From contig NZ_JAUSUZ010000002.1 of the NCBI RefSeq assembly GCF_030813715.1, positions 1 through 62,067 on the forward strand: a stretch of DNA of 62,067 bases, read 5' to 3'. The stretch comes from Catenuloplanes indicus (GTDB taxonomy: Bacteria; Actinomycetota; Actinomycetes; Mycobacteriales; Micromonosporaceae). Of this stretch, positions 1 through 62,067 are shown one piece after another (within the stretch, counting starts at the first letter, position 1; each line of letters begins with the position of its first letter). The position numbers were made by a program, and so were the translations under genes. Below the pieces are notes generated by a model. It saw only the letters and a list, made by a program, of their open reading frames with translations, made no database searches and was not told the origin of the DNA.

Positions 1-105
1 CTGCACGTGGCCGCAACCGGCCGTGTCGACCCGTACGCCGCGCAGCTGCTCGCACTCCCGTACGCAGATCGTGACGGATACCGGGACGAGTGGCGGCCCG
101 CGTGA
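1..105 (+). CDS. C-terminal end of an unknown protein (5' truncated)
   Basis: The frame opening at the first base runs for 34 codons and stops at the TGA at 103-105. The tail contains PYAAQLLALPYADRDGYR and ends EWRPA. I do not recognise the family. The stop overlaps a GTG start by 4 bp, the coupling used throughout this element, so the gene probably belongs to the same transcript as the packaging genes. Too little remains for a functional call. Confidence 0.45.
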   Translation: MHVAATGRVDPYAAQLLALPYADRDGYRDEWRPA

Positions 106-326
106 CCGCACAGTGGCTCGTTACCCTCGACCTGGCCGCGACGTACCTGGCCCAGTCGTTCGGGCAGGACGTCACCGAGGAGCGCATCCGCCAGTGGATC
201 AGCCGCAGCAAGACGCCCGCGAACCCGGAGGGCGTCCCACGGCGAGGCTCCGAAGGCCGGCGCGCGCTCTACGACCTCCGAGACCTCATCACGCTCGCGG
301 AGACACGACTTACCGGTACGGGATAA
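102..326 (+). CDS. small HTH protein, possible terminase small subunit
   Basis: A 74-residue protein with a MerR/excisionase-like winged-helix pattern: LAATYLAQSFG, then EERIRQWISRSK, then a basic loop and RALYDLRDLITLAE. Such short DNA-binding proteins directly before TerL are often the packaging-site recognition subunit (Nu1/TerS type). That role is inferred from position only; an excisionase-like regulator is the alternative. I chose GTG 102 because it overlaps the previous stop as GTGA; an in-frame GTG at 90 would add four residues. Confidence 0.5.
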   Translation: MTAQWLVTLDLAATYLAQSFGQDVTEERIRQWISRSKTPANPEGVPRRGSEGRRALYDLRDLITLAETRLTGTG

Positions 327-442
327 CACAGCTTGACACCAGCCAGGACCAGGTGTCACAGTTCATTTCGATGTTGGCGGTTCATGCCCAAAGCGGCGTG
401 GCCGCCATTTCTCGTATCTGACCCAGCACGGCGAGGTGAGCC

Positions 443-1993
443 GTGACCGCCGGGCTCCTCGACATGCGCGCCGCCTGGGCCGAAGCCCGCCAGCGCATGG
501 TGCCCCGGCAGCGGCGGTGGGCGTCACCGCTCGACATGGCCGTCAGTCTCGACCCGGCCCGCATCAGCGACACCGGCGAACGCGTCGGCACGGTCCGGAC
601 GCCGGCACTGAACGTCGTCAACGACGCCCTGGTCCGGCTCGCAAACAAGCCCGGCCAAGGGCGGCTCGCAGTATTCCTCTCGCCGCAGGAGGGTAAGTCC
701 ACGACCTGCTCGTACTGGAACCCGCTGTGGTTGCTCGTCAACAACCCTGACCTGCGCATCATCGCCGTCTCGTACAACGCGGAAAAGTCCCGCGAGTGGG
801 GCGCCGAGGTCAAGAACGCCATCGAGAACTTCAGCGGCGATGACGGCATGGAAGACCTCGGGCTGCGGCTGCGCACCGACACGCGCGCCGCCGGCCGGTG
901 GAAGGTCGAGGGGCACCGCGGCGGGCTCTACTGTGCGGGGATCGAGTCCGGCATTACGGGCCGGCCGGGCGACTACATCATTGTCGACGACCCCACGAAA
1001 AATCTTCAGGAAGCGCAGTCGGCAACGAAACGCGGCAAGGTCACCTCGACCTACCGAGGCGCGATCATCCCCCGCATGGGCCCCACCACCAAACTGGTGT
1101 GGATCCAAACCCTCTGGCATGAGTCCGAGACCATCCAGGAGATCCTCGCCAACGAAGGCGACTCGTGGGAGATCGTCCGCATCCCCGCGCTCTGCGACTC
1201 CGAGGACGACCCGCTCGGCCGGGCCATCGGCGAACCCATGGAGTCCGCCCGCGGCAAGCGCGACTGGGCCAAGGTTCGTCGCGACGTAGGCGAGTACGTC
1301 TTCTCCGCGCTCTACCAGCAGCGGCCGTCGCCAGCCGAGGGCGGTCTGTTCAAGCGCATCCACTGGCGCTGGTTCACTCTCTACGGCGACCGCGTGCACC
1401 TTGGCGGCCGCGAATTCGATCTTCGGGATTCGTGGATTTTCATCACCGCCGATCTTGCCGCGTCGACCAAGACCAGCGCCGACTACACCGTCTTCGCCGC
1501 CTGGGCCCGCACCATCTCCGGCGACCTCATCCTCCTCGACCTCCTCCGGGCGAAGATCGGCGAACACGACCACTTCGCCCACGTCCACGCCATGTGCCAG
1601 CGGTGGAACGTCGACACCGTCTTCGTCGAGGCCAGCCAGTTCGGCACCACGCTCGTCCGCGAAGCCACCCAGCAGCAGATCCCGATCACCCCGCTCAAAG
1701 CAGAGCAGGACAAGTTCTCGCGGGCACTGCCAGCGAGCGCCTGGTCCAGTGGCGGACGCATCTGGCTCCGATCGGGAGCGGCATGGGCCGACGCCTTTGT
1801 AACTGAGACCGCGGCGTTCCCCAACGGGAAGAACGACGACCAGGTGGACTGCCTCGCCTACGCCGTCCGCGTCGCCGTCACCCAGGCCGCACCGATGCCG
1901 TCGAGCCGAACCATGCACCGCACGCCCGAACGCGTCGAGTTCCCCGAGCTCGGCGGTGGCGCACCGCTCGACCTGGCGACCGTACCGCTGTAG
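443..1993 (+). CDS. terL: terminase large subunit
   Basis: A 516-residue packaging ATPase/nuclease. The N-terminal motor has a Walker A-like SPQEGKS at residues 80-86 and a Walker B strand YIIVDDP at 178-184. The C-terminal RNase H-like nuclease shows acidic residues in ITADLA (D337), FVEAS (E396) and NDDQVD (about 465-469). Length and motif order match the Terminase_6 family of siphoviruses. It powers DNA packaging at the portal and cuts the concatemer. GTG 443 is preceded by GAGGTGAG five bases upstream. It heads the head-assembly gene run. Confidence 0.93.
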   Translation: MTAGLLDMRAAWAEARQRMVPRQRRWASPLDMAVSLDPARISDTGERVGTVRTPALNVVNDALVRLANKPGQGRLAVFLSPQEGKSTTCSYWNPLWLLVNNPDLRIIAVSYNAEKSREWGAEVKNAIENFSGDDGMEDLGLRLRTDTRAAGRWKVEGHRGGLYCAGIESGITGRPGDYIIVDDPTKNLQEAQSATKRGKVTSTYRGAIIPRMGPTTKLVWIQTLWHESETIQEILANEGDSWEIVRIPALCDSEDDPLGRAIGEPMESARGKRDWAKVRRDVGEYVFSALYQQRPSPAEGGLFKRIHWRWFTLYGDRVHLGGREFDLRDSWIFITADLAASTKTSADYTVFAAWARTISGDLILLDLLRAKIGEHDHFAHVHAMCQRWNVDTVFVEASQFGTTLVREATQQQIPITPLKAEQDKFSRALPASAWSSGGRIWLRSGAAWADAFVTETAAFPNGKNDDQVDCLAYAVRVAVTQAAPMPSSRTMHRTPERVEFPELGGGAPLDLATVPL

Positions 1994-2001
1994 GAGGCCC
2001 C

Positions 2002-2424
2002 GTGCGCGCCTGGCTCCGCGACCTGCTCGGCACCGCCGAGATCCTCTCCGCTATCCAGCAGCACCGCCAACGACAGGAGATCACCATGGCATCGGTCATC
2101 GACGCACTCAGGGCGCTCGCCGAGCAGACCAACGACGTGTCCGCCGCGCAGGCCACCTCGTTCACCAACCTGCAGAACGCGGTCGCCCGCCTGGAGCAGG
2201 CCGTCCGCGACGGCGAGGTCAGCCCGGAGATCCAGGCCGCCGTCGACGAGCTGTCCGCGAGCCTGACCCGTCTCGGCGACGACGCCCGCCGCGCCGACGA
2301 CGGCTTCGAGCCGCAGCCCGAGACGCCGGCCGACCCGGAGCAGCCGGCCGAGCCGCTCCCGGCCGACGGCGAGACCCCGGCCGACGTGACCGAGCCGACC
2401 GTTCCGCAGCGCACCCAGCGCTGA
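2002..2424 (+). CDS. small coiled-coil head-region protein
   Basis: A 140-residue acidic protein. Residues 30-95 have heptad-like helices (ALAEQTN, LQNAVARLEQAV, VDELSASLTRL), followed by a Pro/Glu-rich tail with PADPEQPAEPLPADG. I do not recognise a family; position between TerL and portal suggests a head accessory protein. Two starts look usable: GTG 2002 behind TAGGAGG, and an internal ATG at 2086 behind AGGAGA, which would give a 112-residue form lacking the basic N-terminus. Both may be made. Confidence 0.6.
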   Translation: MRAWLRDLLGTAEILSAIQQHRQRQEITMASVIDALRALAEQTNDVSAAQATSFTNLQNAVARLEQAVRDGEVSPEIQAAVDELSASLTRLGDDARRADDGFEPQPETPADPEQPAEPLPADGETPADVTEPTVPQRTQR

Positions 2425-2500
2425 CCCGCGAGCCGGGCGCGACTCGACGCAGCCACGGGCTCGGGCCGCGCCCGCAACACCTGACCGATGAGGGGGACGG

Positions 2501-4654
2501 ATGAGCGCCCCCACCCGGCTCCGCGGGCACGTCTCCGACGCGCTCAGCGGGTACGCCGACATCCTCGACGACATCACGACCGAGTACATCCCTGACCTGA
2601 CCTGGCCGCTCAGCGTCCAGACGTACGCGCAGATGCGCCACGAGAGCCGTCTGTCGTCCGTCCTCGACGGCTGGACGCTTCAGCTCCGGCGCGCGCAGTG
2701 GCAGGTCGACGGCCGCGGCTGCCGACCCGAAGTCGTCAAGCTCGTCGCGGACGGTCTGGGCCTACTCGTCGCCGGACAAGACCCCGCCGGCGCCGCTCGG
2801 CTGCAGGGTGTGTCGTGGAACGACTATCTGCGGACCTCGCTGCGAACCTCGGCGGCGTTCGGTCACGTCGGGCACGAGCTTCAGGCGGAGGTAGTCGACG
2901 GGACCGCCCACCTGGTCGCTCTCGCAGATCGGATGCCTTGGACCATCTCCCGGATCCACGTCGATCCGAAGCGCGGGACGCTGCTCGGCGTCACCCAGGA
3001 CGGCGTTCACCGCGATGACCGGCCGCAGATCCCCGCCTCCCAGCTCGCCTGGCATGCGCGCGAGCGGGAGGGCATCGCCTGGCAAGGCCGTTCGCTGCTG
3101 CGGGCGAGCTACCCGGCGTGGCTGCTCAAGCGCGAGATGCTGCGCACGAACTCGATCGCTCACCGCCGCTGGGCCGCTGGCATCCCGGTCGCGCAGGCCC
3201 GGCCCGGCTCGAACCCGAGCCCCGGTCAGATGGCCGAGGCGCAGCGTATGGCGTCCGCCGCGCGTGCCGGTGACGTGGCCGGCGTGGCGATGCCGCAGGA
3301 CTTTGAGCTGGTCATTCAGGGGATCGCTGGTCAACTGCCTGACACGCTCGGCTTCATCCGGTTTCTGAACCAGGAGATTGCCGGCGCGGCCCTGATGCCG
3401 CATCTCGACCTAGGCACCAGCCAGTCCGGGTCGCGCGCGCTCGGAGAGTCGTTTATCGATAGCTGGACGCTCGCGCTGGAGGCTTGGGCGACGGAAACCG
3501 CGGACGTGGCGACTCGCCAGATCGCGGCTCGGATCGTCGAGTGGAATTTCGGGTCAGACGAGCCGGTGCCTTCCGTCGTGGTGTCCGGGATCGGCTCCCG
3601 CCGCGAGGTCACCTCCGAGTCCCTTAACTCGCTGCTGTCGTCCGGCGCACTCTCGGCCGACCCGGCGCTCGAGGCGTGGATCCGCCGCGAATGGCGGCTC
3701 CCTGAGCGGGACCCGGACGCGCCGAAGCCGCTGAACGCGACCGGCGTGGACCTGGCCAAGCCAGACTCGACGGCAGACGGCGAGCAGGGTGACGACTGGG
3801 GGCTGCTCGACGACGAGGCCGCCGTGCCGGTTAAGGCTGCACAGCGGTCCCGCCGCCGCAGCAACCCCGACCAGATGAGCCTGTTCGGTGACGGCCACCC
3901 GGTGCAGGCCGCGGCCCGTCCGGAGACGCCTGAGCAGATCCAGGCCCAGTGGGAGGCGGCACGCGCTGAGCTGCTGGCCGCCTGGCCGAAGACCGCGGCA
4001 CCGCTCGTGACGGAACTTGCCGCGCAGGCCGAGACGGCGGTCGCCGACGGTGACCTGCCCCGACTCGGGCAGCTCGCCGCGTCCGCCGGTGTCATCGCAG
4101 CTCAGGCCGCGATGCTCGGCAAGGGCGGCACGAAGCTCGCCCGGCAGGCCGCGGCCGGTGTGGTGGCTGAGGCCGCCGCGCATGACGTGATCGTGAGAGC
4201 TGGCGACGCGGGTGCGGCGAAGGTAAACGCGACAGCTGAGGCGGTCGCGCACATCATCGCCGCCGGGTATGCGTCCGGTGCTGGCCGGATCGCGCTGCAG
4301 CACGCGGGCGCCGACCCGGAGTCGGTCCGGGATGCCGTCGAGCGGCACCTGGATGCGCTGTCGACGGCGCAGCGCGGCATGGTCGCCGACCAGCTCGGTG
4401 CCCTGCTGTCCGCAGCCCAGCATGCTGGCCGCCTGTCGGTGCTCGAGCGAGCCCCGAAGGGGACGACGTTCCGGGCGTCGGAGTGGGCGGACGAGAAGCG
4501 CTGCGACGCCTGCGACGCCGTCCACGGCAAGACGTATCGGACGCTACGGGCCGCACTCATCGACTACCCGGCGAGCGGCTACCGCAACTGCGAGGGCGGG
4601 CCCGGACGCTGCCGCGGGCACATCGCCGCGGACTGGACCGCCAAGGCGCGTTGA
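2501..4654 (+). CDS. portal protein fused to a MuF-like head morphogenesis domain
   Basis: A 717-residue protein. Roughly residues 1-400 look like a DUF935/Mu gp29-type portal (WPLSVQTYAQMRHESRLSSVLDG cut short here by length: note the blocks YAQMRHESRLSS, SWNDYLRTSL, RALGESFIDSW). After a charged linker near residue 430 comes an alanine-rich helical region. The last 60 residues carry CDACDAVHGKTYRT and YRNCEGGPGRCRG, the Cys/His-rich end typical of MuF domains. Family knowledge: the portal is the dodecameric DNA gate and MuF assists prohead assembly; usually they are separate genes. ATG 2501 follows GAGGGGGACGG. Confidence 0.85.
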   Translation: MSAPTRLRGHVSDALSGYADILDDITTEYIPDLTWPLSVQTYAQMRHESRLSSVLDGWTLQLRRAQWQVDGRGCRPEVVKLVADGLGLLVAGQDPAGAARLQGVSWNDYLRTSLRTSAAFGHVGHELQAEVVDGTAHLVALADRMPWTISRIHVDPKRGTLLGVTQDGVHRDDRPQIPASQLAWHAREREGIAWQGRSLLRASYPAWLLKREMLRTNSIAHRRWAAGIPVAQARPGSNPSPGQMAEAQRMASAARAGDVAGVAMPQDFELVIQGIAGQLPDTLGFIRFLNQEIAGAALMPHLDLGTSQSGSRALGESFIDSWTLALEAWATETADVATRQIAARIVEWNFGSDEPVPSVVVSGIGSRREVTSESLNSLLSSGALSADPALEAWIRREWRLPERDPDAPKPLNATGVDLAKPDSTADGEQGDDWGLLDDEAAVPVKAAQRSRRRSNPDQMSLFGDGHPVQAAARPETPEQIQAQWEAARAELLAAWPKTAAPLVTELAAQAETAVADGDLPRLGQLAASAGVIAAQAAMLGKGGTKLARQAAAGVVAEAAAHDVIVRAGDAGAAKVNATAEAVAHIIAAGYASGAGRIALQHAGADPESVRDAVERHLDALSTAQRGMVADQLGALLSAAQHAGRLSVLERAPKGTTFRASEWADEKRCDACDAVHGKTYRTLRAALIDYPASGYRNCEGGPGRCRGHIAADWTAKAR

Positions 4655-4706
4655 GCACTCACACGCCTGATCTGCGCACCATCTGACCTGACGATCGGGG
4701 TGATCC

Positions 4707-7700
4707 ATGACCGCCCCGACTGTCGACCTCGCGCGCCGTGAGGGCGTCGAACTCGTCCGGACCGGCCGGTGGGAAACCATGACCGGCTCGTGGACGCCGA
4801 CCGCCGAGGACATCGCCGCGGCCGTTGACGCCCAGTCGTGCCCGGCGATCCGCAAGCCGGTCGTGAAACTGGGCCACACCGATGCCCGGTTCGCGGTCGG
4901 GGACGGCGAACCGGCGCTCGGCTGGTTCGAGAACCTCCGTGCGACCGACGGCGGCAGCACGCTCGTCGGCGACCAGGTGACGCTGCCGTGGCTGCACTCC
5001 GTCCAGGCCGCCGCGTACCCGTCGAGGTCGATCGAGGGCAACTACAACCACCGTTGCGGAGCCGGCCACGTCCACAAGTTCGTGCTGACCGCGGTCGCAC
5101 TGCTCGGGGTGACGCCGCCGGCAGTGAAGACGATCCGGAACCTGAATGACCTGCCCGGGATGCTCGGCGTGGCCGCGTCCGATCCGGACGTGCCGGAGGG
5201 CGCCGAGCGCGTGCAGGTGACCATCATGGCCCGCCGGCGTGCCGAGGACTTCGACGAGGGCAGCACCAAGCGCGACGCTGGCGGCCGGTTCTCCCGCGTC
5301 GACACGAACGACGGACCGGAAGGTCGCGGGGCCTCATCCGGGGGCAGTCGGACTGCTGGCGGGTCCGGCAGCAGCGGCTCGTCCAGCGGCAGCGCGGGCG
5401 GAAGCTCGCCGAAGCCCGCCGCACCGCTGAAGGACTCACTGAAGATCGGCGACCGGATCCAGCTCCGCGACGGCGAGACCCTCGCCGGTGGTGCGCAGGT
5501 TGACGGCACTGAAGGTGTCGTGAAGGTCGCCGTGGTCGACAGTCCGACCGGCCGGCGCCTCCACATCGGCCTCAACCCGCCCGAGGTCGACGACGGCGAC
5601 GATGACCTCGACAGCGATGCGGCTGAGAGTGACGACGACAGCGACGACGACGAGGTCTCCGAGCCCTGGTCCGGGAATCAGGACGAGTGGACCACCGTGC
5701 TCGACGAGACGGGAATCGGCGCGCTCCACGCGGCGCTGCCGCAGATGCTCGACATGGGCCGTCAGGGCGCCGAGCACCAGAAGTCGTTGGAGAAGCGCGG
5801 CTCTGACCTGGAGAAACGCGAACGGGCCTTGATCAACTCCCAGTATCCGGGTCTGAACGCGGCAGGTAAGAAAGAGCTCCAGAAGATCGACGTTCGGTCT
5901 GCTGACGTGTCGTCGCGCCTGAACCAGGAGCAGGAGCGTGCCCAGCGCCGCATCGAAGAGCTGCGGCCCGAGGACCGTCAGCGGGTCGCGCGGGCAGAAC
6001 CCGGCGAGGCACGAGGGGCATACCGCGAGGCGTACCTGGCCGCACATCCGGGTGAGGAGAAGACCGCCACCACCTACTCGTTCCTGTACGCGCAAGGCCT
6101 GGAAAAGCAGGGGGCGCTGTCGGCGGAACGGCAGGCGCTCGAAGCCCGCCGCAGCGAACTGACGGGTGACCCGCAGCCGCTCACCCCCGAGGCGCAGGCC
6201 GAGCTCGCCGAAGTCCGGGATGCGATCCGCCGCAACGACGGCGAGATCGGCGACTTCCTCGACGAGAGCTACCTGACCGACGGGGTCGTGTCCGGTGAGT
6301 GGGGTGACCTGGTCTACCAGGCGGTCATGACGGACAGCGGGCCGCGGTATTCGCTGTCACTGCGTCCGCCCGGTGCGCCTGCCGACTGGGAGCCGGACGA
6401 CGGAAGCGCCGCCGTCGACTTCAACAACACCGCCTTGAAGAAGCTCGGGGCACTGCTGGACAAGGTGGTCGGCTCGTCGAGTGTGCAGGCCGCCGCCGAG
6501 GTCCACACCGGCGCGATGGTCGCGCTCATCCCGACGCCTGAGGACGCGGCGCGGCTCGCGGTCGGCGGCGGCGAACCGGCCGAGCAACTGCATGTCACGC
6601 TGGCGTATCTCGGTGAGGCCGCGGACCTGGGGGTGGCCGGCCAGCAGGACGTCATCGACGCGGTGTCAGCGGCGGCGAACGGCCTGCCGGTCATCGAGGC
6701 CGAGGCGTTCGCTCCCGCCCTGTTCAACCCGGGCGACGCCAGCGACCGTGATCCGTGCGCGGTGTTGCTGCTGTCGGGGGAGTGGCTGGACATCGTCCAC
6801 TCGCTCGTCGCCGGCGCGCTCTACGACGCGCCGATGCCGGACCAGCACCGGCCGTGGATCCCGCACCTGACCGCCCGGTACGCCGACGGCGTGGACGCGC
6901 TCGCCGCGCTGGCCGAGCGCGTCGGCCCGGTCCGGTTCGACCGGCTCCGGATCGCGTTCGCCGGCCAGACGCTCGACATTCCGCTCATCGGTAGCGCCGG
7001 CCCGGACGAGCCGCTCGACGAGGCCGAGGCGGTCGCCGCCGCGGCCGGGAGTGGGAAATCGCTGAAGTCGTGGTGGCTGCACGGGCCCGGGCTGAAGAAG
7101 TGGAAGTCCTGGACGGATCTCTACAAGCACCTACGGACCAAGGTCGATCCGGCGTTCGCGAAGCGGATCGCGTCGGAGTGGTTCCACGAGCGCTACGGCT
7201 ACTGGCCTGGCGACAAACGCAACCGCAAGGTCGCCGCAGCGGCCGAGCCCACGATTCTGCCGGCCGCCGAGCCGGACCCATCCACACCCGAGGAGGACAT
7301 GGTGTCCACCCTGCACGCAGACCTGCGCGCGCGGCTCGGCCTGGCCGACGACGCCGACGAGCAGGCGATGCTCACGGCGCTCGACGCGCTCAAGTCGAAG
7401 GCCGACTCGCCGCAGCCGACGCCTGAGATGGTCGCCGCGTCGGCCGCCGCAACCGACAAGGCGGAGAAGGCTGAGGCCGCGAACCAGGTCATGAAGGAGG
7501 AGCTCGCGAAGGTCCGCGACGAGCTCAACACCATCAAGGCCTCCGCGGCGCAGACCGTCAAGGCCAGCTTCTTCGACGGGCTGCTCGCAACCGGCCGGCT
7601 CAAGCCCGCCGACCGGGCCACATGGGAGGACCGCTACGACCGCGACTCGGAGATGGTCACCGACATCCTCGGCGGTCGTGGTGAGGGCTCCGAGGTGCCG

Positions 7701-7811
7701 GTCATGGCATCCGGCCACACCGGTCCGGCCGAGCCGGACGCAGACACCCTCGACAGCGAGTACGAGCAGCTCGTGTCCGCTGTCGACGCACCGACCCGGA
7801 AGGCGGCCTGA
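4707..7811 (+). CDS. prohead protease-scaffold polyprotein with embedded 2H phosphoesterase
   Basis: A 1034-residue multidomain protein. Residues 1-165 resemble the Mu gpI prohead protease (VVKLGHTDARF, YPSRSIEGNY, VALLGVTPPAV). A Ser/Gly linker, an acidic Asp/Ser tract near residue 300 and a coiled-coil region follow. Residues about 604-760 are a 2H phosphoesterase (LigT-like) domain with both catalytic HxT motifs: HVTLAYLG (H629, T631) and PHLTARY (H720, T722). Next is a small Trp-rich module (WLHGPGLKKW, ASEWFHERYGYWPG), then a coiled-coil scaffold-like C-terminus. The protease should process the shell and remove scaffold. The phosphoesterase substrate is unknown; 2'-5' or cyclic oligonucleotides are possible. 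Confidence 0.82.
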   Translation: MTAPTVDLARREGVELVRTGRWETMTGSWTPTAEDIAAAVDAQSCPAIRKPVVKLGHTDARFAVGDGEPALGWFENLRATDGGSTLVGDQVTLPWLHSVQAAAYPSRSIEGNYNHRCGAGHVHKFVLTAVALLGVTPPAVKTIRNLNDLPGMLGVAASDPDVPEGAERVQVTIMARRRAEDFDEGSTKRDAGGRFSRVDTNDGPEGRGASSGGSRTAGGSGSSGSSSGSAGGSSPKPAAPLKDSLKIGDRIQLRDGETLAGGAQVDGTEGVVKVAVVDSPTGRRLHIGLNPPEVDDGDDDLDSDAAESDDDSDDDEVSEPWSGNQDEWTTVLDETGIGALHAALPQMLDMGRQGAEHQKSLEKRGSDLEKRERALINSQYPGLNAAGKKELQKIDVRSADVSSRLNQEQERAQRRIEELRPEDRQRVARAEPGEARGAYREAYLAAHPGEEKTATTYSFLYAQGLEKQGALSAERQALEARRSELTGDPQPLTPEAQAELAEVRDAIRRNDGEIGDFLDESYLTDGVVSGEWGDLVYQAVMTDSGPRYSLSLRPPGAPADWEPDDGSAAVDFNNTALKKLGALLDKVVGSSSVQAAAEVHTGAMVALIPTPEDAARLAVGGGEPAEQLHVTLAYLGEAADLGVAGQQDVIDAVSAAANGLPVIEAEAFAPALFNPGDASDRDPCAVLLLSGEWLDIVHSLVAGALYDAPMPDQHRPWIPHLTARYADGVDALAALAERVGPVRFDRLRIAFAGQTLDIPLIGSAGPDEPLDEAEAVAAAAGSGKSLKSWWLHGPGLKKWKSWTDLYKHLRTKVDPAFAKRIASEWFHERYGYWPGDKRNRKVAAAAEPTILPAAEPDPSTPEEDMVSTLHADLRARLGLADDADEQAMLTALDALKSKADSPQPTPEMVAASAAATDKAEKAEAANQVMKEELAKVRDELNTIKASAAQTVKASFFDGLLATGRLKPADRATWEDRYDRDSEMVTDILGGRGEGSEVPVMASGHTGPAEPDADTLDSEYEQLVSAVDAPTRKAA

Positions 7812-7813
7812 GC

Positions 7814-8185
7814 ATGGGCGCGTACGAGCCGAAGTTCCTCTACCGCGACGTCATCACCGCAACCGCGTCGTCGACGATCACCGTCACGAACGGCGTCGGT
7901 GTGGTCCTCGCCGTGTCCGGCAGTGGCACCGTCGCGCCGGCCGGCGCGGACTCGAACGCCGTCGTCGGCACCGCCGCTCACGACGTCGTGAGCGGCGAGC
8001 GATTCGCCTACCACCCGCGCGGCAAGGTCCACATCTCGACCGCGGCCGGCGCCATCACCGCGGGCGACCGCATCAACGCCGCCGCTGCCGGCGCGGTGAA
8101 GACCGCCACGGCCGGCGTCGGGAACTTCGGCATCGCTCTCACCACGGCCGCCGACACGGCGCTCGTGGAGTGGATGGAGATCTGA
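7814..8185 (+). CDS. capsid decoration protein
   Basis: A 123-residue protein two bases after the protease stop. It has the all-beta, Ala/Thr/Gly-rich pattern of DUF2190-type head decoration proteins, including VVGTAAHDVVSGERFAYHPR and the end LVEWMEI. It would sit on the capsid surface and stabilise the expanded shell. The order protease-scaffold, decoration, major capsid protein is standard for siphoviruses, which supports the call. Confidence 0.75.
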   Translation: MGAYEPKFLYRDVITATASSTITVTNGVGVVLAVSGSGTVAPAGADSNAVVGTAAHDVVSGERFAYHPRGKVHISTAAGAITAGDRINAAAAGAVKTATAGVGNFGIALTTAADTALVEWMEI

Positions 8186-8216
8186 CCTCCCGCCCGCACT
8201 GACCTCTCGTCTTCCA

Positions 8217-8243
8217 AGCCCGGCACGTCATTCGTGCCGGGCT
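8217..8243 (+). terminator. hairpin terminator/attenuator before the capsid gene
   Basis: An 11-bp perfect stem AGCCCGGCACG/CGTGCCGGGCT around loop TCATT, followed by a weak TTCGTG tail. It lies between the decoration and major capsid genes and could attenuate read-through or stabilise the capsid mRNA. Confidence 0.65.
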
Positions 8244-8283
8244 TTCGTGTGCCCGGCCTCCGGGCGATCCGAAAGGAGCCCCG

Positions 8284-9219
8284 ATGCCGGGCGCTTACCC
8301 TCCGGCAGCGGCAACGCTGTCCGGCACCCTCCTGACCATCGACCGCCTGCTGCGGAACCCGACGTTCCTGGCCCGGCGCCTGCGCGGCATCCCGGATCTG
8401 CGGTTCGTCGCCGACCAGATCCTCACCCGGAAGATCAAGGCCAACGGCGGTGCCGCGATGGCCGAGACGGGCGAGCCGATCGTGAACTCCCGGCCGATCG
8501 AGTCGATCGCGCCCGGCGGCGAGTACCCGCGGGACAGCCCGGCGGACGGCACCGCGATGCTGGTCAAGGTCAGTAAGTGGGGTGAGGCGACCCCGCTGAC
8601 CGACGAGAAGATCAAGCGGTCCGTGTACGGCGGTGACGAGGTCGACCGGTCGCTGCGCAAGGCCGCGAACACGATCATCACGAAGGTAGACCGGCTCGCC
8701 ACGTCCGCGATGGGTTCGCTGGTCACCGCGACGAGTGCCGCCGCCGCGACGTGGGACAACGCGTCGGCGCTGCTGTTCCGGGACGTGGAGAAGGCCGCGG
8801 CGAAGGTCGTCGACCTCAACCAGGGTTTCCGGCCGAACACGCTGCTGATGTCGACGACGAAGTACGCGATGCTCGTCACCGACCCGGCGATCGCCGCGCT
8901 GCGCCGCCGCGAGGCGACCGACAACCCCATCTACGGCGGGGACATCGAGTACATCGGCAAGTACCGGATCATCTCGACGTCGGTCGGGAACCTGCCCCGG
9001 GACTCGGTGTGGGTGTTCGACGACAACGAGCTCGGCGGCATGGCCGACGAGACCGAGGTCGACCCGGGCTACGCGACGATGGACAACGGCCTCCAGTTCA
9101 AGGTCATCCGCGTGGACTCGCGGGACGCCTGGGACATCCAGGCCCGCCGGATCACCGCCCCGATGGTCACCGAGCCGGGCGCGGCCATCGAGATCACCGG
9201 CACGGGGAGCCTGGGCTGA
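8284..9219 (+). CDS. major capsid protein (HK97-like fold)
   Basis: A 311-residue protein with an E-loop-like segment (GEYPRDSPADG), PLTDEKIKRSVYGGDEV, the spine-helix region RSLRKAANTIITKVDRLA, an A-domain beta region (VFDDNELGGMADETEV) and a C-terminal strand (FKVIRVDSRDAWDIQARR). Size and order fit the main shell subunit. No large N-terminal delta domain is present, as expected because scaffold is supplied by the preceding polyprotein. ATG 8284 has GAAAGGAG seven bases upstream. It would be the most abundant virion protein. Confidence 0.85.
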   Translation: MPGAYPPAAATLSGTLLTIDRLLRNPTFLARRLRGIPDLRFVADQILTRKIKANGGAAMAETGEPIVNSRPIESIAPGGEYPRDSPADGTAMLVKVSKWGEATPLTDEKIKRSVYGGDEVDRSLRKAANTIITKVDRLATSAMGSLVTATSAAAATWDNASALLFRDVEKAAAKVVDLNQGFRPNTLLMSTTKYAMLVTDPAIAALRRREATDNPIYGGDIEYIGKYRIISTSVGNLPRDSVWVFDDNELGGMADETEVDPGYATMDNGLQFKVIRVDSRDAWDIQARRITAPMVTEPGAAIEITGTGSLG

Positions 9220-9713
9220 TGAGCGACGCCCGATTCCAGGTCATCGCCGAGTGCGCGTACGCGAAGATCGCCGACGCGGCCGGTGTCTCGTGGCGGCTGT
9301 TCGAGAAGGGTGCGCTGATCCCGGCGAACACCCCGAACCTCGACCACCTGCTCCGCAACCACTACGTCGCGAAGGTCGGCGAGAAAGCGACCGGCGGCCT
9401 CAACGCCGACGGTTTCCCGTCCGGGGCGGAGGACGTCGAGGTGCCCGAGGGGATCACGACGACACCCTCCGGCGGTCAGTCGGTCGGCGCGAACCCGAAC
9501 GGCCCGGCCAGCGACGCCGAGAAGGCGGCGGCGGAGGTCGCCGAGCGCCGCGCTGCCGCGCGGGCGAAGCTCCCGGCCGACGGCGCCGCTCCGGACGGCC
9601 GCGCCGGCAAGGACGTCCACGTCGAGTACCTCGTCGGCAAGGGCTACGACTACGACGAGCTGGTCAAGCAGGACAAGGCCGACCTCGTCGAGATGGGCAA
9701 GCAGCAGTCCTGA
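9219..9713 (+). CDS. head-region protein of unknown role
   Basis: A 164-residue protein whose ATG overlaps the capsid stop. The N-terminal 60 residues look globular (AECAYAKIADAAGVSWRLFE); then comes a disordered Gly/Pro/Ser linker and an Ala/Arg-rich helix. The C-terminal stretch VEYLVGKGYDYDELVKQDK resembles the short SAP/HeH-like helical end seen in some phage head proteins. It is expected to be a minor capsid or completion protein; that is positional inference. Confidence 0.55.
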   Translation: MSDARFQVIAECAYAKIADAAGVSWRLFEKGALIPANTPNLDHLLRNHYVAKVGEKATGGLNADGFPSGAEDVEVPEGITTTPSGGQSVGANPNGPASDAEKAAAEVAERRAAARAKLPADGAAPDGRAGKDVHVEYLVGKGYDYDELVKQDKADLVEMGKQQS

Positions 9714-9725
9714 CCGGGGGAAGAA

Positions 9726-9755
9726 GTGCTGGGCCGTAGCGGGGCGGCCCAGCAC
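9726..9755 (+). terminator. intergenic hairpin after the capsid operon block
   Basis: An 11-bp perfect stem GTGCTGGGCCG/CGGCCCAGCAC around an 8-base loop, with no T tract. It lies between the 164-residue protein and the fibre-like gene and may be a Rho-independent-like terminator of actinobacterial type or an mRNA 3'-end stabiliser. Confidence 0.5.
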
Positions 9756-9776
9756 CTACCTCACCGGGGGTGAGCC

Positions 9777-10814
9777 ATGCCCCGATACGTTGTCGTTGCC
9801 GCCTGCGTTGGTTTGCATCGCTGGACTGGTGGCGGACCACAGCTGTTTTTCGCCTACGCGGGCGATCCGGTGCCGGCCGAGGCGGTGTCAGCGGATGTGG
9901 CCAGGCTGGCTGGCCTGGGAATGATCGCCGAGGTCGGCGACGTTCCCGCCGACCCGACACCGCCAGCCGGCGGCATGTCGGCTGAGCTGGCGGCGGTCAA
10001 GGCCACCGCCGACTCGGCGTCGTCGTTGGCGACGGCCGCGCAGTCCGAGGTCGCCGGTTTGCAGGTGACGGCGACGTCGTACCAGCAGGCGCTGGCCGCG
10101 TCGCTCGCCGACCGGCAGGCGCTGTGGCGGAACGCTGGCCTGCTCGCGGAGGGCCTCGATGCGCTCCGGGCCGAGGTCGCCGCGATCCAGCTCCAGCCGG
10201 GGCTGCCGCCGACACCGGAGCAGGTCGACAGCGCGGTTGCCTCGTGGCTGGCCGCGCATCCGCCCGCCGCCGGCCGGAATGCCGAACTGCGCCGGGGAGT
10301 ATCGGGTATTGAGGGGCGGACCGCGGGGGACGCCTGGACGGTGCTCGCGTCGTGGTCGGAGCTGACCGGCCCGACCCCGACGCCGGATGCGATCGCCACG
10401 GCGGTCGCGAATTGGATGTCCGCGCACCAGGCCGTCGAACTCCGGTCGAACGGCACCGCGATTCAGTGGCGGCCCTACGGCGGCACCTGGACCGACCTCG
10501 TGCAACTCGCGGCCATCACTGGCCCGGCCGCTACGGCGAGGCTGGCCGCCCCCGAGGAGCCGGCCATGCTGCCGGCGCTCCAGGTCGGCGCGAACGAGGT
10601 CTCTCTGAGCTGGAAGACCGCGATGCCGACCGCCAGCTACCAGGTGTTCCCGTCGCTGTCCGGCAGCACCGCGATCCTCGGGAAGCTCGACGTTGTCGTG
10701 AAGCCCGGCTCGCAGACGACGACCGGCTGCAAGGTCACCGTCGTGAACACGAGCGTCCTCCCGATCGCCGTCGGCGCAGGCACCGTCAGCGCGCTCGCGT
10801 TCTCCCCGAACTAG
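9777..10814 (+). CDS. fibre-like structural protein
   Basis: A 345-residue protein. After a short N-terminal domain it has a coiled coil (about residues 65-150: AELAAVKATADSAS, SLADRQALWRN), then two degenerate repeats of about 50 residues containing VASWLAAHP/VANWMSAHQ, ELRRG/ELRSNG and a following tryptophan-rich strand ending LTGP/ITGP. The C-terminal third is beta-rich. These are phage fibre or appendage traits. Its place between capsid and head-tail connector genes leaves open a capsid fibre rather than a tail fibre. ATG 9777 follows GGGGGTGAGCC. Confidence 0.65.
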   Translation: MPRYVVVAACVGLHRWTGGGPQLFFAYAGDPVPAEAVSADVARLAGLGMIAEVGDVPADPTPPAGGMSAELAAVKATADSASSLATAAQSEVAGLQVTATSYQQALAASLADRQALWRNAGLLAEGLDALRAEVAAIQLQPGLPPTPEQVDSAVASWLAAHPPAAGRNAELRRGVSGIEGRTAGDAWTVLASWSELTGPTPTPDAIATAVANWMSAHQAVELRSNGTAIQWRPYGGTWTDLVQLAAITGPAATARLAAPEEPAMLPALQVGANEVSLSWKTAMPTASYQVFPSLSGSTAILGKLDVVVKPGSQTTTGCKVTVVNTSVLPIAVGAGTVSALAFSPN

Positions 10815-11383
10815 GCGGCAACGTTCGCCGGACTCACCCTTCGGGCCTTCTTTGCCTTGCAAGCTATGCAGTATCGACGTCCGCCTACCCATAAGGCGTT
10901 TTCCTCGGTGTATTCGTGTCCGCTGCGGCAGTGAGTTTGCCGACGCGATCTACCGGCTGCCGTATGCGGGCTCCTTAATTGATTCTCGTGAGGCGTCACT
11001 GCCTCAATGTGGTCCGGGTTTACACATGCGCGATGTTTGCACTCTCGGCCTGGGCACGTTGGATCCGTGTTGTGGCAGACGTGATCCAGATGCATCCCTT
11101 CCGGAATTGAACCCTTCGCCTGCTCGTAGTAGAAGCGGTGGGCGTTGTTCCCGAAAAGCTGCCCGTATCCATGCGTGTTTAGTGGGCCGGGCCAAGTCCA
11201 GCACGCACTGGGGTCGGAGGTGTCCAGCAGGGACATCCAGACCTCGGCGGGCTGGTGGTCTAACTGGTGTCTGCCGAGTCGTCTCGCCCGATGGAGCCGG
11301 TTGTAGCAATTCCGGCATATGCCGCGCGCATGGATCGGCTTTTCGTCCCCGCATTCGCCGCAGGTAATCAGTCTTGCAGGCAT
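10811..11383 (-). CDS. HNH homing endonuclease with N-terminal zinc finger
   Basis: A 190-residue protein on the strand opposite the virion genes. It begins with a C8-x2-C11...C23-x2-C26 zinc finger, then an HNH_3-type core: HLDHVCHN (D100, H101) and ACVNPDHIEA (N122, H125), with extra cysteines likely binding structural zinc. Family role: cleaves intron-less or endonuclease-less alleles to spread itself. Its stop and the upstream plus-strand gene's stop share one palindromic CTAG at 10811-10814. Lower GC than the neighbours, inverted orientation and position indicate recent insertion. Confidence 0.9.
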   Translation of the reverse strand: MPARLITCGECGDEKPIHARGICRNCYNRLHRARRLGRHQLDHQPAEVWMSLLDTSDPSACWTWPGPLNTHGYGQLFGNNAHRFYYEQAKGSIPEGMHLDHVCHNTDPTCPGRECKHRACVNPDHIEAVTPHENQLRSPHTAAGRSRRQTHCRSGHEYTEENALWVGGRRYCIACKAKKARRVSPANVAA

Positions 11384-11415
11384 TTGGAAATTGTATCAAT
11401 GGAGGCTGGCTGAAG

Positions 11416-11697
11416 ATGGCTACTAACCCTGTGCGGACCTGCCCCATTTGCATGACAAGCGATGATCACCCAAGGCATGTAATTGACCTTGGTGGCGACA
11501 CGCAAGCCGCTTTTCATATGGATTGTTGCGCCATCGCCCGCAACTGCGAGGTGTGCCTCGCGCAGCTCGACGGGGTCGGTGGCGTCGAGGGCAACCCGCG
11601 CGGCGACGCGCTCCGCGAGCACCTGCTGACCACCGGGACTGGCCCGGACCAGGCGGGCTGGACCGCGCCGGCCGACATTGCATCCGTGGAGGGCTGA
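11416..11697 (+). CDS. small zinc-binding phage protein
   Basis: A 93-residue protein with CPICMTSDDHPRH, then HMDCCA and CEVCLAQ, enough Cys/His for one or two zinc sites. Similar short zinc proteins occur among head genes of actinophages, but no function is known to me. ATG 11416 has GGAGG 11 bases upstream; an in-frame ATG at 11374 would add 14 residues and run into the HNH gene's start region. It stops three bases before the next gene. Confidence 0.6.
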   Translation: MATNPVRTCPICMTSDDHPRHVIDLGGDTQAAFHMDCCAIARNCEVCLAQLDGVGGVEGNPRGDALREHLLTTGTGPDQAGWTAPADIASVEG

Positions 11698-11700
11698 CCT

Positions 11701-12087
11701 GTGCCGAATAATCTCGTTCTAACCGAAGCGAACCGGTACATCGACGCCGGGTTCGCCACCGCCGCGTATGTGGCGCCGACCTCCCCGATCCGTGTCGCCC
11801 TGCTGACCGCGAACGGCACGAACACCGCCGCGGGCACCGAGGTGACGGGTGGCTCGTACGCCCGGCAGACGATCACGATGGGGGCGGCGGCGTCCGGGTC
11901 GGCGTCGAACTCGAACACGATCAACTTCACGGGTCTTCCGGCGGCGACGGTCACGGGCATCGACATCTACGACAGCAACGGCACCCCGCGCCGGATCTGG
12001 ACCGGCCCGCTCACCGCCTCGAAGACCGTGGGGGCAGGGGACACGCTGAGCTTCTCGGCGTCCTCGATCGTCGCGTCGCTCGCGTAG
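11701..12087 (+). CDS. phage structural/fibre protein, small
   Basis: A 128-residue protein beginning NNLVLTEANRYIDAGF and containing ALLTANG, EVTGGSYARQ and a beta-rich C-terminus with TGIDIYDSNGTPRR. This pattern recurs in phage tail-fibre-associated and minor structural proteins. GTG start at 11701, with GAGGGCTGACCT before it. It is probably virion-associated, next to the large repeat protein it may bind or attach. Confidence 0.6.
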   Translation: MPNNLVLTEANRYIDAGFATAAYVAPTSPIRVALLTANGTNTAAGTEVTGGSYARQTITMGAAASGSASNSNTINFTGLPAATVTGIDIYDSNGTPRRIWTGPLTASKTVGAGDTLSFSASSIVASLA

Positions 12088-12112
12088 CTGATCTTCCGGT
12101 AGGGGGTCGGCG

Positions 12113-15100
12113 ATGGCCACCAGGTTGTATCTGGGAAATGCTGCCGCCAGCTACACCCCGACGACGAAGCGTGGCGCCTGGGACAACTCCGCGGCGACGC
12201 TTGCCCGCCGCCTCAGCCCTGTCCCCGAGGGCGCGGCGGCGACCGCGGCGATCGCGGAGACGTCGGCGACGAACGCGTTCGACGTGCTGTGGGGCCGGTG
12301 GATCTCGGATCCGGCGATTACGGCCGGGACGCTGTCCGGGACCGTGCAGTGGATCGCGGGCGTCCTCGAGAGCAACACTGCGGCGAACGACTTCTTCCAT
12401 GTCCACATCTTCGTCACGGCCGGTGATACGGACACGGTCCGCGGCACGCTGCTGACGAACAACATCGGCGCGACCGAGTTCACCACCACGGCGACCGGCC
12501 GCGGCGAGGGCGCGAAGACGGTCACGAACGTCGCCGTTCAGGTCGGGGACCGGATCGTCGTCGAGATCGGCTACGTCGCCAACAACACCGTCACGACCAG
12601 CTACACCGGCACCCTGCACTACGGCAACACCGGCACCGCCGACCTCGCTCAGGGCGGCACAACGGTTACCACGTCGCCCGGCTGGGTCGAGTTCTCCGGC
12701 GCTGACGGGCTGTTCTACCCCCGCACGCAGTCGCTCACCGACGCGTTCTCCGGGCTGATCTATGCGAACCCGCCGTGGGACGGGCCGTACGGCGGCGCCG
12801 ACCTACTCGCCGGCCAGGCCCGCGTCCCGGTCGCCCACACCGCGGGCACCCCGGCGTACGCGGGTGTCTACTCCACGCCGGCCAACCAGGCGCAGCGCTG
12901 GCATTTCGCGGATTCCAGCATCTACTGCGAAGTCCCGGTCGTCCCGGCCGCAGGCGGCAGCACCGGCACCGTCTACGCCCAGCTCGCCGTCACCGCCACC
13001 ATGTACACGCTCGGCAGCTACGCGGGCGTGTTCTACGACGCGGTCAGTAACGTCATCGTCTTCCAGAACTGTGTCGACTACTCCGACCCGACTGCCGCGT
13101 TCATCCCCTACGACCCGGTCGCGCACCGCTGGTGGCGGCTGCGGCACGCCGCGAACGTCCTGTACTGGGACACGTCACCGGACGGCACAACCTGGACCAA
13201 CCAGCGCAGCCTAAGCCCGGCGCCGTCGTGGACGAACTACAACGGCCTCGGCATCCTCCTCGAAGGCGCCCGCGACTCCGGCACCAACGACTACGTCCAC
13301 TTCGACAACGTCAACACCCCGGCGGCGGCCTCGCACGCCGGGTCCGCAACCCTGTCGGCCGCCTCCGGCCTGACCGCGGGCGGTGCCACCACCGCGGCCG
13401 GCACCGTTGCGCTGAGCGCGACGTCCGGGCTGACGGCGGCGGCAGACCGGGCCGTGCCCGCCACGGCCGGCCTGTCTGCGGCGTCCGGCCTCACGGTGTC
13501 GGCAACCCGCGGCACCACCGGCGCTGTATCGCTGTCCGCCGCGAGCGGGCTGACCGCGGGCGCCGTACGGCAGGTGCCGGCCGGCACAGCACTGTCGGCA
13601 TCGTCCGGGCTCACCGCGGGCGGCGCGGCAACGGCGGCCGGTGCGGCCGCGCTGTCGGCGGCATCGTCACTGGCGGTGGCAGCAGTCCGGGTCACGCCAG
13701 GTGTCGCAGCACTGTCCGCAGCGTCAGGTCTTACCGCCGGGGCGACCGCAGCATCCGGCGGCACGGTCATGCTCGGCGCCGCATCGTCCCTCACCTCGGC
13801 CGCAGTACGCGCCCAAGCCGGTGCGGCGACTCTGTCCGCCGCCAGCGGCCTGTCCGCGGTGGCGGCAGCCGGTGCGGGCGCGGCGACCACCCTTTCGGCC
13901 ACCTCGAACCTCACCGCCGCCGCTCTGCGCACCGCAGCCGGGGCCTCGACGCTCTCTGCCGCGTCCAGTCTCGCCGCAGGCGGGCAGCGGACGGCGGTCG
14001 CCGCCGTACTGCTCTCCAGCGGATCGTCGCTGACAGCGGCAGGCGACACGACAGCGATCGTCGGCGCCCTACTCTCCGCCGCCTCACACCTGACCGCAGC
14101 AGGAACCCGGGTAGCGTCCGGTGCCGTCACGCTGTCCGCGATGTCGGCTCTCACGGCCGGCGGCATGAGTACGGCATCGGCGGCAGCAGCACTGTCCGCG
14201 GCATCGACACTCGCCGCGTCTGCTACTCGCGTCACCGCCGCCGGTGCCATGCTCTCCGCCTCGTCAACGCTCACGGTGTCGGGCAGCAGCGGCGCGGACG
14301 TTGGCGCCATCCTGTCGGCTGCGAGCAGCCTCACCACCGCAGGTGTCGGTACTACGGTCGGCGCGGCCACGCTCTCCGCCACCTCGGCGCTGTCCGCTGC
14401 GGGCGTGCGCGGCACATCGGCCGCTGCGGCACTGGCCGCAGCCAGCAGCCTCGCCGCCGCCGGTATCCCGGCGCGCGCCGCAGCCGCACTCCTATCCGCG
14501 GCCAGCACGTTCTCCGCCAGCGGAATCAGCATCCGGCCCGGCGCGGCCCAGCTCTCGGCGGCATCAGCCCTGACCGCGGACACCGCCGGGTCCAGTTCGG
14601 CCACCGCGATCCTGTCTGCCACCTCCGTGCTGTCCGCGGCGGCCGGCCGAGCTGCGATCGCCGCAGCGACGCTCTCCGCCAGCAGCGGCCTGGTAGTCGC
14701 CGCCGTGGCCACCGGGCAGGGTGCAGTCGTGCTTGCGGCAGCCGCCGGGCTCACCGCCGAAACCGTTCCCGCCCGGTTCGCGAACGTCATGCTCGGCGCG
14801 GCCAGCAGCCTCGCCGCGGACGGGACGCGCGGGGCGAACGGCCTGGCCGTCATGTCCGCAGCGACCACGCTCTCTGCAGACGGGCACACCTCCGCCGGCA
14901 GCACGGTGCTCCTCACCGCGGCCAGCGCACTCGAAGCGACCGCCGGCCGGGGCCTCGTAGGCGCGATCACCCTCACCGCCGGCTCTCACCTCGGCGCGGG
15001 CGGCACCCTCGTCGGCGGGGCGGCAGCCCAGCTCTCCGCCGCGACCCTGCTTTTGGTGACCGCCGTTCCGGACGTGTTCCAGCCCGGCCGGCTCGTCGCC

Positions 15101-15205
15101 GTCCTCATCCGGCCCGGCCTGACCGCATCTACCGCCCGCGCCCGGCTCGTGGCGGACACCGGCCGGCGGCGCCTGCACGCCTACACCTCCGAGGGGGCCC
15201 CGTGA
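12113..15205 (+). CDS. giant repeat fibre protein with lectin-like N-terminus
   Basis: A 1030-residue protein. Residues 1-205 form a beta-rich virion-binding region; about 205-405 resemble a concanavalin/LamG-like sandwich (FADSSIYCEVP, WWRLRHAANVLYW, DYVHFDNVN). From residue 412 there are 28 tandem units of exactly 20 residues, consensus AxLSAASxLTAxGxRxxxGA, then a degenerate 29th and a non-repeat basic end (RARLVADTGRRRLH). The repeats predict a long beta-solenoid or fibrous shaft. It likely works as an adhesion appendage. ATG 12113 follows GGTAGGGGGTCGGCG. It ends overlapping the connector gene by 4 bp. Confidence 0.7.
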   Translation: MATRLYLGNAAASYTPTTKRGAWDNSAATLARRLSPVPEGAAATAAIAETSATNAFDVLWGRWISDPAITAGTLSGTVQWIAGVLESNTAANDFFHVHIFVTAGDTDTVRGTLLTNNIGATEFTTTATGRGEGAKTVTNVAVQVGDRIVVEIGYVANNTVTTSYTGTLHYGNTGTADLAQGGTTVTTSPGWVEFSGADGLFYPRTQSLTDAFSGLIYANPPWDGPYGGADLLAGQARVPVAHTAGTPAYAGVYSTPANQAQRWHFADSSIYCEVPVVPAAGGSTGTVYAQLAVTATMYTLGSYAGVFYDAVSNVIVFQNCVDYSDPTAAFIPYDPVAHRWWRLRHAANVLYWDTSPDGTTWTNQRSLSPAPSWTNYNGLGILLEGARDSGTNDYVHFDNVNTPAAASHAGSATLSAASGLTAGGATTAAGTVALSATSGLTAAADRAVPATAGLSAASGLTVSATRGTTGAVSLSAASGLTAGAVRQVPAGTALSASSGLTAGGAATAAGAAALSAASSLAVAAVRVTPGVAALSAASGLTAGATAASGGTVMLGAASSLTSAAVRAQAGAATLSAASGLSAVAAAGAGAATTLSATSNLTAAALRTAAGASTLSAASSLAAGGQRTAVAAVLLSSGSSLTAAGDTTAIVGALLSAASHLTAAGTRVASGAVTLSAMSALTAGGMSTASAAAALSAASTLAASATRVTAAGAMLSASSTLTVSGSSGADVGAILSAASSLTTAGVGTTVGAATLSATSALSAAGVRGTSAAAALAAASSLAAAGIPARAAAALLSAASTFSASGISIRPGAAQLSAASALTADTAGSSSATAILSATSVLSAAAGRAAIAAATLSASSGLVVAAVATGQGAVVLAAAAGLTAETVPARFANVMLGAASSLAADGTRGANGLAVMSAATTLSADGHTSAGSTVLLTAASALEATAGRGLVGAITLTAGSHLGAGGTLVGGAAAQLSAATLLLVTAVPDVFQPGRLVAVLIRPGLTASTARARLVADTGRRRLHAYTSEGAP
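13346..15085 (+). repeat. 28 tandem 60-bp coding repeats plus one degenerate copy
   Basis: The 60-bp period is exact at the protein level from A412 onward, with no insertion or deletion for 28 units (13346-15025), then a decaying 29th (15026-15085). Units are strongly diverged in DNA, so the array is old and kept by selection rather than fresh slippage. Leu at positions 3 and 9 and small residues between them are most conserved. Confidence 0.9.
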
Positions 15206-15930
15206 CCGACATCGTGGTCGGCGACACCGACGTACCGCGCCTGACCGTGTCGCCGTTCGACGGCGGTACGGCGGCGGCGCTGACCGTGACCCGGCCGGAC
15301 GGCACCACGCTCGCCGTGCCGGTCGCGGTGGAGCTGGCCGGCACCGATGGCCAGTTGTGGCAGGCAGAGCCGGTCACGTACGACGCGCCTGGTGGCTGGG
15401 TGCTGACGTGGACGGTGACCGGCACCGGGCAGGGTGTCGAAGCCCAGCAGGTGTACGTGCTCGCCTCGCCGACCGCGGGTGGGGCGGTCTGGCTGCCGGG
15501 CCGGTCCCGGGTCGCGAACTACATCCCGGGCCGGACGCTCAACGTCGACCCGGCCGTGCACTCGGCGGCGGGGGAGACGTACGACCCTGGCTGGGGCCCG
15601 AACACGCGCCCGACGGGTCAGCAGGTGGATCGGCTGATCCTCGACCAGGCGTCGCTGGTGTCGGTGCGGGTGCCGAGGCTGACCGAGACGCATCACGAGG
15701 CGGCGTCCACGGTCGTGGCGATGCTGGTCGCCGCCGCGATCGAGCGCGGGCAGCCGGACACCGACCCGACTTCGCTGCAGCGCGCCTTGGACCTGGAACG
15801 GCAGGCGCTGGCCCGTCTGGACGAGCTGGTCCGCGGCGTGGACGAGGAGACCGGGGAGACCGCGGCCGGGCCGGTCATGCCGGTGTGGTCCATGCCGGCA
15901 CCGGTCCCGTGGGGCGACTCCTACTTCTGA
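15202..15930 (+). CDS. head-tail connector/adaptor protein
   Basis: A 242-residue protein; GTG 15202 overlaps the repeat-protein stop as GTGA. The N-terminal half is beta-rich (TVTRPDGTTLAVPV), and the C-terminal half has VANYIPGRTLNVDP, RLILDQASLVSVRVP and helix AALERGQ-like AAAIERGQPDTDP plus LDLERQALARLDEL. This matches the helical gp6-like adaptor family that docks under the portal. Its position before the gp10-like gene supports it. The Ig-like N-terminal extension is unusual for adaptors. Confidence 0.65.
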   Translation: MTDIVVGDTDVPRLTVSPFDGGTAAALTVTRPDGTTLAVPVAVELAGTDGQLWQAEPVTYDAPGGWVLTWTVTGTGQGVEAQQVYVLASPTAGGAVWLPGRSRVANYIPGRTLNVDPAVHSAAGETYDPGWGPNTRPTGQQVDRLILDQASLVSVRVPRLTETHHEAASTVVAMLVAAAIERGQPDTDPTSLQRALDLERQALARLDELVRGVDEETGETAAGPVMPVWSMPAPVPWGDSYF

Positions 15931-15943
15931 TCTTGGAGGTGTG

Positions 15944-16327
15944 ATGGCCCGCGCCCGCTTCACCGCCAACCGCGCCGGGATCGCCGCCGTCGGCCGCGCC
16001 GAGTTCATATTCCGCGAGCTGGAGCACCGCGCCGACCGGATCCGGTTCGGTCTCGAAGCCGAAGCACCCGAGGACACCCGCGAGTACAAGCGGAAGATCG
16101 GCCGCGACCGCGTGCCGGCCAAGACGGCGACGGTGCGGGTCACCGCGCGCGCCCGGCACTCCGCCGTCCTGGAATTTGGCTCCCGTCCGCACGTCATCGA
16201 GCCCAAAACCAAGAAGGCGCTCGCCTGGCCCGGCGGCCGGCACCCCGTCCAGCGCGTCCGTCACCCCGGCACCCCGGCGCTGCACCTGCTGCGGAACGCG
16301 GCGATCAAGTACGGCGGTGGCCGATGA
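15944..16327 (+). CDS. head-tail joining/tail completion protein (HK97 gp10-like)
   Basis: A 127-residue protein with the gp10-like signature: a helical N-terminus, then AVLEFGSRPHVIEPKTKK, LAWPGG, and RHPGTPALHLLRNA. Members form the neck ring or tail completion ring. ATG 15944 has GGAGGT four bases upstream. The stop overlaps the following gene's ATG. Confidence 0.8.
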   Translation: MARARFTANRAGIAAVGRAEFIFRELEHRADRIRFGLEAEAPEDTREYKRKIGRDRVPAKTATVRVTARARHSAVLEFGSRPHVIEPKTKKALAWPGGRHPVQRVRHPGTPALHLLRNAAIKYGGGR

Positions 16328-16731
16328 CCACCCCGACCCACGCCGACGTGGAGACGCTCCTCGCCGAGTGGTTGGCCGTCCGCTTCGACGGCTGGCTGCG
16401 CACCAAAATGTGGACCGACCCGCGCCTGCCGGACAACTGGCAGTTCGCGGCGCCGCTCGTGCACATCCAGCGGACCGGCGACGGCGACACCAGGCTCACC
16501 CTCGACGCGGCGATCGTCGACATCGACGTGTACGCGCGCATCGCGGACAACGCCCGGCAGGTCGCCGAACGCGTCCGATCCGAGGTGCGGCTCCACCTGC
16601 CGCAGCACGTGGCGGGCGGCGTCGTCGTGCAGGCCACGCAGACGATCACCGCGCCCGCGTGGCGCCCGGACCCGACGGCGTTTCGGCGCGGCGCGACGTA
16701 CCGGGTGTTCGTGCACGGCATGACCGCCTGA
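16324..16731 (+). CDS. tail terminator-like protein
   Basis: A 135-residue protein with VETLLAEWLAVRF at the start, central strands (PLVHIQRTGDGDTR, AIVDIDVYAR) and DNARQVAERVRSEV, as in minor tail/terminator proteins that cap the tail tube. Overlaps the gp10-like gene by 4 bp and precedes the tail tube gene, the usual place. No catalytic motif is expected. Confidence 0.65.
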   Translation: MTTPTHADVETLLAEWLAVRFDGWLRTKMWTDPRLPDNWQFAAPLVHIQRTGDGDTRLTLDAAIVDIDVYARIADNARQVAERVRSEVRLHLPQHVAGGVVVQATQTITAPAWRPDPTAFRRGATYRVFVHGMTA

Positions 16732-16796
16732 CCTTCACCACCTGATCTAGCCGACCCGCCCCGGGTGCGGCCATCTCACCATGCCCGGAGGTAGCC

Positions 16797-17126
16797 ATGG
16801 CGCGCGTCGCCGTACCCGTCACCGCCATCACGAAGGCCGGGGTCGCGCCGGCAACCGAGGTCAACGGTGATCCGGTGAACGGGCATTCCATCGCGAACGG
16901 TGGATCGACTTTTATCGTCGCGCGGAACAACGGGGCCACCCCTCGCACCGTCACGATCAACCTTCAAGGCTCCGTCGACGGGCAGCCCATCACCGCGCGC
17001 ACCGTCCCCGTACCCGCGACCGCCTCGCGCTACATCGGCCCGTTCGACACCACCCGCTACGGGTCCTCGATCGAAGTCCAGGTCGACCACGCCGACCTGA
17101 AGCTGCTGGCCTTCCGCACCGCCTGA
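16797..17126 (+). CDS. small beta-rich virion protein
   Basis: A 109-residue protein that looks Ig-like: FIVARNNGATPRTVTINL, QGSVDGQPITART and RYGSSIEVQVDHADLKLLAF. Such short beta proteins between neck and tube genes are usually tail or head decoration. ATG 16797 follows GGAGGTAGCC. Specific role unknown. Confidence 0.6.
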   Translation: MARVAVPVTAITKAGVAPATEVNGDPVNGHSIANGGSTFIVARNNGATPRTVTINLQGSVDGQPITARTVPVPATASRYIGPFDTTRYGSSIEVQVDHADLKLLAFRTA

Positions 17127-17192
17127 CCTCCACACCACCCGTCCACCCGGCGCGACCGCCGGGCCTTCCTGCTGCCCTGAAGAGGAGAGACC

Positions 17193-17750
17193 ATGGCGGT
17201 CGACATCGACCTGATCCGCGCCTACGTCAACGGCGCCGTGTACTGCACCGACGCGGGCGTCACCGCCACCGCCCCCACCGACGCATCCACGCCGCTCCAC
17301 GTGAACTTCAAGGAACTCGGAGCGATCGGCGAGGACGGCATCACCGAAGCCACGTCCCAGGACGTCACCGATGTGTTCATCTGGCAGGGCGCCGCGCTCG
17401 CCCGCCGGATCCGCGGCCAATACACCAAGACGTGGCAGTTCGCCGCCGCAGAGACGAACCTTCAGGTAGCCGGCCTGTTCTGGTCAGGCTCGACGATCAC
17501 GCAGACGGCAGAGGGCCTGTCGATCGCGGAGAAGCCGCCCGTCACCGACGTTCGCCAGTTCGTCCTCCACGGCATCGACGGCAACCGCGCCCAGCGCATC
17601 TACGTCCCCCGCGGCGAGGTCACCGAACGCGAGGACAGCACCTGGTCGTCGGGTGAGATCACCCTGTACGGCATGACCCTCAACGCGTACCCGGACGAGT
17701 TCGGCAACGTCGCCTACCGCTGGATCTTGGACGACGACCTCGCGCTCTGA
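17193..17750 (+). CDS. major tail (tube) protein
   Basis: A 185-residue protein. It has the tube-protein layout: an N-terminal strand, the loop PLHVNFKELGAIGEDGITE, RGQYTKTWQFAAAETNLQV, GIDGNRAQRIYVPRGEV and the end YPDEFGNVAYRWILDDD. It should form hexameric rings around the tape measure. ATG 17193 follows GAAGAGGAGAGACC. Order before chaperones and tape measure supports the call. Confidence 0.82.
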   Translation: MAVDIDLIRAYVNGAVYCTDAGVTATAPTDASTPLHVNFKELGAIGEDGITEATSQDVTDVFIWQGAALARRIRGQYTKTWQFAAAETNLQVAGLFWSGSTITQTAEGLSIAEKPPVTDVRQFVLHGIDGNRAQRIYVPRGEVTEREDSTWSSGEITLYGMTLNAYPDEFGNVAYRWILDDDLAL

Positions 17751-17836
17751 CCCCACATGCCGGTGCTGGCGGCTTCCGCGCGGGTCGCCGCCAGCACCTT
17801 CAACCTCAGGCCCGCGCACCGCAAGGAGACCCGCGC

Positions 17837-18241
17837 ATGGCACGACTGCAGATCCTCATGCTCCCGCCCGCCGAGCCCGGCACCCAGCCGTGGGCGCTGC
17901 TCATCGACCAGACCGGACCGGGCTGGACCGGCGACGACACGGCGGAGTTCGCCGAACTGGCCCAACTGGCCGGCGCCGTCCACGTGCTCGCCACCGCGCA
18001 CGTCATCGAAGTCGGCGGGTACGAGGACATCATTCCGTCTGCCGAGGCACCGCCTCCGGGCGAACTGGCCGAGGCCGTCCGCGAGTCCCTGACTGGGCAG
18101 GGCGTGACGACGAAGAAGGAGAAGCCGCAGACGACGTGGGGTGACCCGTCGGTGCCGGACCCCCGAGAGAAGATCCCCGGCTGGACGCCGTCCGGTGTCG
18201 TGGCCGACGCCGTCAAGAAGGCGGTGGGCGGCCGTGGCTGA
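17837..18241 (+). CDS. tail-region protein of unknown role
   Basis: A 134-residue protein: a compact N-terminal domain (LQILMLPPAEPGTQPWALL, EFAELAQLAGAVHVLAT), then a disordered Lys/Pro-rich segment and GWTPSGVVADAVKKAVG. The gene sits between the tail tube and tail chaperone genes and overlaps the latter by 8 bp, suggesting translational coupling. I do not recognise the family. Confidence 0.6.
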   Translation: MARLQILMLPPAEPGTQPWALLIDQTGPGWTGDDTAEFAELAQLAGAVHVLATAHVIEVGGYEDIIPSAEAPPPGELAEAVRESLTGQGVTTKKEKPQTTWGDPSVPDPREKIPGWTPSGVVADAVKKAVGGRG

Positions 18242-18674
18242 CGACGTGTTCGACCTCGACGCGGTCTACGCCGCGGAGCGCGCCACGCCGTTCGAGTTCC
18301 GGTGGGCGGGCCGCACCTGGGAACTGCCGCACATGGAGGACGCGGACATCGAAATCGTCCTGGAGATTCAGCAGAAGGACGAGTTCAGCATCGACGACAT
18401 CCTGGCCTTGTTCCCGCGGATGCTGCCGGAGGGGCAGCGTGAGGCGTGGCAGCGAGTACAGAAGCCGTCCCGGGCACTGACCCGGCTGTTCTCGCAGTGG
18501 CTGGACCATTCGGGTGTGAGCGTGGGGGAATCGTCGGGCTCCGGGGACTCCTCCGAGAGCACGGAGCCGAAATCGGCGCAGACCTCCAACGCTTCTACGG
18601 AGTCCGGCTCCGCAAAGCCCTCGCATCCCCGCGCAAAAAAGACCGCTGGTCGGCGCGCGAACTCCTCGACCTGA
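18234..18674 (+). CDS. tail assembly chaperone, short (G-like) product
   Basis: A 146-residue product in the zero frame. The N-terminal part (ATPFEFRWAGRTWELPHMED, EIQQKDEFSIDDILALFPRM, LTRLFSQWLDHSG) is the usual actinophage tail-chaperone domain; the end is a Ser/Glu/Lys-rich disordered tail. It should bind the tape measure during tail polymerisation, in excess over the frameshifted form. GTG 18234 lies inside the end of the preceding gene. Confidence 0.82.
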   Translation: MADDVFDLDAVYAAERATPFEFRWAGRTWELPHMEDADIEIVLEIQQKDEFSIDDILALFPRMLPEGQREAWQRVQKPSRALTRLFSQWLDHSGVSVGESSGSGDSSESTEPKSAQTSNASTESGSAKPSHPRAKKTAGRRANSST

Positions 18675-18925
18675 TCCGCGGGCTCCCGCATGAATCGGCG
18701 CTGCACCGCAAGCTGGCCGGCGAGCGCCATCCGTGGGGGCTCGGGGAGATCCTGCTGCGGAACATCCTGTTCACGCTGCAGGGCGCGAACTGGCAGCGCG
18801 GCGGCGGTAAACGCGGCAGCAAGCCGAAGCTGATCCCGATCCCTGACGGCAAGTCACGGAAGTCGCGCATTGATGCGCGCGCGGACCTGGAGCGCCGACT
18901 GAGGGCGCTGGGCCACATTAGGTAA
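18234..18925 (+). CDS. tail assembly chaperone, long (GT-like) -1 frameshift product
   Basis: If ribosomes slip -1 at 18635-18641, codons 1-136 of the short form join 94 codons of the overlapping frame, giving about 230 residues. The extension reads DRWSARELLDLIRGLP, ALHRKLAGERHPWGLGE, LLRNILFTLQGANW, a coherent chaperone T domain that has no good start of its own. The same G/GT arrangement is known in lambda and most long-tailed siphoviruses. The fusion recruits tube subunits to the tape measure. Confidence 0.85.
18635..18641 (+). promoter_or_regulatory. -1 ribosomal slippery site A AAA AAG
   Basis: In the zero frame the sequence reads GCA AAA AAG; the heptamer A_AAA_AAG is the classic -1 slip site (as in E. 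coli dnaX). After slipping, reading continues GAC CGC TGG in the T frame. It lies 34 bp before the zero-frame stop and is the only such heptamer in the overlap. Confidence 0.85.
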
Positions 18926-18946
18926 GACGCGGGCGGGGGTGTCCCC

Positions 18947-21900
18947 GTGACGGCTCCGCTCAGCGTCGGGCAAGTCAGTGTCGAGGTCCAAGCGGACGTC
19001 TCCAAGCTCGCGAAGGACTTGAAGTCCAAGGTCGAGGCGGCGTTCAAGGATCTCGACTTCGACAAGCTGATTCGGTCCTCGCTTGGCAACAAGCCGCTCA
19101 AGGTGAAGGTCACGCCCGACTTCGACACCAGCGGCATCGGTGAGAAGGTTCGCTCGACGCGGGTGCCGAAGGTCCCGGTCGAGGTTGATCCGGTGCTGGA
19201 GCAGTTCCGGCGCGAGGTGTCGACGCAGGTCGGGGCGCTGGCCCGGACGGTCAACGCGAAGATCCCTGTCGGTGCGGACACCACGGGTGTCCGGCAGCAG
19301 CTCGGCGCGGAACTGGCGCTGATCAAGCAGACGTTGAAGGCGGAGGTCCCGACAGAGCCGGCTGGGCGCAGGGAGTACGAGGCACGCCTGCGGGCGATGG
19401 TCGCGGCGGCGTCCCGGAACGTGCAGGCGAAGATCCAGGTGCAGCCGCAGGCCGGCGGCGGTGGTGGCAGCCTGCTGTCAGGCCTGGCGTCTGCGCTGCA
19501 GGGGATTGCGTCGGGGGCGGCGAACGCGGCGCAGGGCCTGTCTGATGTGGGACAGCGCGGGCAGCTTGTCGGAGCTGCTGCTACGGCGGCGTCGATCGCT
19601 GCAGCGGCGGTGGCGGCGATCGGGTTCGCGGCGTCAGCGGCGGTGCCGCTGGTCTTTTCACTGGCGGGTGCGTTGGCGTCGCTGCCGGGCCTGGTGGCCG
19701 GCGCGGCAGCGGGTTTCGCGACGCTGAAGCTCGGGTTCAGCGGTATTGCCGACGCCTTCAAAAAGAAGCCCGGCGGTGGCGGCGGCGGTGGCGGTGGCGG
19801 TGGCGAGTCCGAGGCTGCTCGGGCGCGTCGTATCGCCGCGGCGGAGCGCGGTGTGGAGGCGGCTCGGCGGGGGATCGCGGCGGCGTCGCGGGGTTTGCAG
19901 GCGGCGCAGCGGGGCCTGGTAGAGGCGCAGGAGTCGTACACCGACGCGCTCGCGGCCGAGAAGCGGGCGCAGGAGGCAGTCGCCCGGGCGCGCAAGATCG
20001 CAGCGGAGCGGATCGATGACCTGGGCCGGTCGCTGCGCGGCGCGGTCCTGGACGAGAAGGAAGCGCAGGTTGAGCTGCGTGACGCGGCCCGTGATTTGGC
20101 CGCGGCACAGACGACGTTCAACCCGGAACTGATCGCGGACGCGGAGTTGCGGTACGAGCGGGCGAAGCTCGCCGTCGAGGAGGCAGCCGACCAGGTTGCG
20201 GACCTCGGCGAGGAGAACGCCGACGCGGCGAAGAAAGGCGTCGAAGGCTCCGACGAGGTCGTGCAGGCACTGCGTGACCAGAAGGACGCGCAGAAAGCTG
20301 TCCGGGACGCCGCGAACGGCATCGTTGACGCGCAGGACCGGCTGATCAGCGCAAACGACGCTGTCAAGGCGTCGTATGACTCGCTGGCGTCGGCGCAGGA
20401 TTCGCTGGCGCAGGCGAAGGAGCGTGCCGCTGCGGCGGGTGGCGGCGGTGGGGGCGGCGTCCTGGACGACACGATCAAGTTGGCGCCTGAGGCGCAGAAG
20501 TTCGTCGACGCGATCAAGGCGCTGAAGCCGGCGTTCGAGGCCCTGCGGCTCGACGTGCAGAACAGGCTGTTCGCCGGGCTCGGCACGACGGTCACGCAGC
20601 TGGCGAACGCGTGGCTGCCACAGCTACGGACCACGCTCGGCAGCTTCGCGGACACGTTCAACCGGCTGGCGAAGAACCTCGCGAGGACGATCTCAGAGCC
20701 CGCATTCATCAAGAACATCGGGATGGCGGCGGAGACCGCCCGCGCGAACCTGGAGAAGATCGGCACGGTCATCACTGGGCCGCTGACCACGGCATTCGGG
20801 AACCTCGCCGCGGCCAGCAAGCCGTTCATCGACGCGGTCGGCGGGGCCATCGCATCTGGGCTGCAGCAGTTCGCCGACAAGGTGAATGCGATGGTGGCGG
20901 ATGGCCGCCTGGATCAGTTCTTCGTGGACGCGGCCGGCTACTTCAACGACCTCAAGGACATTGCCGTAGACGTCGGCAGCATCCTCGGCTCGTTCTTCGC
21001 GATCCTGGCAGGCTCCGAGCAGACCGACAAGGACTCGCCGTTCAAGCAGTTCAAGGGCTTTCTCGATGAGTTGGCGACGTCGTTGAGGGACCCGCAGACG
21101 CGGTCGACGATCCGTGGATACATCGAGGATTTCAAGAACTTCGCGAACGCGGTCGGGAACGTGGTCAGCTTCGCGTTGAAGCTGTATGGCGCGCTGGCGC
21201 CGCTCGGCCCGATCTCTGCGTTGATCTTCGGTCCGATGAAGCCGTTCTACGACCTCATCAAGGGCCTGTTCGCCGTCGACTGGTCGTCGATCGGCGAGTC
21301 GGTCAAGTCCGGTGCGAATGAGGTCGGCGGCGCGATCTGGGACGGCCTCAAAGCAGGCTGGGAAGCGGTCGCGGACGTCGGGTCGTGGATCGCTTCGAAG
21401 CTGTGGCAAGGCCCGGACAGCCTGGTCGGCAAGGTCAAGTCCGGGCTGGGGATCGCGTCGCCGTCGCGGGTGTTCACGCAGATCGGCCGGGATGTCATCC
21501 AGGGCCTGCTCAACGGCCTGACCGCCATGTTCGGGTCGCTGGGTGCGACCGCCCGCACCATCCCGGGCCGGATCCGGGACGCGGTCGGTAACGCCGGAGC
21601 GGTGCTGGTGCAGAAGGGCCGGGACTTCGTCACCGGCCTGCGCAACGGCATCTCCGGCATGTCCGGATCGCTGTCGTCGACCGCGGCCGGCCTGCGGTCG
21701 AGGGTGACGTCCGGGCTCGGGCAGGTCGGGTCGCTGCTGTACGGCGCCGGTCAGGCGATCGTCTCCGGTCTGATCTCCGGTATCCGGTCGATGATCGGCA
21801 GCCTGGGCTCGTATCTGGGCAGCGTCGGCCAGTTCATCAAGGACAACAAGGGCCCGATTGAGAAGGACCGCCGGCTCCTCATCCCCGAGGGCGCGGCGAT

Positions 21901-22186
21901 CATGGAAGGCCTCATCGCGGGTATCGCGTCCCGGCGCGGGCAGCTCGGGACGGAACTCGGGGGCGTCTCCGAGCAGATCTCGTCGTCGATCGTCGCTGAC
22001 CCGTACGGCATCTACGCCCAGGCGGAGGCCGCGTTCTCGGCCGGGATGACCCTGTCCGCGCCCCCACCTCCGCTGCTGGCGTGGGCAGCCGACGCGACCG
22101 GCGACCAGGTGCTCGACGCATTCCGCGGCCTTATCCGGATCCGGTACGGCGGCAACACCCAGGCGGCGCTCGGAAGCGGGAGGTAG
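18947..22186 (+). CDS. tape measure protein
   Basis: A 1079-residue protein. N-terminal coiled coil (LAKDLKSKVEAAFKD), a hydrophobic segment near residues 205-265, Gly runs near 275 and 500, a long Ala/Arg/Glu coiled coil between them, a second hydrophobic region near 740-775, and C-terminal helices with GDVIQ-like GRDVIQGLLNG, GPIEKDRRLLIPEG and AAIMEGLIAGI, the hallmark end of actinophage tape measures. At about 0.15 nm per residue it predicts a tail near 160 nm, so a long-tailed siphovirus. GTG 18947 follows GGGGGTG. Confidence 0.9.
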   Translation: MTAPLSVGQVSVEVQADVSKLAKDLKSKVEAAFKDLDFDKLIRSSLGNKPLKVKVTPDFDTSGIGEKVRSTRVPKVPVEVDPVLEQFRREVSTQVGALARTVNAKIPVGADTTGVRQQLGAELALIKQTLKAEVPTEPAGRREYEARLRAMVAAASRNVQAKIQVQPQAGGGGGSLLSGLASALQGIASGAANAAQGLSDVGQRGQLVGAAATAASIAAAAVAAIGFAASAAVPLVFSLAGALASLPGLVAGAAAGFATLKLGFSGIADAFKKKPGGGGGGGGGGGESEAARARRIAAAERGVEAARRGIAAASRGLQAAQRGLVEAQESYTDALAAEKRAQEAVARARKIAAERIDDLGRSLRGAVLDEKEAQVELRDAARDLAAAQTTFNPELIADAELRYERAKLAVEEAADQVADLGEENADAAKKGVEGSDEVVQALRDQKDAQKAVRDAANGIVDAQDRLISANDAVKASYDSLASAQDSLAQAKERAAAAGGGGGGGVLDDTIKLAPEAQKFVDAIKALKPAFEALRLDVQNRLFAGLGTTVTQLANAWLPQLRTTLGSFADTFNRLAKNLARTISEPAFIKNIGMAAETARANLEKIGTVITGPLTTAFGNLAAASKPFIDAVGGAIASGLQQFADKVNAMVADGRLDQFFVDAAGYFNDLKDIAVDVGSILGSFFAILAGSEQTDKDSPFKQFKGFLDELATSLRDPQTRSTIRGYIEDFKNFANAVGNVVSFALKLYGALAPLGPISALIFGPMKPFYDLIKGLFAVDWSSIGESVKSGANEVGGAIWDGLKAGWEAVADVGSWIASKLWQGPDSLVGKVKSGLGIASPSRVFTQIGRDVIQGLLNGLTAMFGSLGATARTIPGRIRDAVGNAGAVLVQKGRDFVTGLRNGISGMSGSLSSTAAGLRSRVTSGLGQVGSLLYGAGQAIVSGLISGIRSMIGSLGSYLGSVGQFIKDNKGPIEKDRRLLIPEGAAIMEGLIAGIASRRGQLGTELGGVSEQISSSIVADPYGIYAQAEAAFSAGMTLSAPPPPLLAWAADATGDQVLDAFRGLIRIRYGGNTQAALGSGR

Positions 22187-22189
22187 CCG

Positions 22190-24121
22190 GTGGCCCGGAC
22201 TCTGTACGGCGGTGCCGCCGCGGACGTGGTCGTGACGGCGCAGGTCATCGGCCAGTACACGGTGCCCGTCCTCGCACCCGGCACGTCGCTGACGGCGTGG
22301 ACGGCCCGGACCGGCGGCAGCCAGATCACCGACCTGCAGACCGTCGCGGGTGGTGCCGTGTCGGTGGTGACCGCGGACGCCGCCGGCCGGGTGCTGATCT
22401 TCGGCCCCGACGGCTACACCGCGGACCTGTGGCTGCAGGACCCGGTCACCGGCAGCCGCTACCGGCTGCCGGGCACGTCCGGTGGCGGTGGGGGCAGTGC
22501 CGGCATCCCCGAGTCGACGCTGACGACGAAGGGTGACCTGGTCGTCCGGACGTCGTCGGCGATCACCCGGCTTGGCGTCGGCAGCAATGGGCAGGTCCTG
22601 ACTGCGGACTCGGCGGTCACCGCGGGCGTGAAGTGGGCAACCCCGGCCGCCGGCGGTGGTGGCTCGGCGGTACTACCGAACACGAAGGTCGTGGCCGCGT
22701 CCGGGTCCGGGATCACGGGCGACTACAACTGCGACGGGACCGCCGACAACGTCGAAATCCAGGCGGCGATCAACGCGGTCGGCCGTAACGGCCGGGTGCT
22801 GCTGACCGCGGGCACGTTCAACCTCGCTGCGACCGTGCTCCTGGAGGGCTCGGATGACGCGGACGTCGAGGGCGAGATTTACCTTCAGGGCGCGGGCCCG
22901 TCGAATACCACGCTCGCTGTCGGTGCCGGTGTGACCGCCGGCCTGGACTTGCGGAAGGCAGTCCGCTGCCACATCTCCGACCTGGGGCTGACCGTCACGG
23001 GCGCATCCGACGGGATCACCGCCACGCATTCGACGACCCCGGCCGCGGTGTACCGCAGCGCCTGGTTTTCGAGCATCGAGCGGGTGCAGGTGAAGGGCCC
23101 GTGGAACGGCACCCACACCGGCTGGGGCTTGGACCTCGATAACGTGTTCCGGTTCCGGTGCGCGAACGTTGAGGTGGGCGGGACCGGTAACGGCATCCGC
23201 ATGGCAAACCTGACCGCAGAATTCAATGCGGGTGATGCCACGTTCGATCGGTGCTTCGTGGAGATCGTCGGGAACAACGGGACCGCGTACGCGTGCACGT
23301 CGACCGCCGGAAACATGAATCAGATTCTGTGGCAGACGTGTCATAGCATCGCCGACCCGGCGAACACCGGCACGGTCGCGTGGCGGTTCGACGGCGCAGG
23401 CAACACCTCCCACATGCGGCTCGCCAACTGCAATGTCGAGCAGTTCGCGACGTCACTGCTGGTCGGCCCGTCTGCGTACGACATCGACGTGGACTTCGTG
23501 CACGTCACCGTCCGGAACGGGGCGACGCTCGCCGACCTGGACGGCTACGACTGCCGGGTCCGCACCGGCCTCATCTACGTACCCGCGTCGGCGACGATCA
23601 CCGCCGTTGACGACGACAACGGCTACAGCCGCAAACCGAACATCATCGGCCCGATGAGTATCTACGCCGACACCGGCACGACCGTCAACGCCGACGTCGA
23701 CTCATTCGCCGTCGTCCGGGACATCGTCTACGACGGGCCCGGCACGGTCGCTGCCGTCCTCAAGGTCGGCCCTGGCGTGACCACCCAGTCGCCGGCCATC
23801 GGCCTGACCGACGCCGCCACCGTCGCCACGGACGCGTCGCTGGGATCGGTGTTCTCGGTGGCGCTGACCGCGAACCGCACGATCGGCGCACCGACGAACC
23901 CGACACCGGGCCAGGAAGCGACGTGGCGGCTGATCGCGTCCGGTGGGGCGCGCACGCCCACATTCGCGACCGGCGCGGGCGGGTTCGTCATCGCGACCGG
24001 CACGCCCGCGGTGACCGTGTCCGCGATCGCGTCCGGGTCAACGGCGGAGGTGGTCGCGGTCTACAACGCCACCGACAACCGGTGGCGGATCAAGAGCTAC
24101 CAGATGTTCACGGCGACGTAG
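22190..24121 (+). CDS. tail protein with pectate-lyase-like beta-helix
   Basis: A 643-residue protein. The N-terminal 100 residues attach to the tail; STLTTKGDLVVRTSS and GQVLTADSAVTAGVKW form a linker common in phage tails. Residues about 165-520 read as a right-handed beta-helix: GDYNCDGTADNVEIQAAINA, HISDLGLTVTGASDGI, RFRCANVEVGGTGNGIRM. This fold is used by tail spikes that bind or cut surface glycans. The last 120 residues form a capping beta domain. Catalytic residues cannot be assigned by eye. GTG 22190 starts three bases after the tape measure stop. Confidence 0.75.
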   Translation: MARTLYGGAAADVVVTAQVIGQYTVPVLAPGTSLTAWTARTGGSQITDLQTVAGGAVSVVTADAAGRVLIFGPDGYTADLWLQDPVTGSRYRLPGTSGGGGGSAGIPESTLTTKGDLVVRTSSAITRLGVGSNGQVLTADSAVTAGVKWATPAAGGGGSAVLPNTKVVAASGSGITGDYNCDGTADNVEIQAAINAVGRNGRVLLTAGTFNLAATVLLEGSDDADVEGEIYLQGAGPSNTTLAVGAGVTAGLDLRKAVRCHISDLGLTVTGASDGITATHSTTPAAVYRSAWFSSIERVQVKGPWNGTHTGWGLDLDNVFRFRCANVEVGGTGNGIRMANLTAEFNAGDATFDRCFVEIVGNNGTAYACTSTAGNMNQILWQTCHSIADPANTGTVAWRFDGAGNTSHMRLANCNVEQFATSLLVGPSAYDIDVDFVHVTVRNGATLADLDGYDCRVRTGLIYVPASATITAVDDDNGYSRKPNIIGPMSIYADTGTTVNADVDSFAVVRDIVYDGPGTVAAVLKVGPGVTTQSPAIGLTDAATVATDASLGSVFSVALTANRTIGAPTNPTPGQEATWRLIASGGARTPTFATGAGGFVIATGTPAVTVSAIASGSTAEVVAVYNATDNRWRIKSYQMFTAT

Positions 24122-24134
24122 GGCGGTGAGCTGA

Positions 24135-27014
24135 ATGCCGCTGTTCGTGACCCCGGCAACGTCCCGGTCCGGCACGCCGTTCCCGGATGCGCCGCTTGAC
24201 GCGCAACTGGAGATGGCGTTCGGCGCGAACCTGACCGCGCAGCCGCACACCTGGACGTTCACCGACCTCACGCCGCGGCTGATGGCCACCCCGATCTCGA
24301 TCACCCGTGGTGTGTCGCCGGGCGCGTCGGAGGCCGCGGCGCAGTCCGGGCAGGTCGAGCTGACCAACGCCGACGGCTGGCTGACGCCGCGGAATCCCGG
24401 CTCACCGTGGACGATCACCCGGGCCGTCCCGGCACGGCTCCGCGTCTACCCGCACACCGCCGATGTGGTCGACGACTTCGACCGGCCGGCCGCGGGCGCG
24501 TCCGCGTGGGGCACGGTCGAGCAGCCGTGGGCGTGGGTCGCGACCGTCCCCTACGACCTGGCCACGGATTTCGCGCTGACCGGCGCGCAGGGTGTGCACC
24601 GCGTCCAGGCCGCGAACCACTACCGGATCTCGTACCGGCAGATGGACGCCGACGACGTAGACCTGTACGGCACGGTGACCCTCGACGGGATGCCGACGGA
24701 CGGCGCCTGCAACGTCGGGTTTGCCGCCAGGATCGCCGACGCCAACTCGTACCTGCAGTTACGCGCCCGCGTCATCGCCGCGTCCGGTGCCGTGTGGGTC
24801 GATCTGCTGCGCCGGGTCACCGGCGTGGAGACGACCCTTGCGTCGGTCGACTCCGGGCTGACGTACACGCCCGGCATGCCGTTGCACCTGCACGGCCGCG
24901 TCGACGGACCCGACCTGCACATCAAGGTGTGGGCCGGGGCCGGCGCGGAGCCGGCGGTGTGGACTGCGTCGGCGACGGACACCGTGTTCACGCAGGCTGG
25001 CCTGGGGCACGGCATCCGCTCCGGCATCACGAACACCGCCACCGCGCTGCCCGGCATGTTCTGGGACGACGTCGCTTTCGTGCCGTTCAGCACGCGGCTG
25101 GCCGGGTACGCCGACGACTGGCAGCCCACCATCCTGCCCGCCGCGGGCGGCACCACCTGGTCCCAGGTCCGCGTCCGGATTTCCGGTGTCTCCCGGCGCC
25201 TGCAGCGCGGCCAGCCGCCCGCACGGTCCCCGATCCGGGCCGCGGCCGAACAGTACCGCGCCGCCGGCAAACCGTTGGTCGGGTATTGGCCGCTCGAGGA
25301 CGCCTCCGACTCAACCCGGGGTGCGTCCGCGCTCGACGACGCGCAGGCGATGACACCCGGGTCCCTGCCGGTCGGCTGGGCCGGGTACGACCCGCCGCCG
25401 CCCGTGCCGTCGACGCGCCGGTGGGGGACGGCGCCGATCGCGGATCTGTCGCAGGGCGGCCGGTTGACCGGCACCGCCCGGCGCGGCACGTCGTCGCCGG
25501 TGGAGTGGGCGGTCCGGATGCTGGCCGCGGTGTGGGCGCCGGGGTTCGGCGCGGACATTCCGATGATGGAGCTGCGGTTCACGCACGGCACCTGGACAAA
25601 ATGGGTGCTGGTCAGCCTGAACTCCGGTTTTTCGGAGCTGCGGTTCTACACCGGCGAGGACGTGCTGGCCGGGGCGTTCCAGGGGTTCATCTCGACCACG
25701 CTCGCCCAATACCAGATCGACGCGATCCAGTCCGGCGGGAACGTGGACATCCGGCTGTGGCAGGGCGACTCGGCGACGTCCGGGTTCGTGTCGCAGACGA
25801 TCGCGGGGACGCTGGGCCGCATCGACCGGGTCATCATCAACCCGAGCAGCGTGGTGAACAACGCCGCGTCCAACGACTTGGGCAAGCAGTGGGCGGCCGG
25901 GCATGTGCAGGTGTGGGACGGGCGCAACATCCCTATCACCGCCGACAGCTACCTCGACCCGGACACCGGGCAGCGTGCGCACGTGTGGCAGGCGTGGGCC
26001 GGTGAAGCAGCACACCGCCGGGTCGCGCGGCTGTGCGCCGAGGCGGGGGTGCCGGTCGTCGTCACGCCGGTGCTGGACGCGGGAACGGGCACGCCGATGG
26101 GCGCGCAAGCGGACGCGACGCTGCTGGAGCTGCTCGCGGACTGCGCGGCAACGGACGGCGGGATCCGCTACGAGAAGGGTTTCGCGCTCGCATACCTGCC
26201 GCGCGGCGCCCGCTACAACCTGACCCCGTCCATGGTCATCGACTTGGCGCAGTACCGGGTCGCGTCCGGCGGGCAGGCCGACGTCCTGAAACCGGTCTGG
26301 GACGACCAGGGGCTCGTCAACGACGCGACGGTGACCCGGGTCGGCGGGTCCGAGGGCCGTTACGAGGACGAGGCGCACATCGCCGCGAACGGCCGGTACG
26401 CCGACAGCCGGCAGTCCAACCTCGTCTACGACACCGACGCCGCCCTGCACGCCTCCTGGGACGTGCGGCTCGGCACCGTCGATGACGTTCGCTACCCGGA
26501 ACTCCCGATCGACCTGGTCGCCAACCCAGGCCTGATCACGGCATGGCTGGGCCTGGACATCGGCGCCCGCATCGACCGCACCAACCCGCCGGCGTCCGTC
26601 ACCGGAGCGGGCGTCATCTCGCAGATTTTGGACGGGTACACGGAGACGCTCGCGCCCACGACCTGGTCGGTGCGGGCCACGTGCTCGCCGTACGGGCCGT
26701 GGGATGTCGCCGAGCTGGACGGGGATCTGCGGCCCGCGACCGACGGGTGCGTGGTCGCCGGCGGCGGCCTGACCGTCGTGGGCCTGTCCATGGTGGTGAC
26801 GAACGCGGGCGTGCCGTGGACGCAGGACCCGGCCGACTACCCGCTGACGCTGCAGGTCGGCGCCGAACAGGTCGTCGCGTCCGGCGCCAGCACCCCGGCC
26901 GGGGCCAGCCAAACGATCACCCTGACGGCGCGCGGCGCGAACGGCACGACCGCGTCCGCGCACCCGGCCGGCACGCCGGTGGACGTGGCCGAGCCCGCCT
27001 ACCTGCCTCTCTGA
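24135..27014 (+). CDS. large minor tail protein (distal tail/tip) with lectin-like insert
   Basis: A 959-residue protein. The N-terminus (TWTFTDLTPRLMATPISITRG, QVELTNADGWLTPRNPGSPW) matches actinophage baseplate/minor tail proteins that start at the tube end. Residues about 110-310 and 380-600 look like concanavalin-A-like sandwiches (DDFDRPAAGASAWG, VGYWPLEDASDS). The remainder (AAHRRVARLCAEAGVPVVV, VWDDQGLVNDATVTRVGG) is typical of tip proteins. Probable role: baseplate hub and receptor contact. Starts 13 bp after the previous stop with GGCGGTGAGCTGA upstream. Confidence 0.78.
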   Translation: MPLFVTPATSRSGTPFPDAPLDAQLEMAFGANLTAQPHTWTFTDLTPRLMATPISITRGVSPGASEAAAQSGQVELTNADGWLTPRNPGSPWTITRAVPARLRVYPHTADVVDDFDRPAAGASAWGTVEQPWAWVATVPYDLATDFALTGAQGVHRVQAANHYRISYRQMDADDVDLYGTVTLDGMPTDGACNVGFAARIADANSYLQLRARVIAASGAVWVDLLRRVTGVETTLASVDSGLTYTPGMPLHLHGRVDGPDLHIKVWAGAGAEPAVWTASATDTVFTQAGLGHGIRSGITNTATALPGMFWDDVAFVPFSTRLAGYADDWQPTILPAAGGTTWSQVRVRISGVSRRLQRGQPPARSPIRAAAEQYRAAGKPLVGYWPLEDASDSTRGASALDDAQAMTPGSLPVGWAGYDPPPPVPSTRRWGTAPIADLSQGGRLTGTARRGTSSPVEWAVRMLAAVWAPGFGADIPMMELRFTHGTWTKWVLVSLNSGFSELRFYTGEDVLAGAFQGFISTTLAQYQIDAIQSGGNVDIRLWQGDSATSGFVSQTIAGTLGRIDRVIINPSSVVNNAASNDLGKQWAAGHVQVWDGRNIPITADSYLDPDTGQRAHVWQAWAGEAAHRRVARLCAEAGVPVVVTPVLDAGTGTPMGAQADATLLELLADCAATDGGIRYEKGFALAYLPRGARYNLTPSMVIDLAQYRVASGGQADVLKPVWDDQGLVNDATVTRVGGSEGRYEDEAHIAANGRYADSRQSNLVYDTDAALHASWDVRLGTVDDVRYPELPIDLVANPGLITAWLGLDIGARIDRTNPPASVTGAGVISQILDGYTETLAPTTWSVRATCSPYGPWDVAELDGDLRPATDGCVVAGGGLTVVGLSMVVTNAGVPWTQDPADYPLTLQVGAEQVVASGASTPAGASQTITLTARGANGTTASAHPAGTPVDVAEPAYLPL

Positions 27015-27071
27015 CCGCCTCTTCTTTCCCTGCCGCGCGGGGTTCCTTTCGCATCGTGAGGAGGTCCCGCC

Positions 27072-27590
27072 GTGCCCACGTTCCTTGCCGGCCAGAAACT
27101 CACACCGGCCCGCCTGAACCTGATCGCGGACAAGCCAGTCACGCGCCTCATTCTCGGCGCGAACCAGGTGCACAACGTGCCGTCCGGCACGGTCGTGGTG
27201 TCGTTCGGCGGCGCCACCCTCGAGGTGTTCGACACCCACAACTTTCACAGCAACACCGTCAACCCGTCCCGGATCACACCGTCCGTTCCGGGCGTGTACC
27301 TGGTGACGGCGAACCTGTGGTGGGGTGGGGTTGCCGGCGGTGACCGGCGGGTGCTGATCGCCCGGAACGGCACCGACCTGGCGGCATCGTCACGGATCGC
27401 GAACCTGTCCGCGATCTCGATCAGCCAGTCGGTGTCGCGGCTGGTGGAGTGCAACGGCTCCTTGGACTACATCGAAATGCGCGCCTACCAGTCGACGACG
27501 GGGAACGTCGACATCCTCGGCACCGGATCGGAGACGTCGACGTTCACGACGACGCTCGAGGTGTCCTGGTATCGGAGCCTGACGTCGTGA
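27072..27590 (+). CDS. C1q/TNF-like tail tip protein
   Basis: A 172-residue protein. After a short N-terminus (FLAGQKLTPARLNLIA) comes a jelly-roll pattern: HSNTVNPSRITPSVPGVYLV, ANLWWGGVAGGDRRVLI, RNGTDLAASS and a final aromatic strand TTTLEVSWYRSL. Such C1q-like trimers cap phage fibres and bind receptors. GTG 27072 has a strong GAGGAGGT ten bases upstream. Confidence 0.7.
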   Translation: MPTFLAGQKLTPARLNLIADKPVTRLILGANQVHNVPSGTVVVSFGGATLEVFDTHNFHSNTVNPSRITPSVPGVYLVTANLWWGGVAGGDRRVLIARNGTDLAASSRIANLSAISISQSVSRLVECNGSLDYIEMRAYQSTTGNVDILGTGSETSTFTTTLEVSWYRSLTS

Positions 27591-27856
27591 CCGGCCGGGT
27601 GTTCGAGGCGATATGCGAGGGCGGGCCGCTGCACGGCCGCGTGCAGCTGTCCCGGTTCCCGGGCGGGTTCGTCCTCGGTGACAAACCCCGCCACATGGTG
27701 TGGATCTACCGGTGGGACGGACACGCCAGGGTGTGGCGGGTCGACCCGGGCGGGCACGCCGGCGACAACCGGTGGCTGTCCGAGGCGGCCGCGATCGCGG
27801 CGGCGGAGAGCGACCTGTTTGACGTGATCTGCCTGCCTGAGGCGGGCGAGGTCTGA
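27587..27856 (+). CDS. small unknown protein before the lysin
   Basis: An 89-residue protein; GTG 27587 overlaps the previous stop as GTGA and its own TGA overlaps the lysin ATG by one base. It contains CEGGPLHGRVQL, HMVWIYRWDG and a C-terminal helix AAIAAAESDLFDV. I do not recognise the family. Tight coupling to tip and lysis genes suggests a late role. Confidence 0.6.
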   Translation: MTGRVFEAICEGGPLHGRVQLSRFPGGFVLGDKPRHMVWIYRWDGHARVWRVDPGGHAGDNRWLSEAAAIAAAESDLFDVICLPEAGEV

Positions 27857-28902
27857 TGGCGGTCCCGAATCCGAACCGGCAGCGGATCACCGACCAGGTC
27901 TGGGAGATCTGGGTCCGGTTCGATGCGCTTGAGCCGACCGCTCTCCTGGGCGGGATCTACGCGGCGAAGCCCGGCTACCACAACTACCGGCTGGCCCTAC
28001 CCGGCGGCGACTACTCCGTCGGGGATGTTGCGGCCGATCGGCAGGGGCCGCAGGACAAGGCTGCGGCGATCGACCTGACGATGTCCGCGGCGGCGATGCG
28101 CCTGTACACCGGCCGGCTGGATGTGGCGGCGCGGGCGAGGGATGAGCGGCTGTACATCGACGGGCATCCGATCATCCGGGAGTTCATCGGTACGAAGGAC
28201 AACCGGTCGGTGTACTGCTACGTCCTGGTCGGTGGCCGCCCGCTCGGCGTGGGGGCGGACGCCGGACCGGACCCGGGCCGCGACGCGACGCACCTCTGGC
28301 ATCTCCATATCTCGTTCATCCGCCGTTTCCTGGCTCATCCGCAGCTTGCGCCCCGCGTCATGTCGGTGCTGTCCGGCGAGTCTCTGGCGGCGTGGCGGGC
28401 CCGCACCACAACCACCAGCACAACCTCCGGGGGAGACATGCAGCAGACCGATCGGCTGGCCAACAGGACCGGCAACCCGAACCGGACGGTCGGGAACGTC
28501 CTCGCGGACGTGTCGAACCTCCGCGACTGGCTGATCAGCCGCGCCGGCACGGCGGGCATGGTGACACCGCCCGCGGCCGGGTCGCCGCTGCAGCTGCTGC
28601 TCGCGATGGCGCAGGACTGGGCGGCGGAGTCGAACCGGCAGCGCCTGCGGGACGAGGCGATCCTGGCCGCGGTGAAGGGCCTGACCCCGCAGGAGATCCT
28701 GGCCCGGGTCGACCTGCGCGCCGCGCAGCAGATCGAGGCGCTCCACGCGATGCGCACCCAGATCGCGCAGGAGCTGGCGCCGCTGCTCGTCACCGCGGTC
28801 GGCCAGCACCTCGCCGGTCAGGTCGCCCCGGAGATGCTCGCCGACGCGCAGGAGATGGCGATCCGCAGGGTCCTGGGTTCGCTCGACGGGCCGGCCGCGT
28901 GA
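27856..28902 (+). CDS. endolysin, M15-like peptidase domain
   Basis: A 348-residue protein. The N-terminal 180 residues show an M15/VanY-like peptidase pattern: DYSVGDVAADRQGPQDKAAA followed by IDL, and the zinc-binding end HLWHLHISF. This resembles putative lysins of actinophages cleaving peptidoglycan stem peptides. A Thr-rich linker (TTTTSTTSGG) joins a helical C-terminal region, perhaps for wall binding or oligomerisation. Position between tip genes and membrane proteins fits a lysis cassette. The metal ligands still need alignment to a known M15 enzyme. Confidence 0.65.
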   Translation: MAVPNPNRQRITDQVWEIWVRFDALEPTALLGGIYAAKPGYHNYRLALPGGDYSVGDVAADRQGPQDKAAAIDLTMSAAAMRLYTGRLDVAARARDERLYIDGHPIIREFIGTKDNRSVYCYVLVGGRPLGVGADAGPDPGRDATHLWHLHISFIRRFLAHPQLAPRVMSVLSGESLAAWRARTTTTSTTSGGDMQQTDRLANRTGNPNRTVGNVLADVSNLRDWLISRAGTAGMVTPPAAGSPLQLLLAMAQDWAAESNRQRLRDEAILAAVKGLTPQEILARVDLRAAQQIEALHAMRTQIAQELAPLLVTAVGQHLAGQVAPEMLADAQEMAIRRVLGSLDGPAA

Positions 28903-29357
28903 CGGGCCGCCCGGTGCAGGTCACCTCCGGCCGGCACCCGTTCGAGGCGGCGATCCTGGTCGCGACGGTGTTCGTCGGGGTGGTGCTGGCCGTGACGCGG
29001 GAGGTACCGCGGTCGGCGTCGCAGACGATGCCGCACGGCCTGATCACGGTGTGGATGGTGATGCTGGCCGCCGCAGGCCTGGTTGCCCTGCTGGGGGCGT
29101 GGTGGCGCGGGAGCGTGGAGACCGGGCTGCGGGTGGAGATGGCGGGGATACTGCTCCTCGCGGGCGGGGTGACCATGTACGTGATCGCGGTGTTCACTGT
29201 GTCCGGGATGGCGGCGCTGGTCGCCGGGGGTTTCACGGCGGCGATCGCGTGCGGGGCGTGGGCGCGCGCCGGGCAGATCGGTCTGGATCTGCGCAGGATC
29301 GACCGGGCCGGGCGGGTGGAGGCGGTGCCGCTGCTGGTCGAGGACGGTGACCGGTGA
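28899..29357 (+). CDS. four-helix membrane protein, holin candidate
   Basis: A 152-residue protein with hydrophobic segments near residues 17-32 (ILVATVFVGVVLAV), 47-64, 78-98 and 103-118, and a charged C-terminus (RIDRAGRVEAVPLLVEDGDR). GTG 28899 overlaps the lysin stop. Location right after the lysin makes a holin or antiholin plausible; the sequence itself does not prove it. Confidence 0.55.
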   Translation: MTGRPVQVTSGRHPFEAAILVATVFVGVVLAVTREVPRSASQTMPHGLITVWMVMLAAAGLVALLGAWWRGSVETGLRVEMAGILLLAGGVTMYVIAVFTVSGMAALVAGGFTAAIACGAWARAGQIGLDLRRIDRAGRVEAVPLLVEDGDR

Positions 29358-29743
29358 CGGGCCCGACGGGGTGGGTGCTGATCCTGGTCGCGGCGATCGG
29401 CGGCCTGGGCGGTTTGGGGGCGCTGCTGAACGCAATGTTCTCCCGCCGGAAGTCGAAAGCGGACGCGGCGCAGGTGATCACCGGCACGGCGATGGAGTGG
29501 ATCGCGAAGTTCGAGAAGGCTGCCGAGTCGGCGCAGGAACAGGCTGAGGCGGCGCAGGCGCAGGCGCGTGCCGCCCGCGAGCAGATGCAGGCGGCGCAGG
29601 TCCAGATCGAGCGGGTGACGGCGGAGGCGCGGGCGCTCGCGGCGGAGCTGCAGGCACTGCGGACGGCGATCCTGCGCCCGGACGCGTCCCTGGAGACCCT
29701 GCGTGGGCTGGTGCAACGGCAGTCCGCGAACGGGCGCGGCTGA
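29354..29743 (+). CDS. single-TM coiled-coil lysis protein candidate
   Basis: A 129-residue protein with one N-terminal membrane segment (WVLILVAAIGGLGGLGALL), a basic stop-transfer SRRKSK and a long Gln/Ala coiled coil (AAQAQARAAREQMQAAQVQ). The shape resembles a membrane-anchored coiled-coil lysis accessory or second holin. GTG 29354 overlaps the preceding stop as GTGA. It is the last gene of the virion/lysis run. Confidence 0.5.
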   Translation: MTGPTGWVLILVAAIGGLGGLGALLNAMFSRRKSKADAAQVITGTAMEWIAKFEKAAESAQEQAEAAQAQARAAREQMQAAQVQIERVTAEARALAAELQALRTAILRPDASLETLRGLVQRQSANGRG

Positions 29744-29777
29744 ACGCAGCCGTTTTCGCAGTCTTTGGCAGAGCTAC

Positions 29778-29858
29778 GTGCCACATTGTCAGAGACTGTG
29801 GCACTTACGGACTCTTCTGGCCCTCGATCGGCGTCGGGGTCGACACCTGCGCCGATCG
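29778..29858 (+). terminator. two hairpins ending the virion/lysis operon
   Basis: First stem GTGCCACA/TGTGGCAC (29778-29785 with 29797-29804), second stem CGATCGGCG/CGCCGATCG (29825-29833 with 29850-29858). They follow the last lysis gene and precede an independent small gene, so they look like tandem terminators. The first could also be a binding or crossover site. Confidence 0.55.
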
Positions 29859-30039
29859 CATGCCGGGCGCCCGCCGGACCATAGTCAGGCATGGACGTGC
29901 CGGACGGGTTCTGGGCCACTGTTATCGACCTGACGTGCTGCTCTATGCCGGTCATTCTTGTCGTGCTGCTTATCGTGCTATTCGCCACAGTCAGGCAGGG
30001 GCAGCGCGATGAGTTCCCCCCGTTTCGACGGAGCGGTGG

Positions 30040-30954
30040 TTACCTGCTTCCGGTCGGGGCAGGGGTGAGGTTATCTGGCTCGGTGTGGGCGTGCCAGGCG
30101 GACTCGTATTCGTCCGGGCTGAGGTAGCCGAGTTCCTTCTGGATGCGGCGGGTGTTGTACCAGGTGTCGATATACTCGAAGATCGCGTTCTCGGCCTCAT
30201 CGCGGGTCCGCCACGACGTTCGGTAGACCAGTTCGATCTTCAGCGTCGACCAGAAGTTCTCCATCAGCGCGTTGTCGAACGAGTCACCGACCGACCCCAT
30301 CGACGGCCGGATTCCGTTGTCCTGCAAGCGCTGTGAGAAGCGGAAACTCGTGTAGTTCGATCCTCTGTCGCTGTGATGTATGAGCTGGCCGTCGCGGACG
30401 TCACGCGACCAGATGCCGTACTCGAGGGCGGCCAGGATCAGATCGGTATCGCACCGGTCGGAGGTCTTCCACCCGACGATGCGGCGGGAGAACACGTCGC
30501 GGACGGCGGCCAGCCAGAACACGCCCTCGCCGCACGGGATCCGGGTGGCATCAGCGACCCACAGACGGTTCGGGCCGGTCGCGGTGAACTGGCGGTTGAC
30601 CAGATCCGGCGCCGGCGTGTGCGCGGGATTCTGCTTCGTTGAGCCGCCGCGCCAGCCGCGGCGCAGGAACGCCCCGTGCCAGCCCTGGCCGGCCATCAGT
30701 CGCTCGACACGCTTGCGGCCGACCCGGATGCCGTCACGACGCAGCTGCCGATGAATGCGGTCGGCGCCGTAGGTGAAGCCGGACGCTTCCCAGATCTCAT
30801 AGATGTTGGAGAGCAGCCCGAGGTCGACCAGGTCCCGGTCACAGGGCTGTTTGGCCTGCCTGACCCACTGGTAGTAGGTCGACTCGGCGATGTTGAGAAC
30901 CCGTAGCAGGAGCGCGACCGCGAAGCAGTCACGGTGTTCGTCGATGAACCTCAT
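30040..30954 (-). CDS. IS3-family transposase, OrfB (DDE catalytic part)
   Basis: A 304-residue protein with the IS3 HTH_21 region (GFTYGADRIHRQLRRDG) and an rve-type catalytic core: WVADATRI (D135), HHSDRGSNY (D196) and NALMENFWSTLK (E232). All three acidic residues and the following K are present, so it looks functional. Its ATG overlaps the orfA stop. In this family the active enzyme is usually an OrfAB fusion made by frameshift; here ATGA coupling could instead give a separate OrfB. Confidence 0.95.
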   Translation of the reverse strand: MRFIDEHRDCFAVALLLRVLNIAESTYYQWVRQAKQPCDRDLVDLGLLSNIYEIWEASGFTYGADRIHRQLRRDGIRVGRKRVERLMAGQGWHGAFLRRGWRGGSTKQNPAHTPAPDLVNRQFTATGPNRLWVADATRIPCGEGVFWLAAVRDVFSRRIVGWKTSDRCDTDLILAALEYGIWSRDVRDGQLIHHSDRGSNYTSFRFSQRLQDNGIRPSMGSVGDSFDNALMENFWSTLKIELVYRTSWRTRDEAENAIFEYIDTWYNTRRIQKELGYLSPDEYESAWHAHTEPDNLTPAPTGSR

Positions 30955-31253
30955 GACCGTCGCCGGGCCGGGCCGAGCTCCGATGCGAAATAACTGGACG
31001 CGGCACGCAGGATCTCATTCACCCGGCGCAGCTCAGCGACCTCTTCCCGCAGCCGGCGGCTCTCCTCCGCCATCTCCGTGGTCGGCCGGTCATGACGTTC
31101 GCCCGCGGCCTGCCGGATCCAGTTCCGCAAAGCCTCGTGATGCACGTTCAGTTGCTCGGCCAGCCGCCGGATCGTCGGCTTCGGCTCCGACTCGCGATAC
31201 AAACGCACAGCACGCGCCCTCAGCTCATCGGGGTACTTCTTCGGTGCGGCCAC
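30951..31253 (-). CDS. IS3-family transposase, OrfA (HTH part)
   Basis: A 100-residue protein: an N-terminal HTH (PDELRARAVRLYRES, TIRRLAEQLNVHHEALRNWI) and a leucine-zipper-like helix (SRRLREEVAELRRVNEILRA). It binds the IS ends and pairs with OrfB. The start lies just inside the right inverted repeat. Full length for the family. Confidence 0.93.
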   Translation of the reverse strand: MAAPKKYPDELRARAVRLYRESEPKPTIRRLAEQLNVHHEALRNWIRQAAGERHDRPTTEMAEESRRLREEVAELRRVNEILRAASSYFASELGPARRRS

Positions 31254-31504
31254 AGAACTTCCTCCCCATGATCAGTCGATCATGCTTGAGAAGCTCCGCC
31301 AAACCGGGGGGAACTCACGATGCCGCATTGCGCGAGGAGGCGGCAACCGGGGTGTGCGCCGCTTGCGGTGGGAACCGGCAGGTGCAGGTCGAATGGGAGC
31401 GGTGGACGGAGTCGCTGGGCTACGTCGGCCGGAACCGTTGGGAGCCATGCCGCCGATGCAACGGTTGGGGGACGGTGGCGCGCTGGAACCAGGGCCCGCC
31501 CTAC

Positions 31505-31870
31505 TCACCCCGTTGACCTCCACGCGTCGTTGTGGCCGGGCCCGAAGTAGGGCTTGTCGTCGACGATCGAGTGCGGCGGCCAGATCTGCACGTCGTCGCA
31601 TTCAGCGCACTGCCACGACCTGTGCCCGCCGTTGGGGTTGCACAGGCACGCGGTCCAGCCGAGTAGCACCCGCCCGGGCCGGAGCGGGTGCTTTTCTATG
31701 CCCGCGCACCGTTCTGGCGCCGGTTCCCGGTAGACGAGTTTCGCGCCGTCGTTGACGGCTTGCAGGACCGCGATGCCGCAGGCCGGGCAGGCGGGGACGA
31801 CACCACCGCGGTGCGGGGTGACCGCGCCGTGGGTGTTGCACCACCACTGACCTGCCCTCACCCCACTCAT
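31505..31870 (-). CDS. zinc-ribbon-like small phage protein
   Basis: A 121-residue protein with a Cys/His-rich pattern: WCNTHGAVTPH, CPACG, RCAG, a KHPLRPGRVLLGWTACLC block and WQCAECDDVQIWPPH. Probably binds two zincs. Similar short proteins occur in actinobacterial phages, function unknown. It converges with the split gene, overlapping its 3' end by 12 bp. ATG 31870 preferred over an in-frame GTG two codons earlier; only about 30 bp separate it from the divergent holin-like gene. Confidence 0.6.
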   Translation of the reverse strand: MSGVRAGQWWCNTHGAVTPHRGGVVPACPACGIAVLQAVNDGAKLVYREPAPERCAGIEKHPLRPGRVLLGWTACLCNPNGGHRSWQCAECDDVQIWPPHSIVDDKPYFGPGHNDAWRSTG

Positions 31871-31899
31871 GATCACGACTTTACGCCTGGAGGCAACCC

Positions 31900-32256
31900 A
31901 TGACCGACCTGCCCATCTACGGTTTCCGCCCCGACCTCGGCGGGCTCCTCGGCCTCGCCGTCACCGTCCTGCTGCCGCTCGCCGTCGGCCTCGTCACCAC
32001 CCGCACCACCAGCGCGGGGATCAAGGCGGTGCTGCTGCTCGGCCTCGCCGCCGTCAAGTCCGTGCTCGAGGCGTGGCTGCAGGCCGTGAACACCGGCGTG
32101 AGCTTCGAAGCGGTCCCGGTCGTCTACGCCACCGCGGTCAGCTTCGGCATCGCCGTCGCCGCACACTTAGGGCTGTTCAAGCCGGCCGGGCTCGCCGCCG
32201 CGGCGCAGCAGGTCGGCGCCCGGGACCGACGCCCGCAGCCGGCTCCTCTGGACTAG
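31900..32256 (+). CDS. holin-like membrane protein
   Basis: A 118-residue protein starting LPIYGFRPDLGGLLGLAV, with three hydrophobic helices (about 14-33, 40-57, 70-92) and a charged Gln/Arg/Pro tail. Length and topology suit an actinophage holin. ATG 31900 follows GGAGGCAACCC. It is separated from the lysin by the IS-split gene, so the lysis set may once have been contiguous. It is the third holin candidate in the element. Confidence 0.6.
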   Translation: MTDLPIYGFRPDLGGLLGLAVTVLLPLAVGLVTTRTTSAGIKAVLLLGLAAVKSVLEAWLQAVNTGVSFEAVPVVYATAVSFGIAVAAHLGLFKPAGLAAAAQQVGARDRRPQPAPLD

Positions 32257-32257
32257 G

Positions 32258-32419
32258 TCACGCGCCGGGCTCGTTGCCCATCCTGGGTTCGCCCCGCTCT
32301 TGCCCTTCGGGGTGGGGGCGGGGCGTTTCGTCGTGCCCGGGCGCGGTCGGCCGGACCGGTATCGCGTGCGGGGCGATCACCCACCATGCGAGCTCGTCAC
32401 GGTCGGGGCGGTCAGGCAC
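32258..32419 (-). CDS. very small unknown protein
   Basis: A 53-codon ORF whose GTG overlaps the end of the upstream minus-strand gene, in the coupling style of the rest of the element. It contains ELAWWVIAPHAIPVRP and a Pro/Glu-rich tail. No family recognised; the main support is gene-like spacing and filling of the gap to the holin-like gene. Confidence 0.35.
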   Translation of the reverse strand: MPDRPDRDELAWWVIAPHAIPVRPTAPGHDETPRPHPEGQERGEPRMGNEPGA

Positions 32420-32699
32420 GGCCGGCCTCGACCAGGGCGCGGATTCCGTCGGCGAGCGTGGCACCGCCGTCGAGGTCGATGTGCGTGGAGATGCCGCCGG
32501 CGCCGCGGGGGCCGATGCCGAGGAACAGCATGGTGCGGGTGCCGTGCGCGGGCCTCACGAGCTGGGCGGATACTTGCGCGCCGCGGGGGCTGGTCACGGT
32601 GGTGACCGCGGACCGGTGCGCGGCCCACGACGCCGGCCGGTTGGGTATTCGTTTATGGGCGGTGCACTGGTTTGGGTCGCACCAGGCCGGTTCATCCAA
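32412..32699 (-). CDS. DUF6907-like small protein
   Basis: A 95-residue protein with PAWCDPNQCTAHKR, RSAVTTVTSP and the C-terminal helix GATLADGIRALVEAG, the layout of small DUF6907-type proteins of actinobacteria: a Cys/His head, a beta middle and a helix. I chose TTG 32699 because GGGAGG lies six bases upstream and the protein aligns from there; longer starts to 32867 exist but read poorly. Related proteins occur at 47275, 47660 and 48461. Confidence 0.5.
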   Translation of the reverse strand: MDEPAWCDPNQCTAHKRIPNRPASWAAHRSAVTTVTSPRGAQVSAQLVRPAHGTRTMLFLGIGPRGAGGISTHIDLDGGATLADGIRALVEAGRA

Positions 32700-32905
32700 G
32701 GCTGCCTCCCGTGGTGGGCGGGCGCGCGGCGGGGGGACCTGTCCCTGGTGGGGGAGGGAACGGGGTGCCGCGCACCCGGCGAGTTCACGGTACGAGATTG
32801 GGGTGTCCCAATTTCGATCCGACACGCGTACGACCGTCGATCGGCTGGGTCGATATCCGCCGATCATCTGACGGCCGGGCGGGAGTCAGGAGCCCGCACG
32901 AGACG

Positions 32906-32946
32906 GTGCGAGCCCGGCCGGAGGCGGTTCCGGGCCGGGCTCGCAC
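32906..32946 (-). terminator. strong hairpin downstream of the 32963 gene
   Basis: A 14-bp perfect stem GTGCGAGCCCGGCC/GGCCGGGCTCGCAC with a 13-base loop, just past the stop of the minus-strand gene ending at 32963. No T run follows. It likely ends the minus-strand transfer operon transcript. Confidence 0.6.
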
Positions 32947-32962
32947 GCGCAGCCGACACAGT

Positions 32963-33205
32963 CTAGGTAAACCGGTTGGCAACCTCGCGGATCGCGTTCT
33001 GCAGCCCAATGATCGAGGTCTGCGTGCTCTGATCCTCAATGCCGATCGCGACGCGCGTGACCTCGTCCCGTAGCGCATACACGGCGTCGGTCAGAGCGAG
33101 CGTCGCGAACACCTGCGCGCGGGCCAGCCGACGCTCAGTGGTGTCGTCCTGGATGCCCTTGCTGTTGGCGATGTTCCCGGCGACGTCGTAGTACGAGTTG
33201 GCCAT
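32963..33205 (-). CDS. small helical unknown protein
   Basis: An 80-residue protein: NSYYDVAGNIANSKGIQDDT, a long amphipathic helix (ARAQVFATLALTDAVYALRD) and a hydrophilic end with IGLQNAIREVANRF. No family recognised. It is the last gene of the leftward transfer block, 67 bp after the GIY-YIG gene. Confidence 0.55.
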   Translation of the reverse strand: MANSYYDVAGNIANSKGIQDDTTERRLARAQVFATLALTDAVYALRDEVTRVAIGIEDQSTQTSIIGLQNAIREVANRFT

Positions 33206-33272
33206 ACGCGCACAGTACCGTCGTCGATACGCTGCCGTCCGCCCCTGACCGAGGGACGGCGCCACAGCGCCA

Positions 33273-33911
33273 TCAGCGCCTCCGGTGCCACCACGCCGGC
33301 ACCACGAACCGCCCCCACATCGCGGACGCGACCGCGATCGCCAACCAGCCGGCCACGTTCTCCGGAATACCGGCCCACGAGGCTGCGCCCATCCCGGCGA
33401 CGAACATCCCCACCCATGCCGCTGCGACCACACCCAGCGGGATCGGTCGCCGGACCGGCCGTCGGGTCATGCCAAGCTGGGCGGGCGTCGGGATCTCCTG
33501 GCGCTTCCCCGGCCGCGGCCTGTCCTTCGGTGGTGCAACCCAGCGCGGCCGGCCAGCCGCATCGTCGCGGAGGTGGCGAGCAGCAACGGCCTCCCACGGT
33601 GGGATCCGGTCCGGGTTCGCCTCATTCCCGGCGATGTTGAACAGTGGGCGGAGCCGCTGAATCGCCGCGACTTCCCGGCGATCCAGCTCACCGTCGGACC
33701 ACACGCCCTCCTCGAGGACGAACGCCCCGCCGTCGATGATGTCGGCCCAAGACTGGTCGGTGCGGTGCTGGGCCTCGCGGGCCCGCAGTAGCTGCCGGGT
33801 CTGCCCGACATAGCCGAGGTAGACGATCCCGGTCTGCGGGTCGCGGACGTTGAACCCGTATACGATCCCGCGGCGCGGGCCGGTGCGCGGCCCAGTAGCG
33901 GCGTGGGTCAC
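33273..33911 (-). CDS. membrane-anchored GIY-YIG nuclease-like protein
   Basis: A 212-residue protein. Residues 14-95 carry a GIY-YIG pattern: RGIVYGF, then GYVGQTRQLL, REAQH, an acidic EVAAIQRL (E80) and PLFN (N92). After a Pro/Arg-rich linker come two hydrophobic helices (about 158-180 and 187-205), placing the nuclease at the membrane. GTG 33911 overlaps the translocase stop as GTGA, so the two are translated together. A role in nicking, processing or destroying DNA at the transfer pore is plausible but unproven. Confidence 0.7.
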   Translation of the reverse strand: MTHAATGPRTGPRRGIVYGFNVRDPQTGIVYLGYVGQTRQLLRAREAQHRTDQSWADIIDGGAFVLEEGVWSDGELDRREVAAIQRLRPLFNIAGNEANPDRIPPWEAVAARHLRDDAAGRPRWVAPPKDRPRPGKRQEIPTPAQLGMTRRPVRRPIPLGVVAAAWVGMFVAGMGAASWAGIPENVAGWLAIAVASAMWGRFVVPAWWHRRR

Positions 33912-35956
33912 GCCGCAACCTGCCCGTCGTTGATCAGTAGGTAGGCGCCGCGGCCGTCCTTGCGGACCCGAACCATGTCGATCAGCTCGCGCAGCAGGTT
34001 GTACACCTGCCGCTCCCCGTAGCCGGTCGCGTCCTGTATCGCCTTCGGGGACTGGCAGCCGGCCCGCATGGCGTCGAGAACCTTCCGGTGCCCGTCGTGC
34101 AGTTCCTTCACCGGCTTGGCCGAGGGTGCCACCGCGAACTTCGCCGGGTCCGTCGGATCCCACACGGGGAACGTGAGGATGCCGAAGTCGGCAGCGGACG
34201 GGCCGTCGCCGCCCGCGGGAACAACCTTGCGCAGCTGCGTTCCCTGCGGGTTGGCCTGCCCTCGGCGTCGGGCCTCCACCCGCCGCCGCCGCTCCTCGAT
34301 CGCCTGCGCGGCCAGCTCGTGTCGGCGCAGATACTCGTCGCCGTACGCGTTGGCGGCGCCAACGTCAAGCGACCGCCAGTTGATCTGGTGCGGCCAGGTG
34401 TCGCGCTGGGCGTCGGTAAGAAAGTAGCCGCGGAACGGCGCCGACCGTGCGCCTTCCTCCGGGTCGACGACCCACGCGTAGCCGGGCATCTTCGGGAACG
34501 TCTTCGGATTGATGTCGATGCCGAACACCTGCTTCGCGTTCGGGTCCTTCGACCGCAGGCAGATGCCGTTGCCGACGAGGAGGTTGGAGCGAATCCGCTC
34601 CGCGTTGGGGGTCTGCGCACCGCCGAACGCGTCCAGGGTCGTCTGCTGAGACGCCAGGATCAGCGCCACACCGACCTTGCCGCCCTCCGCGGCGATCGTC
34701 CCGGCCGCGTACTGGCACTGCTCCCAGTACAGGGGGTTCGCGAGCTTCGAGAAGATCTTCTGGCATTCGTCGAGGACGCCGAGCAGGCCTGGACGGTCCG
34801 GGGTCGGCTGGAACTCGTGCATGTCATCGACGACGTTCTCGTCTTGGCGCAGTTCGACGATGAGCAGCATGCCCATCAGTTGGGCGTGGATGTGCTCGAA
34901 CGTGCCGGCGAAGTGGTCGGCGTGGTTCTTCAGCAGCGGCGAACTCGCACCGCCCTGGCCGTCGCCGAACCAGACGACGGTCGGGTGAGTCTCGGCGTTT
35001 GCCAGCGCCATCGCGACGCCCTCGATCATGCGGGACTTCCCGGCGTTCGTGCCTCCGCCGAGGAAGCCACCCATCAGCCGGGCGCCGGTGTACGCCTTCC
35101 ACTGGGCGACGCCCTCGCCGTCGATGAACGGGCCGAGGGACACACAGCCGGTGGCCGGGTCGAAGGTCATGTCGAGGCCGGGGTGTTCGACGCTGTCCCG
35201 GACGGGGGAGCGGGTGACGATGGTGATCTGCAGGCAGGACGCGTCACGGTCGGGGTTTGGGTGTTCCTCGATGACGAGCTGGTCGTTCTTCTTCAGCCGC
35301 AGACCGGTGCGGAGGTTATCCATCTGCGCCTGCACGGTGCCCATGCTCATCTTGCCGGGCACGAGATGCAGGTCGTAGCGGGTGCCGGCGTCGATAGTGC
35401 GCATGTTGGCGAGGCGGGTGCCGGCGAGAACGCAGCCGGGCCCGCCGAGGTGCTCGGCCCACAGGCTTGCGTACTGGTCGGGGCGCGGCGCAGCTGGCGC
35501 TGCGGGCGCGGCGACGGCGGTGTTGGGGATGCGCTTCAGCCGCCACCAGTGGGCGGCGAGCGCGAATCCGACGAGGACGAGCGGGAGAACAGTGTCGGTG
35601 GTGACGCCGGTGGCGGTGACAAGCGGCAGCCAGCCGGCGATGACCGCGAACGCGGCGATGGCGCGGCGGCGCATCTTCTTGTCGGCCACACGGCGGCGGG
35701 TGAAGGTGGCGGCGACGATGGAGATGACGACGCAGGTGGCTGCGGTCCCGGCGAGGATCTCGGCGCGGTCGGGGGACGCGGACGCTGCGGCGTGCAGGGC
35801 GGTGCCGGCGAGGACGAGAACGCCGAGGGCGGCGTGCGGGGCGGCCTGGTCGCGGAGGGGGTGTCCGTGGACGGCGCGGCCGGCGGCGCGGGCCTGCTCG
35901 GCGCGGGCGCGAAGGATATCGGCTCGGCTGGCCGGGGCAGTTTTGGTGTCGGTCAC
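33908..35956 (-). CDS. FtsK/SpoIIIE-type DNA translocase (TraB/TraSA-like)
   Basis: A 682-residue protein. Four hydrophobic segments lie between residues 40 and 140. The motor has Walker A GGGTNAGKS (K307), Walker B LLGVLDECQK (D396) and a following SQQTT sensor. The C-terminal 60 residues form a winged helix (MRAGCQSPKAIQDATGYGERQ). This is the layout of actinomycete conjugal TraB proteins, which form a hexameric pore moving double-stranded DNA between cells. GTG 35956 has AAGGAGGTAGCC directly upstream. It overlaps the GIY-YIG gene and is the key evidence for a conjugation function. Confidence 0.85.
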   Translation of the reverse strand: MTDTKTAPASRADILRARAEQARAAGRAVHGHPLRDQAAPHAALGVLVLAGTALHAAASASPDRAEILAGTAATCVVISIVAATFTRRRVADKKMRRRAIAAFAVIAGWLPLVTATGVTTDTVLPLVLVGFALAAHWWRLKRIPNTAVAAPAAPAAPRPDQYASLWAEHLGGPGCVLAGTRLANMRTIDAGTRYDLHLVPGKMSMGTVQAQMDNLRTGLRLKKNDQLVIEEHPNPDRDASCLQITIVTRSPVRDSVEHPGLDMTFDPATGCVSLGPFIDGEGVAQWKAYTGARLMGGFLGGGTNAGKSRMIEGVAMALANAETHPTVVWFGDGQGGASSPLLKNHADHFAGTFEHIHAQLMGMLLIVELRQDENVVDDMHEFQPTPDRPGLLGVLDECQKIFSKLANPLYWEQCQYAAGTIAAEGGKVGVALILASQQTTLDAFGGAQTPNAERIRSNLLVGNGICLRSKDPNAKQVFGIDINPKTFPKMPGYAWVVDPEEGARSAPFRGYFLTDAQRDTWPHQINWRSLDVGAANAYGDEYLRRHELAAQAIEERRRRVEARRRGQANPQGTQLRKVVPAGGDGPSAADFGILTFPVWDPTDPAKFAVAPSAKPVKELHDGHRKVLDAMRAGCQSPKAIQDATGYGERQVYNLLRELIDMVRVRKDGRGAYLLINDGQVAA

Positions 35957-36015
35957 GGCTACCTCCTTCGGGGGTGGTGCCCGGCCGGTGGTGGACCGGC
36001 CGGGCAGGGGATGGG

Positions 36016-36327
36016 TTACTCGCCGGTGGCGAACTGCTTGTTGCCGGCCTGGCCGCCGGAGCTGCGGTATGCCTCGGCGACGGCCGCGTTTGTGCTGGCG
36101 ATGGCGTCGGCGGCACCGGTCCACGCTGCGGCGGCGTTCTGGGATGCCTCCTGAGCGAGGGCGACCTTGGCGATGACGTCCTCGCCGACCTCGAATGAGC
36201 GCAGGGAGCCGATGTACTGCTCGCCGCCGCCGTGGGTGGCGTGTGCTTGGGCGACCTGCGTGGCGTAGTTGACGGCCGAGACGAGGCCGGTGATTTCCGA
36301 GGTGGGCTGGCTGGCGGTGTCGGTCAT
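36016..36327 (-). CDS. internally initiated small helical protein (in-frame start)
   Basis: ATG 36327 is preceded by CCGGAGGAACC, a near-ideal ribosome binding site with a 4-base spacer, yet lies in the same frame as the 432-residue protein with no stop between. The 103-residue product (SEITGLVSAVNYATQVAQ, GGGEQYIGSLRSFEVG, GQAGNKQFATGE) reads as a complete small protein of the kind found alone in actinomycete transfer operons. Either the fusion, the short form, or both are made. Confidence 0.5.
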   Translation of the reverse strand: MTDTASQPTSEITGLVSAVNYATQVAQAHATHGGGEQYIGSLRSFEVGEDVIAKVALAQEASQNAAAAWTGAADAIASTNAAVAEAYRSSGGQAGNKQFATGE

Positions 36328-37314
36328 GGTTCCTCCGGTGGTTGCGGTGTTGACGCCCGGCTGGGCGTCGCTCTTGTCGCGGTTGATCGGAATGACGTTG
36401 CTGGCCGGGGTCGGTGGGCTTTGCCGCTCGGGGTGGCGGGGACCCGCATCGGTTGCGATTGCTACGCCGCCGGTGGTGCCGTTCTCGCAGGCCAGGTTGC
36501 GGGCTTCGGCGTCGCGGACGTGCTTGGGGCGGTCGTCGACGTGGGCGGACATCCAGCCGCACCGGTTGCACAGCCGGTCCGCGTCGGGGCTGCCGCCGTC
36601 GACGTTCGGCCACGGCCGGGAGCCGATGATCTGCCCGGTGCTGCAGCGGGGGCACAGTTCCCGCTGGCCGCGGGTGGTGCTGTTCGCCGCGCCGGGCGCG
36701 GCGGGCTCCGGCCGGCGTGTCTCAGCGCAGGTGCGGCAGACGCGCAGGTATCGGCTGTTTTCGTAGGCGAGGATCAGGCTGCCGGCCTCGGGGTCGGTGT
36801 TCGTGCCGCACCGTTCGCATGGCGGTAGTTCGAGGACCTGCTCTGCGGGGTTACGTGGAGCGCCGGGGCCGGCCGGCTGGGGGGCGCTGAGGTCTGGCTG
36901 CGACGTGCCGGTCGGTGTTTTCGCTCGGCTGCCGTCCACTGGAGTGCCTGGTCCTGTGGCCGGGTCTGGAACAACGCCGGGTGTTGTGCTGTCGGGTGCA
37001 GGCGGGGTCGGTTCGACGGTGCCGTCCATGCGGATCGGCGGGAGCCCGTCGTTCGCGCGCCGCTTGTTGAGCTTGCGGCGCGCGGCGTCCTGGATGGCGC
37101 CGCCGGTGGTTTGGGCGGTGGCACGCAGGGAGTCGTCGAGGAGGTCGTTGAAGAAGCCGCTCCAGCCGTAGGTGGGCTTCGCGATCCCAGCTTTGATCTC
37201 GGCCATGCGGACTTCATGCCGGGGCGGTGTTTTCCCGCGGACGGCGTACGCGCCCTCCTGGATCAGGAACTTCGCCGCGAACCAGGAGGCGATGAGGATG
37301 ACGGCGAGGGTCAT
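36016..37314 (-). CDS. membrane-anchored double zinc-ribbon protein of the transfer operon
   Basis: A 432-residue protein. An N-terminal membrane helix (TLAVILIASWFAAKFLI) is followed by a basic region, a disordered Pro/Thr linker, and two zinc-ribbon-like units: CERCGTN with CRTCAE, and CPRCSTG with CNRCGW. The last 104 residues, from MTDTASQPTSEITG, look like a separate helical domain and have their own strong ribosome binding site (see 36016-36327). ATG 37314 overlaps the upstream gene's stop. Function unknown; likely part of the transfer complex. Confidence 0.6.
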   Translation of the reverse strand: MTLAVILIASWFAAKFLIQEGAYAVRGKTPPRHEVRMAEIKAGIAKPTYGWSGFFNDLLDDSLRATAQTTGGAIQDAARRKLNKRRANDGLPPIRMDGTVEPTPPAPDSTTPGVVPDPATGPGTPVDGSRAKTPTGTSQPDLSAPQPAGPGAPRNPAEQVLELPPCERCGTNTDPEAGSLILAYENSRYLRVCRTCAETRRPEPAAPGAANSTTRGQRELCPRCSTGQIIGSRPWPNVDGGSPDADRLCNRCGWMSAHVDDRPKHVRDAEARNLACENGTTGGVAIATDAGPRHPERQSPPTPASNVIPINRDKSDAQPGVNTATTGGTMTDTASQPTSEITGLVSAVNYATQVAQAHATHGGGEQYIGSLRSFEVGEDVIAKVALAQEASQNAAAAWTGAADAIASTNAAVAEAYRSSGGQAGNKQFATGE

Positions 37315-37829
37315 CGGCGGGCCCCTACCATGCCGGTCGCGACGCCGGTGGTGCGCTGGCGGGCGAGGACCGCGAGGGACAGCAGGATCGCGAGGGTGAA
37401 GCAGGCGAGGGCGATGGCGGTCGCGCCGAGTTCGGGGCCGATCCAGTCGGCGATGTTCCCGCCGATGTTCTCTTTGAGCCAGGCGTAGAAGTCGTTGACG
37501 TGGTTGTAGAGCTTCCCGCCGACGATGTTCGCGGCGCCCTTGGTGATGGAGGGGACGGCGATGGCAAGCAGGACCATGGGATGGTTCGGGACGCCGTCCT
37601 TGATCAGGTCGAGGATGATGATGCCGATGCCGGCGACGGCGGTGAGTACGTAAACGTAGGTGTCCCAGGGGGTGATGCCGAGGATCCAGCGGAGGGTGTC
37701 GCCGATCCAGGTGTCGGCCGCGAGGGCGCCGCCGGTCGCGCCGACGAAGACGCTGATCCAGCCGAGCAGGGCAACGCCGTGCTGGCGGACTTCGGTGATG
37801 CGTGCCTTGCCGGTGTCGATGAACTTCAT
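37311..37829 (-). CDS. polytopic membrane protein of the transfer operon
   Basis: A 172-residue protein with four hydrophobic helices: about 19-37, 57-76, 83-100 and 137-156 (ATAIALACFTLAILLSLAVL), and a loop with KLYNHVNDFYAWLKENIGG. ATG 37829 follows AAGGAGGCCCGC. Likely part of the envelope channel used with the FtsK-type motor; this is context inference, as the family is not recognised. Confidence 0.6.
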   Translation of the reverse strand: MKFIDTGKARITEVRQHGVALLGWISVFVGATGGALAADTWIGDTLRWILGITPWDTYVYVLTAVAGIGIIILDLIKDGVPNHPMVLLAIAVPSITKGAANIVGGKLYNHVNDFYAWLKENIGGNIADWIGPELGATAIALACFTLAILLSLAVLARQRTTGVATGMVGARR

Positions 37830-37847
37830 GCGGGCCTCCTTGGTGGC

Positions 37848-38444
37848 CTAGAGCAGAACCCAGGCGAGGCCGTGGGCGATGGGGACGACGATGTGGTGCA
37901 TGAACCAGCTGCCGGGGGTGGTGTGGGCTCCGAGGATGAGGAGTCCGGATGCGGTGGCGGCGCGGGCGGGGCGCTGGAAGAGCCAGGCGGTGGAGTAGGA
38001 CCAGGCGGTGTAGGGGCGGGCGATGAGCCGCCCGTACCAGATGCCGGTCACGCGGGCGGGGCCGTGCTGACGGGTCCAGGGGGCGTTCTTCGCGTATGCG
38101 GCGAGTTCGGGCAGGCTGGGCTGGGGTTGGGTGAGGAACGCGGGCGGGGTCCAGTAGTTCTTGGACCGCTCGTACAGCGCCCAAAATCGGTCACCGAGAG
38201 TGATTGCAGGAATTGCAGGATCTTGGGGTTCGGGGGCGGTTTCGCGCTCAAGACCCACACCCTCGGGATCCTGCATTGCAGATTGCAGGTCACTCTGCGT
38301 AGAAGTTGGATCGATCGTCTCGGACTGTCCGTGGCGGTCTTGAACCGGCGCCGCCGGCTGCGGTGCGGCGGGCTTCGCCGCGGTCGGCGCGGCCGGGCTG
38401 AACCGGGGCCGCGGGGACGGCCTGCGCGGGGTTTCGGTGGTCAC
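37848..38444 (-). CDS. transfer-operon membrane-associated protein
   Basis: A 198-residue protein. The first 80 residues are Pro/Ala/Thr-rich and disordered; then ITLGDRFWALYERSKNYWTP, a conserved-looking WTRQHGPARVTGIWYGRL and two hydrophobic C-terminal segments (TASGLLILGA, MHHIVVPIAHGLAWVLL). ATG 38444 has GAGGAGG upstream. No family assigned; position suggests a pore or spread component. Confidence 0.55.
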   Translation of the reverse strand: MTTETPRRPSPRPRFSPAAPTAAKPAAPQPAAPVQDRHGQSETIDPTSTQSDLQSAMQDPEGVGLERETAPEPQDPAIPAITLGDRFWALYERSKNYWTPPAFLTQPQPSLPELAAYAKNAPWTRQHGPARVTGIWYGRLIARPYTAWSYSTAWLFQRPARAATASGLLILGAHTTPGSWFMHHIVVPIAHGLAWVLL

Positions 38445-38487
38445 GATGCCTCCTCAACGGCCTCGGGAAAGTGACTGAACGTGCAGG

Positions 38488-38937
38488 TCAGCGGGTGTTC
38501 GCGGCGATCGCCGTGCCGGCCGAGCCAACCGCGGCGAACAGGGTGAGGGCGATGAGCGCCCAGCGCAGGTCGGAGCCGCTGCCGGTCGCGCCGACGACTC
38601 CGCCGCCGGCGATGGTCATGACCGCGAACAGGCCGAACGCGGTGGTCCGCAGGCCCTTGGCCGGCGGCTTGGGCAGTGGCGGCGGCCCACCGGGCGGGTT
38701 CGTGCCGAACGCGACCAGGTCGCGGGTGACGGTGACGGGCGGGGTGACGGTCCACTGGCCGTGGCGGCGGGGCGCCACCTCCCGGCGTGTGGTGGCGCCA
38801 TTGGTGACGGCGGGGCGGGTGACGGGCGTGACGGTCATGGGCGCTCCAGGGGTGACGGTGCGGGGTGACGGTGACGCCTTCCCGCAGGTGACGGTGGTGA
38901 CGGCAGGGGCGGTGGTGGTGCGGGTGGCGTCACTCAT
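38488..38937 (-). CDS. Thr/Val-repeat membrane protein
   Basis: A 149-residue protein. The N-terminal 70 residues are rich in TVT/VT steps encoded by the GGTGACGG repeat field; then a Pro-rich linker (NPPGGPPPLPKPP) and two hydrophobic helices (GLFAVMTIAGGGVVGA, WALIALTLFAAVGSAGTAI). ATG 38937 lies inside the end of the upstream gene, 8-bp overlap. Probable spread (Spd)-like small membrane protein by context. Confidence 0.5.
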   Translation of the reverse strand: MSDATRTTTAPAVTTVTCGKASPSPRTVTPGAPMTVTPVTRPAVTNGATTRREVAPRRHGQWTVTPPVTVTRDLVAFGTNPPGGPPPLPKPPAKGLRTTAFGLFAVMTIAGGGVVGATGSGSDLRWALIALTLFAAVGSAGTAIAANTR

Positions 38938-39570
38938 CGCCGTCACCCGCCCGTTCCGCCGCGATCCGCTCCAGGGCTGAGGTGAGGACGTGCTCGGCCT
39001 CGCCGATCGCGAGGTCGTCGTTCCACTTCTTCGCGAGAGTGCGGCCCTTCGACTCGGCGCCGGAGACGGCCTTGGCCATGCGGGTGCCCTTCGGCTCAAT
39101 GCCGAGGGCGACGCAGGTCAGCCAGTACTCACGCATCCCGTCGACCTTGGTTCCGTCTTCGGCGAGGACGGCCTGGGCGCGCTGCTCCGCGTACTGCTCG
39201 ACCTGCTCGTCGGTCATGCCGGCGCGGGCCTGCTCAACGAGGTCGCGGGACAAGGCGCGGGCCTGGTCGGCGGTGACGGTGACGGACGACTGCGCGGTGA
39301 CGGTTTTGGCGGCGGCGGCGGGACGGGGGCGGGGTGACGGGGTGCGGCGCGGGGTGGGGGACGGTGCCGGTGACGGCGTCGCCTCCGCCGGGGTGGCGGT
39401 AGCGGTGACGGCCGGGGTGACGGCGTCACCGGGAGCGTCCGTGACGGTGGCAGGTGACGCGTCACTCTCGATCGCGGGGGTGACGGTGACGGCGTCACCC
39501 CCGATCGCATCCGTCACCACAGGGGCGGTGACGACAGGCGGCGGGGTGACGGTCGCCGTGACGGTGACGG
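38725..39570. repeat. field of about 20 GGTGACGG octamers
   Basis: Exact copies begin at 38725, 38731, 38743, 38803, 38818, 38851, 38864, 38887, 38896 and 39272, 39278, 39296, 39333, 39369, 39404, 39416, 39479, 39485, 39545, 39563, all in one orientation, plus several one-mismatch copies. They form two clusters with an empty gap at 38904-39271. They encode Thr-Val steps in two membrane proteins but may also be a DNA recognition array. Confidence 0.85.
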
Positions 39571-40366
39571 GGGACGGCGGGGTGCGCATCACCCCGAGCT
39601 GAAGGTCGGCGAGCCGCGGTGCGCCCTTCCACGGGTCCGCCGCGGAAACGTACGACTCGATCAGGCCGATGAGGAACACGGTCAGCGCGGCGAAGATCGC
39701 GCCGATCGAGTGCGTGAACATCTCCCCGACGGCGGACAGCGCGAACGTGCCGGCGCCGAACGCGGACAGCAGCACGGACGCGCCGAGCGCGGCACCTTCG
39801 GCGGCGCTCGCCTTCCAGTCGGTGTGTCCGCCGGAGGAGTGCAGGACGGCCTTGACGATGATCAGGCCCGCGACGAGCGTTGCCAGGCCGGGCTCGACGA
39901 ACCAGGCGGCCCACCACATCGCGCTGCCGCTCTCCGCGTGAAGCAGGTGGGCGACGCCGGCGTGGACGTTGACGGTGGACCAGCCGGCGAACACGGCGAA
40001 GACGGGGATGAGGATCAGCAGCGACCAGGCCCGGACGCGGTTGATGCGCAGGGCGCGCATCTCGGCGCTGCCGTGGATGGCGGAGCGGATGCGGGCGTAT
40101 TCGCCGTCGCGTTCGGCGTGCCGGTAGAGGTCGGCGAGGCCGGCGCGGGCGGCAGCTTCGCGGGCCCGCTGGATCCGGGCGTGGCGGGCGGCGGCGCGCT
40201 GCTCGTCGAGGGACGCGGAGGCGATCTCGTGGCGGGTGGCGTCGACGGCACGGGCGTGCTCGTCCTGGCGCTGGATGGCGGTGAGCTCGCGCTGGAGGGC
40301 GAGGGCGTTGCGGATCGCGGCGGGGTCGCCGCTGGGGCGCTGCCTGCGGGGGAGGCGGAAGCTCAC
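38930..40366 (-). CDS. large SpdB-like transfer membrane protein
   Basis: A 478-residue protein. N-terminal helical part (ALQRELTAIQRQDEHARAVD, ARIQRAREAAARAG), then four to five hydrophobic helices between about 110 and 255 with WSLLILIPVFAVFAGW and ATLVAGLIIVKAVLHSSGG, a Thr/Val/Pro-rich low-complexity region, and a C-terminal helical domain (DQARALSRDLVEQARAG). The topology recalls SpdB2-type spread proteins of Streptomyces plasmids. It is first in the leftward operon. GTG 40366 chosen because AGGA lies seven bases before it; GTG 40372 has no spacer. Confidence 0.6.
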   Translation of the reverse strand: MSFRLPRRQRPSGDPAAIRNALALQRELTAIQRQDEHARAVDATRHEIASASLDEQRAAARHARIQRAREAAARAGLADLYRHAERDGEYARIRSAIHGSAEMRALRINRVRAWSLLILIPVFAVFAGWSTVNVHAGVAHLLHAESGSAMWWAAWFVEPGLATLVAGLIIVKAVLHSSGGHTDWKASAAEGAALGASVLLSAFGAGTFALSAVGEMFTHSIGAIFAALTVFLIGLIESYVSAADPWKGAPRLADLQLGVMRTPPSPVTVTATVTPPPVVTAPVVTDAIGGDAVTVTPAIESDASPATVTDAPGDAVTPAVTATATPAEATPSPAPSPTPRRTPSPRPRPAAAAKTVTAQSSVTVTADQARALSRDLVEQARAGMTDEQVEQYAEQRAQAVLAEDGTKVDGMREYWLTCVALGIEPKGTRMAKAVSGAESKGRTLAKKWNDDLAIGEAEHVLTSALERIAAERAGDGDE

Positions 40367-40388
40367 GGGCACTCCTCGTCGGATCGGT

Positions 40389-40407
40389 GGGGTGGGGTGG
40401 GGTGGGG
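40389..40407 (+). other. G-quadruplex motif next to the transfer promoter
   Basis: Four GGGG tracts separated by single T bases, GGGGTGGGGTGGGGTGGGG, the loop length that favours a very stable parallel quadruplex. It lies 22 bp upstream of the first transfer gene's start, on the strand opposite its mRNA, so the mRNA leader is the C-rich complement. Confidence 0.75.
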
Positions 40408-40421
40408 ATGCTCAGACAGTA

Positions 40422-40466
40422 CATCATGACTTGAGCCGTGTCATCATAATGATTCTACGCTAGAGT
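40422..40466. promoter_or_regulatory. divergent promoter/operator between transfer operon and GntR gene
   Basis: The 145-bp divergent gap is markedly AT-richer here. CATCAT occurs at 40422 and 40442, 20 bp apart, and ATCATAATGAT (40443-40453) is a perfect palindrome. A leftward -10-like TAGAAT is the complement of 40452-40457 and overlaps the palindrome edge. This is a likely operator for the adjacent HutC-type regulator, repressing the transfer operon as KorSA does. Confidence 0.5.
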
Positions 40467-40511
40467 GACGCCACGAAGTCATCTACGTAGCGAGGGAGGT
40501 GGGACGGTACG

Positions 40512-41249
40512 GTGATCGCCATGCCCAGACGGCGAGGCCAGGAAGCCGCGTACCAGCAAGTCGCGCAAGGACTGCGCGCCCAGATCGACGCGGGACAACT
40601 CCTGCCCGGAATGCCGCTCCCCACCGAACCGCAGCTTGAGCAGCAGTTCGGCGTCTCACGGATTACCGTGCGCCGCGCGGTGCAGATCCTCCGCGACGAA
40701 GGCCGGGTCGAAACCCGCCACGGATCAGGGTCGTATGTGACCCCGCCGCGGTCTCGGCGCAGGCTGTCCATGCAGCGCTACGCCGACCCCCGGCCGCCTG
40801 AGGCCGGCGCGACGATCGACCGCGAGTTCGACGAGGTCGACGCTGAGGGTGATGTCGCTGCAGCCCTGCAGGTCCAGGACGGGACGCTGCTGCTGCGCCG
40901 CCGCATGGTGCAGCGCCTCAACCACTCCCCGCAGAAGATCTCCACGTCGTACCTGCTCGCCGACATGGTCGCCGGCACCCCGCTCGCTGACCCGGCCTAC
41001 GAGCCGTGGGAGGCGTGGACGATTGCGCAGCTCGCCGACCTCGGGGTGAAGGTGACCGCAGTCGAGGAGTCGGTGCTGGGCCGGCGGCCGACCGCTGAGG
41101 AGATGCAGACCCTGACGTTGCAGGGCTCCGACCCGGTACAGTCGATCACCCGGCGGATGCTGGCCGGTGACCGGCCGGTCGAGGCCGCTGTCGACATTGT
41201 GGTCCCCGCGGACCGGTTCTTCCTCGATTACCGCATCGATCTGCCGTAG
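40512..41249 (+). CDS. HutC/GntR-family regulator (KorSA-like)
   Basis: A 245-residue protein. Residues about 8-78 are a GntR winged helix (YQQVAQGLRAQIDAGQL, LPTEPQLEQQFGVSRITVRRA, GRVETRHGSGSYV). The rest is a UTRA ligand domain ending RRMLAGDRPVEAAVDIVVPA. Divergent to the transfer operon and next to palindromes, as with KorSA of pSAM2-type elements, so it likely represses transfer and itself. GTG 40512 has GGAGGTGG ten bases upstream; ATG 40521 is the alternative. Confidence 0.85.
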   Translation: MIAMPRRRGQEAAYQQVAQGLRAQIDAGQLLPGMPLPTEPQLEQQFGVSRITVRRAVQILRDEGRVETRHGSGSYVTPPRSRRRLSMQRYADPRPPEAGATIDREFDEVDAEGDVAAALQVQDGTLLLRRRMVQRLNHSPQKISTSYLLADMVAGTPLADPAYEPWEAWTIAQLADLGVKVTAVEESVLGRRPTAEEMQTLTLQGSDPVQSITRRMLAGDRPVEAAVDIVVPADRFFLDYRIDLP

Positions 41250-41260
41250 CTTGCCGCCTC

Positions 41261-41303
41261 AACGGCGAACGCCCGGACCATCGCGGTCCGGGCGTTCGCC
41301 GTT
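41261..41303. terminator. bidirectional terminator between convergent genes
   Basis: A 19-bp perfect stem AACGGCGAACGCCCGGACC with its complement around loop ATCGC, followed by a T-rich GGTGTGTTCTAG. It lies between the stops of the GntR gene (41249) and the minus-strand toxin-like gene (41312), so it can end both transcripts. Confidence 0.85.
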
Positions 41304-41311
41304 GGTGTGTT

Positions 41312-41644
41312 CTAGCCGCGCCGGTACTCGAGCAGATATTTGCACGTGGTGGTGTCGTTGTACAGGTCGACGTCGTAGCCGACCTTCAACGGAATCCATG
41401 TCGGCAGACCTGGAATGAAGCCGTTGAAGCAGTTCTCGAATCGACCTGTGTCGTTCGGGTCTTCCGGGTCTCGCATGTACGTTTGGCCCGGCATCGGCGG
41501 CAGGATCCCCGCCGGCCGTGGGTTGCTTGCGAGCCCGTCTAGCCACTTGCGGACGAACTGCTTCGTGGCGTCGTCGGCTTCGGTGCGCTGTGACCAATGG
41601 TCGAAGGCGCTGTCGAAACCGACGAGCCTCCAGCTACTCGGCAT
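41312..41644 (-). CDS. putative toxin of a Panacea-type TA pair
   Basis: A 110-residue protein whose start overlaps the antitoxin-like gene by 11 bp. It has a helical N-terminus (FDSAFDHWSQRTEADDATKQ, FVRKWLDGLASNP), a Pro/Gly turn region and strands (WIPLKVGYDVDLYND, KYLLEYRRG). The helix-then-strand order is reminiscent of RelE/ParE-like toxins, though I see no firm match. The call rests mainly on pairing with a DUF4065 protein, a fold that neutralises diverse toxins encoded next door. Confidence 0.5.
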   Translation of the reverse strand: MPSSWRLVGFDSAFDHWSQRTEADDATKQFVRKWLDGLASNPRPAGILPPMPGQTYMRDPEDPNDTGRFENCFNGFIPGLPTWIPLKVGYDVDLYNDTTTCKYLLEYRRG

Positions 41645-42212
41645 TGCCGGCGGCTGCCTGGTGCTCCTTCAGGTGCTGGCGTAGGCCTCGGCGGAACTCG
41701 GGATCGGTGTGGCGGGGGTCGTCGAGTTCGACGGGGGCGCCGTCGGTGCTGAAGAAGCGGGACATCGCTTCGTGGGTGATCTCCGAACCGTGGGGGGTGT
41801 CGGCCCACGGCGCTTCGGCGCGCGTGAGTCTGGATAGGTCCCGGACGTCTAGGTTTCCGTAGCGGCTGACGACGTACACGACGGTGTTGGTGTATATCCG
41901 GTCGATGCGCTGTGTGGTTGGCGGCGTCTGGTCGTATCCGTCGATGCGGGGGCCGTCGGTGTCCGCGGTGATCCGATTGGTGAACATGGGCTGGCCGGCG
42001 AGGGCCAGGGAGTGCCCTTGGCAGTAGTAGAGGAGTTTGTGCATCTTGTTCGGCGGTGGGTCGGGTAGCAGGCGGTGGATGGCCGCTGCTACGTCGTTGG
42101 CGGTCGGGGTCATCGGCCGAACGTAGTCAGGGGGTGTCGATGATCGGGAGGGGCTGTCCGGGCCGGAATTCTCATGCACCCGTTCGGGTTGACGGCTGAC
42201 GGCGATGACCAT
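41634..42212 (-). CDS. Panacea-domain (DUF4065, SocA/PanA-like) antitoxin
   Basis: A 192-residue protein. From about residue 40 it shows the Panacea pattern: VAAAIHRLL, MHKLLYYCQGHSLALAG, PMFTNRITADTDGPRI, then helices with DLSRLTRAEAPW and FFSTDGAPVELDD. Family knowledge: these domains act as antitoxins for varied toxins or as adaptor antitoxins. I chose ATG 42212 because GGAGG precedes it; ATG 42113 would give 159 residues starting at the domain. It is followed by an overlapping toxin-like gene. Confidence 0.7.
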   Translation of the reverse strand: MVIAVSRQPERVHENSGPDSPSRSSTPPDYVRPMTPTANDVAAAIHRLLPDPPPNKMHKLLYYCQGHSLALAGQPMFTNRITADTDGPRIDGYDQTPPTTQRIDRIYTNTVVYVVSRYGNLDVRDLSRLTRAEAPWADTPHGSEITHEAMSRFFSTDGAPVELDDPRHTDPEFRRGLRQHLKEHQAAAGNAE

Positions 42213-42254
42213 GGCGTTGCCTCCGTGGGGATCGACCAGCATCAACCACCCACG

Positions 42255-42270
42255 GTAATGATCCGATTAC
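42255..42270. promoter_or_regulatory. inverted repeat upstream of the Panacea pair
   Basis: GTAAT-6-ATTAC, a perfect inverted repeat at 42255-42259 and 42266-42270, about 43 bp upstream of the chosen antitoxin start in the otherwise non-coding gap to the MazF-like gene. A candidate autoregulatory operator. Confidence 0.45.
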
Positions 42271-42315
42271 ACGATCAGCAGTGCCCGATTTTGCAGCTAC
42301 CGCCGACCGGCCACG

Positions 42316-42615
42316 TCACAGATCCATTGCGGTCCGCAGCGCCATGTCGACGTGCTCCATCACCTCGGCCGACAGTCGGCCCACGAACTCACCCAGCCGG
42401 TCGCCGGCAAGCCAGTTCACCCGCCACGTCAGTACCGCGCCCGCCAGCGGCTCGTCCGGGCCGAGCGCGACCGCGAGCATGCCCTGCATCCCGGACGGGA
42501 CCTCGTCGTGGATCTCGGCGACGATGACCGCGCCGACCTCGTTGAGGCGGGCGGTGGACACGACGACGAAGTGGCGGCCGAGGCGGTGGCGGTAGACGTC
42601 ACCGCGGCGGATCAC
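42316..42615 (-). CDS. MazF/PemK-like toxin
   Basis: A 99-residue protein beginning IRRGDVYRHRLGRHFVVVS, then TARLNEVGAVIVAEI, a loop PSGMQGMLAVAL and the end LGEFVGRLSAEVMEHVD with a final ALRTAMDL. Start (RRGDVY), middle strands and helical end follow the CcdB/MazF fold of mRNA interferases. GTG 42615 overlaps the antitoxin stop as GTGA. Catalytic residues of MazF are not clear, so activity may be altered. Confidence 0.65.
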   Translation of the reverse strand: MIRRGDVYRHRLGRHFVVVSTARLNEVGAVIVAEIHDEVPSGMQGMLAVALGPDEPLAGAVLTWRVNWLAGDRLGEFVGRLSAEVMEHVDMALRTAMDL

Positions 42616-42803
42616 GCGGCCCAGCGCTCCCGCTCCCACGCCTCGTCGGCGTGGGTGGTCTCGAACTCGGCGACCGCGGCGGCTTCCTGCTTGAGGAGCG
42701 CGTCCTTGGCGATGGCCTCGAACCAGGCGGACGGGTTGGTGCCGGCCGCGGCGTGGATGCGCGCGGCGAGCTCGTCGGGCACGTCGAAGCTCACGCGGGT
42801 CAT
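42612..42803 (-). CDS. ribbon-helix-helix antitoxin (MazE-like)
   Basis: A 63-residue protein: TRVSFDVPDELAARIHAAAG is a ribbon-helix-helix start, followed by helix FEAIAKDALLKQEAAAVAEF and an acidic/aromatic tail (DEAWERERW) that could cap the toxin. Immediately upstream of and overlapping the MazF-like gene, the standard TA order. TGAGGAC upstream of ATG 42803 is a fair ribosome binding site. Confidence 0.7.
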   Translation of the reverse strand: MTRVSFDVPDELAARIHAAAGTNPSAWFEAIAKDALLKQEAAAVAEFETTHADEAWERERWAA

Positions 42804-42989
42804 GTCCTCAGGGTAGCGCCGCCGGTGCGACGTGAGGATGGTCGAACGGGCCAGGTTTCGCTGGCCGGGGTGGTCGAGCAGGCGGGTCATGTGCTGCTCC
42901 TTGGGGCGCTGGGCGAGACAGACGCAACCTAATCGACTACGTGGCTGGTGTCTGCCCCGCCGTCACCCGTCCGAACGACTTGCTGCCGG

Positions 42990-43520
42990 TCAGAGCGTCC
43001 AGTAGCCGTGCGCGGACTCCCCGAACAACTGCTGGATCTTCAGTTGAATCCGGCCGGACTCCGCAGCCTCCTCCGACACGTCGAACACCACCCAGCCGTC
43101 CGCGTTTTGCCCGGCGGCGAGGTTCGCAACCTGGTAGTCCGGGCGGCCGGCGAAGGATCCGTAGCCGGTCTGAAAGACCTTGTTGCCGGCGTCGACGATC
43201 GACAGGTCACAGCCGCACGTGTACGTCTCACCCTTGGTGACCTTCACCGCGAGGTGCGCAAGGACGAACTTGCCCTGCTGCGGGGTGCCGCCGTACTGGT
43301 CGGCGTCCTTGACCTCGACCTTCGTGACGGTCCACGTGGCCTGCACGGCGCCGGTGTCGACGGTGAGCGCCTGGCCCACCTTCACGGACTGCGGGGCCGC
43401 GGTCGTCGCGGCCGGCGCGGGCGCGGCGCCGGTGTCATCTGCGGTGATGTCGGCGGCTGACCCGCAGCCGAGCACGGCGAAGGCGACTGAGGCGAGCAGG
43501 GCGGCGGTGGTCTTCCGCAT
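42990..43520 (-). CDS. secreted lipoprotein (DUF4352-like)
   Basis: A 176-residue protein with a lipoprotein signal: RKTTAALLASVAFAVLGC, the cysteine in a VLGC lipobox. A Thr/Ala linker precedes a beta-rich domain (VKVGQALTVDTGAVQAT, KFVLAHLAVKVTKG, WVVFDVSEEAAES) like DUF4352. It would be anchored outside the membrane. In mobile elements such lipoproteins can exclude superinfecting phages or conjugative donors; that role is inference. ATG 43520 has GGAGTACCCGTC upstream. Confidence 0.75.
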   Translation of the reverse strand: MRKTTAALLASVAFAVLGCGSAADITADDTGAAPAPAATTAAPQSVKVGQALTVDTGAVQATWTVTKVEVKDADQYGGTPQQGKFVLAHLAVKVTKGETYTCGCDLSIVDAGNKVFQTGYGSFAGRPDYQVANLAAGQNADGWVVFDVSEEAAESGRIQLKIQQLFGESAHGYWTL

Positions 43521-43543
43521 GACGGGTACTCCCGGGGTGGACT

Positions 43544-43613
43544 GCTACCGGACTGCAGCAGCCCCGCCGGGCAGTCCGGAGCCGGCGGGGCGCGCAGGAG
43601 GGAGTCCGGTAGC
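43544..43613. terminator. 70-bp nested hairpin between HD and lipoprotein genes
   Basis: An outer 11-bp stem GCTACCGGACT/AGTCCGGTAGC encloses an inner 10-bp stem GCCCCGCCGG/CCGGCGGGGC. It lies downstream of the HD gene's stop and just upstream of the lipoprotein start, so it may be a terminator or a structured 5' leader. Confidence 0.6.
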
Positions 43614-43666
43614 GGTACGGAGTTACGCGTGTCTGACCGACCGGCGGTAACCGGTGACCGAGTCGG

Positions 43667-44257
43667 CTAATCCGTTCCGGGTCGGCCGTAGGAGGCGACG
43701 ATCTTGTGCCACCACGCGTCCACCGGCTGCGATGCGGCAGCCTCAGCCAGCCGCCGGCCGGTCTCGGTCTTGACGGCGGCGAGCATGGTGTCGATCCACG
43801 GCTGCACGAGCGTGTTCCCGGCCGCCTGGTAGGCACGGGCCTGGAGCAGGCACTCCAGCTTGTCGGCGTCCTTCGCGCACACCGCCTCGATGGTTTCCTT
43901 CGCCTCGAACTCGGCGACCAGGCCGCGGATGCGCGCGGCGAGGCCAGGCGGCAGCCCTGCCGTCTGGACGGCGGCGACGTCGTTGGGGTCCTGGAGTGTG
44001 ACGTGCTGCTTCCCGACCGACGGCACATCCCCGGTGCGGGCCTCTGGCACGTCGTGGAACAGGCCCAGCGTGGCCGCCCGGTCCGCGTTCGCTCCCTCCA
44101 GCGTCGCGATGACGTAGGCGATGATCCCGACCCGGTAGGAGTGCTCGGCGACGGACTCCGGCTGCCGGATCCCGGCTAGCAGCCAGCCGGCCCGCGGCAG
44201 GTTCTTCAGGTGCCCGGCCTCGGCCAGGAACGCCACGGTGGCGTCGTCGGCGCTCAT
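43667..44257 (-). CDS. HD-domain 5'-deoxynucleotidase (YfbR-like)
   Basis: A 196-residue protein with metal-binding HD motifs: ESVAEHSYRVG (H39), LFHDVPEARTGD (H68-D69, E72) and DADKLECLLQAR (D132). This matches the YfbR/HDDC2 type that dephosphorylates deoxynucleoside monophosphates. Its ATG overlaps the replication initiator's stop, so it is co-translated and could tune dNTP pools during element replication. A role against nucleotide-based defence is also conceivable. Confidence 0.75.
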   Translation of the reverse strand: MSADDATVAFLAEAGHLKNLPRAGWLLAGIRQPESVAEHSYRVGIIAYVIATLEGANADRAATLGLFHDVPEARTGDVPSVGKQHVTLQDPNDVAAVQTAGLPPGLAARIRGLVAEFEAKETIEAVCAKDADKLECLLQARAYQAAGNTLVQPWIDTMLAAVKTETGRRLAEAAASQPVDAWWHKIVASYGRPGTD

Positions 44258-45459
44258 GCGACTTCCTCCCCTTCGATGATGTTCGGGTCGTCCAGGGCGT
44301 ACAGCCGTCGAGCTGGCGATTCCCGGCGTGCCAGCCGTCGCTCAAAGAGCTGCTCGATCGTGGGCATTACTCCGCCGTTCGCGTCGACCTCGGCCTGAAG
44401 CTCGGCAGCAGCGTCGCGGGCTCCTTGGGCGCGCTTTGTGCCGGTTGACATCGGCCGTTCGGGTTCGGTTGCGGCCTTTGCCTGTTTGGTGGCCTGCCGG
44501 CAGAGGAAGCAGGGCTGCCAGCCGTCCCCAGGCATGGGTAGGTTCCCGCCGGGCTCGCCGTGCTCGCAGCGCGGCTGGGTTTCGCAGTGGGCGTTGTGGG
44601 CGGCGATGCGCTCCTCGCGGCTGGCCGGCCGGGTCTGCTCCTCGGCCTGCGCCCACCACGGGCCGTCGTGCGGGAACCGGCCGGGGCTCATCGTCGCGGT
44701 GTCGGCTGCGCAAAGGGGGAAGGCGGCGACGATGAGGGGCCAGGGCCGTCCCTCATCGGTAGCGCTTTTGATCGCGTCGAGGATCTTCCGCATGGTCCAG
44801 GCGGGCCGGATGCCGCGGATGGTCTTCGCTAGTTCTTGCTCCTTCGAAGATTCGATCTCCTCCTCCCACTCCCCGGGTTTGGGCGCGACGGTCGGCGTTG
44901 CCGCCGCCGGGCCTGAGGGGGTAGGGGGAGGTGAGGTAGTTCTTTGAGGAGATCTTTGAGGAAAAACCTGAGGGTTAGGGCCTACCAAATTGGTAGGCCT
45001 GTCCTTGCCGTTTTGGTAGGCCTGAGGCCCCCCATTTTGGTAGGCCTCAGGGGGGCCATTTTGGTAGGCCTGATCGACGGCAGGCCCCCCATTTTGGTAG
45101 GCCTCAGTAGCCGGTGCACCACGGAACGCGGCCAGGACGTCGCGAGCCGGGAACCGGAAGCGGGTCCGGACCCCGGTGCGCGAGAAGTACGGCCTACCGT
45201 CCTTACCGACACCGAGCGGCACCCGCAACTCGATCCACTTGCTGGCAATCCGGGCCAAGGTCACCCCGATCTTGTCCTCGCGGATGTCGGTTTTCTCGGC
45301 GAGCCAGTCGAAGCCGGGCCAGCCTTCACGGGCGGGGCCGTTGTCGTCGCTGTCGTCGCGGCAGTTGTCGGCCAGCTCCAGGACGAGGAGCCGCTCGTTT
45401 GCGGTCAGCACGCCGGGCGGGAGGAGGTCGCGCACCTCGCGGCGAAGCTTGAAGCCCAC
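44254..45459 (-). CDS. replication initiator, lambda O-like, with internal origin
   Basis: A 401-residue protein. The N-terminal 110 residues look like a winged-helix initiator domain (LPPGVLTANERLLVLELADN, GFDWLAEKTDIREDKIGVTL). Residues 119-160 carry four YQNG repeats encoded by iterons. A disordered Pro/Ser linker is followed by a helical C-terminal part (WTMRKILDAIKSATDEGRPW) and a Cys/His cluster (HCETQPRCEHG, CFLCRQ) that may bind zinc and recruit helicase. The layout, origin inside the initiator gene, is that of lambda O. GTG 45459 follows GGGGAGGTCTGACC. Confidence 0.7.
   Translation of the reverse strand: MGFKLRREVRDLLPPGVLTANERLLVLELADNCRDDSDDNGPAREGWPGFDWLAEKTDIREDKIGVTLARIASKWIELRVPLGVGKDGRPYFSRTGVRTRFRFPARDVLAAFRGAPATEAYQNGGPAVDQAYQNGPPEAYQNGGPQAYQNGKDRPTNLVGPNPQVFPQRSPQRTTSPPPTPSGPAAATPTVAPKPGEWEEEIESSKEQELAKTIRGIRPAWTMRKILDAIKSATDEGRPWPLIVAAFPLCAADTATMSPGRFPHDGPWWAQAEEQTRPASREERIAAHNAHCETQPRCEHGEPGGNLPMPGDGWQPCFLCRQATKQAKAATEPERPMSTGTKRAQGARDAAAELQAEVDANGGVMPTIEQLFERRLARRESPARRLYALDDPNIIEGEEVA
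44938..44976. other. AT-rich direct repeats beside the iterons (possible unwinding element)
   Basis: TCTTTGAGGA occurs at 44941-44950 and 44953-44962, 12 bp apart, followed by GAAAAACCTGAGG. This is the most AT-rich stretch near the iterons in GC-rich DNA and lies directly next to the palindromic iteron, as a DNA unwinding element would. Confidence 0.55.
44979..45104. other. iteron origin of replication inside the initiator gene
   Basis: Five copies of TTGGTAGGCCT: 44990-45000, 45013-45023, 45037-45047, 45061-45071 and 45094-45104, spaced about 23, 24, 24 and 33 bp. The last four read TTTTGGTAGGCCT. The first is the right arm of a 21-bp perfect palindrome, GGCCTACCAA-a-complement (44979-44999), and is translated in a different frame from the other four, so selection acts on DNA. 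Confidence 0.8.
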
Positions 45460-45461
45460 GG

Positions 45462-45560
45462 TCAGACCTCCCCGGTCGTGGAAATCCGGGGGAGCGTTAC
45501 CGGTGCGCTGCCGCTACCCTTGGAGGAGCAGACGTAAGGGGCAGGCTTAGCCTGCTTCAT
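45462..45560 (-). CDS. 32-residue leader peptide upstream of the initiator
   Basis: ATG 45560 opens a 32-codon frame (MKQAKPAPYVCSSKGSGS onward, ending TTGEV) that stops two bases before the initiator's GTG. The initiator's ribosome binding site lies within its last codons, so its translation could control the initiator. Its own binding site is weak. No known family. Confidence 0.4.
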   Translation of the reverse strand: MKQAKPAPYVCSSKGSGSAPVTLPRISTTGEV

Positions 45561-45613
45561 GGTCACTCGCTTTCTGATCCTGGTTGCAAGCTCGGACTGC
45601 TGGTGAGTGGCAA

Positions 45614-45648
45614 GGCCCCGGACTGGTGTTGGCGCACCGGCCGGGGCC
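45614..45648 (-). terminator. terminator of the HutC-type operon
   Basis: GGCCCCGG (45614-45621) pairs with CCGGGGCC (45641-45648), 16 bp beyond the stop of the minus-strand GntR gene and upstream of the initiator leader. Likely separates the regulator transcript from the replication operon. Confidence 0.5.
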
Positions 45649-45663
45649 GACTTGTTTCTGCTG

Positions 45664-46452
45664 CTAGGCGCTCGTTTCCGGCTTCCACCGATAGCGCAGT
45701 TGCCACCGATTGCCCGGCTTAACGATCACCTCGGCGCTGATGACGGCGCCGTCGCTGTCGTGAACGACCCGGAACGTCCGGAGCATCGGTACGGCCTTCG
45801 ACAGGCCGAACACCTCGAGTTCCTTCATCGTCGCTCCGCGGGTGGCGAGCAGGTCGTCGAATGCTGCTGGTGCTCGGCCCATCTCCGCAAGTACGGCCGG
45901 CGCCCCGCCCTTGATCCTCCGGGCCTCGGCGAGGCGAGTGCCGCGGCCGAGGTCGACGGGGAAGTAGATGTGGTCGTATTCGACGGGCGCACCGTCGAGG
46001 AGAAAGACCTGCTCGCGGCAGATGACCGGGTCGCCGAGCTGGATGCCGAACGCCGCCGCAACCTGGCCGGGCGCGGGCACCTCTCCGACACTGCGCAGGT
46101 CGATCGAGCGGGGGCGGCCTTCGGTGGCTGGCCGGGTGATCCACGGGTATGCCTCGCCGGCAAGCGGGACGCGTCCGTAGTCGGCCGGCTCGATGGTCTC
46201 GTGCGGGGTGGTGCGGACGAAGGTGCCGCTGCCACGGCGCCCTTCGAGGTAGCCCTCCTCTTTGAGGAGGTCGTAGGCGTTCTGGGCCGTCGACCGGCCA
46301 GTGTCGTACTGCTCGGCGATGGTCGGGATGGATGGTGCTTGCGAGCCGGGCGGCAGGTTGCCGTCCATGATCTGTGCACGGATCTCGGCGGCGATCTGTG
46401 CGCTGCGCTCGCGGTCGACTTTGGGCTTGGGCGGTGGAGTGGGGCTGTTCAC
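45664..46452 (-). CDS. HutC/GntR-family regulator
   Basis: A 262-residue protein. Residues about 15-80 are a GntR winged helix (RSAQIAAEIRAQIMDGNLPP, IPTIAEQYDTGRSTAQNAYD, EGYLEGRRGSGTFV); then a UTRA domain (PGQVAAAFGIQLGDPVICRE, TMKELEVFGLSKAVPML, SAEVIVKPGNRWQLRY). It begins five bases before the end of the UTRA-only gene's transcript and probably acts with it. The likely target is the TTACCG palindrome upstream of the micro-ORF operon or its own promoter. Confidence 0.82.
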   Translation of the reverse strand: MNSPTPPPKPKVDRERSAQIAAEIRAQIMDGNLPPGSQAPSIPTIAEQYDTGRSTAQNAYDLLKEEGYLEGRRGSGTFVRTTPHETIEPADYGRVPLAGEAYPWITRPATEGRPRSIDLRSVGEVPAPGQVAAAFGIQLGDPVICREQVFLLDGAPVEYDHIYFPVDLGRGTRLAEARRIKGGAPAVLAEMGRAPAAFDDLLATRGATMKELEVFGLSKAVPMLRTFRVVHDSDGAVISAEVIVKPGNRWQLRYRWKPETSA

Positions 46453-46456
46453 CGGG

Positions 46457-46987
46457 TCACGCGGCCTGCATCTGGTAGCGCAGGTGCTGACCGTCAGACA
46501 TGGTCATGGCCGCGTACTCGAAGGGTGTGCCGTCGGCGGTGAGGCTGAGCCGGGTCAGGACGAGGACGGGTGCGGTGGGCGTTAGGTGCAGGATGGCGGT
46601 CTCCTCTGCGGTGGGGTGACGTGCGGTGACGTCTTCGTGGATCTCGGCGGCGTGGTAGCCGAGCTGGTCGAGCAGGGTGACGGCGCCGCCAGGGATCTTG
46701 CCGGGTGTAGCGAGGGCGGTACCGTCGGCGATCGCGGTGGGGTAGTAGGAGTCGGCGATCTCGACGGGTCGTTCGTCGGCGAGGATGAGCCGCCGCCGGA
46801 GGACGACGGACGTGCCGGGTTCGACGCCAAGGGCGGCGGCGACGTCGGCGCGTGCAGGAACCGGTCCGGCGTGCAGGATGCGTTGGGTGCCGGTGCGGGA
46901 CGTGGCCTGCGCCTGTTTGGCCCAGGCGTCTCCCTGTCCGGGTGTGAGGTAGATGGTGGAGTCGCTGGTCCACTTTTCGCTGGTCAT
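46457..46987 (-). CDS. UTRA-only GntR-like protein lacking the DNA-binding domain
   Basis: A 176-residue protein. It starts directly with a UTRA-type domain (QRILHAGPVPARADVAAALG, VEIADSYYPTAIADG, PTAEETAILHLTPTAPVL, FEYAAMTMSDGQHLRYQ); the usual 70-residue winged helix is absent and no upstream in-frame HTH exists. Such proteins occur next to full HutC regulators in actinobacteria and could act as ligand-binding partners or antirepressors. ATG 46987 follows GGAGGTGGGAC. Confidence 0.75.
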   Translation of the reverse strand: MTSEKWTSDSTIYLTPGQGDAWAKQAQATSRTGTQRILHAGPVPARADVAAALGVEPGTSVVLRRRLILADERPVEIADSYYPTAIADGTALATPGKIPGGAVTLLDQLGYHAAEIHEDVTARHPTAEETAILHLTPTAPVLVLTRLSLTADGTPFEYAAMTMSDGQHLRYQMQAA

Positions 46988-47036
46988 GTCCCACCTCCTA
47001 GTGCTTGATCGCGGGTCGATCTAGCTGTTCGGAACA

Positions 47037-47114
47037 TTACCGCCGACTCGGTCAGGTTTCTTCGGTGTCATCTGCCCGAGAGTGCTTGTGACTTTACCGT
47101 CACGGCGGTAACGT
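47037..47114 (+). promoter_or_regulatory. promoter with TTACCG palindrome driving the micro-ORF operon
   Basis: TTACCG-6-CGGTAA (47094-47111) is a perfect inverted repeat; another TTACCG lies at 47037. The palindrome sits between a -35-like TTGTGA (47086-47091) and -10-like TAACGT (47109-47114), spacer 17. It is between divergent genes, the UTRA-only regulator and the small-gene run, so binding could control both. Confidence 0.55.
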
Positions 47115-47135
47115 CCTCAGCATAGGTAAAGGAAA

Positions 47136-47202
47136 GCCCCACGTCGATCACAGTCCTGGCAGACCTCGACGCGGGGCACCCGCAACCCCCACGAAAGGGG
47201 CT
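47136..47202 (+). promoter_or_regulatory. structured mRNA leader with alternative pairings
   Basis: GCCCCACGTCGA (47136-47147) pairs with TCGACGCGGGGC (47166-47177) with one mismatch. Alternatively AGCCCC (47135-47140) can pair with GGGGCT (47197-47202), which contains the ribosome binding site of the leader ORF at 47207. The two structures exclude each other. Confidence 0.4.
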
Positions 47203-47206
47203 ACGC

Positions 47207-47278
47207 GTGCACGCTACCAAGCCGCGTACCGCACTCACCGTCACCGGCCGGACGTTCGCCCGTGAGGTGACCGCATGA
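47207..47278 (+). CDS. 23-residue leader ORF of the micro-ORF operon
   Basis: GTG 47207, preceded by GAAAGGGG, opens a 23-codon frame (MHATKPRTALTVTGRTFA then REVTA) whose TGA overlaps the next gene's ATG. Coupled translation of the first full-size gene is the likely purpose. No domain. Confidence 0.5.
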   Translation: MHATKPRTALTVTGRTFAREVTA

Positions 47279-47589
47279 CCCGGCCCATCTACCCGCTGTC
47301 CGAGCTCGGCGAGCCGCACCCCGGCTGGTGCCACATCCGCCACAACGGCGAGGTCCCGCACCGCTCGCACCCGCGGGACGTCGACACCGAGCAGGGCCCG
47401 CTGTCCGTGTGGGTGTCCCTGCACGACGGCGACCCGGCCCCGACCGTGCACCTGCTGCCCCCGGGCAGCACGAAGCCGATCAACCTGACCGGCGCCGACG
47501 CCGTCCGGCTGGTCTCGTCGCTGACGTACCTGACGGACTCCCGCGCTGTCGACCCGCTGCCGGTCCGCCGCGCGCACGCCAACTCCTGA
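47275..47589 (+). CDS. DUF6907-like small protein
   Basis: A 104-residue protein with EPHPGWCHIRHNGEVPHRSH, strands LSVWVSLHDGDPAPTVHL, and helix TGADAVRLVSSLTYL, the layout of DUF6907-type proteins: Cys/His head, beta middle, C-terminal helix. First full-size gene of the array. Function unknown; related copies follow at 47660 and 48461. Confidence 0.6.
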   Translation: MTRPIYPLSELGEPHPGWCHIRHNGEVPHRSHPRDVDTEQGPLSVWVSLHDGDPAPTVHLLPPGSTKPINLTGADAVRLVSSLTYLTDSRAVDPLPVRRAHANS

Positions 47590-47659
47590 CCCACGTCTCT
47601 CGCAGCCCATGTCGGCCGAGAGCCGCGGGCTGATTCCGCCGGAATCAAGGAGCTTCAGC

Positions 47660-48031
47660 ATGTCCAACACCGTCACTGCGGGCCGCCCGGTCCCGCCGCC
47701 GTTCACCCCGCCGGCCTCCCCGTTCGCCGACGAGCTGCACCCCGACTGGTGCACCGCGACCGACGCCCGCGGCTGCGGTGTCTGCGGCGCCGCCCACGTC
47801 GAGATCGGCTCCACGTTCGACGACTACTCCAAGTCCGCGCAGATCGCCCCCGTCATGGACTCCGAGACCGGGAAGCCGGGCGTGGACATTACGCTCACCT
47901 CGGCTGTCGGCGAGACCAGCATCTACTTCACCCCGGACGAGGCCGAGAAGGTCGCCGCCGAGATCCTCGCCGCGGCCCGTACCGCCCGGCGCCCGGTGGC
48001 CCGTGCGACCCGGCCGGCGGTCACCCGATGA
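47660..48031 (+). CDS. DUF6907-like small protein, second copy
   Basis: A 123-residue protein: ELHPDWCTATDARGCGVCGA with three cysteines, AHVEIGS, ITLTSAVGETSIYFTPDEA and helix EKVAAEILAAARTA. ATG 47660 has AAGGAG seven bases upstream. Its stop overlaps the next ATG. Probably a paralogue of the 47275 product with added cysteines. Confidence 0.6.
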   Translation: MSNTVTAGRPVPPPFTPPASPFADELHPDWCTATDARGCGVCGAAHVEIGSTFDDYSKSAQIAPVMDSETGKPGVDITLTSAVGETSIYFTPDEAEKVAAEILAAARTARRPVARATRPAVTR

Positions 48032-48279
48032 GCGCCCCGGCCGTTCTCGCCCAGACCGAGGCGCTGACCCCCGGCGACTACTCGTTCGCCGCCGCCTACG
48101 CCCTGACCGGTCACGCCCTGCCCGAGAACTTCGCGGGCGTCACCACGGTCGCCGCCGGCCAGTCCGGTGACGACGTCCGGGACGCGCTCACCGCCCGGTT
48201 CGCGGACGCGATGGGTGTCGACCCGGCCGACGTGACCCCGCTGGCCCTGCGGCTGCGGCGTACGGCGGTGACCCGATGA
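48028..48279 (+). CDS. small unknown protein
   Basis: An 83-residue protein with ALTPGDYSFAAAYALTGHAL and GDDVRDALTARFADAMGVD, mainly helical, ending in a basic LRRTAVTR. ATG overlap on both sides. No family recognised. Confidence 0.55.
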   Translation: MSAPAVLAQTEALTPGDYSFAAAYALTGHALPENFAGVTTVAAGQSGDDVRDALTARFADAMGVDPADVTPLALRLRRTAVTR

Positions 48280-48464
48280 AGATCGTCGCCACGGTCACGC
48301 TGCAGGTCGGGGAGCGCGTCGAGACGTTCACCGCCGTCACGGACGCGCCGACCGGCCCGGACTTCTGGATCGACGCCCGCGTCACCCTGGACGCCGCGCA
48401 CCTGCAGGCCACGAACTGGACGCACGACGAGCACCTCGCCGCGCACAAGGCGGCCCGCCGATGA
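48276..48464 (+). CDS. small beta-rich unknown protein
   Basis: A 62-residue protein: strands KIVATVTLQVGERVETFTAV then DARVTLDAAHLQATNW and a charged tail. The start resembles the 49449 gene (both VxVTxxVxxxxxTFTA), so the two may be paralogues. Coupled by ATGA overlaps. Confidence 0.55.
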   Translation: MKIVATVTLQVGERVETFTAVTDAPTGPDFWIDARVTLDAAHLQATNWTHDEHLAAHKAARR

Positions 48465-48730
48465 CCGCCCCCGCCCTGACCGCGCTCGCGACCGGCGACC
48501 ACCAGCCGTGGTGCGTCGAGCACCACGGCACCACCTGCTACTCCGCGCCCGACCTCATCCCGAACGTGGACGGCGGGCACTTCGGGCAGCTGATCGTCGA
48601 GGCGCACGACGACGGGACGCTCCTCGCGTCCCTGGACGTCGGCATGGTCGCTCTCGACGAGACGGGTCTGCTGGACCTGGCCGCGAAGGCGACCGCTGCG
48701 GCGGCCCGGATCGCGCAGGCACGTCGATGA
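48461..48730 (+). CDS. DUF6907-like small protein, third copy
   Basis: An 89-residue protein with HQPWCVEHHGTTCYSAPD, GGHFGQLIVEAHDDGTL, SLDVGMVALDETG and helix LDLAAKATAAAARIAQA. Same Cys/His head, beta middle and helix as the 47275 and 47660 products. ATG overlaps the preceding stop. Confidence 0.6.
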   Translation: MTAPALTALATGDHQPWCVEHHGTTCYSAPDLIPNVDGGHFGQLIVEAHDDGTLLASLDVGMVALDETGLLDLAAKATAAAARIAQARR

Positions 48731-48984
48731 GCACCTGGAAGCCGATCGACCTGGAACTCGCCCACGCCCACAACCTGGAAGAGATCCTGAATTACGCCGC
48801 GACCCACGACATCGTCCTCACCCCGACCGGCGACGAGTTCGGCGGGATCGACGACCAGGGTTGGATCAACCTGGAGCACGTCCAGGACCTCGGCGACCTG
48901 CTGGAGAAGACCGGCCCGTGGTCGTGGCGGATCTCGGAGGCAGGCCGCCGCCGACTGGCCGTCGCGAACGGGTGGCGACCGTGA
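48727..48984 (+). CDS. small unknown protein
   Basis: An 85-residue protein with ELAHAHNLEEILNYAATHD, DDQGWINLEHVQDLGDLLEK and WSWRISEAGRRRLAVANGW. The C-terminal EAGRRRLA recalls the end of small winged-helix proteins; the 50094 product has a similar TEAGREVL end. ATG and GTG overlaps with both neighbours. Confidence 0.55.
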   Translation: MSTWKPIDLELAHAHNLEEILNYAATHDIVLTPTGDEFGGIDDQGWINLEHVQDLGDLLEKTGPWSWRISEAGRRRLAVANGWRP

Positions 48985-49217
48985 ACGCCGCCGAACTGGC
49001 CGCCGCCGCAGAGGCTGACGTTCTGGCCGCGCTCGCCACGGCCGGTGACGTGCCGGTCCTGGTCGAGGCCGGGCACGTCTGGCACGGTGGCCGGCTGGTC
49101 GCGGACGAGGACGCGGCCCTGAACCTGATCGCCCGCGGCCAGGTCCGTGAGGTCGGTACCCAGCTGCAGCTGACCGCGGCCGGCCACAACGCCTACGCCT
49201 CCGGTGGTGTCGCGTGA
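48981..49217 (+). CDS. small unknown protein
   Basis: A 78-residue protein: an Ala-rich helix (AELAAAAEADVLAALATAG), VLVEAGHVWHGGRLVAD, helix AALNLIARGQVREVG and QLTAAGHNAYASG. The end LTAAGHNAY again looks like the tail of a winged-helix fold. GTG overlaps the previous stop. Confidence 0.55.
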   Translation: MNAAELAAAAEADVLAALATAGDVPVLVEAGHVWHGGRLVADEDAALNLIARGQVREVGTQLQLTAAGHNAYASGGVA

Positions 49218-49351
49218 CCGGCGAGCAGCAGCCTGCCCCCGAGGCGGACCCGGGTATCGCCCGGCTCCGTGCGGAGCAGCGCGACCCGGCCCGGGTTGCC
49301 CGCCGGACCCCCGTGAACGAGCACCCGCGTGAGGAGCGGTCCCGGCGCTGA
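49214..49351 (+). CDS. 45-residue charged peptide
   Basis: GTG 49214 overlaps the previous stop as GTGA. The product, GEQQPAPEADPGIARLRAEQ then RDPARVARRTPV and a final EERSRR, is highly charged and probably disordered. It ends the first coupled run; a hairpin-forming region follows before the next ribosome binding site. Confidence 0.45.
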   Translation: MTGEQQPAPEADPGIARLRAEQRDPARVARRTPVNEHPREERSRR

Positions 49352-49448
49352 CCGGCGGCTCTGGCCCTCTAACCCGCGTGCACGACGGCACGGGTGGAGG
49401 GCTGGGGCGGCCGGGCCAGACCGGGCCCGCCGAGACAAGGAGAACAGC

Positions 49449-49661
49449 ATGGACGCGATCGTCACGATCACCGTCGAGGTCGACGGGAACAGCAAGACGT
49501 TCACCGCCAGCACCGCCACGGACGGCAGCCCGCACCGTGCCGCTGACAGCCTCCTGTCCGCCCTCCGCGGCGACGCGGGCGAGTGGGTGCGGGAGCGGAG
49601 CGAGGCCGCCCGCGGTCGGCCGGACCGGCTCGTCACCGCCCCGTTCCTGACCGGCCGGTGA
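49449..49661 (+). CDS. small unknown protein
   Basis: A 70-residue protein beginning DAIVTITVEVDGNSKTFTAS, similar to the 48276 product, then helix HRAADSLLSALRGDAGEW. ATG 49449 has AAGGAGAACAGC upstream, so it restarts translation for a new coupled run. No family recognised. Confidence 0.55.
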   Translation: MDAIVTITVEVDGNSKTFTASTATDGSPHRAADSLLSALRGDAGEWVRERSEAARGRPDRLVTAPFLTGR

Positions 49662-49972
49662 CCGGCATGGAGACACGCACCTTCGCTGACCTGACCGAGG
49701 CGGCGACGATCACCGTCCAGCCCGGAATCTACGACGCGTCGATGAACCTCGCCATCTTCCGGCGCGACGACGCCGTGGCACCCGACATGAGCTGGCTGAA
49801 CAAGACCGTCCTCGTCGACACAACCCGGACTCTCGACCTACTGATCGCCGACCTGGGCAAGGACATGCTTGTCGAGTCTGGCTGCCCGAACCCGTACTCG
49901 TGGTCGGTGCACAGCGCGGCCGTGACGGGCCTGTTCGGTGGCGTGCTGACGCGGATGGAGCTGGCGGCATGA
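49658..49972 (+). CDS. small unknown protein
   Basis: A 104-residue protein with TITVQPGIYDASMNLAIFRR, APDMSWLNKTVLVDTTRTLD and SGCPNPYSWSVHSAAVTGLF. GTG 49658 overlaps the previous stop; ATG 49667 is an alternative. Alternating strands and helices, no known domain. Confidence 0.55.
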   Translation: MTGMETRTFADLTEAATITVQPGIYDASMNLAIFRRDDAVAPDMSWLNKTVLVDTTRTLDLLIADLGKDMLVESGCPNPYSWSVHSAAVTGLFGGVLTRMELAA

Positions 49973-50097
49973 CCCCGACCCGCCTGTCCGACGGCTTCAC
50001 CCGCCGCGCCCCGCTCGCCGGCCGCCGCCGCAACATCGTCCCCGTGCCGTTCGGTCGGCGCCGGATCCGGCGCCGGCGCGTGGAGGTGGCCCGGTGA
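49969..50097 (+). CDS. 42-residue arginine-rich peptide
   Basis: ATG 49969 overlaps the preceding stop and its TGA overlaps the next GTG. The product contains GFTRRAPLAGRRRN and GRRRIRRRRVEVAR, so basic that it may bind nucleic acid. Confidence 0.45.
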   Translation: MTPTRLSDGFTRRAPLAGRRRNIVPVPFGRRRIRRRRVEVAR

Positions 50098-50327
50098 GCG
50101 CCGTAGACGCAGGCTCCGTCGAAGCCCTGCTGCTGGAGGCCGTCGGCCGGGGCGAGTTCACCGTCGACGCTGACAGCCCGACCTGGTTCCGGCGCAACGG
50201 CACCCAGGTCGAGTACGACCTGTACGCAAAGTTGAACAACCTGGGCTGCGACGGGTTCCTCGACTACGACGACGCCGACGGCGCCCCGGTCGAACTGACC
50301 GAGGCGGGCCGGGAGGTGCTCCGATGA
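50094..50327 (+). CDS. small unknown protein, possible winged helix
   Basis: A 77-residue protein: VEALLLEAVGRGEFTVDADS, TWFRRNGTQVEYDLYAKL, GFLDYDDADGAPVELTEAG. Helices then a beta hairpin and LTEAGREVL, similar in outline to the 48727 product. GTG start overlapping the arginine-rich peptide. Confidence 0.5.
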   Translation: MSAVDAGSVEALLLEAVGRGEFTVDADSPTWFRRNGTQVEYDLYAKLNNLGCDGFLDYDDADGAPVELTEAGREVLR

Positions 50328-50557
50328 GCCTGGTGTGGACGGCCTGGTTCTCGGGCGTGCTGACCGTGATGGTCGCGACCGGCCCGACGTCCCGCCGCGT
50401 GTACGAGTGCCACGACGGCACGTGGGTGCGGGTCACCGACGACCTGCACCCGACCCAGTCGAACACCTGGGAGGAGCACCGGATCGACCCGGTGCCGGCC
50501 GCGTCCGCCGTCGAGGTGACCCTGACCGCGCTGGCCGCTGAGGAGATGGCTCGGTGA
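50324..50557 (+). CDS. small unknown protein
   Basis: A 77-residue protein with a hydrophobic start (LVWTAWFSGVLTVMVATG) that could be a membrane helix, then RRVYECHDGTWVRVTDDLHP and an acidic helix. Coupled by overlaps to both neighbours. Unknown function. Confidence 0.5.
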   Translation: MSLVWTAWFSGVLTVMVATGPTSRRVYECHDGTWVRVTDDLHPTQSNTWEEHRIDPVPAASAVEVTLTALAAEEMAR

Positions 50558-50706
50558 CCGCCGCCCTGACCCCGGAGGAAACCCAGCGGGCCGTCGCCGC
50601 CCGGGCGACCGAACTCGCCGCCGCCCGCGGCCAGTCGACGCGGGCGGCTCAGCTCGCGGAGGCATCCCGTCAGGCCGCCGCCCGGAACGAGCGGAACGGC
50701 CGATGA
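50554..50706 (+). CDS. 50-residue helical peptide
   Basis: GTG 50554 overlaps the previous stop and its TGA overlaps the ATG of the PycTM-like gene. The product is one amphipathic helix (LTPEETQRAVAARATELAAA, RAAQLAEASRQAAARNERN). It directly precedes the membrane effector-like gene and is co-translated with it. Confidence 0.45.
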   Translation: MTAALTPEETQRAVAARATELAAARGQSTRAAQLAEASRQAAARNERNGR

Positions 50707-51146
50707 CCGCCGCCGTCGACCTGACCGGCCCGGTCGAGGCCGCGCACGCCCGGGTCGAGCAGCAGCTGGCGAAGGCGGACACCAAGGCGGGGATCGTGTC
50801 CACGTCCGCGGTTGCCGCCGTCGCGGTGTTCGCCGCAGCCGCCGCTGCCACCCACGGCAGTGTCCGGGCCGGGCTCGTCACCGCCGCCGTGGGTGCGTTC
50901 GCCGCGCTCGGGGCGACGCTGTCCGCGCTGTGGCCGCGCCTCGGCGGGGACCACGGGTTCGTGCGGTGGGCGGGCATGGCCCCGGACGCGCTCGCGGCCG
51001 AGCTGGTCGAGTCGCCGCCGGTGGATGCCGCCGCGGTGGTGGGCCTGTCCCAGACGGCGTGGCGCAAGAACAGGGCGATCCAGGCCGCAATCGTGCTGCT
51101 GTTCGTGGCGCCGCTGGCCGGCGTGGTGACGGCGGTCGCGGTCTGA
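50703..51146 (+). CDS. orphan Pycsar TM-effector-like membrane protein
   Basis: A 147-residue protein with helix ARVEQQLAKADTKAG (ADTKAG at 25-30), TM segments near 31-50, 55-77 and 126-147, ALWPRLGGDHGFVRWAG after TM2, and the cytosolic helix VVGLSQTAWRKNRAIQ. This order (ADxKA, two TMs, PRLG, KxR, last TM) is that of the PycTM effector domain, which in Pycsar systems kills infected cells by membrane damage on sensing cCMP or cUMP. No pyrimidine cyclase gene is visible nearby. Effector, regulator or decoy role is open. Confidence 0.68.
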   Translation: MTAAVDLTGPVEAAHARVEQQLAKADTKAGIVSTSAVAAVAVFAAAAAATHGSVRAGLVTAAVGAFAALGATLSALWPRLGGDHGFVRWAGMAPDALAAELVESPPVDAAAVVGLSQTAWRKNRAIQAAIVLLFVAPLAGVVTAVAV

Positions 51147-51158
51147 GCGGCGCCCAGA

Positions 51159-51184
51159 GCCCACCCGACGCGAGCCGGGTGGGC
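51159..51184 (+). terminator. hairpin after the PycTM-like gene
   Basis: GCCCACCCG/CGGGTGGGC, a 9-bp perfect stem with an 8-base loop, 12 bp beyond the stop. Partial terminator or mRNA processing site before the next ribosome binding site. Confidence 0.5.
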
Positions 51185-51232
51185 GTGGGGACCGGGCCAG
51201 CACACGGCCAGCCCGGAGATGAGGAGATCCAC

Positions 51233-51544
51233 ATGAACGTGAACAACATGCAGGAGCACCGCGACCTGGTAGCGCAAATTGTGAGTGAGTTCGGCATCCA
51301 CCCGAGCTGGGTGGGGATCGATGCCGTCGGTGACCTGAAGATCGGCTGGGACGCCAGCGGCGGTAACGCCATCGTCGACACGAGGGTCGAGCGGTTCTCG
51401 GACGGCCTGTGGGGCGTGTTCCGGCACGAGCGCCTGAACCACGAGGCCGAGAGTTTCGAGACGGCGCTGCGCTGGGCTCTGAAGCCGCTGGCCGAGGAGG
51501 GCCTCTACAAGACCGGTCCGGTCGGCGCCTTCACGGTCGGCTAG
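51233..51544 (+). CDS. small unknown protein
   Basis: A 103-residue protein: MNVNNMQEHRDLVAQIVSEF, HPSWVGIDAVGDLKIGWDA, EAESFETALRWALKPLAEEG. Alpha/beta with two tryptophan-bearing strands. GAGGAGATCCAC upstream of ATG 51233 is strong, so it may be highly translated. No family recognised. Confidence 0.55.
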   Translation: MNVNNMQEHRDLVAQIVSEFGIHPSWVGIDAVGDLKIGWDASGGNAIVDTRVERFSDGLWGVFRHERLNHEAESFETALRWALKPLAEEGLYKTGPVGAFTVG

Positions 51545-51635
51545 GTCGGCGTCTGACGGCCCCCGCGACGCATCCCGGCGGGTGCGTCAAGGAGACCGCC
51601 AGAGCATCCGGCTCAGCGGAGACAAGGAGATCAGC

Positions 51636-51815
51636 ATGAGTTTGACCGAGACGCAGTCCCGTCTCTACCAAGACGTGATCGGCGCCGCCGACGGCGACGA
51701 CCACCGGGACGTCCTCGCCGGCATGGACGCGTCCCTGGACGACAAGGTGGCGGTCGCTGAGGAGCTGGGCGGCCCGGGTGCGGGCGAGGCGTACCGGCAG
51801 GAGGTCGGCCGGTGA
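51636..51815 (+). CDS. small helical acidic protein
   Basis: A 59-residue protein: LTETQSRLYQDVIGAADGDD, HRDVLAGMDASLDDKVAVA and a short charged end. AAGGAGATCAGC precedes ATG 51636, nearly the same leader as at 49437 and 52555. Overlaps the next GTG. Confidence 0.5.
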   Translation: MSLTETQSRLYQDVIGAADGDDHRDVLAGMDASLDDKVAVAEELGGPGAGEAYRQEVGR

Positions 51816-52060
51816 GCAGCCCGGTGCAGATGTGGCCGGGCCTGGTCGAGCAGCCGCGCCCCGGCTACGGCTACCTGGTCACCGCCCCCGACCGTAAGTG
51901 GTGGGTGTCGGAGGTCGGGCAGCAGTGGGACGCGTGGCCGTGGCCGGAGTGCGAGGCGCCCGGGTTCGACGACCAGGCGTACATGTGGGAGCACCTGCGC
52001 GGCCGGGGCACGTTCACGGCCGTCGAGAAGATCACCGAGCTGATCGGGGACCCGCAGTGA
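51812..52060 (+). CDS. tryptophan-rich small protein
   Basis: An 82-residue protein with GYLVTAPDRKWWVSEVGQQW, DAWPWPECEAPGFD and helix FTAVEKITELIGDPQ. Six tryptophans or more in 82 residues is unusual and suggests a compact binding domain. GTG start overlaps the preceding stop. Unknown function. Confidence 0.5.
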   Translation: MSSPVQMWPGLVEQPRPGYGYLVTAPDRKWWVSEVGQQWDAWPWPECEAPGFDDQAYMWEHLRGRGTFTAVEKITELIGDPQ

Positions 52061-52260
52061 CGGACGCGTTCACGGCGGTCGTCGCCCAATTCCAGGAGTG
52101 CCCGGCCGGACGCCTGTGCTCCTGCCAGCACCCGGGCGGCGAGTACAGCTGTGTCCACTGCCGCTGCGACTGCCCGTTCCCGGACCCGTGCACGGGCGTG
52201 GAGTCCCCGGACGCCTGCCAGTGCTGCGGCCGGGACTTCTTCCACCGAGGTGAGCGGTGA
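52057..52260 (+). CDS. cysteine-rich small protein
   Basis: A 67-residue protein with about eleven cysteines: ECPAGRLCSCQHPGG, YSCVHCRCDCPFPD, ACQCCGRDFFHRG. Spacing suggests two zinc-ribbon or knuckle sites. GTG start overlapping the previous stop. Unknown function; another Cys-rich gene is at 57242. Confidence 0.5.
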   Translation: MTDAFTAVVAQFQECPAGRLCSCQHPGGEYSCVHCRCDCPFPDPCTGVESPDACQCCGRDFFHRGER

Positions 52261-52487
52261 GCGCCTACGCCAGCGACGACCGGGTGGTCGTGTTCGGCGG
52301 CGGTCACCTCGGCGTGTATCTGCCGCAGGACGACCGGAACGAACGTACCCCGTCCGGCGATGTCCGGCCGCGGACGGAGGGCTGGTTCGCGGCTTACGTG
52401 GCCGGCGAGCCGCAGGGTTCGTTCCGGTCGCTGGATGAGGCGGTGGAGTCGTTGATCGGCCCGCCGCGCACCACCGAGGTTCTGTAG
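52257..52487 (+). CDS. small unknown protein
   Basis: A 76-residue protein: DRVVVFGGGHLGVYLPQDD, GWFAAYVAGEPQGSFRSLDE and helix AVESLIGPPRT, a beta sheet closed by one helix. Last gene of this coupled run; a terminator-like hairpin follows. Confidence 0.5.
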   Translation: MSAYASDDRVVVFGGGHLGVYLPQDDRNERTPSGDVRPRTEGWFAAYVAGEPQGSFRSLDEAVESLIGPPRTTEVL

Positions 52488-52495
52488 TTCCGCGC

Positions 52496-52535
52496 GGGGA
52501 GCAGCGTCCACCTGCCAAGACGAGCGCTGCTCCCC
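52496..52535 (+). terminator. hairpin within the micro-ORF array
   Basis: GGGGAGCAGCG/CGCTGCTCCCC, an 11-bp perfect stem with an 18-base loop, just after the 52257 gene. It separates two coupled gene runs and precedes the ribosome binding site GAAGGAGGGGATC. Confidence 0.6.
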
Positions 52536-52568
52536 ACCACCAACCACCCCCCGAAGGAGGGGATCAGC

Positions 52569-52733
52569 ATGCGACAGGATACGACCTGCAACCACCAGCC
52601 CTGCCACTCCTACTGCCCGCGGATCGGCCGTCTCGCCGCCGACGAGGGCCGCCCGCCCGTCCAGCGGACCGGTGTCGGCGCGCTCGCCTCGACCGACACG
52701 GTGACCACGTCCAACTCGACCAAGGCGGCGTGA
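52569..52733 (+). CDS. 54-residue Cys/His-headed peptide
   Basis: ATG 52569 follows GGAGGGGATCAGC. The head CNHQPCHSYCPRIG has three cysteines and two histidines, enough for one zinc; the rest is Ser/Thr-rich. Its TGA overlaps the next ATG by one base. Unknown function. Confidence 0.45.
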   Translation: MRQDTTCNHQPCHSYCPRIGRLAADEGRPPVQRTGVGALASTDTVTTSNSTKAA

Positions 52734-52945
52734 TGAAGACCGACTCCCGATCCGCGCACCGATGCCGGCCGCTGACCCGCAGGGCGCCCGGTGGTGATCC
52801 GCAGCCGCTCGTGATGCGCGAGTCGTCGATCGCCGCGCTCGCCCTGAACCCGCCGCCCCGCCACGACGTGCTCCTCGGCGCGGGCGGGGTCCTGACCGAG
52901 GTGACCGTGGCGGGTACGCCGGTCGCGTCCTGGAGGCTCGTATGA
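52733..52945 (+). CDS. small unknown protein
   Basis: A 70-residue protein with a basic start (SAHRCRPLTRRAPGGD) and a beta-rich end (VLLGAGGVLTEVTVAGTPVA). ATG overlaps the previous stop as TGATG. No family. Confidence 0.45.
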   Translation: MKTDSRSAHRCRPLTRRAPGGDPQPLVMRESSIAALALNPPPRHDVLLGAGGVLTEVTVAGTPVASWRLV

Positions 52946-53163
52946 CCGGCGCGCAGATGACCGGTGCTCAGATCGACAACGCCGTACACAGCCTCGAAGC
53001 CGCCGGCGTCCACACGGCGATCTCGGTCGAGTCGGGGACCGTCAAGGTCGCGGTGCTGTCTACCGTCTACGGCCGGGAGGCGACGATCCGGGTCCTCGCC
53101 GGGTTGCTGCCGGACGGGGTCGCGTTCGAGGTCGTCTCCTGGCCGAAGGGGGTGGCGTCGTGA
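52942..53163 (+). CDS. small alpha/beta protein
   Basis: A 73-residue protein: AQIDNAVHSLEAAGVHTAIS, GTVKVAVLSTVYGREATIRV, LAGLLPDGVAFEVV. A regular helix-strand-strand-helix-strand pattern, possibly a mini ferredoxin-like fold. Coupled to both neighbours. Confidence 0.5.
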   Translation: MTGAQMTGAQIDNAVHSLEAAGVHTAISVESGTVKVAVLSTVYGREATIRVLAGLLPDGVAFEVVSWPKGVAS

Positions 53164-53357
53164 GCCGCACCTGGGTGACCGCCGACGACGGTGTGACGCG
53201 ACTGGTCGAGATCGTCGCCGACGACGCGATCGCCGGCTACCGGGCCCGCTGTACGACGCACGGCTGGCTGGACACGAACGGCGAGCACGGACTCAACCCG
53301 GTGATCGGGTACGCCGGGAACCACATCGACTACGACCACCGGGAGGTGGCGGCATGA
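53160..53357 (+). CDS. small unknown protein
   Basis: A 65-residue protein with TWVTADDGVTRLVEIVADD, YRARCTTHGWLDTN and GYAGNHIDYDHREVA. The C-x-x-H and H-x(n)-H residues could bind a metal; the layout resembles small phage zinc proteins. GTG start overlapping the previous stop. Confidence 0.5.
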   Translation: MSRTWVTADDGVTRLVEIVADDAIAGYRARCTTHGWLDTNGEHGLNPVIGYAGNHIDYDHREVAA

Positions 53358-53557
53358 GCGCCCCGGTGCTGGCGGAGCCGATCGAGTGCCTGTGCGCGGA
53401 CCTGGCCGCCGCCGGCCTGCCCGTCACGTGTTGCGTGGAGGGCGGCCGGGTGTGGCTGACCCCGAACGGCCCGGTCGACACGGTGATCGAGGTGCGGGCG
53501 CTCGCGGTCGCGCTGCGTCGCGTGCCGGATCCGGTGTGGCGGGAGGCGAGCCGATGA
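53354..53557 (+). CDS. small unknown protein
   Basis: A 67-residue protein: PIECLCADLAAAGLPVTCCV, GGRVWLTPNGPVDTVIEVRA, LAVALRRVPDPVWRE. Helix-strand-strand-helix; four cysteines near the start. Coupled by overlaps. Confidence 0.5.
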   Translation: MSAPVLAEPIECLCADLAAAGLPVTCCVEGGRVWLTPNGPVDTVIEVRALAVALRRVPDPVWREASR

Positions 53558-53868
53558 GCGACGACCGGCCCGCAATCCGCTTCGTCAACTACATGTCGGA
53601 CCGGGAGACGATGAACGCCCGGCTGATCATCGGCCCGTACGAGACGACTGCCGAGCGGGACGCCGACCTGGACCGCCTGTCCGGGCTGCCGCTCGGTGAC
53701 GACTGCTTCTACGGCGGGCAGGAGTTCGACGCCGCGACGATGGCCGAGGCCAGCGACGGCTGGCATGACGAGACGGTCGAGCCCGCCCAGGTCGCGCACG
53801 CCACCACCATCCGCGGCTTCCACGCCGCGTTCGACGGCGTGCCCGAGGACGAGGAGGACGACGAGTGA
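53554..53868 (+). CDS. small acidic protein
   Basis: A 104-residue protein: AIRFVNYMSDRETMNARLII, TTAERDADLDRLSGLPLGDD, EFDAATMAEASDGWHDETVE and an EDEEDDE end. Acidic and soluble; conceivably a DNA mimic, but no evidence beyond charge. Coupled by overlaps. Confidence 0.5.
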   Translation: MSDDRPAIRFVNYMSDRETMNARLIIGPYETTAERDADLDRLSGLPLGDDCFYGGQEFDAATMAEASDGWHDETVEPAQVAHATTIRGFHAAFDGVPEDEEDDE

Positions 53869-54272
53869 GCGACCTGTTCTTCGACTGGATGTTCACGCGC
53901 CGGTTCGCCAAGCACGCCTACGACGACCGGTTCCTTCTCCACGACGGCACCCGGTACATCGTCTGTAACCTGTCCGACCGCGACCATCAATGCTGGGTCG
54001 CTGCGTGGACGGCCGACGGGCAGATGCCGCTGACACCACTCAACGTTCTCAGCGAGCAGCACGTGTGGGAGCGTCAGTATCGGCCCGCCGCGGAGATGAT
54101 GGCGCTGTGGAACGGGATCTTCAAGCCGGGCGATGACCTGCCCGGGTGTGTGTTCACCGGCCGGTCCTGGGACGGGGTCGCTGTCCGGGACGTGTTTCGG
54201 GACTCGGGCTGGTCGACGGACGCCGTCCGCGGTGAGTTGGTCGCGCTGCTCGACGCTGTGGAGGCGTCGTGA
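53865..54272 (+). CDS. unknown protein, aromatic-rich
   Basis: A 135-residue protein: FFDWMFTRRFAKHAYDDRFL, RYIVCNLSDRDHQCWVAAWT, PAAEMMALWNGIFKPGDDLP, AVRGELVALLDAV. The largest soluble protein of this run. No motif recognised. GTG overlap with the acidic gene. Confidence 0.5.
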   Translation: MSDLFFDWMFTRRFAKHAYDDRFLLHDGTRYIVCNLSDRDHQCWVAAWTADGQMPLTPLNVLSEQHVWERQYRPAAEMMALWNGIFKPGDDLPGCVFTGRSWDGVAVRDVFRDSGWSTDAVRGELVALLDAVEAS

Positions 54273-54583
54273 GGCCGTCGCGGGAGCTCGACCACCTCAT
54301 CTGGCCGCACTCCGACATCACGCACATCTGGCCGGACCTAAAGCCCGGCATGACGATCGGCTGGTGGGAGGGGCCCGACGGCCCCGACTACCTGAACGTC
54401 CTCGCCGTCCACCCGCCAAACCCGGACGACGAGGAGTGGGTGTACATCGACGCGGTCGAGGGCCGCTTCCGGCGCCTGCCCGGCGACATCTTCGAGGAGA
54501 TCACACCGGAGATGGCGGACCTGATGGGTGTGATCGTCGTGGCCGAGTCGGCACGGCTGGCCGCGAACGGCGGTGCCTCGTGA
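54269..54583 (+). CDS. small unknown protein
   Basis: A 104-residue protein with DHLIWPHSDITHIWPDLKPG, MTIGWWEGPDGPDYLNVLAV, EEWVYIDAVEGRFRRLPGD and an acidic helix. Beta-rich with many tryptophans. Overlaps on both sides. Confidence 0.5.
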   Translation: MRPSRELDHLIWPHSDITHIWPDLKPGMTIGWWEGPDGPDYLNVLAVHPPNPDDEEWVYIDAVEGRFRRLPGDIFEEITPEMADLMGVIVVAESARLAANGGAS

Positions 54584-54828
54584 CCACCATCTACGAGGAG
54601 CCGCTGCTGGCCCTCCAGGACACCACGACCCGCGAGACGATGCAGATCGCCTGGGACGGCGACGGGCCCGCGCTCGGCCTGCACTTCGCGCTCAAGCCCG
54701 GCATCCGCTGGGTGACCGTCACCAGCGCGGTCGTCGACGACGAGAGCGGGCAGATCACCGTCACGGTCGACGGGGTCGAGTCGACCTGGACCCGCTACTT
54801 CCCGGCGACGTACCGGAGGGCGTTATGA
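54580..54828 (+). CDS. small beta-rich unknown protein
   Basis: An 82-residue protein: EEPLLALQDTTTRETMQIAW, LGLHFALKPGIRWVTVTSAV, GQITVTVDGVESTWTRYFPA. Reads as a small beta barrel. GTG overlaps the preceding stop. Confidence 0.5.
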   Translation: MTTIYEEPLLALQDTTTRETMQIAWDGDGPALGLHFALKPGIRWVTVTSAVVDDESGQITVTVDGVESTWTRYFPATYRRAL

Positions 54829-54965
54829 CCGCCGCGCACGAGGCGGAGCCGGCCGCCCAGACTGCGGAGGAGCTGCTGGCCGAGTTCGGGCGGGACGGCC
54901 TGGACGCGACCACAGAGCCGGTCCTGGATCAGATCGTGGCGGGGGAGTGGCCCGCCGGCGAGTAG
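54825..54965 (+). CDS. 46-residue acidic peptide, end of the micro-ORF array
   Basis: ATG 54825 overlaps the previous stop. The product (AAQTAEELLAEFGRDGLDAT, EPVLDQIVAGEWPAGE) is acidic and helical. Last gene of the rightward array, followed by a strong hairpin. Confidence 0.45.
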   Translation: MTAAHEAEPAAQTAEELLAEFGRDGLDATTEPVLDQIVAGEWPAGE

Positions 54966-54979
54966 AGCACGCACGTGAG

Positions 54980-55012
54980 AACGCCCCGCACGGCTTCGGC
55001 CGGCGGGGCGTT
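54980..55012. terminator. bidirectional terminator ending the micro-ORF array
   Basis: AACGCCCCGC/GCGGGGCGTT, 10-bp perfect stem with a 13-base loop, between convergent genes ending at 54965 and 55028. The same stem sequence recurs at 55520-55554. Confidence 0.75.
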
Positions 55013-55027
55013 GCGCTGCCTGGGGTT

Positions 55028-55330
55028 CTACTCGCCGGCGAGGGCCGTGTTCGCGGCGGTCGCGAGGGCGAGTGCGGCGGTGCGGACCTGGGCGAGCTGG
55101 GCCGCGTTCAGGCCTGCCTGGCTGCCTGCGGCGAGCGCGGCGGTGAGGGCCTGCATCTGGCTGGCGAGGGCGGCTGCGGTCGGCTGGCTGGCCGGGGACG
55201 CCGGTGCGGCCGGTGCGGGGGTGGGGCTGTGGGGGGTGGGGAAGCCGAGCACCTGCGACAGGGTCGGGCCGGCGGCGGCGGTGGAGCGGAGCAGGGCGTA
55301 CCTGGCGGCTGCGGACGCGGATGCGGGCAT
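55028..55330 (-). CDS. alanine-rich helical protein
   Basis: A 100-residue protein: ARYALLRSTAAAGPTLSQVL, a Pro/Ala/Ser linker, then helices SQMQALTAALAAGSQAGLNA and AAQLAQVRTAALALATAAN. Possibly a minor structural or membrane-associated peptide. AGGAGGCACCCC upstream of ATG 55330 is strong. Family unknown. The 55331-55566 gap beyond it holds only a hairpin. Confidence 0.5.
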   Translation of the reverse strand: MPASASAAARYALLRSTAAAGPTLSQVLGFPTPHSPTPAPAAPASPASQPTAAALASQMQALTAALAAGSQAGLNAAQLAQVRTAALALATAANTALAGE

Positions 55331-55519
55331 GGGGTGCCTCCTGGGGCTGGTGCGGGGGTTTGGGGGTTGCCCTCGCGGCGTGGCCTGCGGTGGGGCTGAC
55401 ACCAGCTTGCGGGCTGAGAAATTCGGGGTCAAGGTGGGCGAATGTGTTTCCCTGACTGGGTGACACGCGCTGCGCGTCCACTGTGGAGTCCGTGCCGGTT
55501 TGGGGGCGTGCGGACGCGG

Positions 55520-55554
55520 GAACGCCCCGCCGGCGGGGGCCGTGCGGGGCGTTC
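55520..55554 (-). terminator. hairpin downstream of the YQFP pair
   Basis: GAACGCCCCGC/GCGGGGCGTTC, 11-bp perfect stem, 13 bp past the stop at 55567 on the minus strand. Same stem core as the terminator at 54980, so both may derive from a common sequence. Confidence 0.65.
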
Positions 55555-55566
55555 TGCTGTCCGGGA

Positions 55567-55827
55567 TCAGGTGATCGGCTGGCCGGCGGCGAGCCGGGAC
55601 AGATAGCCGATGACCTCGTCGGCGGTCAGCCCGTCCATGACGATGACGCCGCGGGCGGTGTCGGTGGCGGGTTCGTCGTCGGTCGGGTCGACCTCCAGCT
55701 CGTACAGCCAGATGCTGTGCGGGTCGGTGGTGACGTTCGCGCCGCGGCCGGACGGGAACTGGTAGTGGGCGTGGCCGGGCGCCGAATCGGTGATGAAGAA
55801 GTCCAGGTCGGCGAGGGTGGCCGTCAT
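55567..55827 (-). CDS. YQFP-motif small protein A
   Basis: An 86-residue protein: DLDFFITDSAPGHAHYQFPS, GANVTTDPHSIWLYELEVD, MDGLTADEVIGYLSRLAAG. It shares the order YQFP-G, strand with a Trp, DG and a final helix with its neighbour at 55824, which it overlaps by 4 bp, indicating tandem duplication and divergence. Function unknown. Confidence 0.55.
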   Translation of the reverse strand: MTATLADLDFFITDSAPGHAHYQFPSGRGANVTTDPHSIWLYELEVDPTDDEPATDTARGVIVMDGLTADEVIGYLSRLAAGQPIT

Positions 55828-56045
55828 GCCGCCGCCAGCTGGAGCAGCTTCGCGGTCGCGTCGTCCTCGGACAGGCCGCGCATGCTGGGTCCGTCGGAGA
55901 CGGCGATGCTCCAGGTGGTGCCGTTGAAGACGATGGACGCCTCGGTGCCGTCCGGGAACTGGTAGCGGGCGGAGTCATCGTTACGGCTGACGAGGTGCTG
56001 GTCGAGGCCGTCGCGCCACGGCAGGGTGTTGGTCGGTGCGGTCAT
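55824..56045 (-). CDS. YQFP-motif small protein B
   Basis: A 73-residue protein: DDSARYQFPDGTEASIVFNG, TTWSIAVSDGPSMRGLSEDD, ATAKLLQLAAA. Paralogous in layout to the 55567 product. ATG 56045 follows GCAAGGAGCCCCGC. Small alpha/beta fold, role unknown. Confidence 0.55.
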   Translation of the reverse strand: MTAPTNTLPWRDGLDQHLVSRNDDSARYQFPDGTEASIVFNGTTWSIAVSDGPSMRGLSEDDATAKLLQLAAA

Positions 56046-56167
56046 GCGGGGCTCCTTGCGGGGGTGAGGGGTCCGCCGCCGTCCGGGGAAGAGAACGGCG
56101 GCGGCTGGCCGGTTGGCCACCGTGCCCGCCCGAGCAGGTGCGATCGGGCGGGCCGGAAGCACAGCGG

Positions 56168-56518
56168 TCAGTACCGGCGTTCGGCGTCGGGCCGGTTGAG
56201 GGTGTTGACCCCGTTGAGCGCGTCGTTCCAGGCGTCCTGCTCGCCGGCGGGAAGCGTGATCCCGGAGCCGAGCATCGCCGCGGTCTGGGCGAGGACGGCG
56301 AGGGTGTGCGCGGACTCGCGCAGGTGCGCGGCATACACGCCCGGGCCCTCGTTGCGGTGCTCGCGGTTGTAGACGTGCTGGCCGTTGAAGCGGTTGTAGA
56401 CGCCGCTCCCGGCAGGGTTGTTCATCTGGGCGACCACCCGGTCGGCCTCGTAGAGGCGGCGGATCGATTCGGCGGCGAGTTCGGGGCCGGAGTAGAGGCG
56501 GACGGTCGTGTCTGTCAC
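56168..56518 (-). CDS. small unknown protein
   Basis: A 116-residue protein: TTVRLYSGPELAAESIRRLY, VYNRFNGQHVYNREHRNEGP, HLRESAHTLAVLAQTAAML. Helical ends with a polar Asn/Tyr-rich centre. GTG 56518 follows AGGAGAGCAC. No family recognised. Confidence 0.5.
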   Translation of the reverse strand: MTDTTVRLYSGPELAAESIRRLYEADRVVAQMNNPAGSGVYNRFNGQHVYNREHRNEGPGVYAAHLRESAHTLAVLAQTAAMLGSGITLPAGEQDAWNDALNGVNTLNRPDAERRY

Positions 56519-56614
56519 GTGCTCTCCTGCTGGTCGAGGTCCGGGCTGTCCGGCCTGCCACCGCCACAGCACCCGCCACATACGGGCGCGGATGCTGGAC
56601 GGGGCCAGGCCGGG

Positions 56615-56824
56615 CTACCGGAACGTGACCGTGATCCCACGGGCCGCCCCGTAGTCGACGATCAACTTGGTGCGCTCCTCCCCGAGAACGAAGAAGCCGA
56701 GGTCGAGCGTCAGGCTGGTCGCGGTGTGTGCGGCCACGGTGACGAACGCGCGGACGTCGAGCGCAACCATCTCGGCGTGCTCGAATACGTCGGTGACGGT
56801 CGGGGTTCGGTCGGTGCTGTCCAT
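56615..56824 (-). CDS. small unknown protein
   Basis: A 69-residue protein: TVTDVFEHAEMVALDVRAFV, TVAAHTATSLTLDLGFFVLG and a basic end. ATG 56824 follows GGGGGACACCAGC. Alternating helix and strands; unknown. Confidence 0.5.
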   Translation of the reverse strand: MDSTDRTPTVTDVFEHAEMVALDVRAFVTVAAHTATSLTLDLGFFVLGEERTKLIVDYGAARGITVTFR

Positions 56825-56839
56825 GCTGGTGTCCCCCGG

Positions 56840-57148
56840 TCAGCCGATGTTGTAGGTGCCGGAGTGCTCGACGTGCTCGATCTCGACGGGCCGCACGCCG
56901 TCCGCGGTGGCGACCGTGAACGAGCCGCCGTTGATGCCGGTGACGACGCCCTCGACGCGCTTACCGCCGTACAGGACCGCGATGAACCCGGTCAGGGTCG
57001 GGGCGTTGAAGCTGAACTGGGCGTGGGCGGTGATCGTGGCGATGGCCTGCTCGCGGTGGCGGCGCTCGCGTGGGGTCTGCGGCTCGGCGTGCTGGATGGC
57101 GTCGTTGCGGGTGCTGATCTCGTCGAGCATGGCGCGGATGTCGCTCAT
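56840..57148 (-). CDS. small protein with Tudor/SH3-like beta end
   Basis: A 102-residue protein: helical start (IRAMLDEISTRNDAIQHAEP, ERRHREQAIATITAHAQF), then LTGFIAVLYGGKRVEGVVTG and GSFTVATADGVRPVEIEHVE, which read as a five-strand barrel. Possible nucleic-acid binding; not assigned. Confidence 0.5.
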   Translation of the reverse strand: MSDIRAMLDEISTRNDAIQHAEPQTPRERRHREQAIATITAHAQFSFNAPTLTGFIAVLYGGKRVEGVVTGINGGSFTVATADGVRPVEIEHVEHSGTYNIG

Positions 57149-57241
57149 CGGGTGGTCTCGCTTTCGGTGTCGGGTGGGCTGGCCGGGCGCGTCCAGCGGG
57201 GGTCTGTGACACGCCCGGCCAGCAGGGGGAGGGAGGAAAGA

Positions 57242-57493
57242 TCAGTTGATGCAGCAGAGGTACGAGCCGCACGGGCCGTCCGGCTTGCAGTCGCCGTCCG
57301 GGTCGTGGTGGTGGCCGCAGCCGCAGCACGCCCAAGCGCCGAGGTCGTGGATGTCGCCGCAGCAGCAGCGCATCTGCGCGTAGACGGTCCAGTGCTGGCC
57401 GCCGCACAGCCGGTGGCCGGTCATCGTGCCGACCTCGCCGTCGACGACCTCAGGCTGTACGACCTGGCTGGGGCGGGGGACGAGGCTGCCCAT
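57242..57493 (-). CDS. cysteine-rich zinc protein
   Basis: An 83-residue protein with a dense Cys/His block: GHRLCGGQHWTVYAQMRCCC, ACCGCGHHHDPDGDC, CGSYLCCIN. At least two zinc sites are plausible. ATG 57493 overlaps the upstream stop as TGATG; an internal ATG at 57424 would give the block alone. Unknown function. Confidence 0.5.
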   Translation of the reverse strand: MGSLVPRPSQVVQPEVVDGEVGTMTGHRLCGGQHWTVYAQMRCCCGDIHDLGAWACCGCGHHHDPDGDCKPDGPCGSYLCCIN

Positions 57494-57684
57494 CAGGCGG
57501 CGATCCGGGCGAGGCCCGCGGTCCGGGCGCGCTGCACGCCGATCGACTCGGCGATCGCGGCACGGCGGGCGGTCTGCCGGCCAGGGCGGCGCCGGGGGCG
57601 GGCGGGGCGGGTGTCGTCGAGGTCCAGGTCGCGGGCGGGGCGGGTGTCGTCGAGGTCCAGGTCGCGGGCGGTGATGGCGCGCAT
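57493..57684 (-). CDS. small basic protein with internal 11-residue duplication
   Basis: A 63-residue protein: MRAITARDLDLDDTRP, then the same RDLDLDDTRPA again, an Arg-rich stretch (RPRRRPGRQTARRAAIAES) and IGVQRARTAGLARIAA. The duplication is exact in DNA (57601-57633 and 57634-57666). ATG 57684 follows AAGGAGCACCCC. May bind nucleic acid. Confidence 0.5.
   Translation of the reverse strand: MRAITARDLDLDDTRPARDLDLDDTRPARPRRRPGRQTARRAAIAESIGVQRARTAGLARIAA
57601..57666. repeat. perfect 33-bp tandem duplication
   Basis: Two identical 33-bp units, in frame within the small basic gene and adding 11 residues. Exact identity points to a recent slippage or unequal crossover. Confidence 0.9.
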
Positions 57685-57774
57685 GGGGTGCTCCTTCAGA
57701 GCTGGATGGGGGCGGCTGGCCGGGCGGTCCTGTGCCGGACGCGCCCGGCCAGCCATTACGGGGGAGAAAAAAGA

Positions 57775-58437
57775 TCAGGCGGCGGTGAAACCGAGCAGCG
57801 CGGTCGCCTTGCCGGTCGGCTGCCCGCCGGCCAGGTAGCCGTACGTCTCCAGCCAGCACCGCCCGGCGGCGTTCAGGCGGCCGGCGGACCAGTTCCCGCG
57901 GCAGGTGTCGCCGGGGGCGGTGTCGAGGTCCATGAGCAGGCGGGTCCCGGCGGCGTCAAGGGCGTCACGGCGGGCGGTCCGGTGCTTGTCCCGGCCGCGG
58001 CCAGCGCGCCAGACGATGCCGTCGATCGCGGCGATGAGCATGGCGCGGATTGCCGACGGGCCGGGCGGGGTGGTGGAGGCGCCGCCGCGGCGGATCGGGA
58101 CCTGGCGGCCGCGGTCGACGGCGAAGTCCTTCAGGCGGGCGGTCGGCTCGGCCGGCGCGGGTGCCGGGGCGGTCCACTTGGCGCTGCCGTCGGCGGTGGC
58201 CATCTTCTCGACGATCTGCGCCGCGCTCATCTGCGCCTGGGCGAGGTAGGCGACTCGGGCCCAGTAGTCGCGGGCGCTGTCCTTGTTCTCGAACGGGTTG
58301 GTGAGCTCGTCGTGGCGGGTCATGCCGGAGCGGGCGGTGACGGTGTAGCCGTCGACGGCGGTGGAGAGGGACAGCGTCAGGGTGCCGTAGGTGCGCTCGG
58401 CGACGACGGTCCCGGGCGAAGCGGTAGTGTTCTGCAT
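57775..58437 (-). CDS. unknown protein, first gene of the leftward small-gene run
   Basis: A 220-residue protein: VVAERTYGTLTLSLSTAVDG, a helical middle (NKDSARDYWARVAYLAQAQM, SAAQIVEKMATADG), a Pro/Ala linker and a C-terminal helical part (AIRAMLIAAIDGIVWRAGRG, RCWLETYGYLAGGQ). ATG 58437 has CCAGGAGCGATCAGCA upstream. It is controlled by the palindrome-bearing promoter at 58612. No family recognised. Confidence 0.6.
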   Translation of the reverse strand: MQNTTASPGTVVAERTYGTLTLSLSTAVDGYTVTARSGMTRHDELTNPFENKDSARDYWARVAYLAQAQMSAAQIVEKMATADGSAKWTAPAPAPAEPTARLKDFAVDRGRQVPIRRGGASTTPPGPSAIRAMLIAAIDGIVWRAGRGRDKHRTARRDALDAAGTRLLMDLDTAPGDTCRGNWSAGRLNAAGRCWLETYGYLAGGQPTGKATALLGFTAA

Positions 58438-58611
58438 TGCTGATCGCTCCTGGTAGCTCAGGGTCGGTCGGTTCGCGGTTGGCATTCGCAGTGCTTTCCG
58501 CGTGGCCCGGTCGGGAGTTCGCAGCTCCTGGCCGGGCCGTCTTGCGTTGTGCCGGGGTTCGCAGCCCCGGCGGCCTTGCTGGGGACTACTTTGCCCCACG
58601 CCGACCGTAAG

Positions 58612-58654
58612 TGTCAAGTGACTTGGCACAGTGGCCTTGCTTAGTTGCTTGGCA
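58612..58654. promoter_or_regulatory. divergent promoter/operator region
   Basis: CAAGT-g-ACTTG (58615-58625) is a perfect palindrome overlapping a consensus leftward -35 TTGACA (complement of 58612-58617). CTTGGCA occurs at 58622 and 58648, 26 bp apart, and GGCCTTGCT at 58572 and 58633. The region separates the leftward small-gene run from the rightward regulatory cluster, so one repressor could control both. Confidence 0.55.
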
Positions 58655-58681
58655 AAGCTGCTTTGTGTCATTCTGTGGAGG

Positions 58682-59092
58682 ATGACCGACTACTCACGCG
58701 CGCTCCACAACGCCGCAGACGAATACCGGGCCGCAGAAGCCCAGCTCAACCGCGCCCGCGACAACCTCGCCGCCACCATCCGCGCCGCCTACTTCGACAC
58801 CACGAAGAAAGCCGACGTCCTCCGCGGCATCAACTACGAGTGGTCCCGCACCCATCTCGACGACACCATCATCAAAGCCTGGTGGAACGAACTCGACGAC
58901 GCGCTCCGCCAGCGCCTCCTCGCCGCCGTCGACCAGCCGCACCTACCCACGGAGCTGATCCCCGAACTCGCGGAGGCCGGCGTCGCCGTCCAGTTCTGGA
59001 GATTCGCCGGCGAAATGGAACCCGTCTGGCCGCGCGGACTCAAGCACTTCCTCGCCGAACGCAAGCCCCGGACCCCCAAGGAGCCCGCATGA
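58682..59092 (+). CDS. unknown regulatory-region protein
   Basis: A 136-residue protein: SRALHNAADEYRAAEAQLNR, ARDNLAATIRAAYFDTTKKA, DVLRGINYEWSRTHLDD, a long helix then an HTH-like segment. The ribosome binding site GGAG is only one base from ATG 58682, so the leader is unusually tight. First gene of the rightward cluster after the operator; could be a small DNA-binding protein. Confidence 0.5.
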   Translation: MTDYSRALHNAADEYRAAEAQLNRARDNLAATIRAAYFDTTKKADVLRGINYEWSRTHLDDTIIKAWWNELDDALRQRLLAAVDQPHLPTELIPELAEAGVAVQFWRFAGEMEPVWPRGLKHFLAERKPRTPKEPA

Positions 59093-59391
59093 TCCTCGAA
59101 GGCCAGAGCGGCAACTACCTCGACAGCGACGCGTTCGACGCCGCCTACCGCGCCCTCATGCCGTTCAACCCGATCGCCCAGGCCCGCGCCACCATCGCCG
59201 AGACCGTCGTCGCCACACTCATCGAACAGCGCGCCACCAACGGGATCGACCACCTGCGCGACCTGGCGCAGTCACCGACCCTCCGCCTGCCCCTCGTCGA
59301 GCAGATCAAGGCGCAGCTCTCCGGGTCGCTGAACGCGCCGCGCACTGGGGTCGACGAGGCGATCGCGGCTGGCGCCGCCGCCCTGTCCTGA
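59089..59391 (+). CDS. small helical unknown protein
   Basis: A 100-residue protein: NYLDSDAFDAAYRALMPFNP, IAQARATIAETVVATLIEQR, PLVEQIKAQLSGSLN. Almost all helical. ATG overlaps the previous stop by 4 bp, so it is probably a partner of the 58682 product. Confidence 0.5.
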   Translation: MILEGQSGNYLDSDAFDAAYRALMPFNPIAQARATIAETVVATLIEQRATNGIDHLRDLAQSPTLRLPLVEQIKAQLSGSLNAPRTGVDEAIAAGAAALS

Positions 59392-59419
59392 CCGCGGTCA
59401 AGAGGCAGAAGGAGCCCGC

Positions 59420-59683
59420 ATGACGATTCCGACTTCTGCGGAAGGCGACGTCCCCTGGGATGCCGTCGATGGTTGGGGTGGGCACTACCGGTCGAGAATC
59501 GACCCGGCGTGGGAAGTGCATGAGGCTGCCGGTGGCGCGGGCTGGGAGCTGCGTAACACTGCGACCGGCTCCGTGCGGCCGATCGATACGCGCGGCGGAC
59601 TGTATGCGGCGCTGGATATCGCCGAGGCTGCGATTCGCAGCGTGGTGCACGGTGATCCTGGCAGCCAACGCTGGACAACCTGA
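59420..59683 (+). CDS. small unknown protein
   Basis: An 87-residue protein: GGHYRSRIDPAWEVHEAAG, AGWELRNTATGSVRPIDTRG, LYAALDIAEAAIRSVVHGD. Strand-strand-helix layout. AAGGAGCCCGC precedes ATG 59420. A terminator hairpin follows. Confidence 0.55.
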   Translation: MTIPTSAEGDVPWDAVDGWGGHYRSRIDPAWEVHEAAGGAGWELRNTATGSVRPIDTRGGLYAALDIAEAAIRSVVHGDPGSQRWTT

Positions 59684-59694
59684 CCTGTGTCGCC

Positions 59695-59738
59695 CGATGC
59701 CCGGCGTGCCGCCTTCCCGGTGGCGCGGCCGGGCATCG
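59695..59738 (+). terminator. hairpin ending the 58682-59683 run
   Basis: CGATGCCCGG/CCGGGCATCG, 10-bp perfect stem with a 24-base loop, just past the stop at 59683 and before the promoter at 59769. Confidence 0.65.
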
Positions 59739-59768
59739 TCGCGTCTGGCCCCGTTGGAGTGACGAAGC

Positions 59769-59797
59769 TTTTGCTTCCTAAATTAGGATGCTAATGT
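59769..59797 (+). promoter_or_regulatory. promoter with a 13-bp palindromic operator
   Basis: TCCTAAATTAGGA (59776-59788) is a perfect palindrome in the most AT-rich spot of the region. It sits between -35-like TTTTGC (59769-59774) and -10-like TAATGT (59792-59797), spacer 17, so a bound protein would block polymerase. The XRE protein encoded downstream is a candidate ligand. Confidence 0.6.
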
Positions 59798-59848
59798 TGG
59801 TGCATCGCCAGGGGACAGCCCCAGGCAACCACAGACAGGAGACCCACC

Positions 59849-60157
59849 ATGGTCACCACCACCAGCTACGGCACCTGGGCCAACCACGGCGACGGCGAAC
59901 TCACCCTCGAAGCGGGCGTCGCCACCTCCCTCGGCGAATACGCCAACGACTACGACCTCGACGCGCTCACCACCGCCTACCGCGACGCGATCAACGACGC
60001 CCTCCCGGACAGCATCAGCCTCGCCGGCAGCGACTTCTACGGCCCCGCCTACGACACGGACCGGGACTTCACCGGCGAGCCCGCCGACGCCATCCGCGAG
60101 GCGATCGCCTCCGTCGACTTCTGGTCCCTTGCCGCGAAGTACGACAAGACCGCCTGA
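59849..60157 (+). CDS. small unknown protein under the palindromic promoter
   Basis: A 102-residue acidic protein: TTSYGTWANHGDGELTLEAG, VATSLGEYANDYDLDALTTA, GEPADAIREAIASVDFWSLA. It resembles short proteins placed before XRE regulators in actinobacterial mobile elements. CAGGAGACCCACC precedes ATG 59849. Function unknown; an antirepressor or DNA mimic is possible. Confidence 0.55.
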   Translation: MVTTTSYGTWANHGDGELTLEAGVATSLGEYANDYDLDALTTAYRDAINDALPDSISLAGSDFYGPAYDTDRDFTGEPADAIREAIASVDFWSLAAKYDKTA

Positions 60158-60224
60158 CCCGTCCCGCCCAGCTGGCCCGGACCCCCACGATGGGGCCGGG
60201 CCGCTCGTCATAGAGGAGCCCACC

Positions 60225-60857
60225 GTGCCGCACATGACCGGCGCCGCCCTGCACATCCACCGCCGCGGGCTCGGCCTGACCGGCGACCAGCTCGCCGCGA
60301 TCGTCGCGGTCACCGGCCGCACCATCCGAGCCTGGGAAGCAGGCCGCGACCCGATCCCCGCCGGCGCCGCAACCGAGATCGAGCGGCTGCGCGAGCGAAC
60401 CCGGGAGGCGATCACCGCCCTGACCGTCGACCTCGCCGACCACGACGGCGACCCGACCATCGCCGTCTACCGCGGCGACGACGAGTTCTGGGCCGCCCAC
60501 CCCGACGCCAAACCACTGCCGGCCGCCTGGCACCAAATGGTCGCCGCTCGCGTCGCCGAACACGTCCCGACCGCCCGGATCGTCTGGGCCGGCGCCACCG
60601 GCGATCAGCCGGTCCGGCGCTGGCCGCTGACCCGGCTCGCCGAGGCCGCCGCAGCCGCCAGGCAGAACCGGGACGCTGGCGCCGTGAAGAAGATGCTGCC
60701 GCACCTGCGGCTCCTCGCCCTCGACGAGCGCGTCCAGGCCGAGACCCGGATCAACGTGCTCCTCTCGGCCGCGCGCGCGATCGACCCGCGCATCGGTCGC
60801 GCCGCCAGCCCAGCCGACGCGCTGGACGTGCTCCTCGTCGCGGCCGACGCCCGATGA
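60225..60857 (+). CDS. XRE-type HTH regulator with unknown C-terminal domain
   Basis: A 210-residue protein. Residues about 5-50 form an XRE/YdiL-like HTH: AALHIHRRGLGLTGDQLAAI, VAVTGRTIRAWEAGRDPIPA. The middle has AVYRGDDEFWAAHPDAKPLP and AWHQMVAARVAEHVPTARIV, and the C-terminus is helical (RLLALDERVQAETRINVLLS). GTG 60225 follows GAGGAGCCCACC; ATG 60234 is the alternative. Likely regulates the palindromic promoter at 59776 and perhaps the 58.6-kb operator. Confidence 0.7.
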   Translation: MPHMTGAALHIHRRGLGLTGDQLAAIVAVTGRTIRAWEAGRDPIPAGAATEIERLRERTREAITALTVDLADHDGDPTIAVYRGDDEFWAAHPDAKPLPAAWHQMVAARVAEHVPTARIVWAGATGDQPVRRWPLTRLAEAAAAARQNRDAGAVKKMLPHLRLLALDERVQAETRINVLLSAARAIDPRIGRAASPADALDVLLVAADAR

Positions 60858-61369
60858 ACGACCGGCAGCTCGTGGCGCCGCCGGTCGTCCGGGTCACGCC
60901 CGGCACGGCGGCGCACCGCGAACTACTCGCCGACCTGGGCCGTGAGCCGCTGGCGGGGGAATGGTGGGAGGACGCCGAGTCCGCGGTGGACGCAGACAGT
61001 GCACGTACCTCGTACATGGTCGTCTACGCGGACGGGCCGGACAACCGACCGGTGCCCGCAGCGTGGGCCGGCTGGCGGCTGGAGGCCGACGGCACGCGGC
61101 TGAAGTGCGTCGACAACTACGTCCGGCGTGGCTTCCGGCAGCGCAGCCCCGAGCTGTATCGGCTCGTCTACGCGGCCCGGCACCGCCAGGTCGTCCTCAA
61201 GCTGCGCCTGCCCGCCGAGACGTACCTGTTCCCGGAGCCGATCGGCCGGCACCTCGCCTCCGGCTGGCAGATCGACCCGGCGCCGGGCGCGGCTGGGGAG
61301 TCCACGCCCTACGGCGGCGGGCCGGTCCACCGGTGGCAGCGGCTCGTCTGGACGCCACGGGCGCGCTGA
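60854..61369 (+). CDS. unknown protein, possible GNAT-like fold
   Basis: A 171-residue protein coupled to the XRE gene by an ATGA overlap. It has SYMVVYADGPDNRPVPAAWA, GWRLEADGTRLKCVDNYVRR, GFRQRSPELYRLVYAARHRQ, then YLFPEPIGRHLASGW. The layout resembles distant acetyltransferase-like proteins, but no acetyl-CoA loop is clear. Co-translation suggests it works with the regulator. Confidence 0.5.
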   Translation: MNDRQLVAPPVVRVTPGTAAHRELLADLGREPLAGEWWEDAESAVDADSARTSYMVVYADGPDNRPVPAAWAGWRLEADGTRLKCVDNYVRRGFRQRSPELYRLVYAARHRQVVLKLRLPAETYLFPEPIGRHLASGWQIDPAPGAAGESTPYGGGPVHRWQRLVWTPRAR

Positions 61370-61419
61370 CTGCAGTTCGGCGCGCCGCAGGGAGGGCAGC
61401 ATGCCGGGGAACGGCGCGT

Positions 61420-62067
61420 CTACCACCGGTGCTGGCGCCACTGCCAACGATTCCGCAGGTCATGCCACCGATTCGACAATCCTCCGCGCTGGTTCATCGA
61501 CCGTACGTAGGCGGCATGATGCGGATGCCTTTGCAGTAGATCAACGAACTCGCGCAACTCCACTGCGGCGTCAAAGGAGCGGCCGTCCAAGACCGCCGCC
61601 CTCGTCCGGTCCACGAAGGCGTTCAGGACCGGATCGTCGCTGACCTGCAATGCACGCATCAGTGCAGGGATATGATCGTCAATCAGGGCCCGCAGGTGCG
61701 CGAGGAACCTTTCTTCGCCGTCGGCGTCAATGAACGGTAGCTCCGCTGGAAGCGTGTGCTCGTCCATGAAGTCGAGCCCGTCCCACCGCATGTGAAGAAC
61801 TTCCTTCAGTCCATGGCAGTGCACCGCATGCAGGGGCGGGTGAGGCAAGGCGGAGCTATGGAGCATACGGTTTGCCGACCGCTCCGGAGCCGCCAGGAGG
61901 GCGGTGGCGGCATGGATTTCGCGTCGCCACTTGCGTGCTGCCAAGACGACGGCATCCTTGCGCTCTTGGGCTCGCTCGCTGGCGGCCGCCCGGTTGAACA
62001 GCGTGGCCGCGATCAGCGCCGTGGTAGAGAAGCCGGTCGCCCCGGACAGCAGGTTGACGAAGTACGG
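61420..62067 (-). CDS. membrane-anchored unknown protein (5' truncated by window end)
   Basis: The frame is open from 61420 to the window edge, 215 codons without a start in sight. An N-terminal hydrophobic helix (NLLSGATGFSTTALIAATLF) is followed by RAAASERAQERKDAVVLAAR and a helical cytosolic part (HTLPAELPFIDADGEERFLA, LRALIDDHIPALMRALQVSD, FDAAVELREFVDLLQRHP). Base composition is less GC-extreme than the phage genes and its orientation differs from the cluster beside it, so it may be host DNA at the element's edge. Confidence 0.55.
   Translation of the reverse strand, partial: PYFVNLLSGATGFSTTALIAATLFNRAAASERAQERKDAVVLAARKWRREIHAATALLAAPERSANRMLHSSALPHPPLHAVHCHGLKEVLHMRWDGLDFMDEHTLPAELPFIDADGEERFLAHLRALIDDHIPALMRALQVSDDPVLNAFVDRTRAAVLDGRSFDAAVELREFVDLLQRHPHHAAYVRSMNQRGGLSNRWHDLRNRWQWRQHRW

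What the first reader, a model, noticed from the sequence alone, without database searches (positions are those of the whole stretch)
6516..6990. 2H phosphoesterase domain embedded in the prohead protease-scaffold polyprotein
Both HxT motifs (H629/T631 and H720/T722) are intact between the protease and scaffold regions. The 2H superfamily includes LigT and the phage anti-CBASS enzyme Acb1, which destroys cyclic nucleotide signals. Inside this polyprotein the enzyme would be made with, and perhaps packaged in, the head, and could enter the next host with the DNA. A virion-borne signal-degrading enzyme would be new.
Basis: partly seen in the sequence, partly recalled or inferred. Interest (0 to 1): 0.85.

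Follow-up and report, generated by a model that had tools for sequence, protein, structure and literature searches.

The report
Enzyme module inside phage-head polyprotein
A prophage in what is probably an actinobacterium carries an intact-looking nucleotide-cutting enzyme domain as an optional module between its head protease and its head scaffold, which fits (but does not prove) an enzyme loaded into the particle and delivered into the next cell.

Summary
ORF 4707-7811 (1034 aa) is a head maturation protease-scaffold polyprotein; residues 601-760 (6507-6986) model confidently as a 2H phosphoesterase with H629/T631 and H720/T722 in place. Relatives occur in 407 phage records, often annotated 'RNA ligase' or 'capsid maturation protease'. 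By sequence and fold it is nearer LigT/ThpR-type phosphodiesterases than Acb1.

It looks like optional head cargo. Of 125 distinct relatives, 97 share an ORF with a head-protein family, 25 lie near one, 3 are unresolved. Of 70 distinct related proteases, 17 carry it. One phage contig keeps a 2H stub joined to a replacement domain. Scaffold alone is predicted to start internally (AGGAGG, GTG 7302).

Virion-borne 2H domains fused to MuF or portal, countering nucleotide signalling, were already proposed in print (PMC5512222, PMC9503650), so 'would be new' is not right. The protease-2H-scaffold form, slot exchange and internal start were not seen in my paper searches. Catalysis, packaging, injection and substrate are untested. 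Novelty: new variant of a known kind; interest 0.5.

The parts
4707..7811 (+). polyprotein gene, 1034 aa: maturation protease - middle region - 2H - small helical domain - scaffold
4722..5186 (+). head maturation protease domain (residues about 6-160)
   Evidence: PHROG 3894, 8.7e-69; 14 aligned relatives with invariant H57 and S108 among others; assignment of catalytic residues not tested
5424..6266 (+). middle region: small beta domain (residues 240-290) and helical bundle (334-520), function unknown
   Evidence: full-length model, low overall confidence but helical part about pLDDT 90
6489..6500 (+). AAAE (residues 595-598) just before the 2H fold; candidate processing site, a lead only
   Evidence: AAA[ED] within 16 residues upstream in 58 of 124 relatives against 30 of 2480 random windows; low-confidence part of the model
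6507..6986 (+). 2H phosphoesterase domain, residues 601-760
6591..6599 (+). first HxT motif, H629-V-T631
6864..6872 (+). second HxT motif, H720-L-T722
7053..7229 (+). small helical domain of PHROG 6439, often beside the 2H domain in relatives
   Evidence: PHROG 6439, 3.1e-10; 58 profile hits in the loci, duplicates included
7291..7304 (+). predicted internal ribosome-binding site AGGAGG (7291-7296) and GTG start (7302-7304) for scaffold alone
   Evidence: sequence only: (SD match of 6 nt or more in 50 of 69 homologues against 14 of 265 control places)
7302..7811 (+). scaffold part (residues 866-1034 and stop), long helix 906-961
   Evidence: PF10123 and PHROG 2976/328; model
2501..4654 (+). 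portal protein gene, upstream neighbour
   Evidence: PHROG 113, 1.2e-48
8284..9219 (+). major capsid protein gene, downstream
   Evidence: PHROG 1650, 4.1e-69

Best explanation
The domain is a catalytically competent, LigT-like 2H phosphoesterase carried as optional head cargo. Shown by sequence or model: it lies between protease and scaffold, is a compact fold with a disordered linker before it, keeps its catalytic His/Thr residues, is absent from most related proteases sampled, and its kin recur in or beside unrelated head proteins. Predicted from DNA: scaffold is also made alone from an internal start, so the enzyme rides only on the long form. Inferred: the long form enters the procapsid through its scaffold end; the protease cuts the linkers; the compact enzyme stays in the head, is ejected with the DNA and, in the next cell, hydrolyses a cyclic-phosphate, 2'-5' or cyclic oligonucleotide made by host defence (or trims RNA ends).
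For: 2H model pLDDT 92.2, nearest solved folds are active 2H phosphodiesterases. H629, T631, H720 unchanged in 125 of 125 distinct relatives, T722 in 89 of 125; in the genome set, whose search patterns held neither motif, 39 of 39 for the first three. 97 of 125 share an ORF with a head family and 25 more lie near one. 17 of 70 related proteases carry it; in all 15 with both flanks it lies between protease and scaffold. Partner changed repeatedly: 24 label changes on the tree. Internal start signal 50 of 69 against 14 of 265. ADP-ribosyltransferase domains, a known kind of head-packaged effector, occur in 35 of 125 of the loci. Same proposal for MuF and portal fusions in print.
Against: No virion proteomics or enzyme data seen. 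Scaffold and protease pieces often leave the maturing head, and the cargo could leave with them. T722 is lost in 36 of 125 relatives, though in 0 of 14 protease-fused ones. No SMODS-type CBASS cyclase in the host genome, although the target would be in other hosts. 21 of the 94 profile-based fusions rest only on profile P859, whose function I did not settle. The full-length model is weak.
Confidence: 0.5

Rival explanations
1. RNA-end enzyme: it opens 2',3'-cyclic phosphates on cleaved tRNA or mRNA (repair or decay) and the head position serves only late expression or delivery.
For: Nearest families by profile and fold are RNA 2',3'-cyclic phosphodiesterases (LigT/ThpR) and Usb1. PMC5512222 offers a Usb1-like RNase role for these domains.
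Against: PMC5512222 states that these 2H versions were never seen with RNA ligases. I did not search the window for repair partners. Fusion to head proteins is not needed for repair in the producing cell.
Confidence: 0.25
2. Protease-tethered antidote: the enzyme works in the producing cell, erasing a nucleotide alarm raised when a defence system senses the prohead protease to which it is attached; packaging is incidental.
For: A review passage reports that the Bas13 prohead protease interacts with a CBASS sensor (PMC12409349). Here protease and candidate eraser are one polypeptide.
Against: Relatives are as often fused to MuF, which has no protease role known to me, and some stand alone. No SMODS cyclase in this host. 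The original CBASS paper was not held.
Confidence: 0.12
3. Structural or binding role: the domain binds nucleic acid or nucleotide during assembly and catalysis does not matter.
For: It stays near head genes in most relatives and T722 varies in 36 of 125.
Against: Both His and the first Thr never vary in the set, also 39 of 39 in the set not conditioned on them. 53 of 70 related proteases do without it.
Confidence: 0.1

Closest known systems
2H domains of phage polyvalent/head proteins (PMC5512222, section 20 read whole; PMC9503650, section 21 read whole)
   Same: 2H domain fused to head proteins of phages, proposed to be packaged or injected and to counter nucleotide signalling
   Different: those texts name MuF and portal partners; here the partner is a Mu-I-type protease and scaffold, with an exchangeable slot and a predicted internal scaffold start
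LigT/ThpR RNA 2',3'-cyclic phosphodiesterases
   Same: 2H fold and HxT motifs; best structural and sequence neighbours
   Different: far below the TIGR02258 cut-off (17.3 against 65.7 bits); part of a head polyprotein
Acb1 anti-CBASS nuclease
   Different: no Pfam Acb1 match for the window domain; Acb1 is a small stand-alone protein; its base-stacking residues were not compared
Phage Mu gene I/Z protease-scaffold (recalled; PF10123)
   Same: protease and scaffold in one ORF, with scaffold predicted to start inside it
   Different: enzyme and middle region inserted between them
T4 Alt, a head-packaged ADP-ribosyltransferase (as told in PMC5512222, passages)
   Same: logic: an enzyme carried in the head and injected with DNA
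   Different: unrelated enzyme; packaging of the window domain is not shown

Membership tests
2H phosphoesterase superfamily | two H-x-T/S motifs | tested here: met
   H629/T631, H720/T722
2H phosphoesterase superfamily | bilobal 2H fold | tested here: met
2H phosphoesterase superfamily | phosphodiesterase activity | not testable with these tools
   needs a purified protein
PF13563 2_5_RNA_ligase2 | score over the curated cut-off of 27 bits | tested here: met
   28.4 bits on the isolated domain, but 25.2 on the whole protein; 90 of 105 relatives match at E 0.01
ThpR/LigT equivalog (TIGR02258) | score over the curated cut-off of 65.7 bits | tested here: not met
   17.3 bits on the domain, 12.3 on the protein
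Acb1 (PF23474) | match to the Acb1 family model | tested here: not met
   no match for the window domain up to E 1; 16 of 105 relatives match at E 0.01, best 6.2e-6
Acb1 (PF23474) | aromatic base-stacking residues and C-terminal lid (PMC9117128, passages) | not tested
Acb1 (PF23474) | cleavage of cyclic oligonucleotides | not testable with these tools
   needs an assay
head-fused 2H of polyvalent proteins | 2H domain in one polypeptide with a phage head protein | tested here: met
   fused to head maturation protease and scaffold
head-fused 2H of polyvalent proteins | partner is MuF or portal, as named in the two papers | tested here: not met
   partner is protease-scaffold in the window; MuF or portal in many relatives
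head-fused 2H of polyvalent proteins | packaged in the virion and injected | not testable with these tools
   proposed in print, no data seen
Mu-I-type protease-scaffold (PF10123) | score over the curated cut-off of 25.2 bits | tested here: met
   26.1 bits
Mu-I-type protease-scaffold (PF10123) | scaffold translated from a start inside the protease gene (recalled from Mu) | tested here: inconclusive
   signal present and enriched, 50 of 69 against 14 of 265; translation not shown

The most novel reading that the evidence does not exclude
The protease-scaffold gene holds an exchangeable cargo bay: enzymes swapped into the slot between protease and scaffold are drawn into the procapsid by the scaffold end, cut free by the protease itself and ejected with the DNA. 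The 2H cargo erases the nucleotide alarm of host defence, possibly including one that senses prohead proteases, so that trigger and eraser arrive as one polypeptide.
Probability: 0.2. Interest if true: 0.85.

Novelty: new variant of a known kind. Interest (0 to 1): 0.5.

Why it matters
If the domain is in virions, head assembly genes of actinophages would double as a delivery system for enzymes that act on host nucleotides, hidden in hundreds of records under the names 'RNA ligase' and 'capsid maturation protease'. Cultured Streptomyces phages carry a relative fused to MuF, so the printed 2017 prediction can be tested by virion proteomics and an enzyme assay.

Tried and rejected
Acb1 membership: rejected for the window domain, though 16 of 105 relatives touch the model. 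A true ligase: not favoured; the match is to the 2H fold for which 'RNA ligase' is a historical name (recalled). Pseudo-enzyme: not favoured. The two motifs as proof: rejected, about one HxT is expected from composition. AAAE as a demonstrated cleavage site: kept as a lead only; linkers of GC-rich genomes are rich in Ala. Virion proteomics in print: (listings) and passages of PMC3706429 and PMC5513430; I saw nothing on this domain. A printed protease-2H-scaffold arrangement: (listings, some capped: 25 of 37, 10 of 309) and the passages read; none seen, in an open-licence library only. Other passages read: PMC7824862, PMC7302621, PMC11722364. CBASS in the host: no SMODS match; other defence families were not searched. 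The overlap of the 407 records with 2H and the 154 with this protease was not computed. The full-length model (pLDDT 63.3, pTM 0.31) was used for linkers and domain limits only. Phmmer of the window domain alone against PDB sequences found nothing real.

Conditioning and dropped rows: the viral scan used a pattern that contains the first HxT motif, so H629/T631 conservation is partly built in for those loci; the second motif was not in it, and the genome scan used neither. One search kept 80 of 386 relatives and one search kept 80 of 154, best first. Identical cores, copies of the window locus and sequences with X were dropped before counts; one upstream stretch of 125 was too short. Fusion labels come from profiles I built by iteration on these loci; ten loci first counted as 'neither' were reviewed with annotations and PHROGs, which moved seven. 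Tree: three changes may be one gain and two losses, and some labels may be incomplete at contig ends.

Full report
Observation. ORF 4707-7811 encodes 1034 residues. Residues 6-158 match head maturation protease PHROG 3894 (8.7e-69); residues 862-1002 match PF10123, Mu-like prophage I protein (26.1 bits, cut-off 25.2). Between them residues 595-774 match PHROG 18402 (head maturation protease) and 595-760 PHROG 2659 (RNA ligase), both near 1e-30, and the isolated domain passes the PF13563 cut-off (28.4 against 27; the whole protein reaches 25.2). H629/T631 and H720/T722 are the only H-x-T/S triplets in the protein; about one HxT is expected from composition, so the motif pair alone would be weak evidence. 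The gene lies between a portal gene (2501-4654) and the major capsid gene (8284-9219).

Family and contexts. tblastn finds the domain in 407 of 50,697 phage records at E 1e-3, from Mycobacterium, Gordonia, Streptomyces, Arthrobacter, Rhodococcus, Mycolicibacterium and Microbacterium phages; listed annotations include RNA ligase, capsid maturation protease, MuF-like fusion, portal and hypothetical. Scans of viral contigs and bacterial genomes and ten annotated phage regions gave 125 distinct domain sequences. By profiles that I built, 94 share an ORF with a head family and 21 have one elsewhere in the locus; 21 of the 94 rest on profile P859 alone, a region whose PHROG matches are annotated head maturation protease, virion structural protein or portal and whose role I did not settle. 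Of the other 10, L106 and L113 are fused to portal PHROG 12 and L144 matches PHROG 859 beyond the 2H domain; L025-L028 lie near a portal or virion protein gene. L020, L039 and L121 stay unresolved. The commonest arrangement is MuF-2H-P859 (34 of 125). ADP-ribosyltransferase domains occur by my profile in 35 of 125 loci, in 10 of them in the same ORF; all four such proteins given to Pfam matched PF03496 (L011; L092, L105, L138).

Catalytic residues. In the 125 sequences H629, T631 and H720 never vary; T722 is T in 89, C in 29, A in 4, S in 2, R in 1. T722 is T in 14 of 14 protease-fused members, 22 of 47 MuF-fused, 0 of 10 with a portal-profile hit and 52 of 53 others. The scan required the first motif; in the genome set, not conditioned on either motif, the first three residues are kept in 39 of 39 and T722 in 17 of 39.

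Optional cargo. A separate scan with the protease domain gave 70 distinct polyproteins, from the best 80 of 154 relatives: 17 have the 2H domain, 53 do not; of these 53 one is cut by its contig end and one has no recognised scaffold. In all 15 with both flanks found, 2H lies between protease and scaffold. In 2H-less members the slot usually holds another domain of about 100 residues: 36 of 55 distinct slot sequences show a strict VEDVRR-type motif, 47 if S or A before it is allowed (my count by eye). Three such proteins gave no Pfam match in that region. In L211 about 20 residues of the start of a 2H domain are followed in frame by that other domain, which looks like a scar of exchange in one contig. 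A maximum-likelihood tree of the 125 domains needs 24 changes of partner label, 5 for the protease-fused group, at least 3 of them on well-supported branches; gains and losses are not told apart.

Expression and release. At the start of the scaffold 50 of 69 homologues have a Shine-Dalgarno match of 6 nt or more before an ATG or GTG, against 14 of 265 control places in the same ORFs. In the window this is AGGAGG 7291-7296 and GTG 7302. The encoded residues there differ between homologues (EED, KED, EGGS and others), which favours a nucleotide signal; the sequences are related, so the counts are not independent. The low-confidence full-length model (pLDDT 63.3) has stretches under 50 at 175-249, 565-600 and 840-870. 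AAA[ED] stands within 16 residues before the 2H fold in 58 of 124 relatives, against 30 of 2480 random windows: a candidate processing site, not a demonstrated one.

Known work. PMC5512222 (section 20 read whole; other passages) describes 2H domains fused to MuF or portal in phage polyvalent proteins and proposes that they act as RNases or degrade nucleotides of counter-invader systems. PMC9503650 (section 21 read whole; passages) says that MuF and portal fusions suggest packaging and injection to counter oligonucleotide signalling, and notes Nudix domains fused to the capsid-processing serine peptidase. I saw no 2H between protease and scaffold in the listings or the passages read. PMC12409349 (passages) reports that the Bas13 prohead protease interacts with a CBASS sensor; the original paper was not held. 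Acb1 data are from passages of PMC9117128.

Host. The window is contig C2 (62,067 bases) of a two-contig assembly of 9,247,015 bases. Its first 400 bases and the polyprotein gene also occur on C1 at 9168917 and 9173623, its last 400 bases at C1 18369. Since C1 must be about 9.185 Mb, C2 probably bridges the two ends of C1 and the prophage is one locus; this is an inference. All 40 genome relatives bear actinobacterial names, so the host is probably an actinobacterium. No SMODS-type CD-NTase was found in it.

Verdict. Domain and architecture are as good as certain; catalysis is likely; packaging is about even odds; the substrate is unknown. New variant of a known kind, interest 0.5.

Noticed in passing
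L211:5857-7473: Slot holds about 20 residues of a 2H start followed in frame by the VEDVRR-type domain, like a scar of domain exchange.
   Followed up: partly
L196, L211, L168 and many of the L160-L230 protease loci: An unnamed domain of about 100 residues (VEDVRR...) fills the slot between protease and scaffold when 2H is absent; three proteins scanned gave no Pfam match there.
   Followed up: partly
L010, L014, L116, L138, L145: Several ADP-ribosyltransferase domains in and beside MuF proteins next to the 2H gene (PF03496 confirmed in L138).
   Followed up: partly
MuF- and portal-type relatives, e.g. L033, L041, L047: The second motif is HxC or otherwise changed at T722 in 36 of 125 relatives.
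   Followed up: partly
window 12113-15205: ORF of 1030 aa made largely of degenerate LSAASGLTA-like repeats.
   Followed up: no
window 30000-30400: Stretch with near-identical copies elsewhere on C1 (91-100% identity at three places), probably an insertion element inside the prophage.
   Followed up: no
window 1-400 and 61668-62067: Both ends of the window match the two ends of the other contig, so C2 may be a bridge across an assembly gap.
   Followed up: partly
window 7053-7229 and related loci: PHROG 6439 domain of unknown function often accompanies the 2H domain, before or after it.
   Followed up: no
L032 (Gordonia phage Kabocha): Order portal, small gene, 2H 'RNA ligase', VIP2-like ADP-ribosyltransferase: two candidate injected enzymes side by side.
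   Followed up: no
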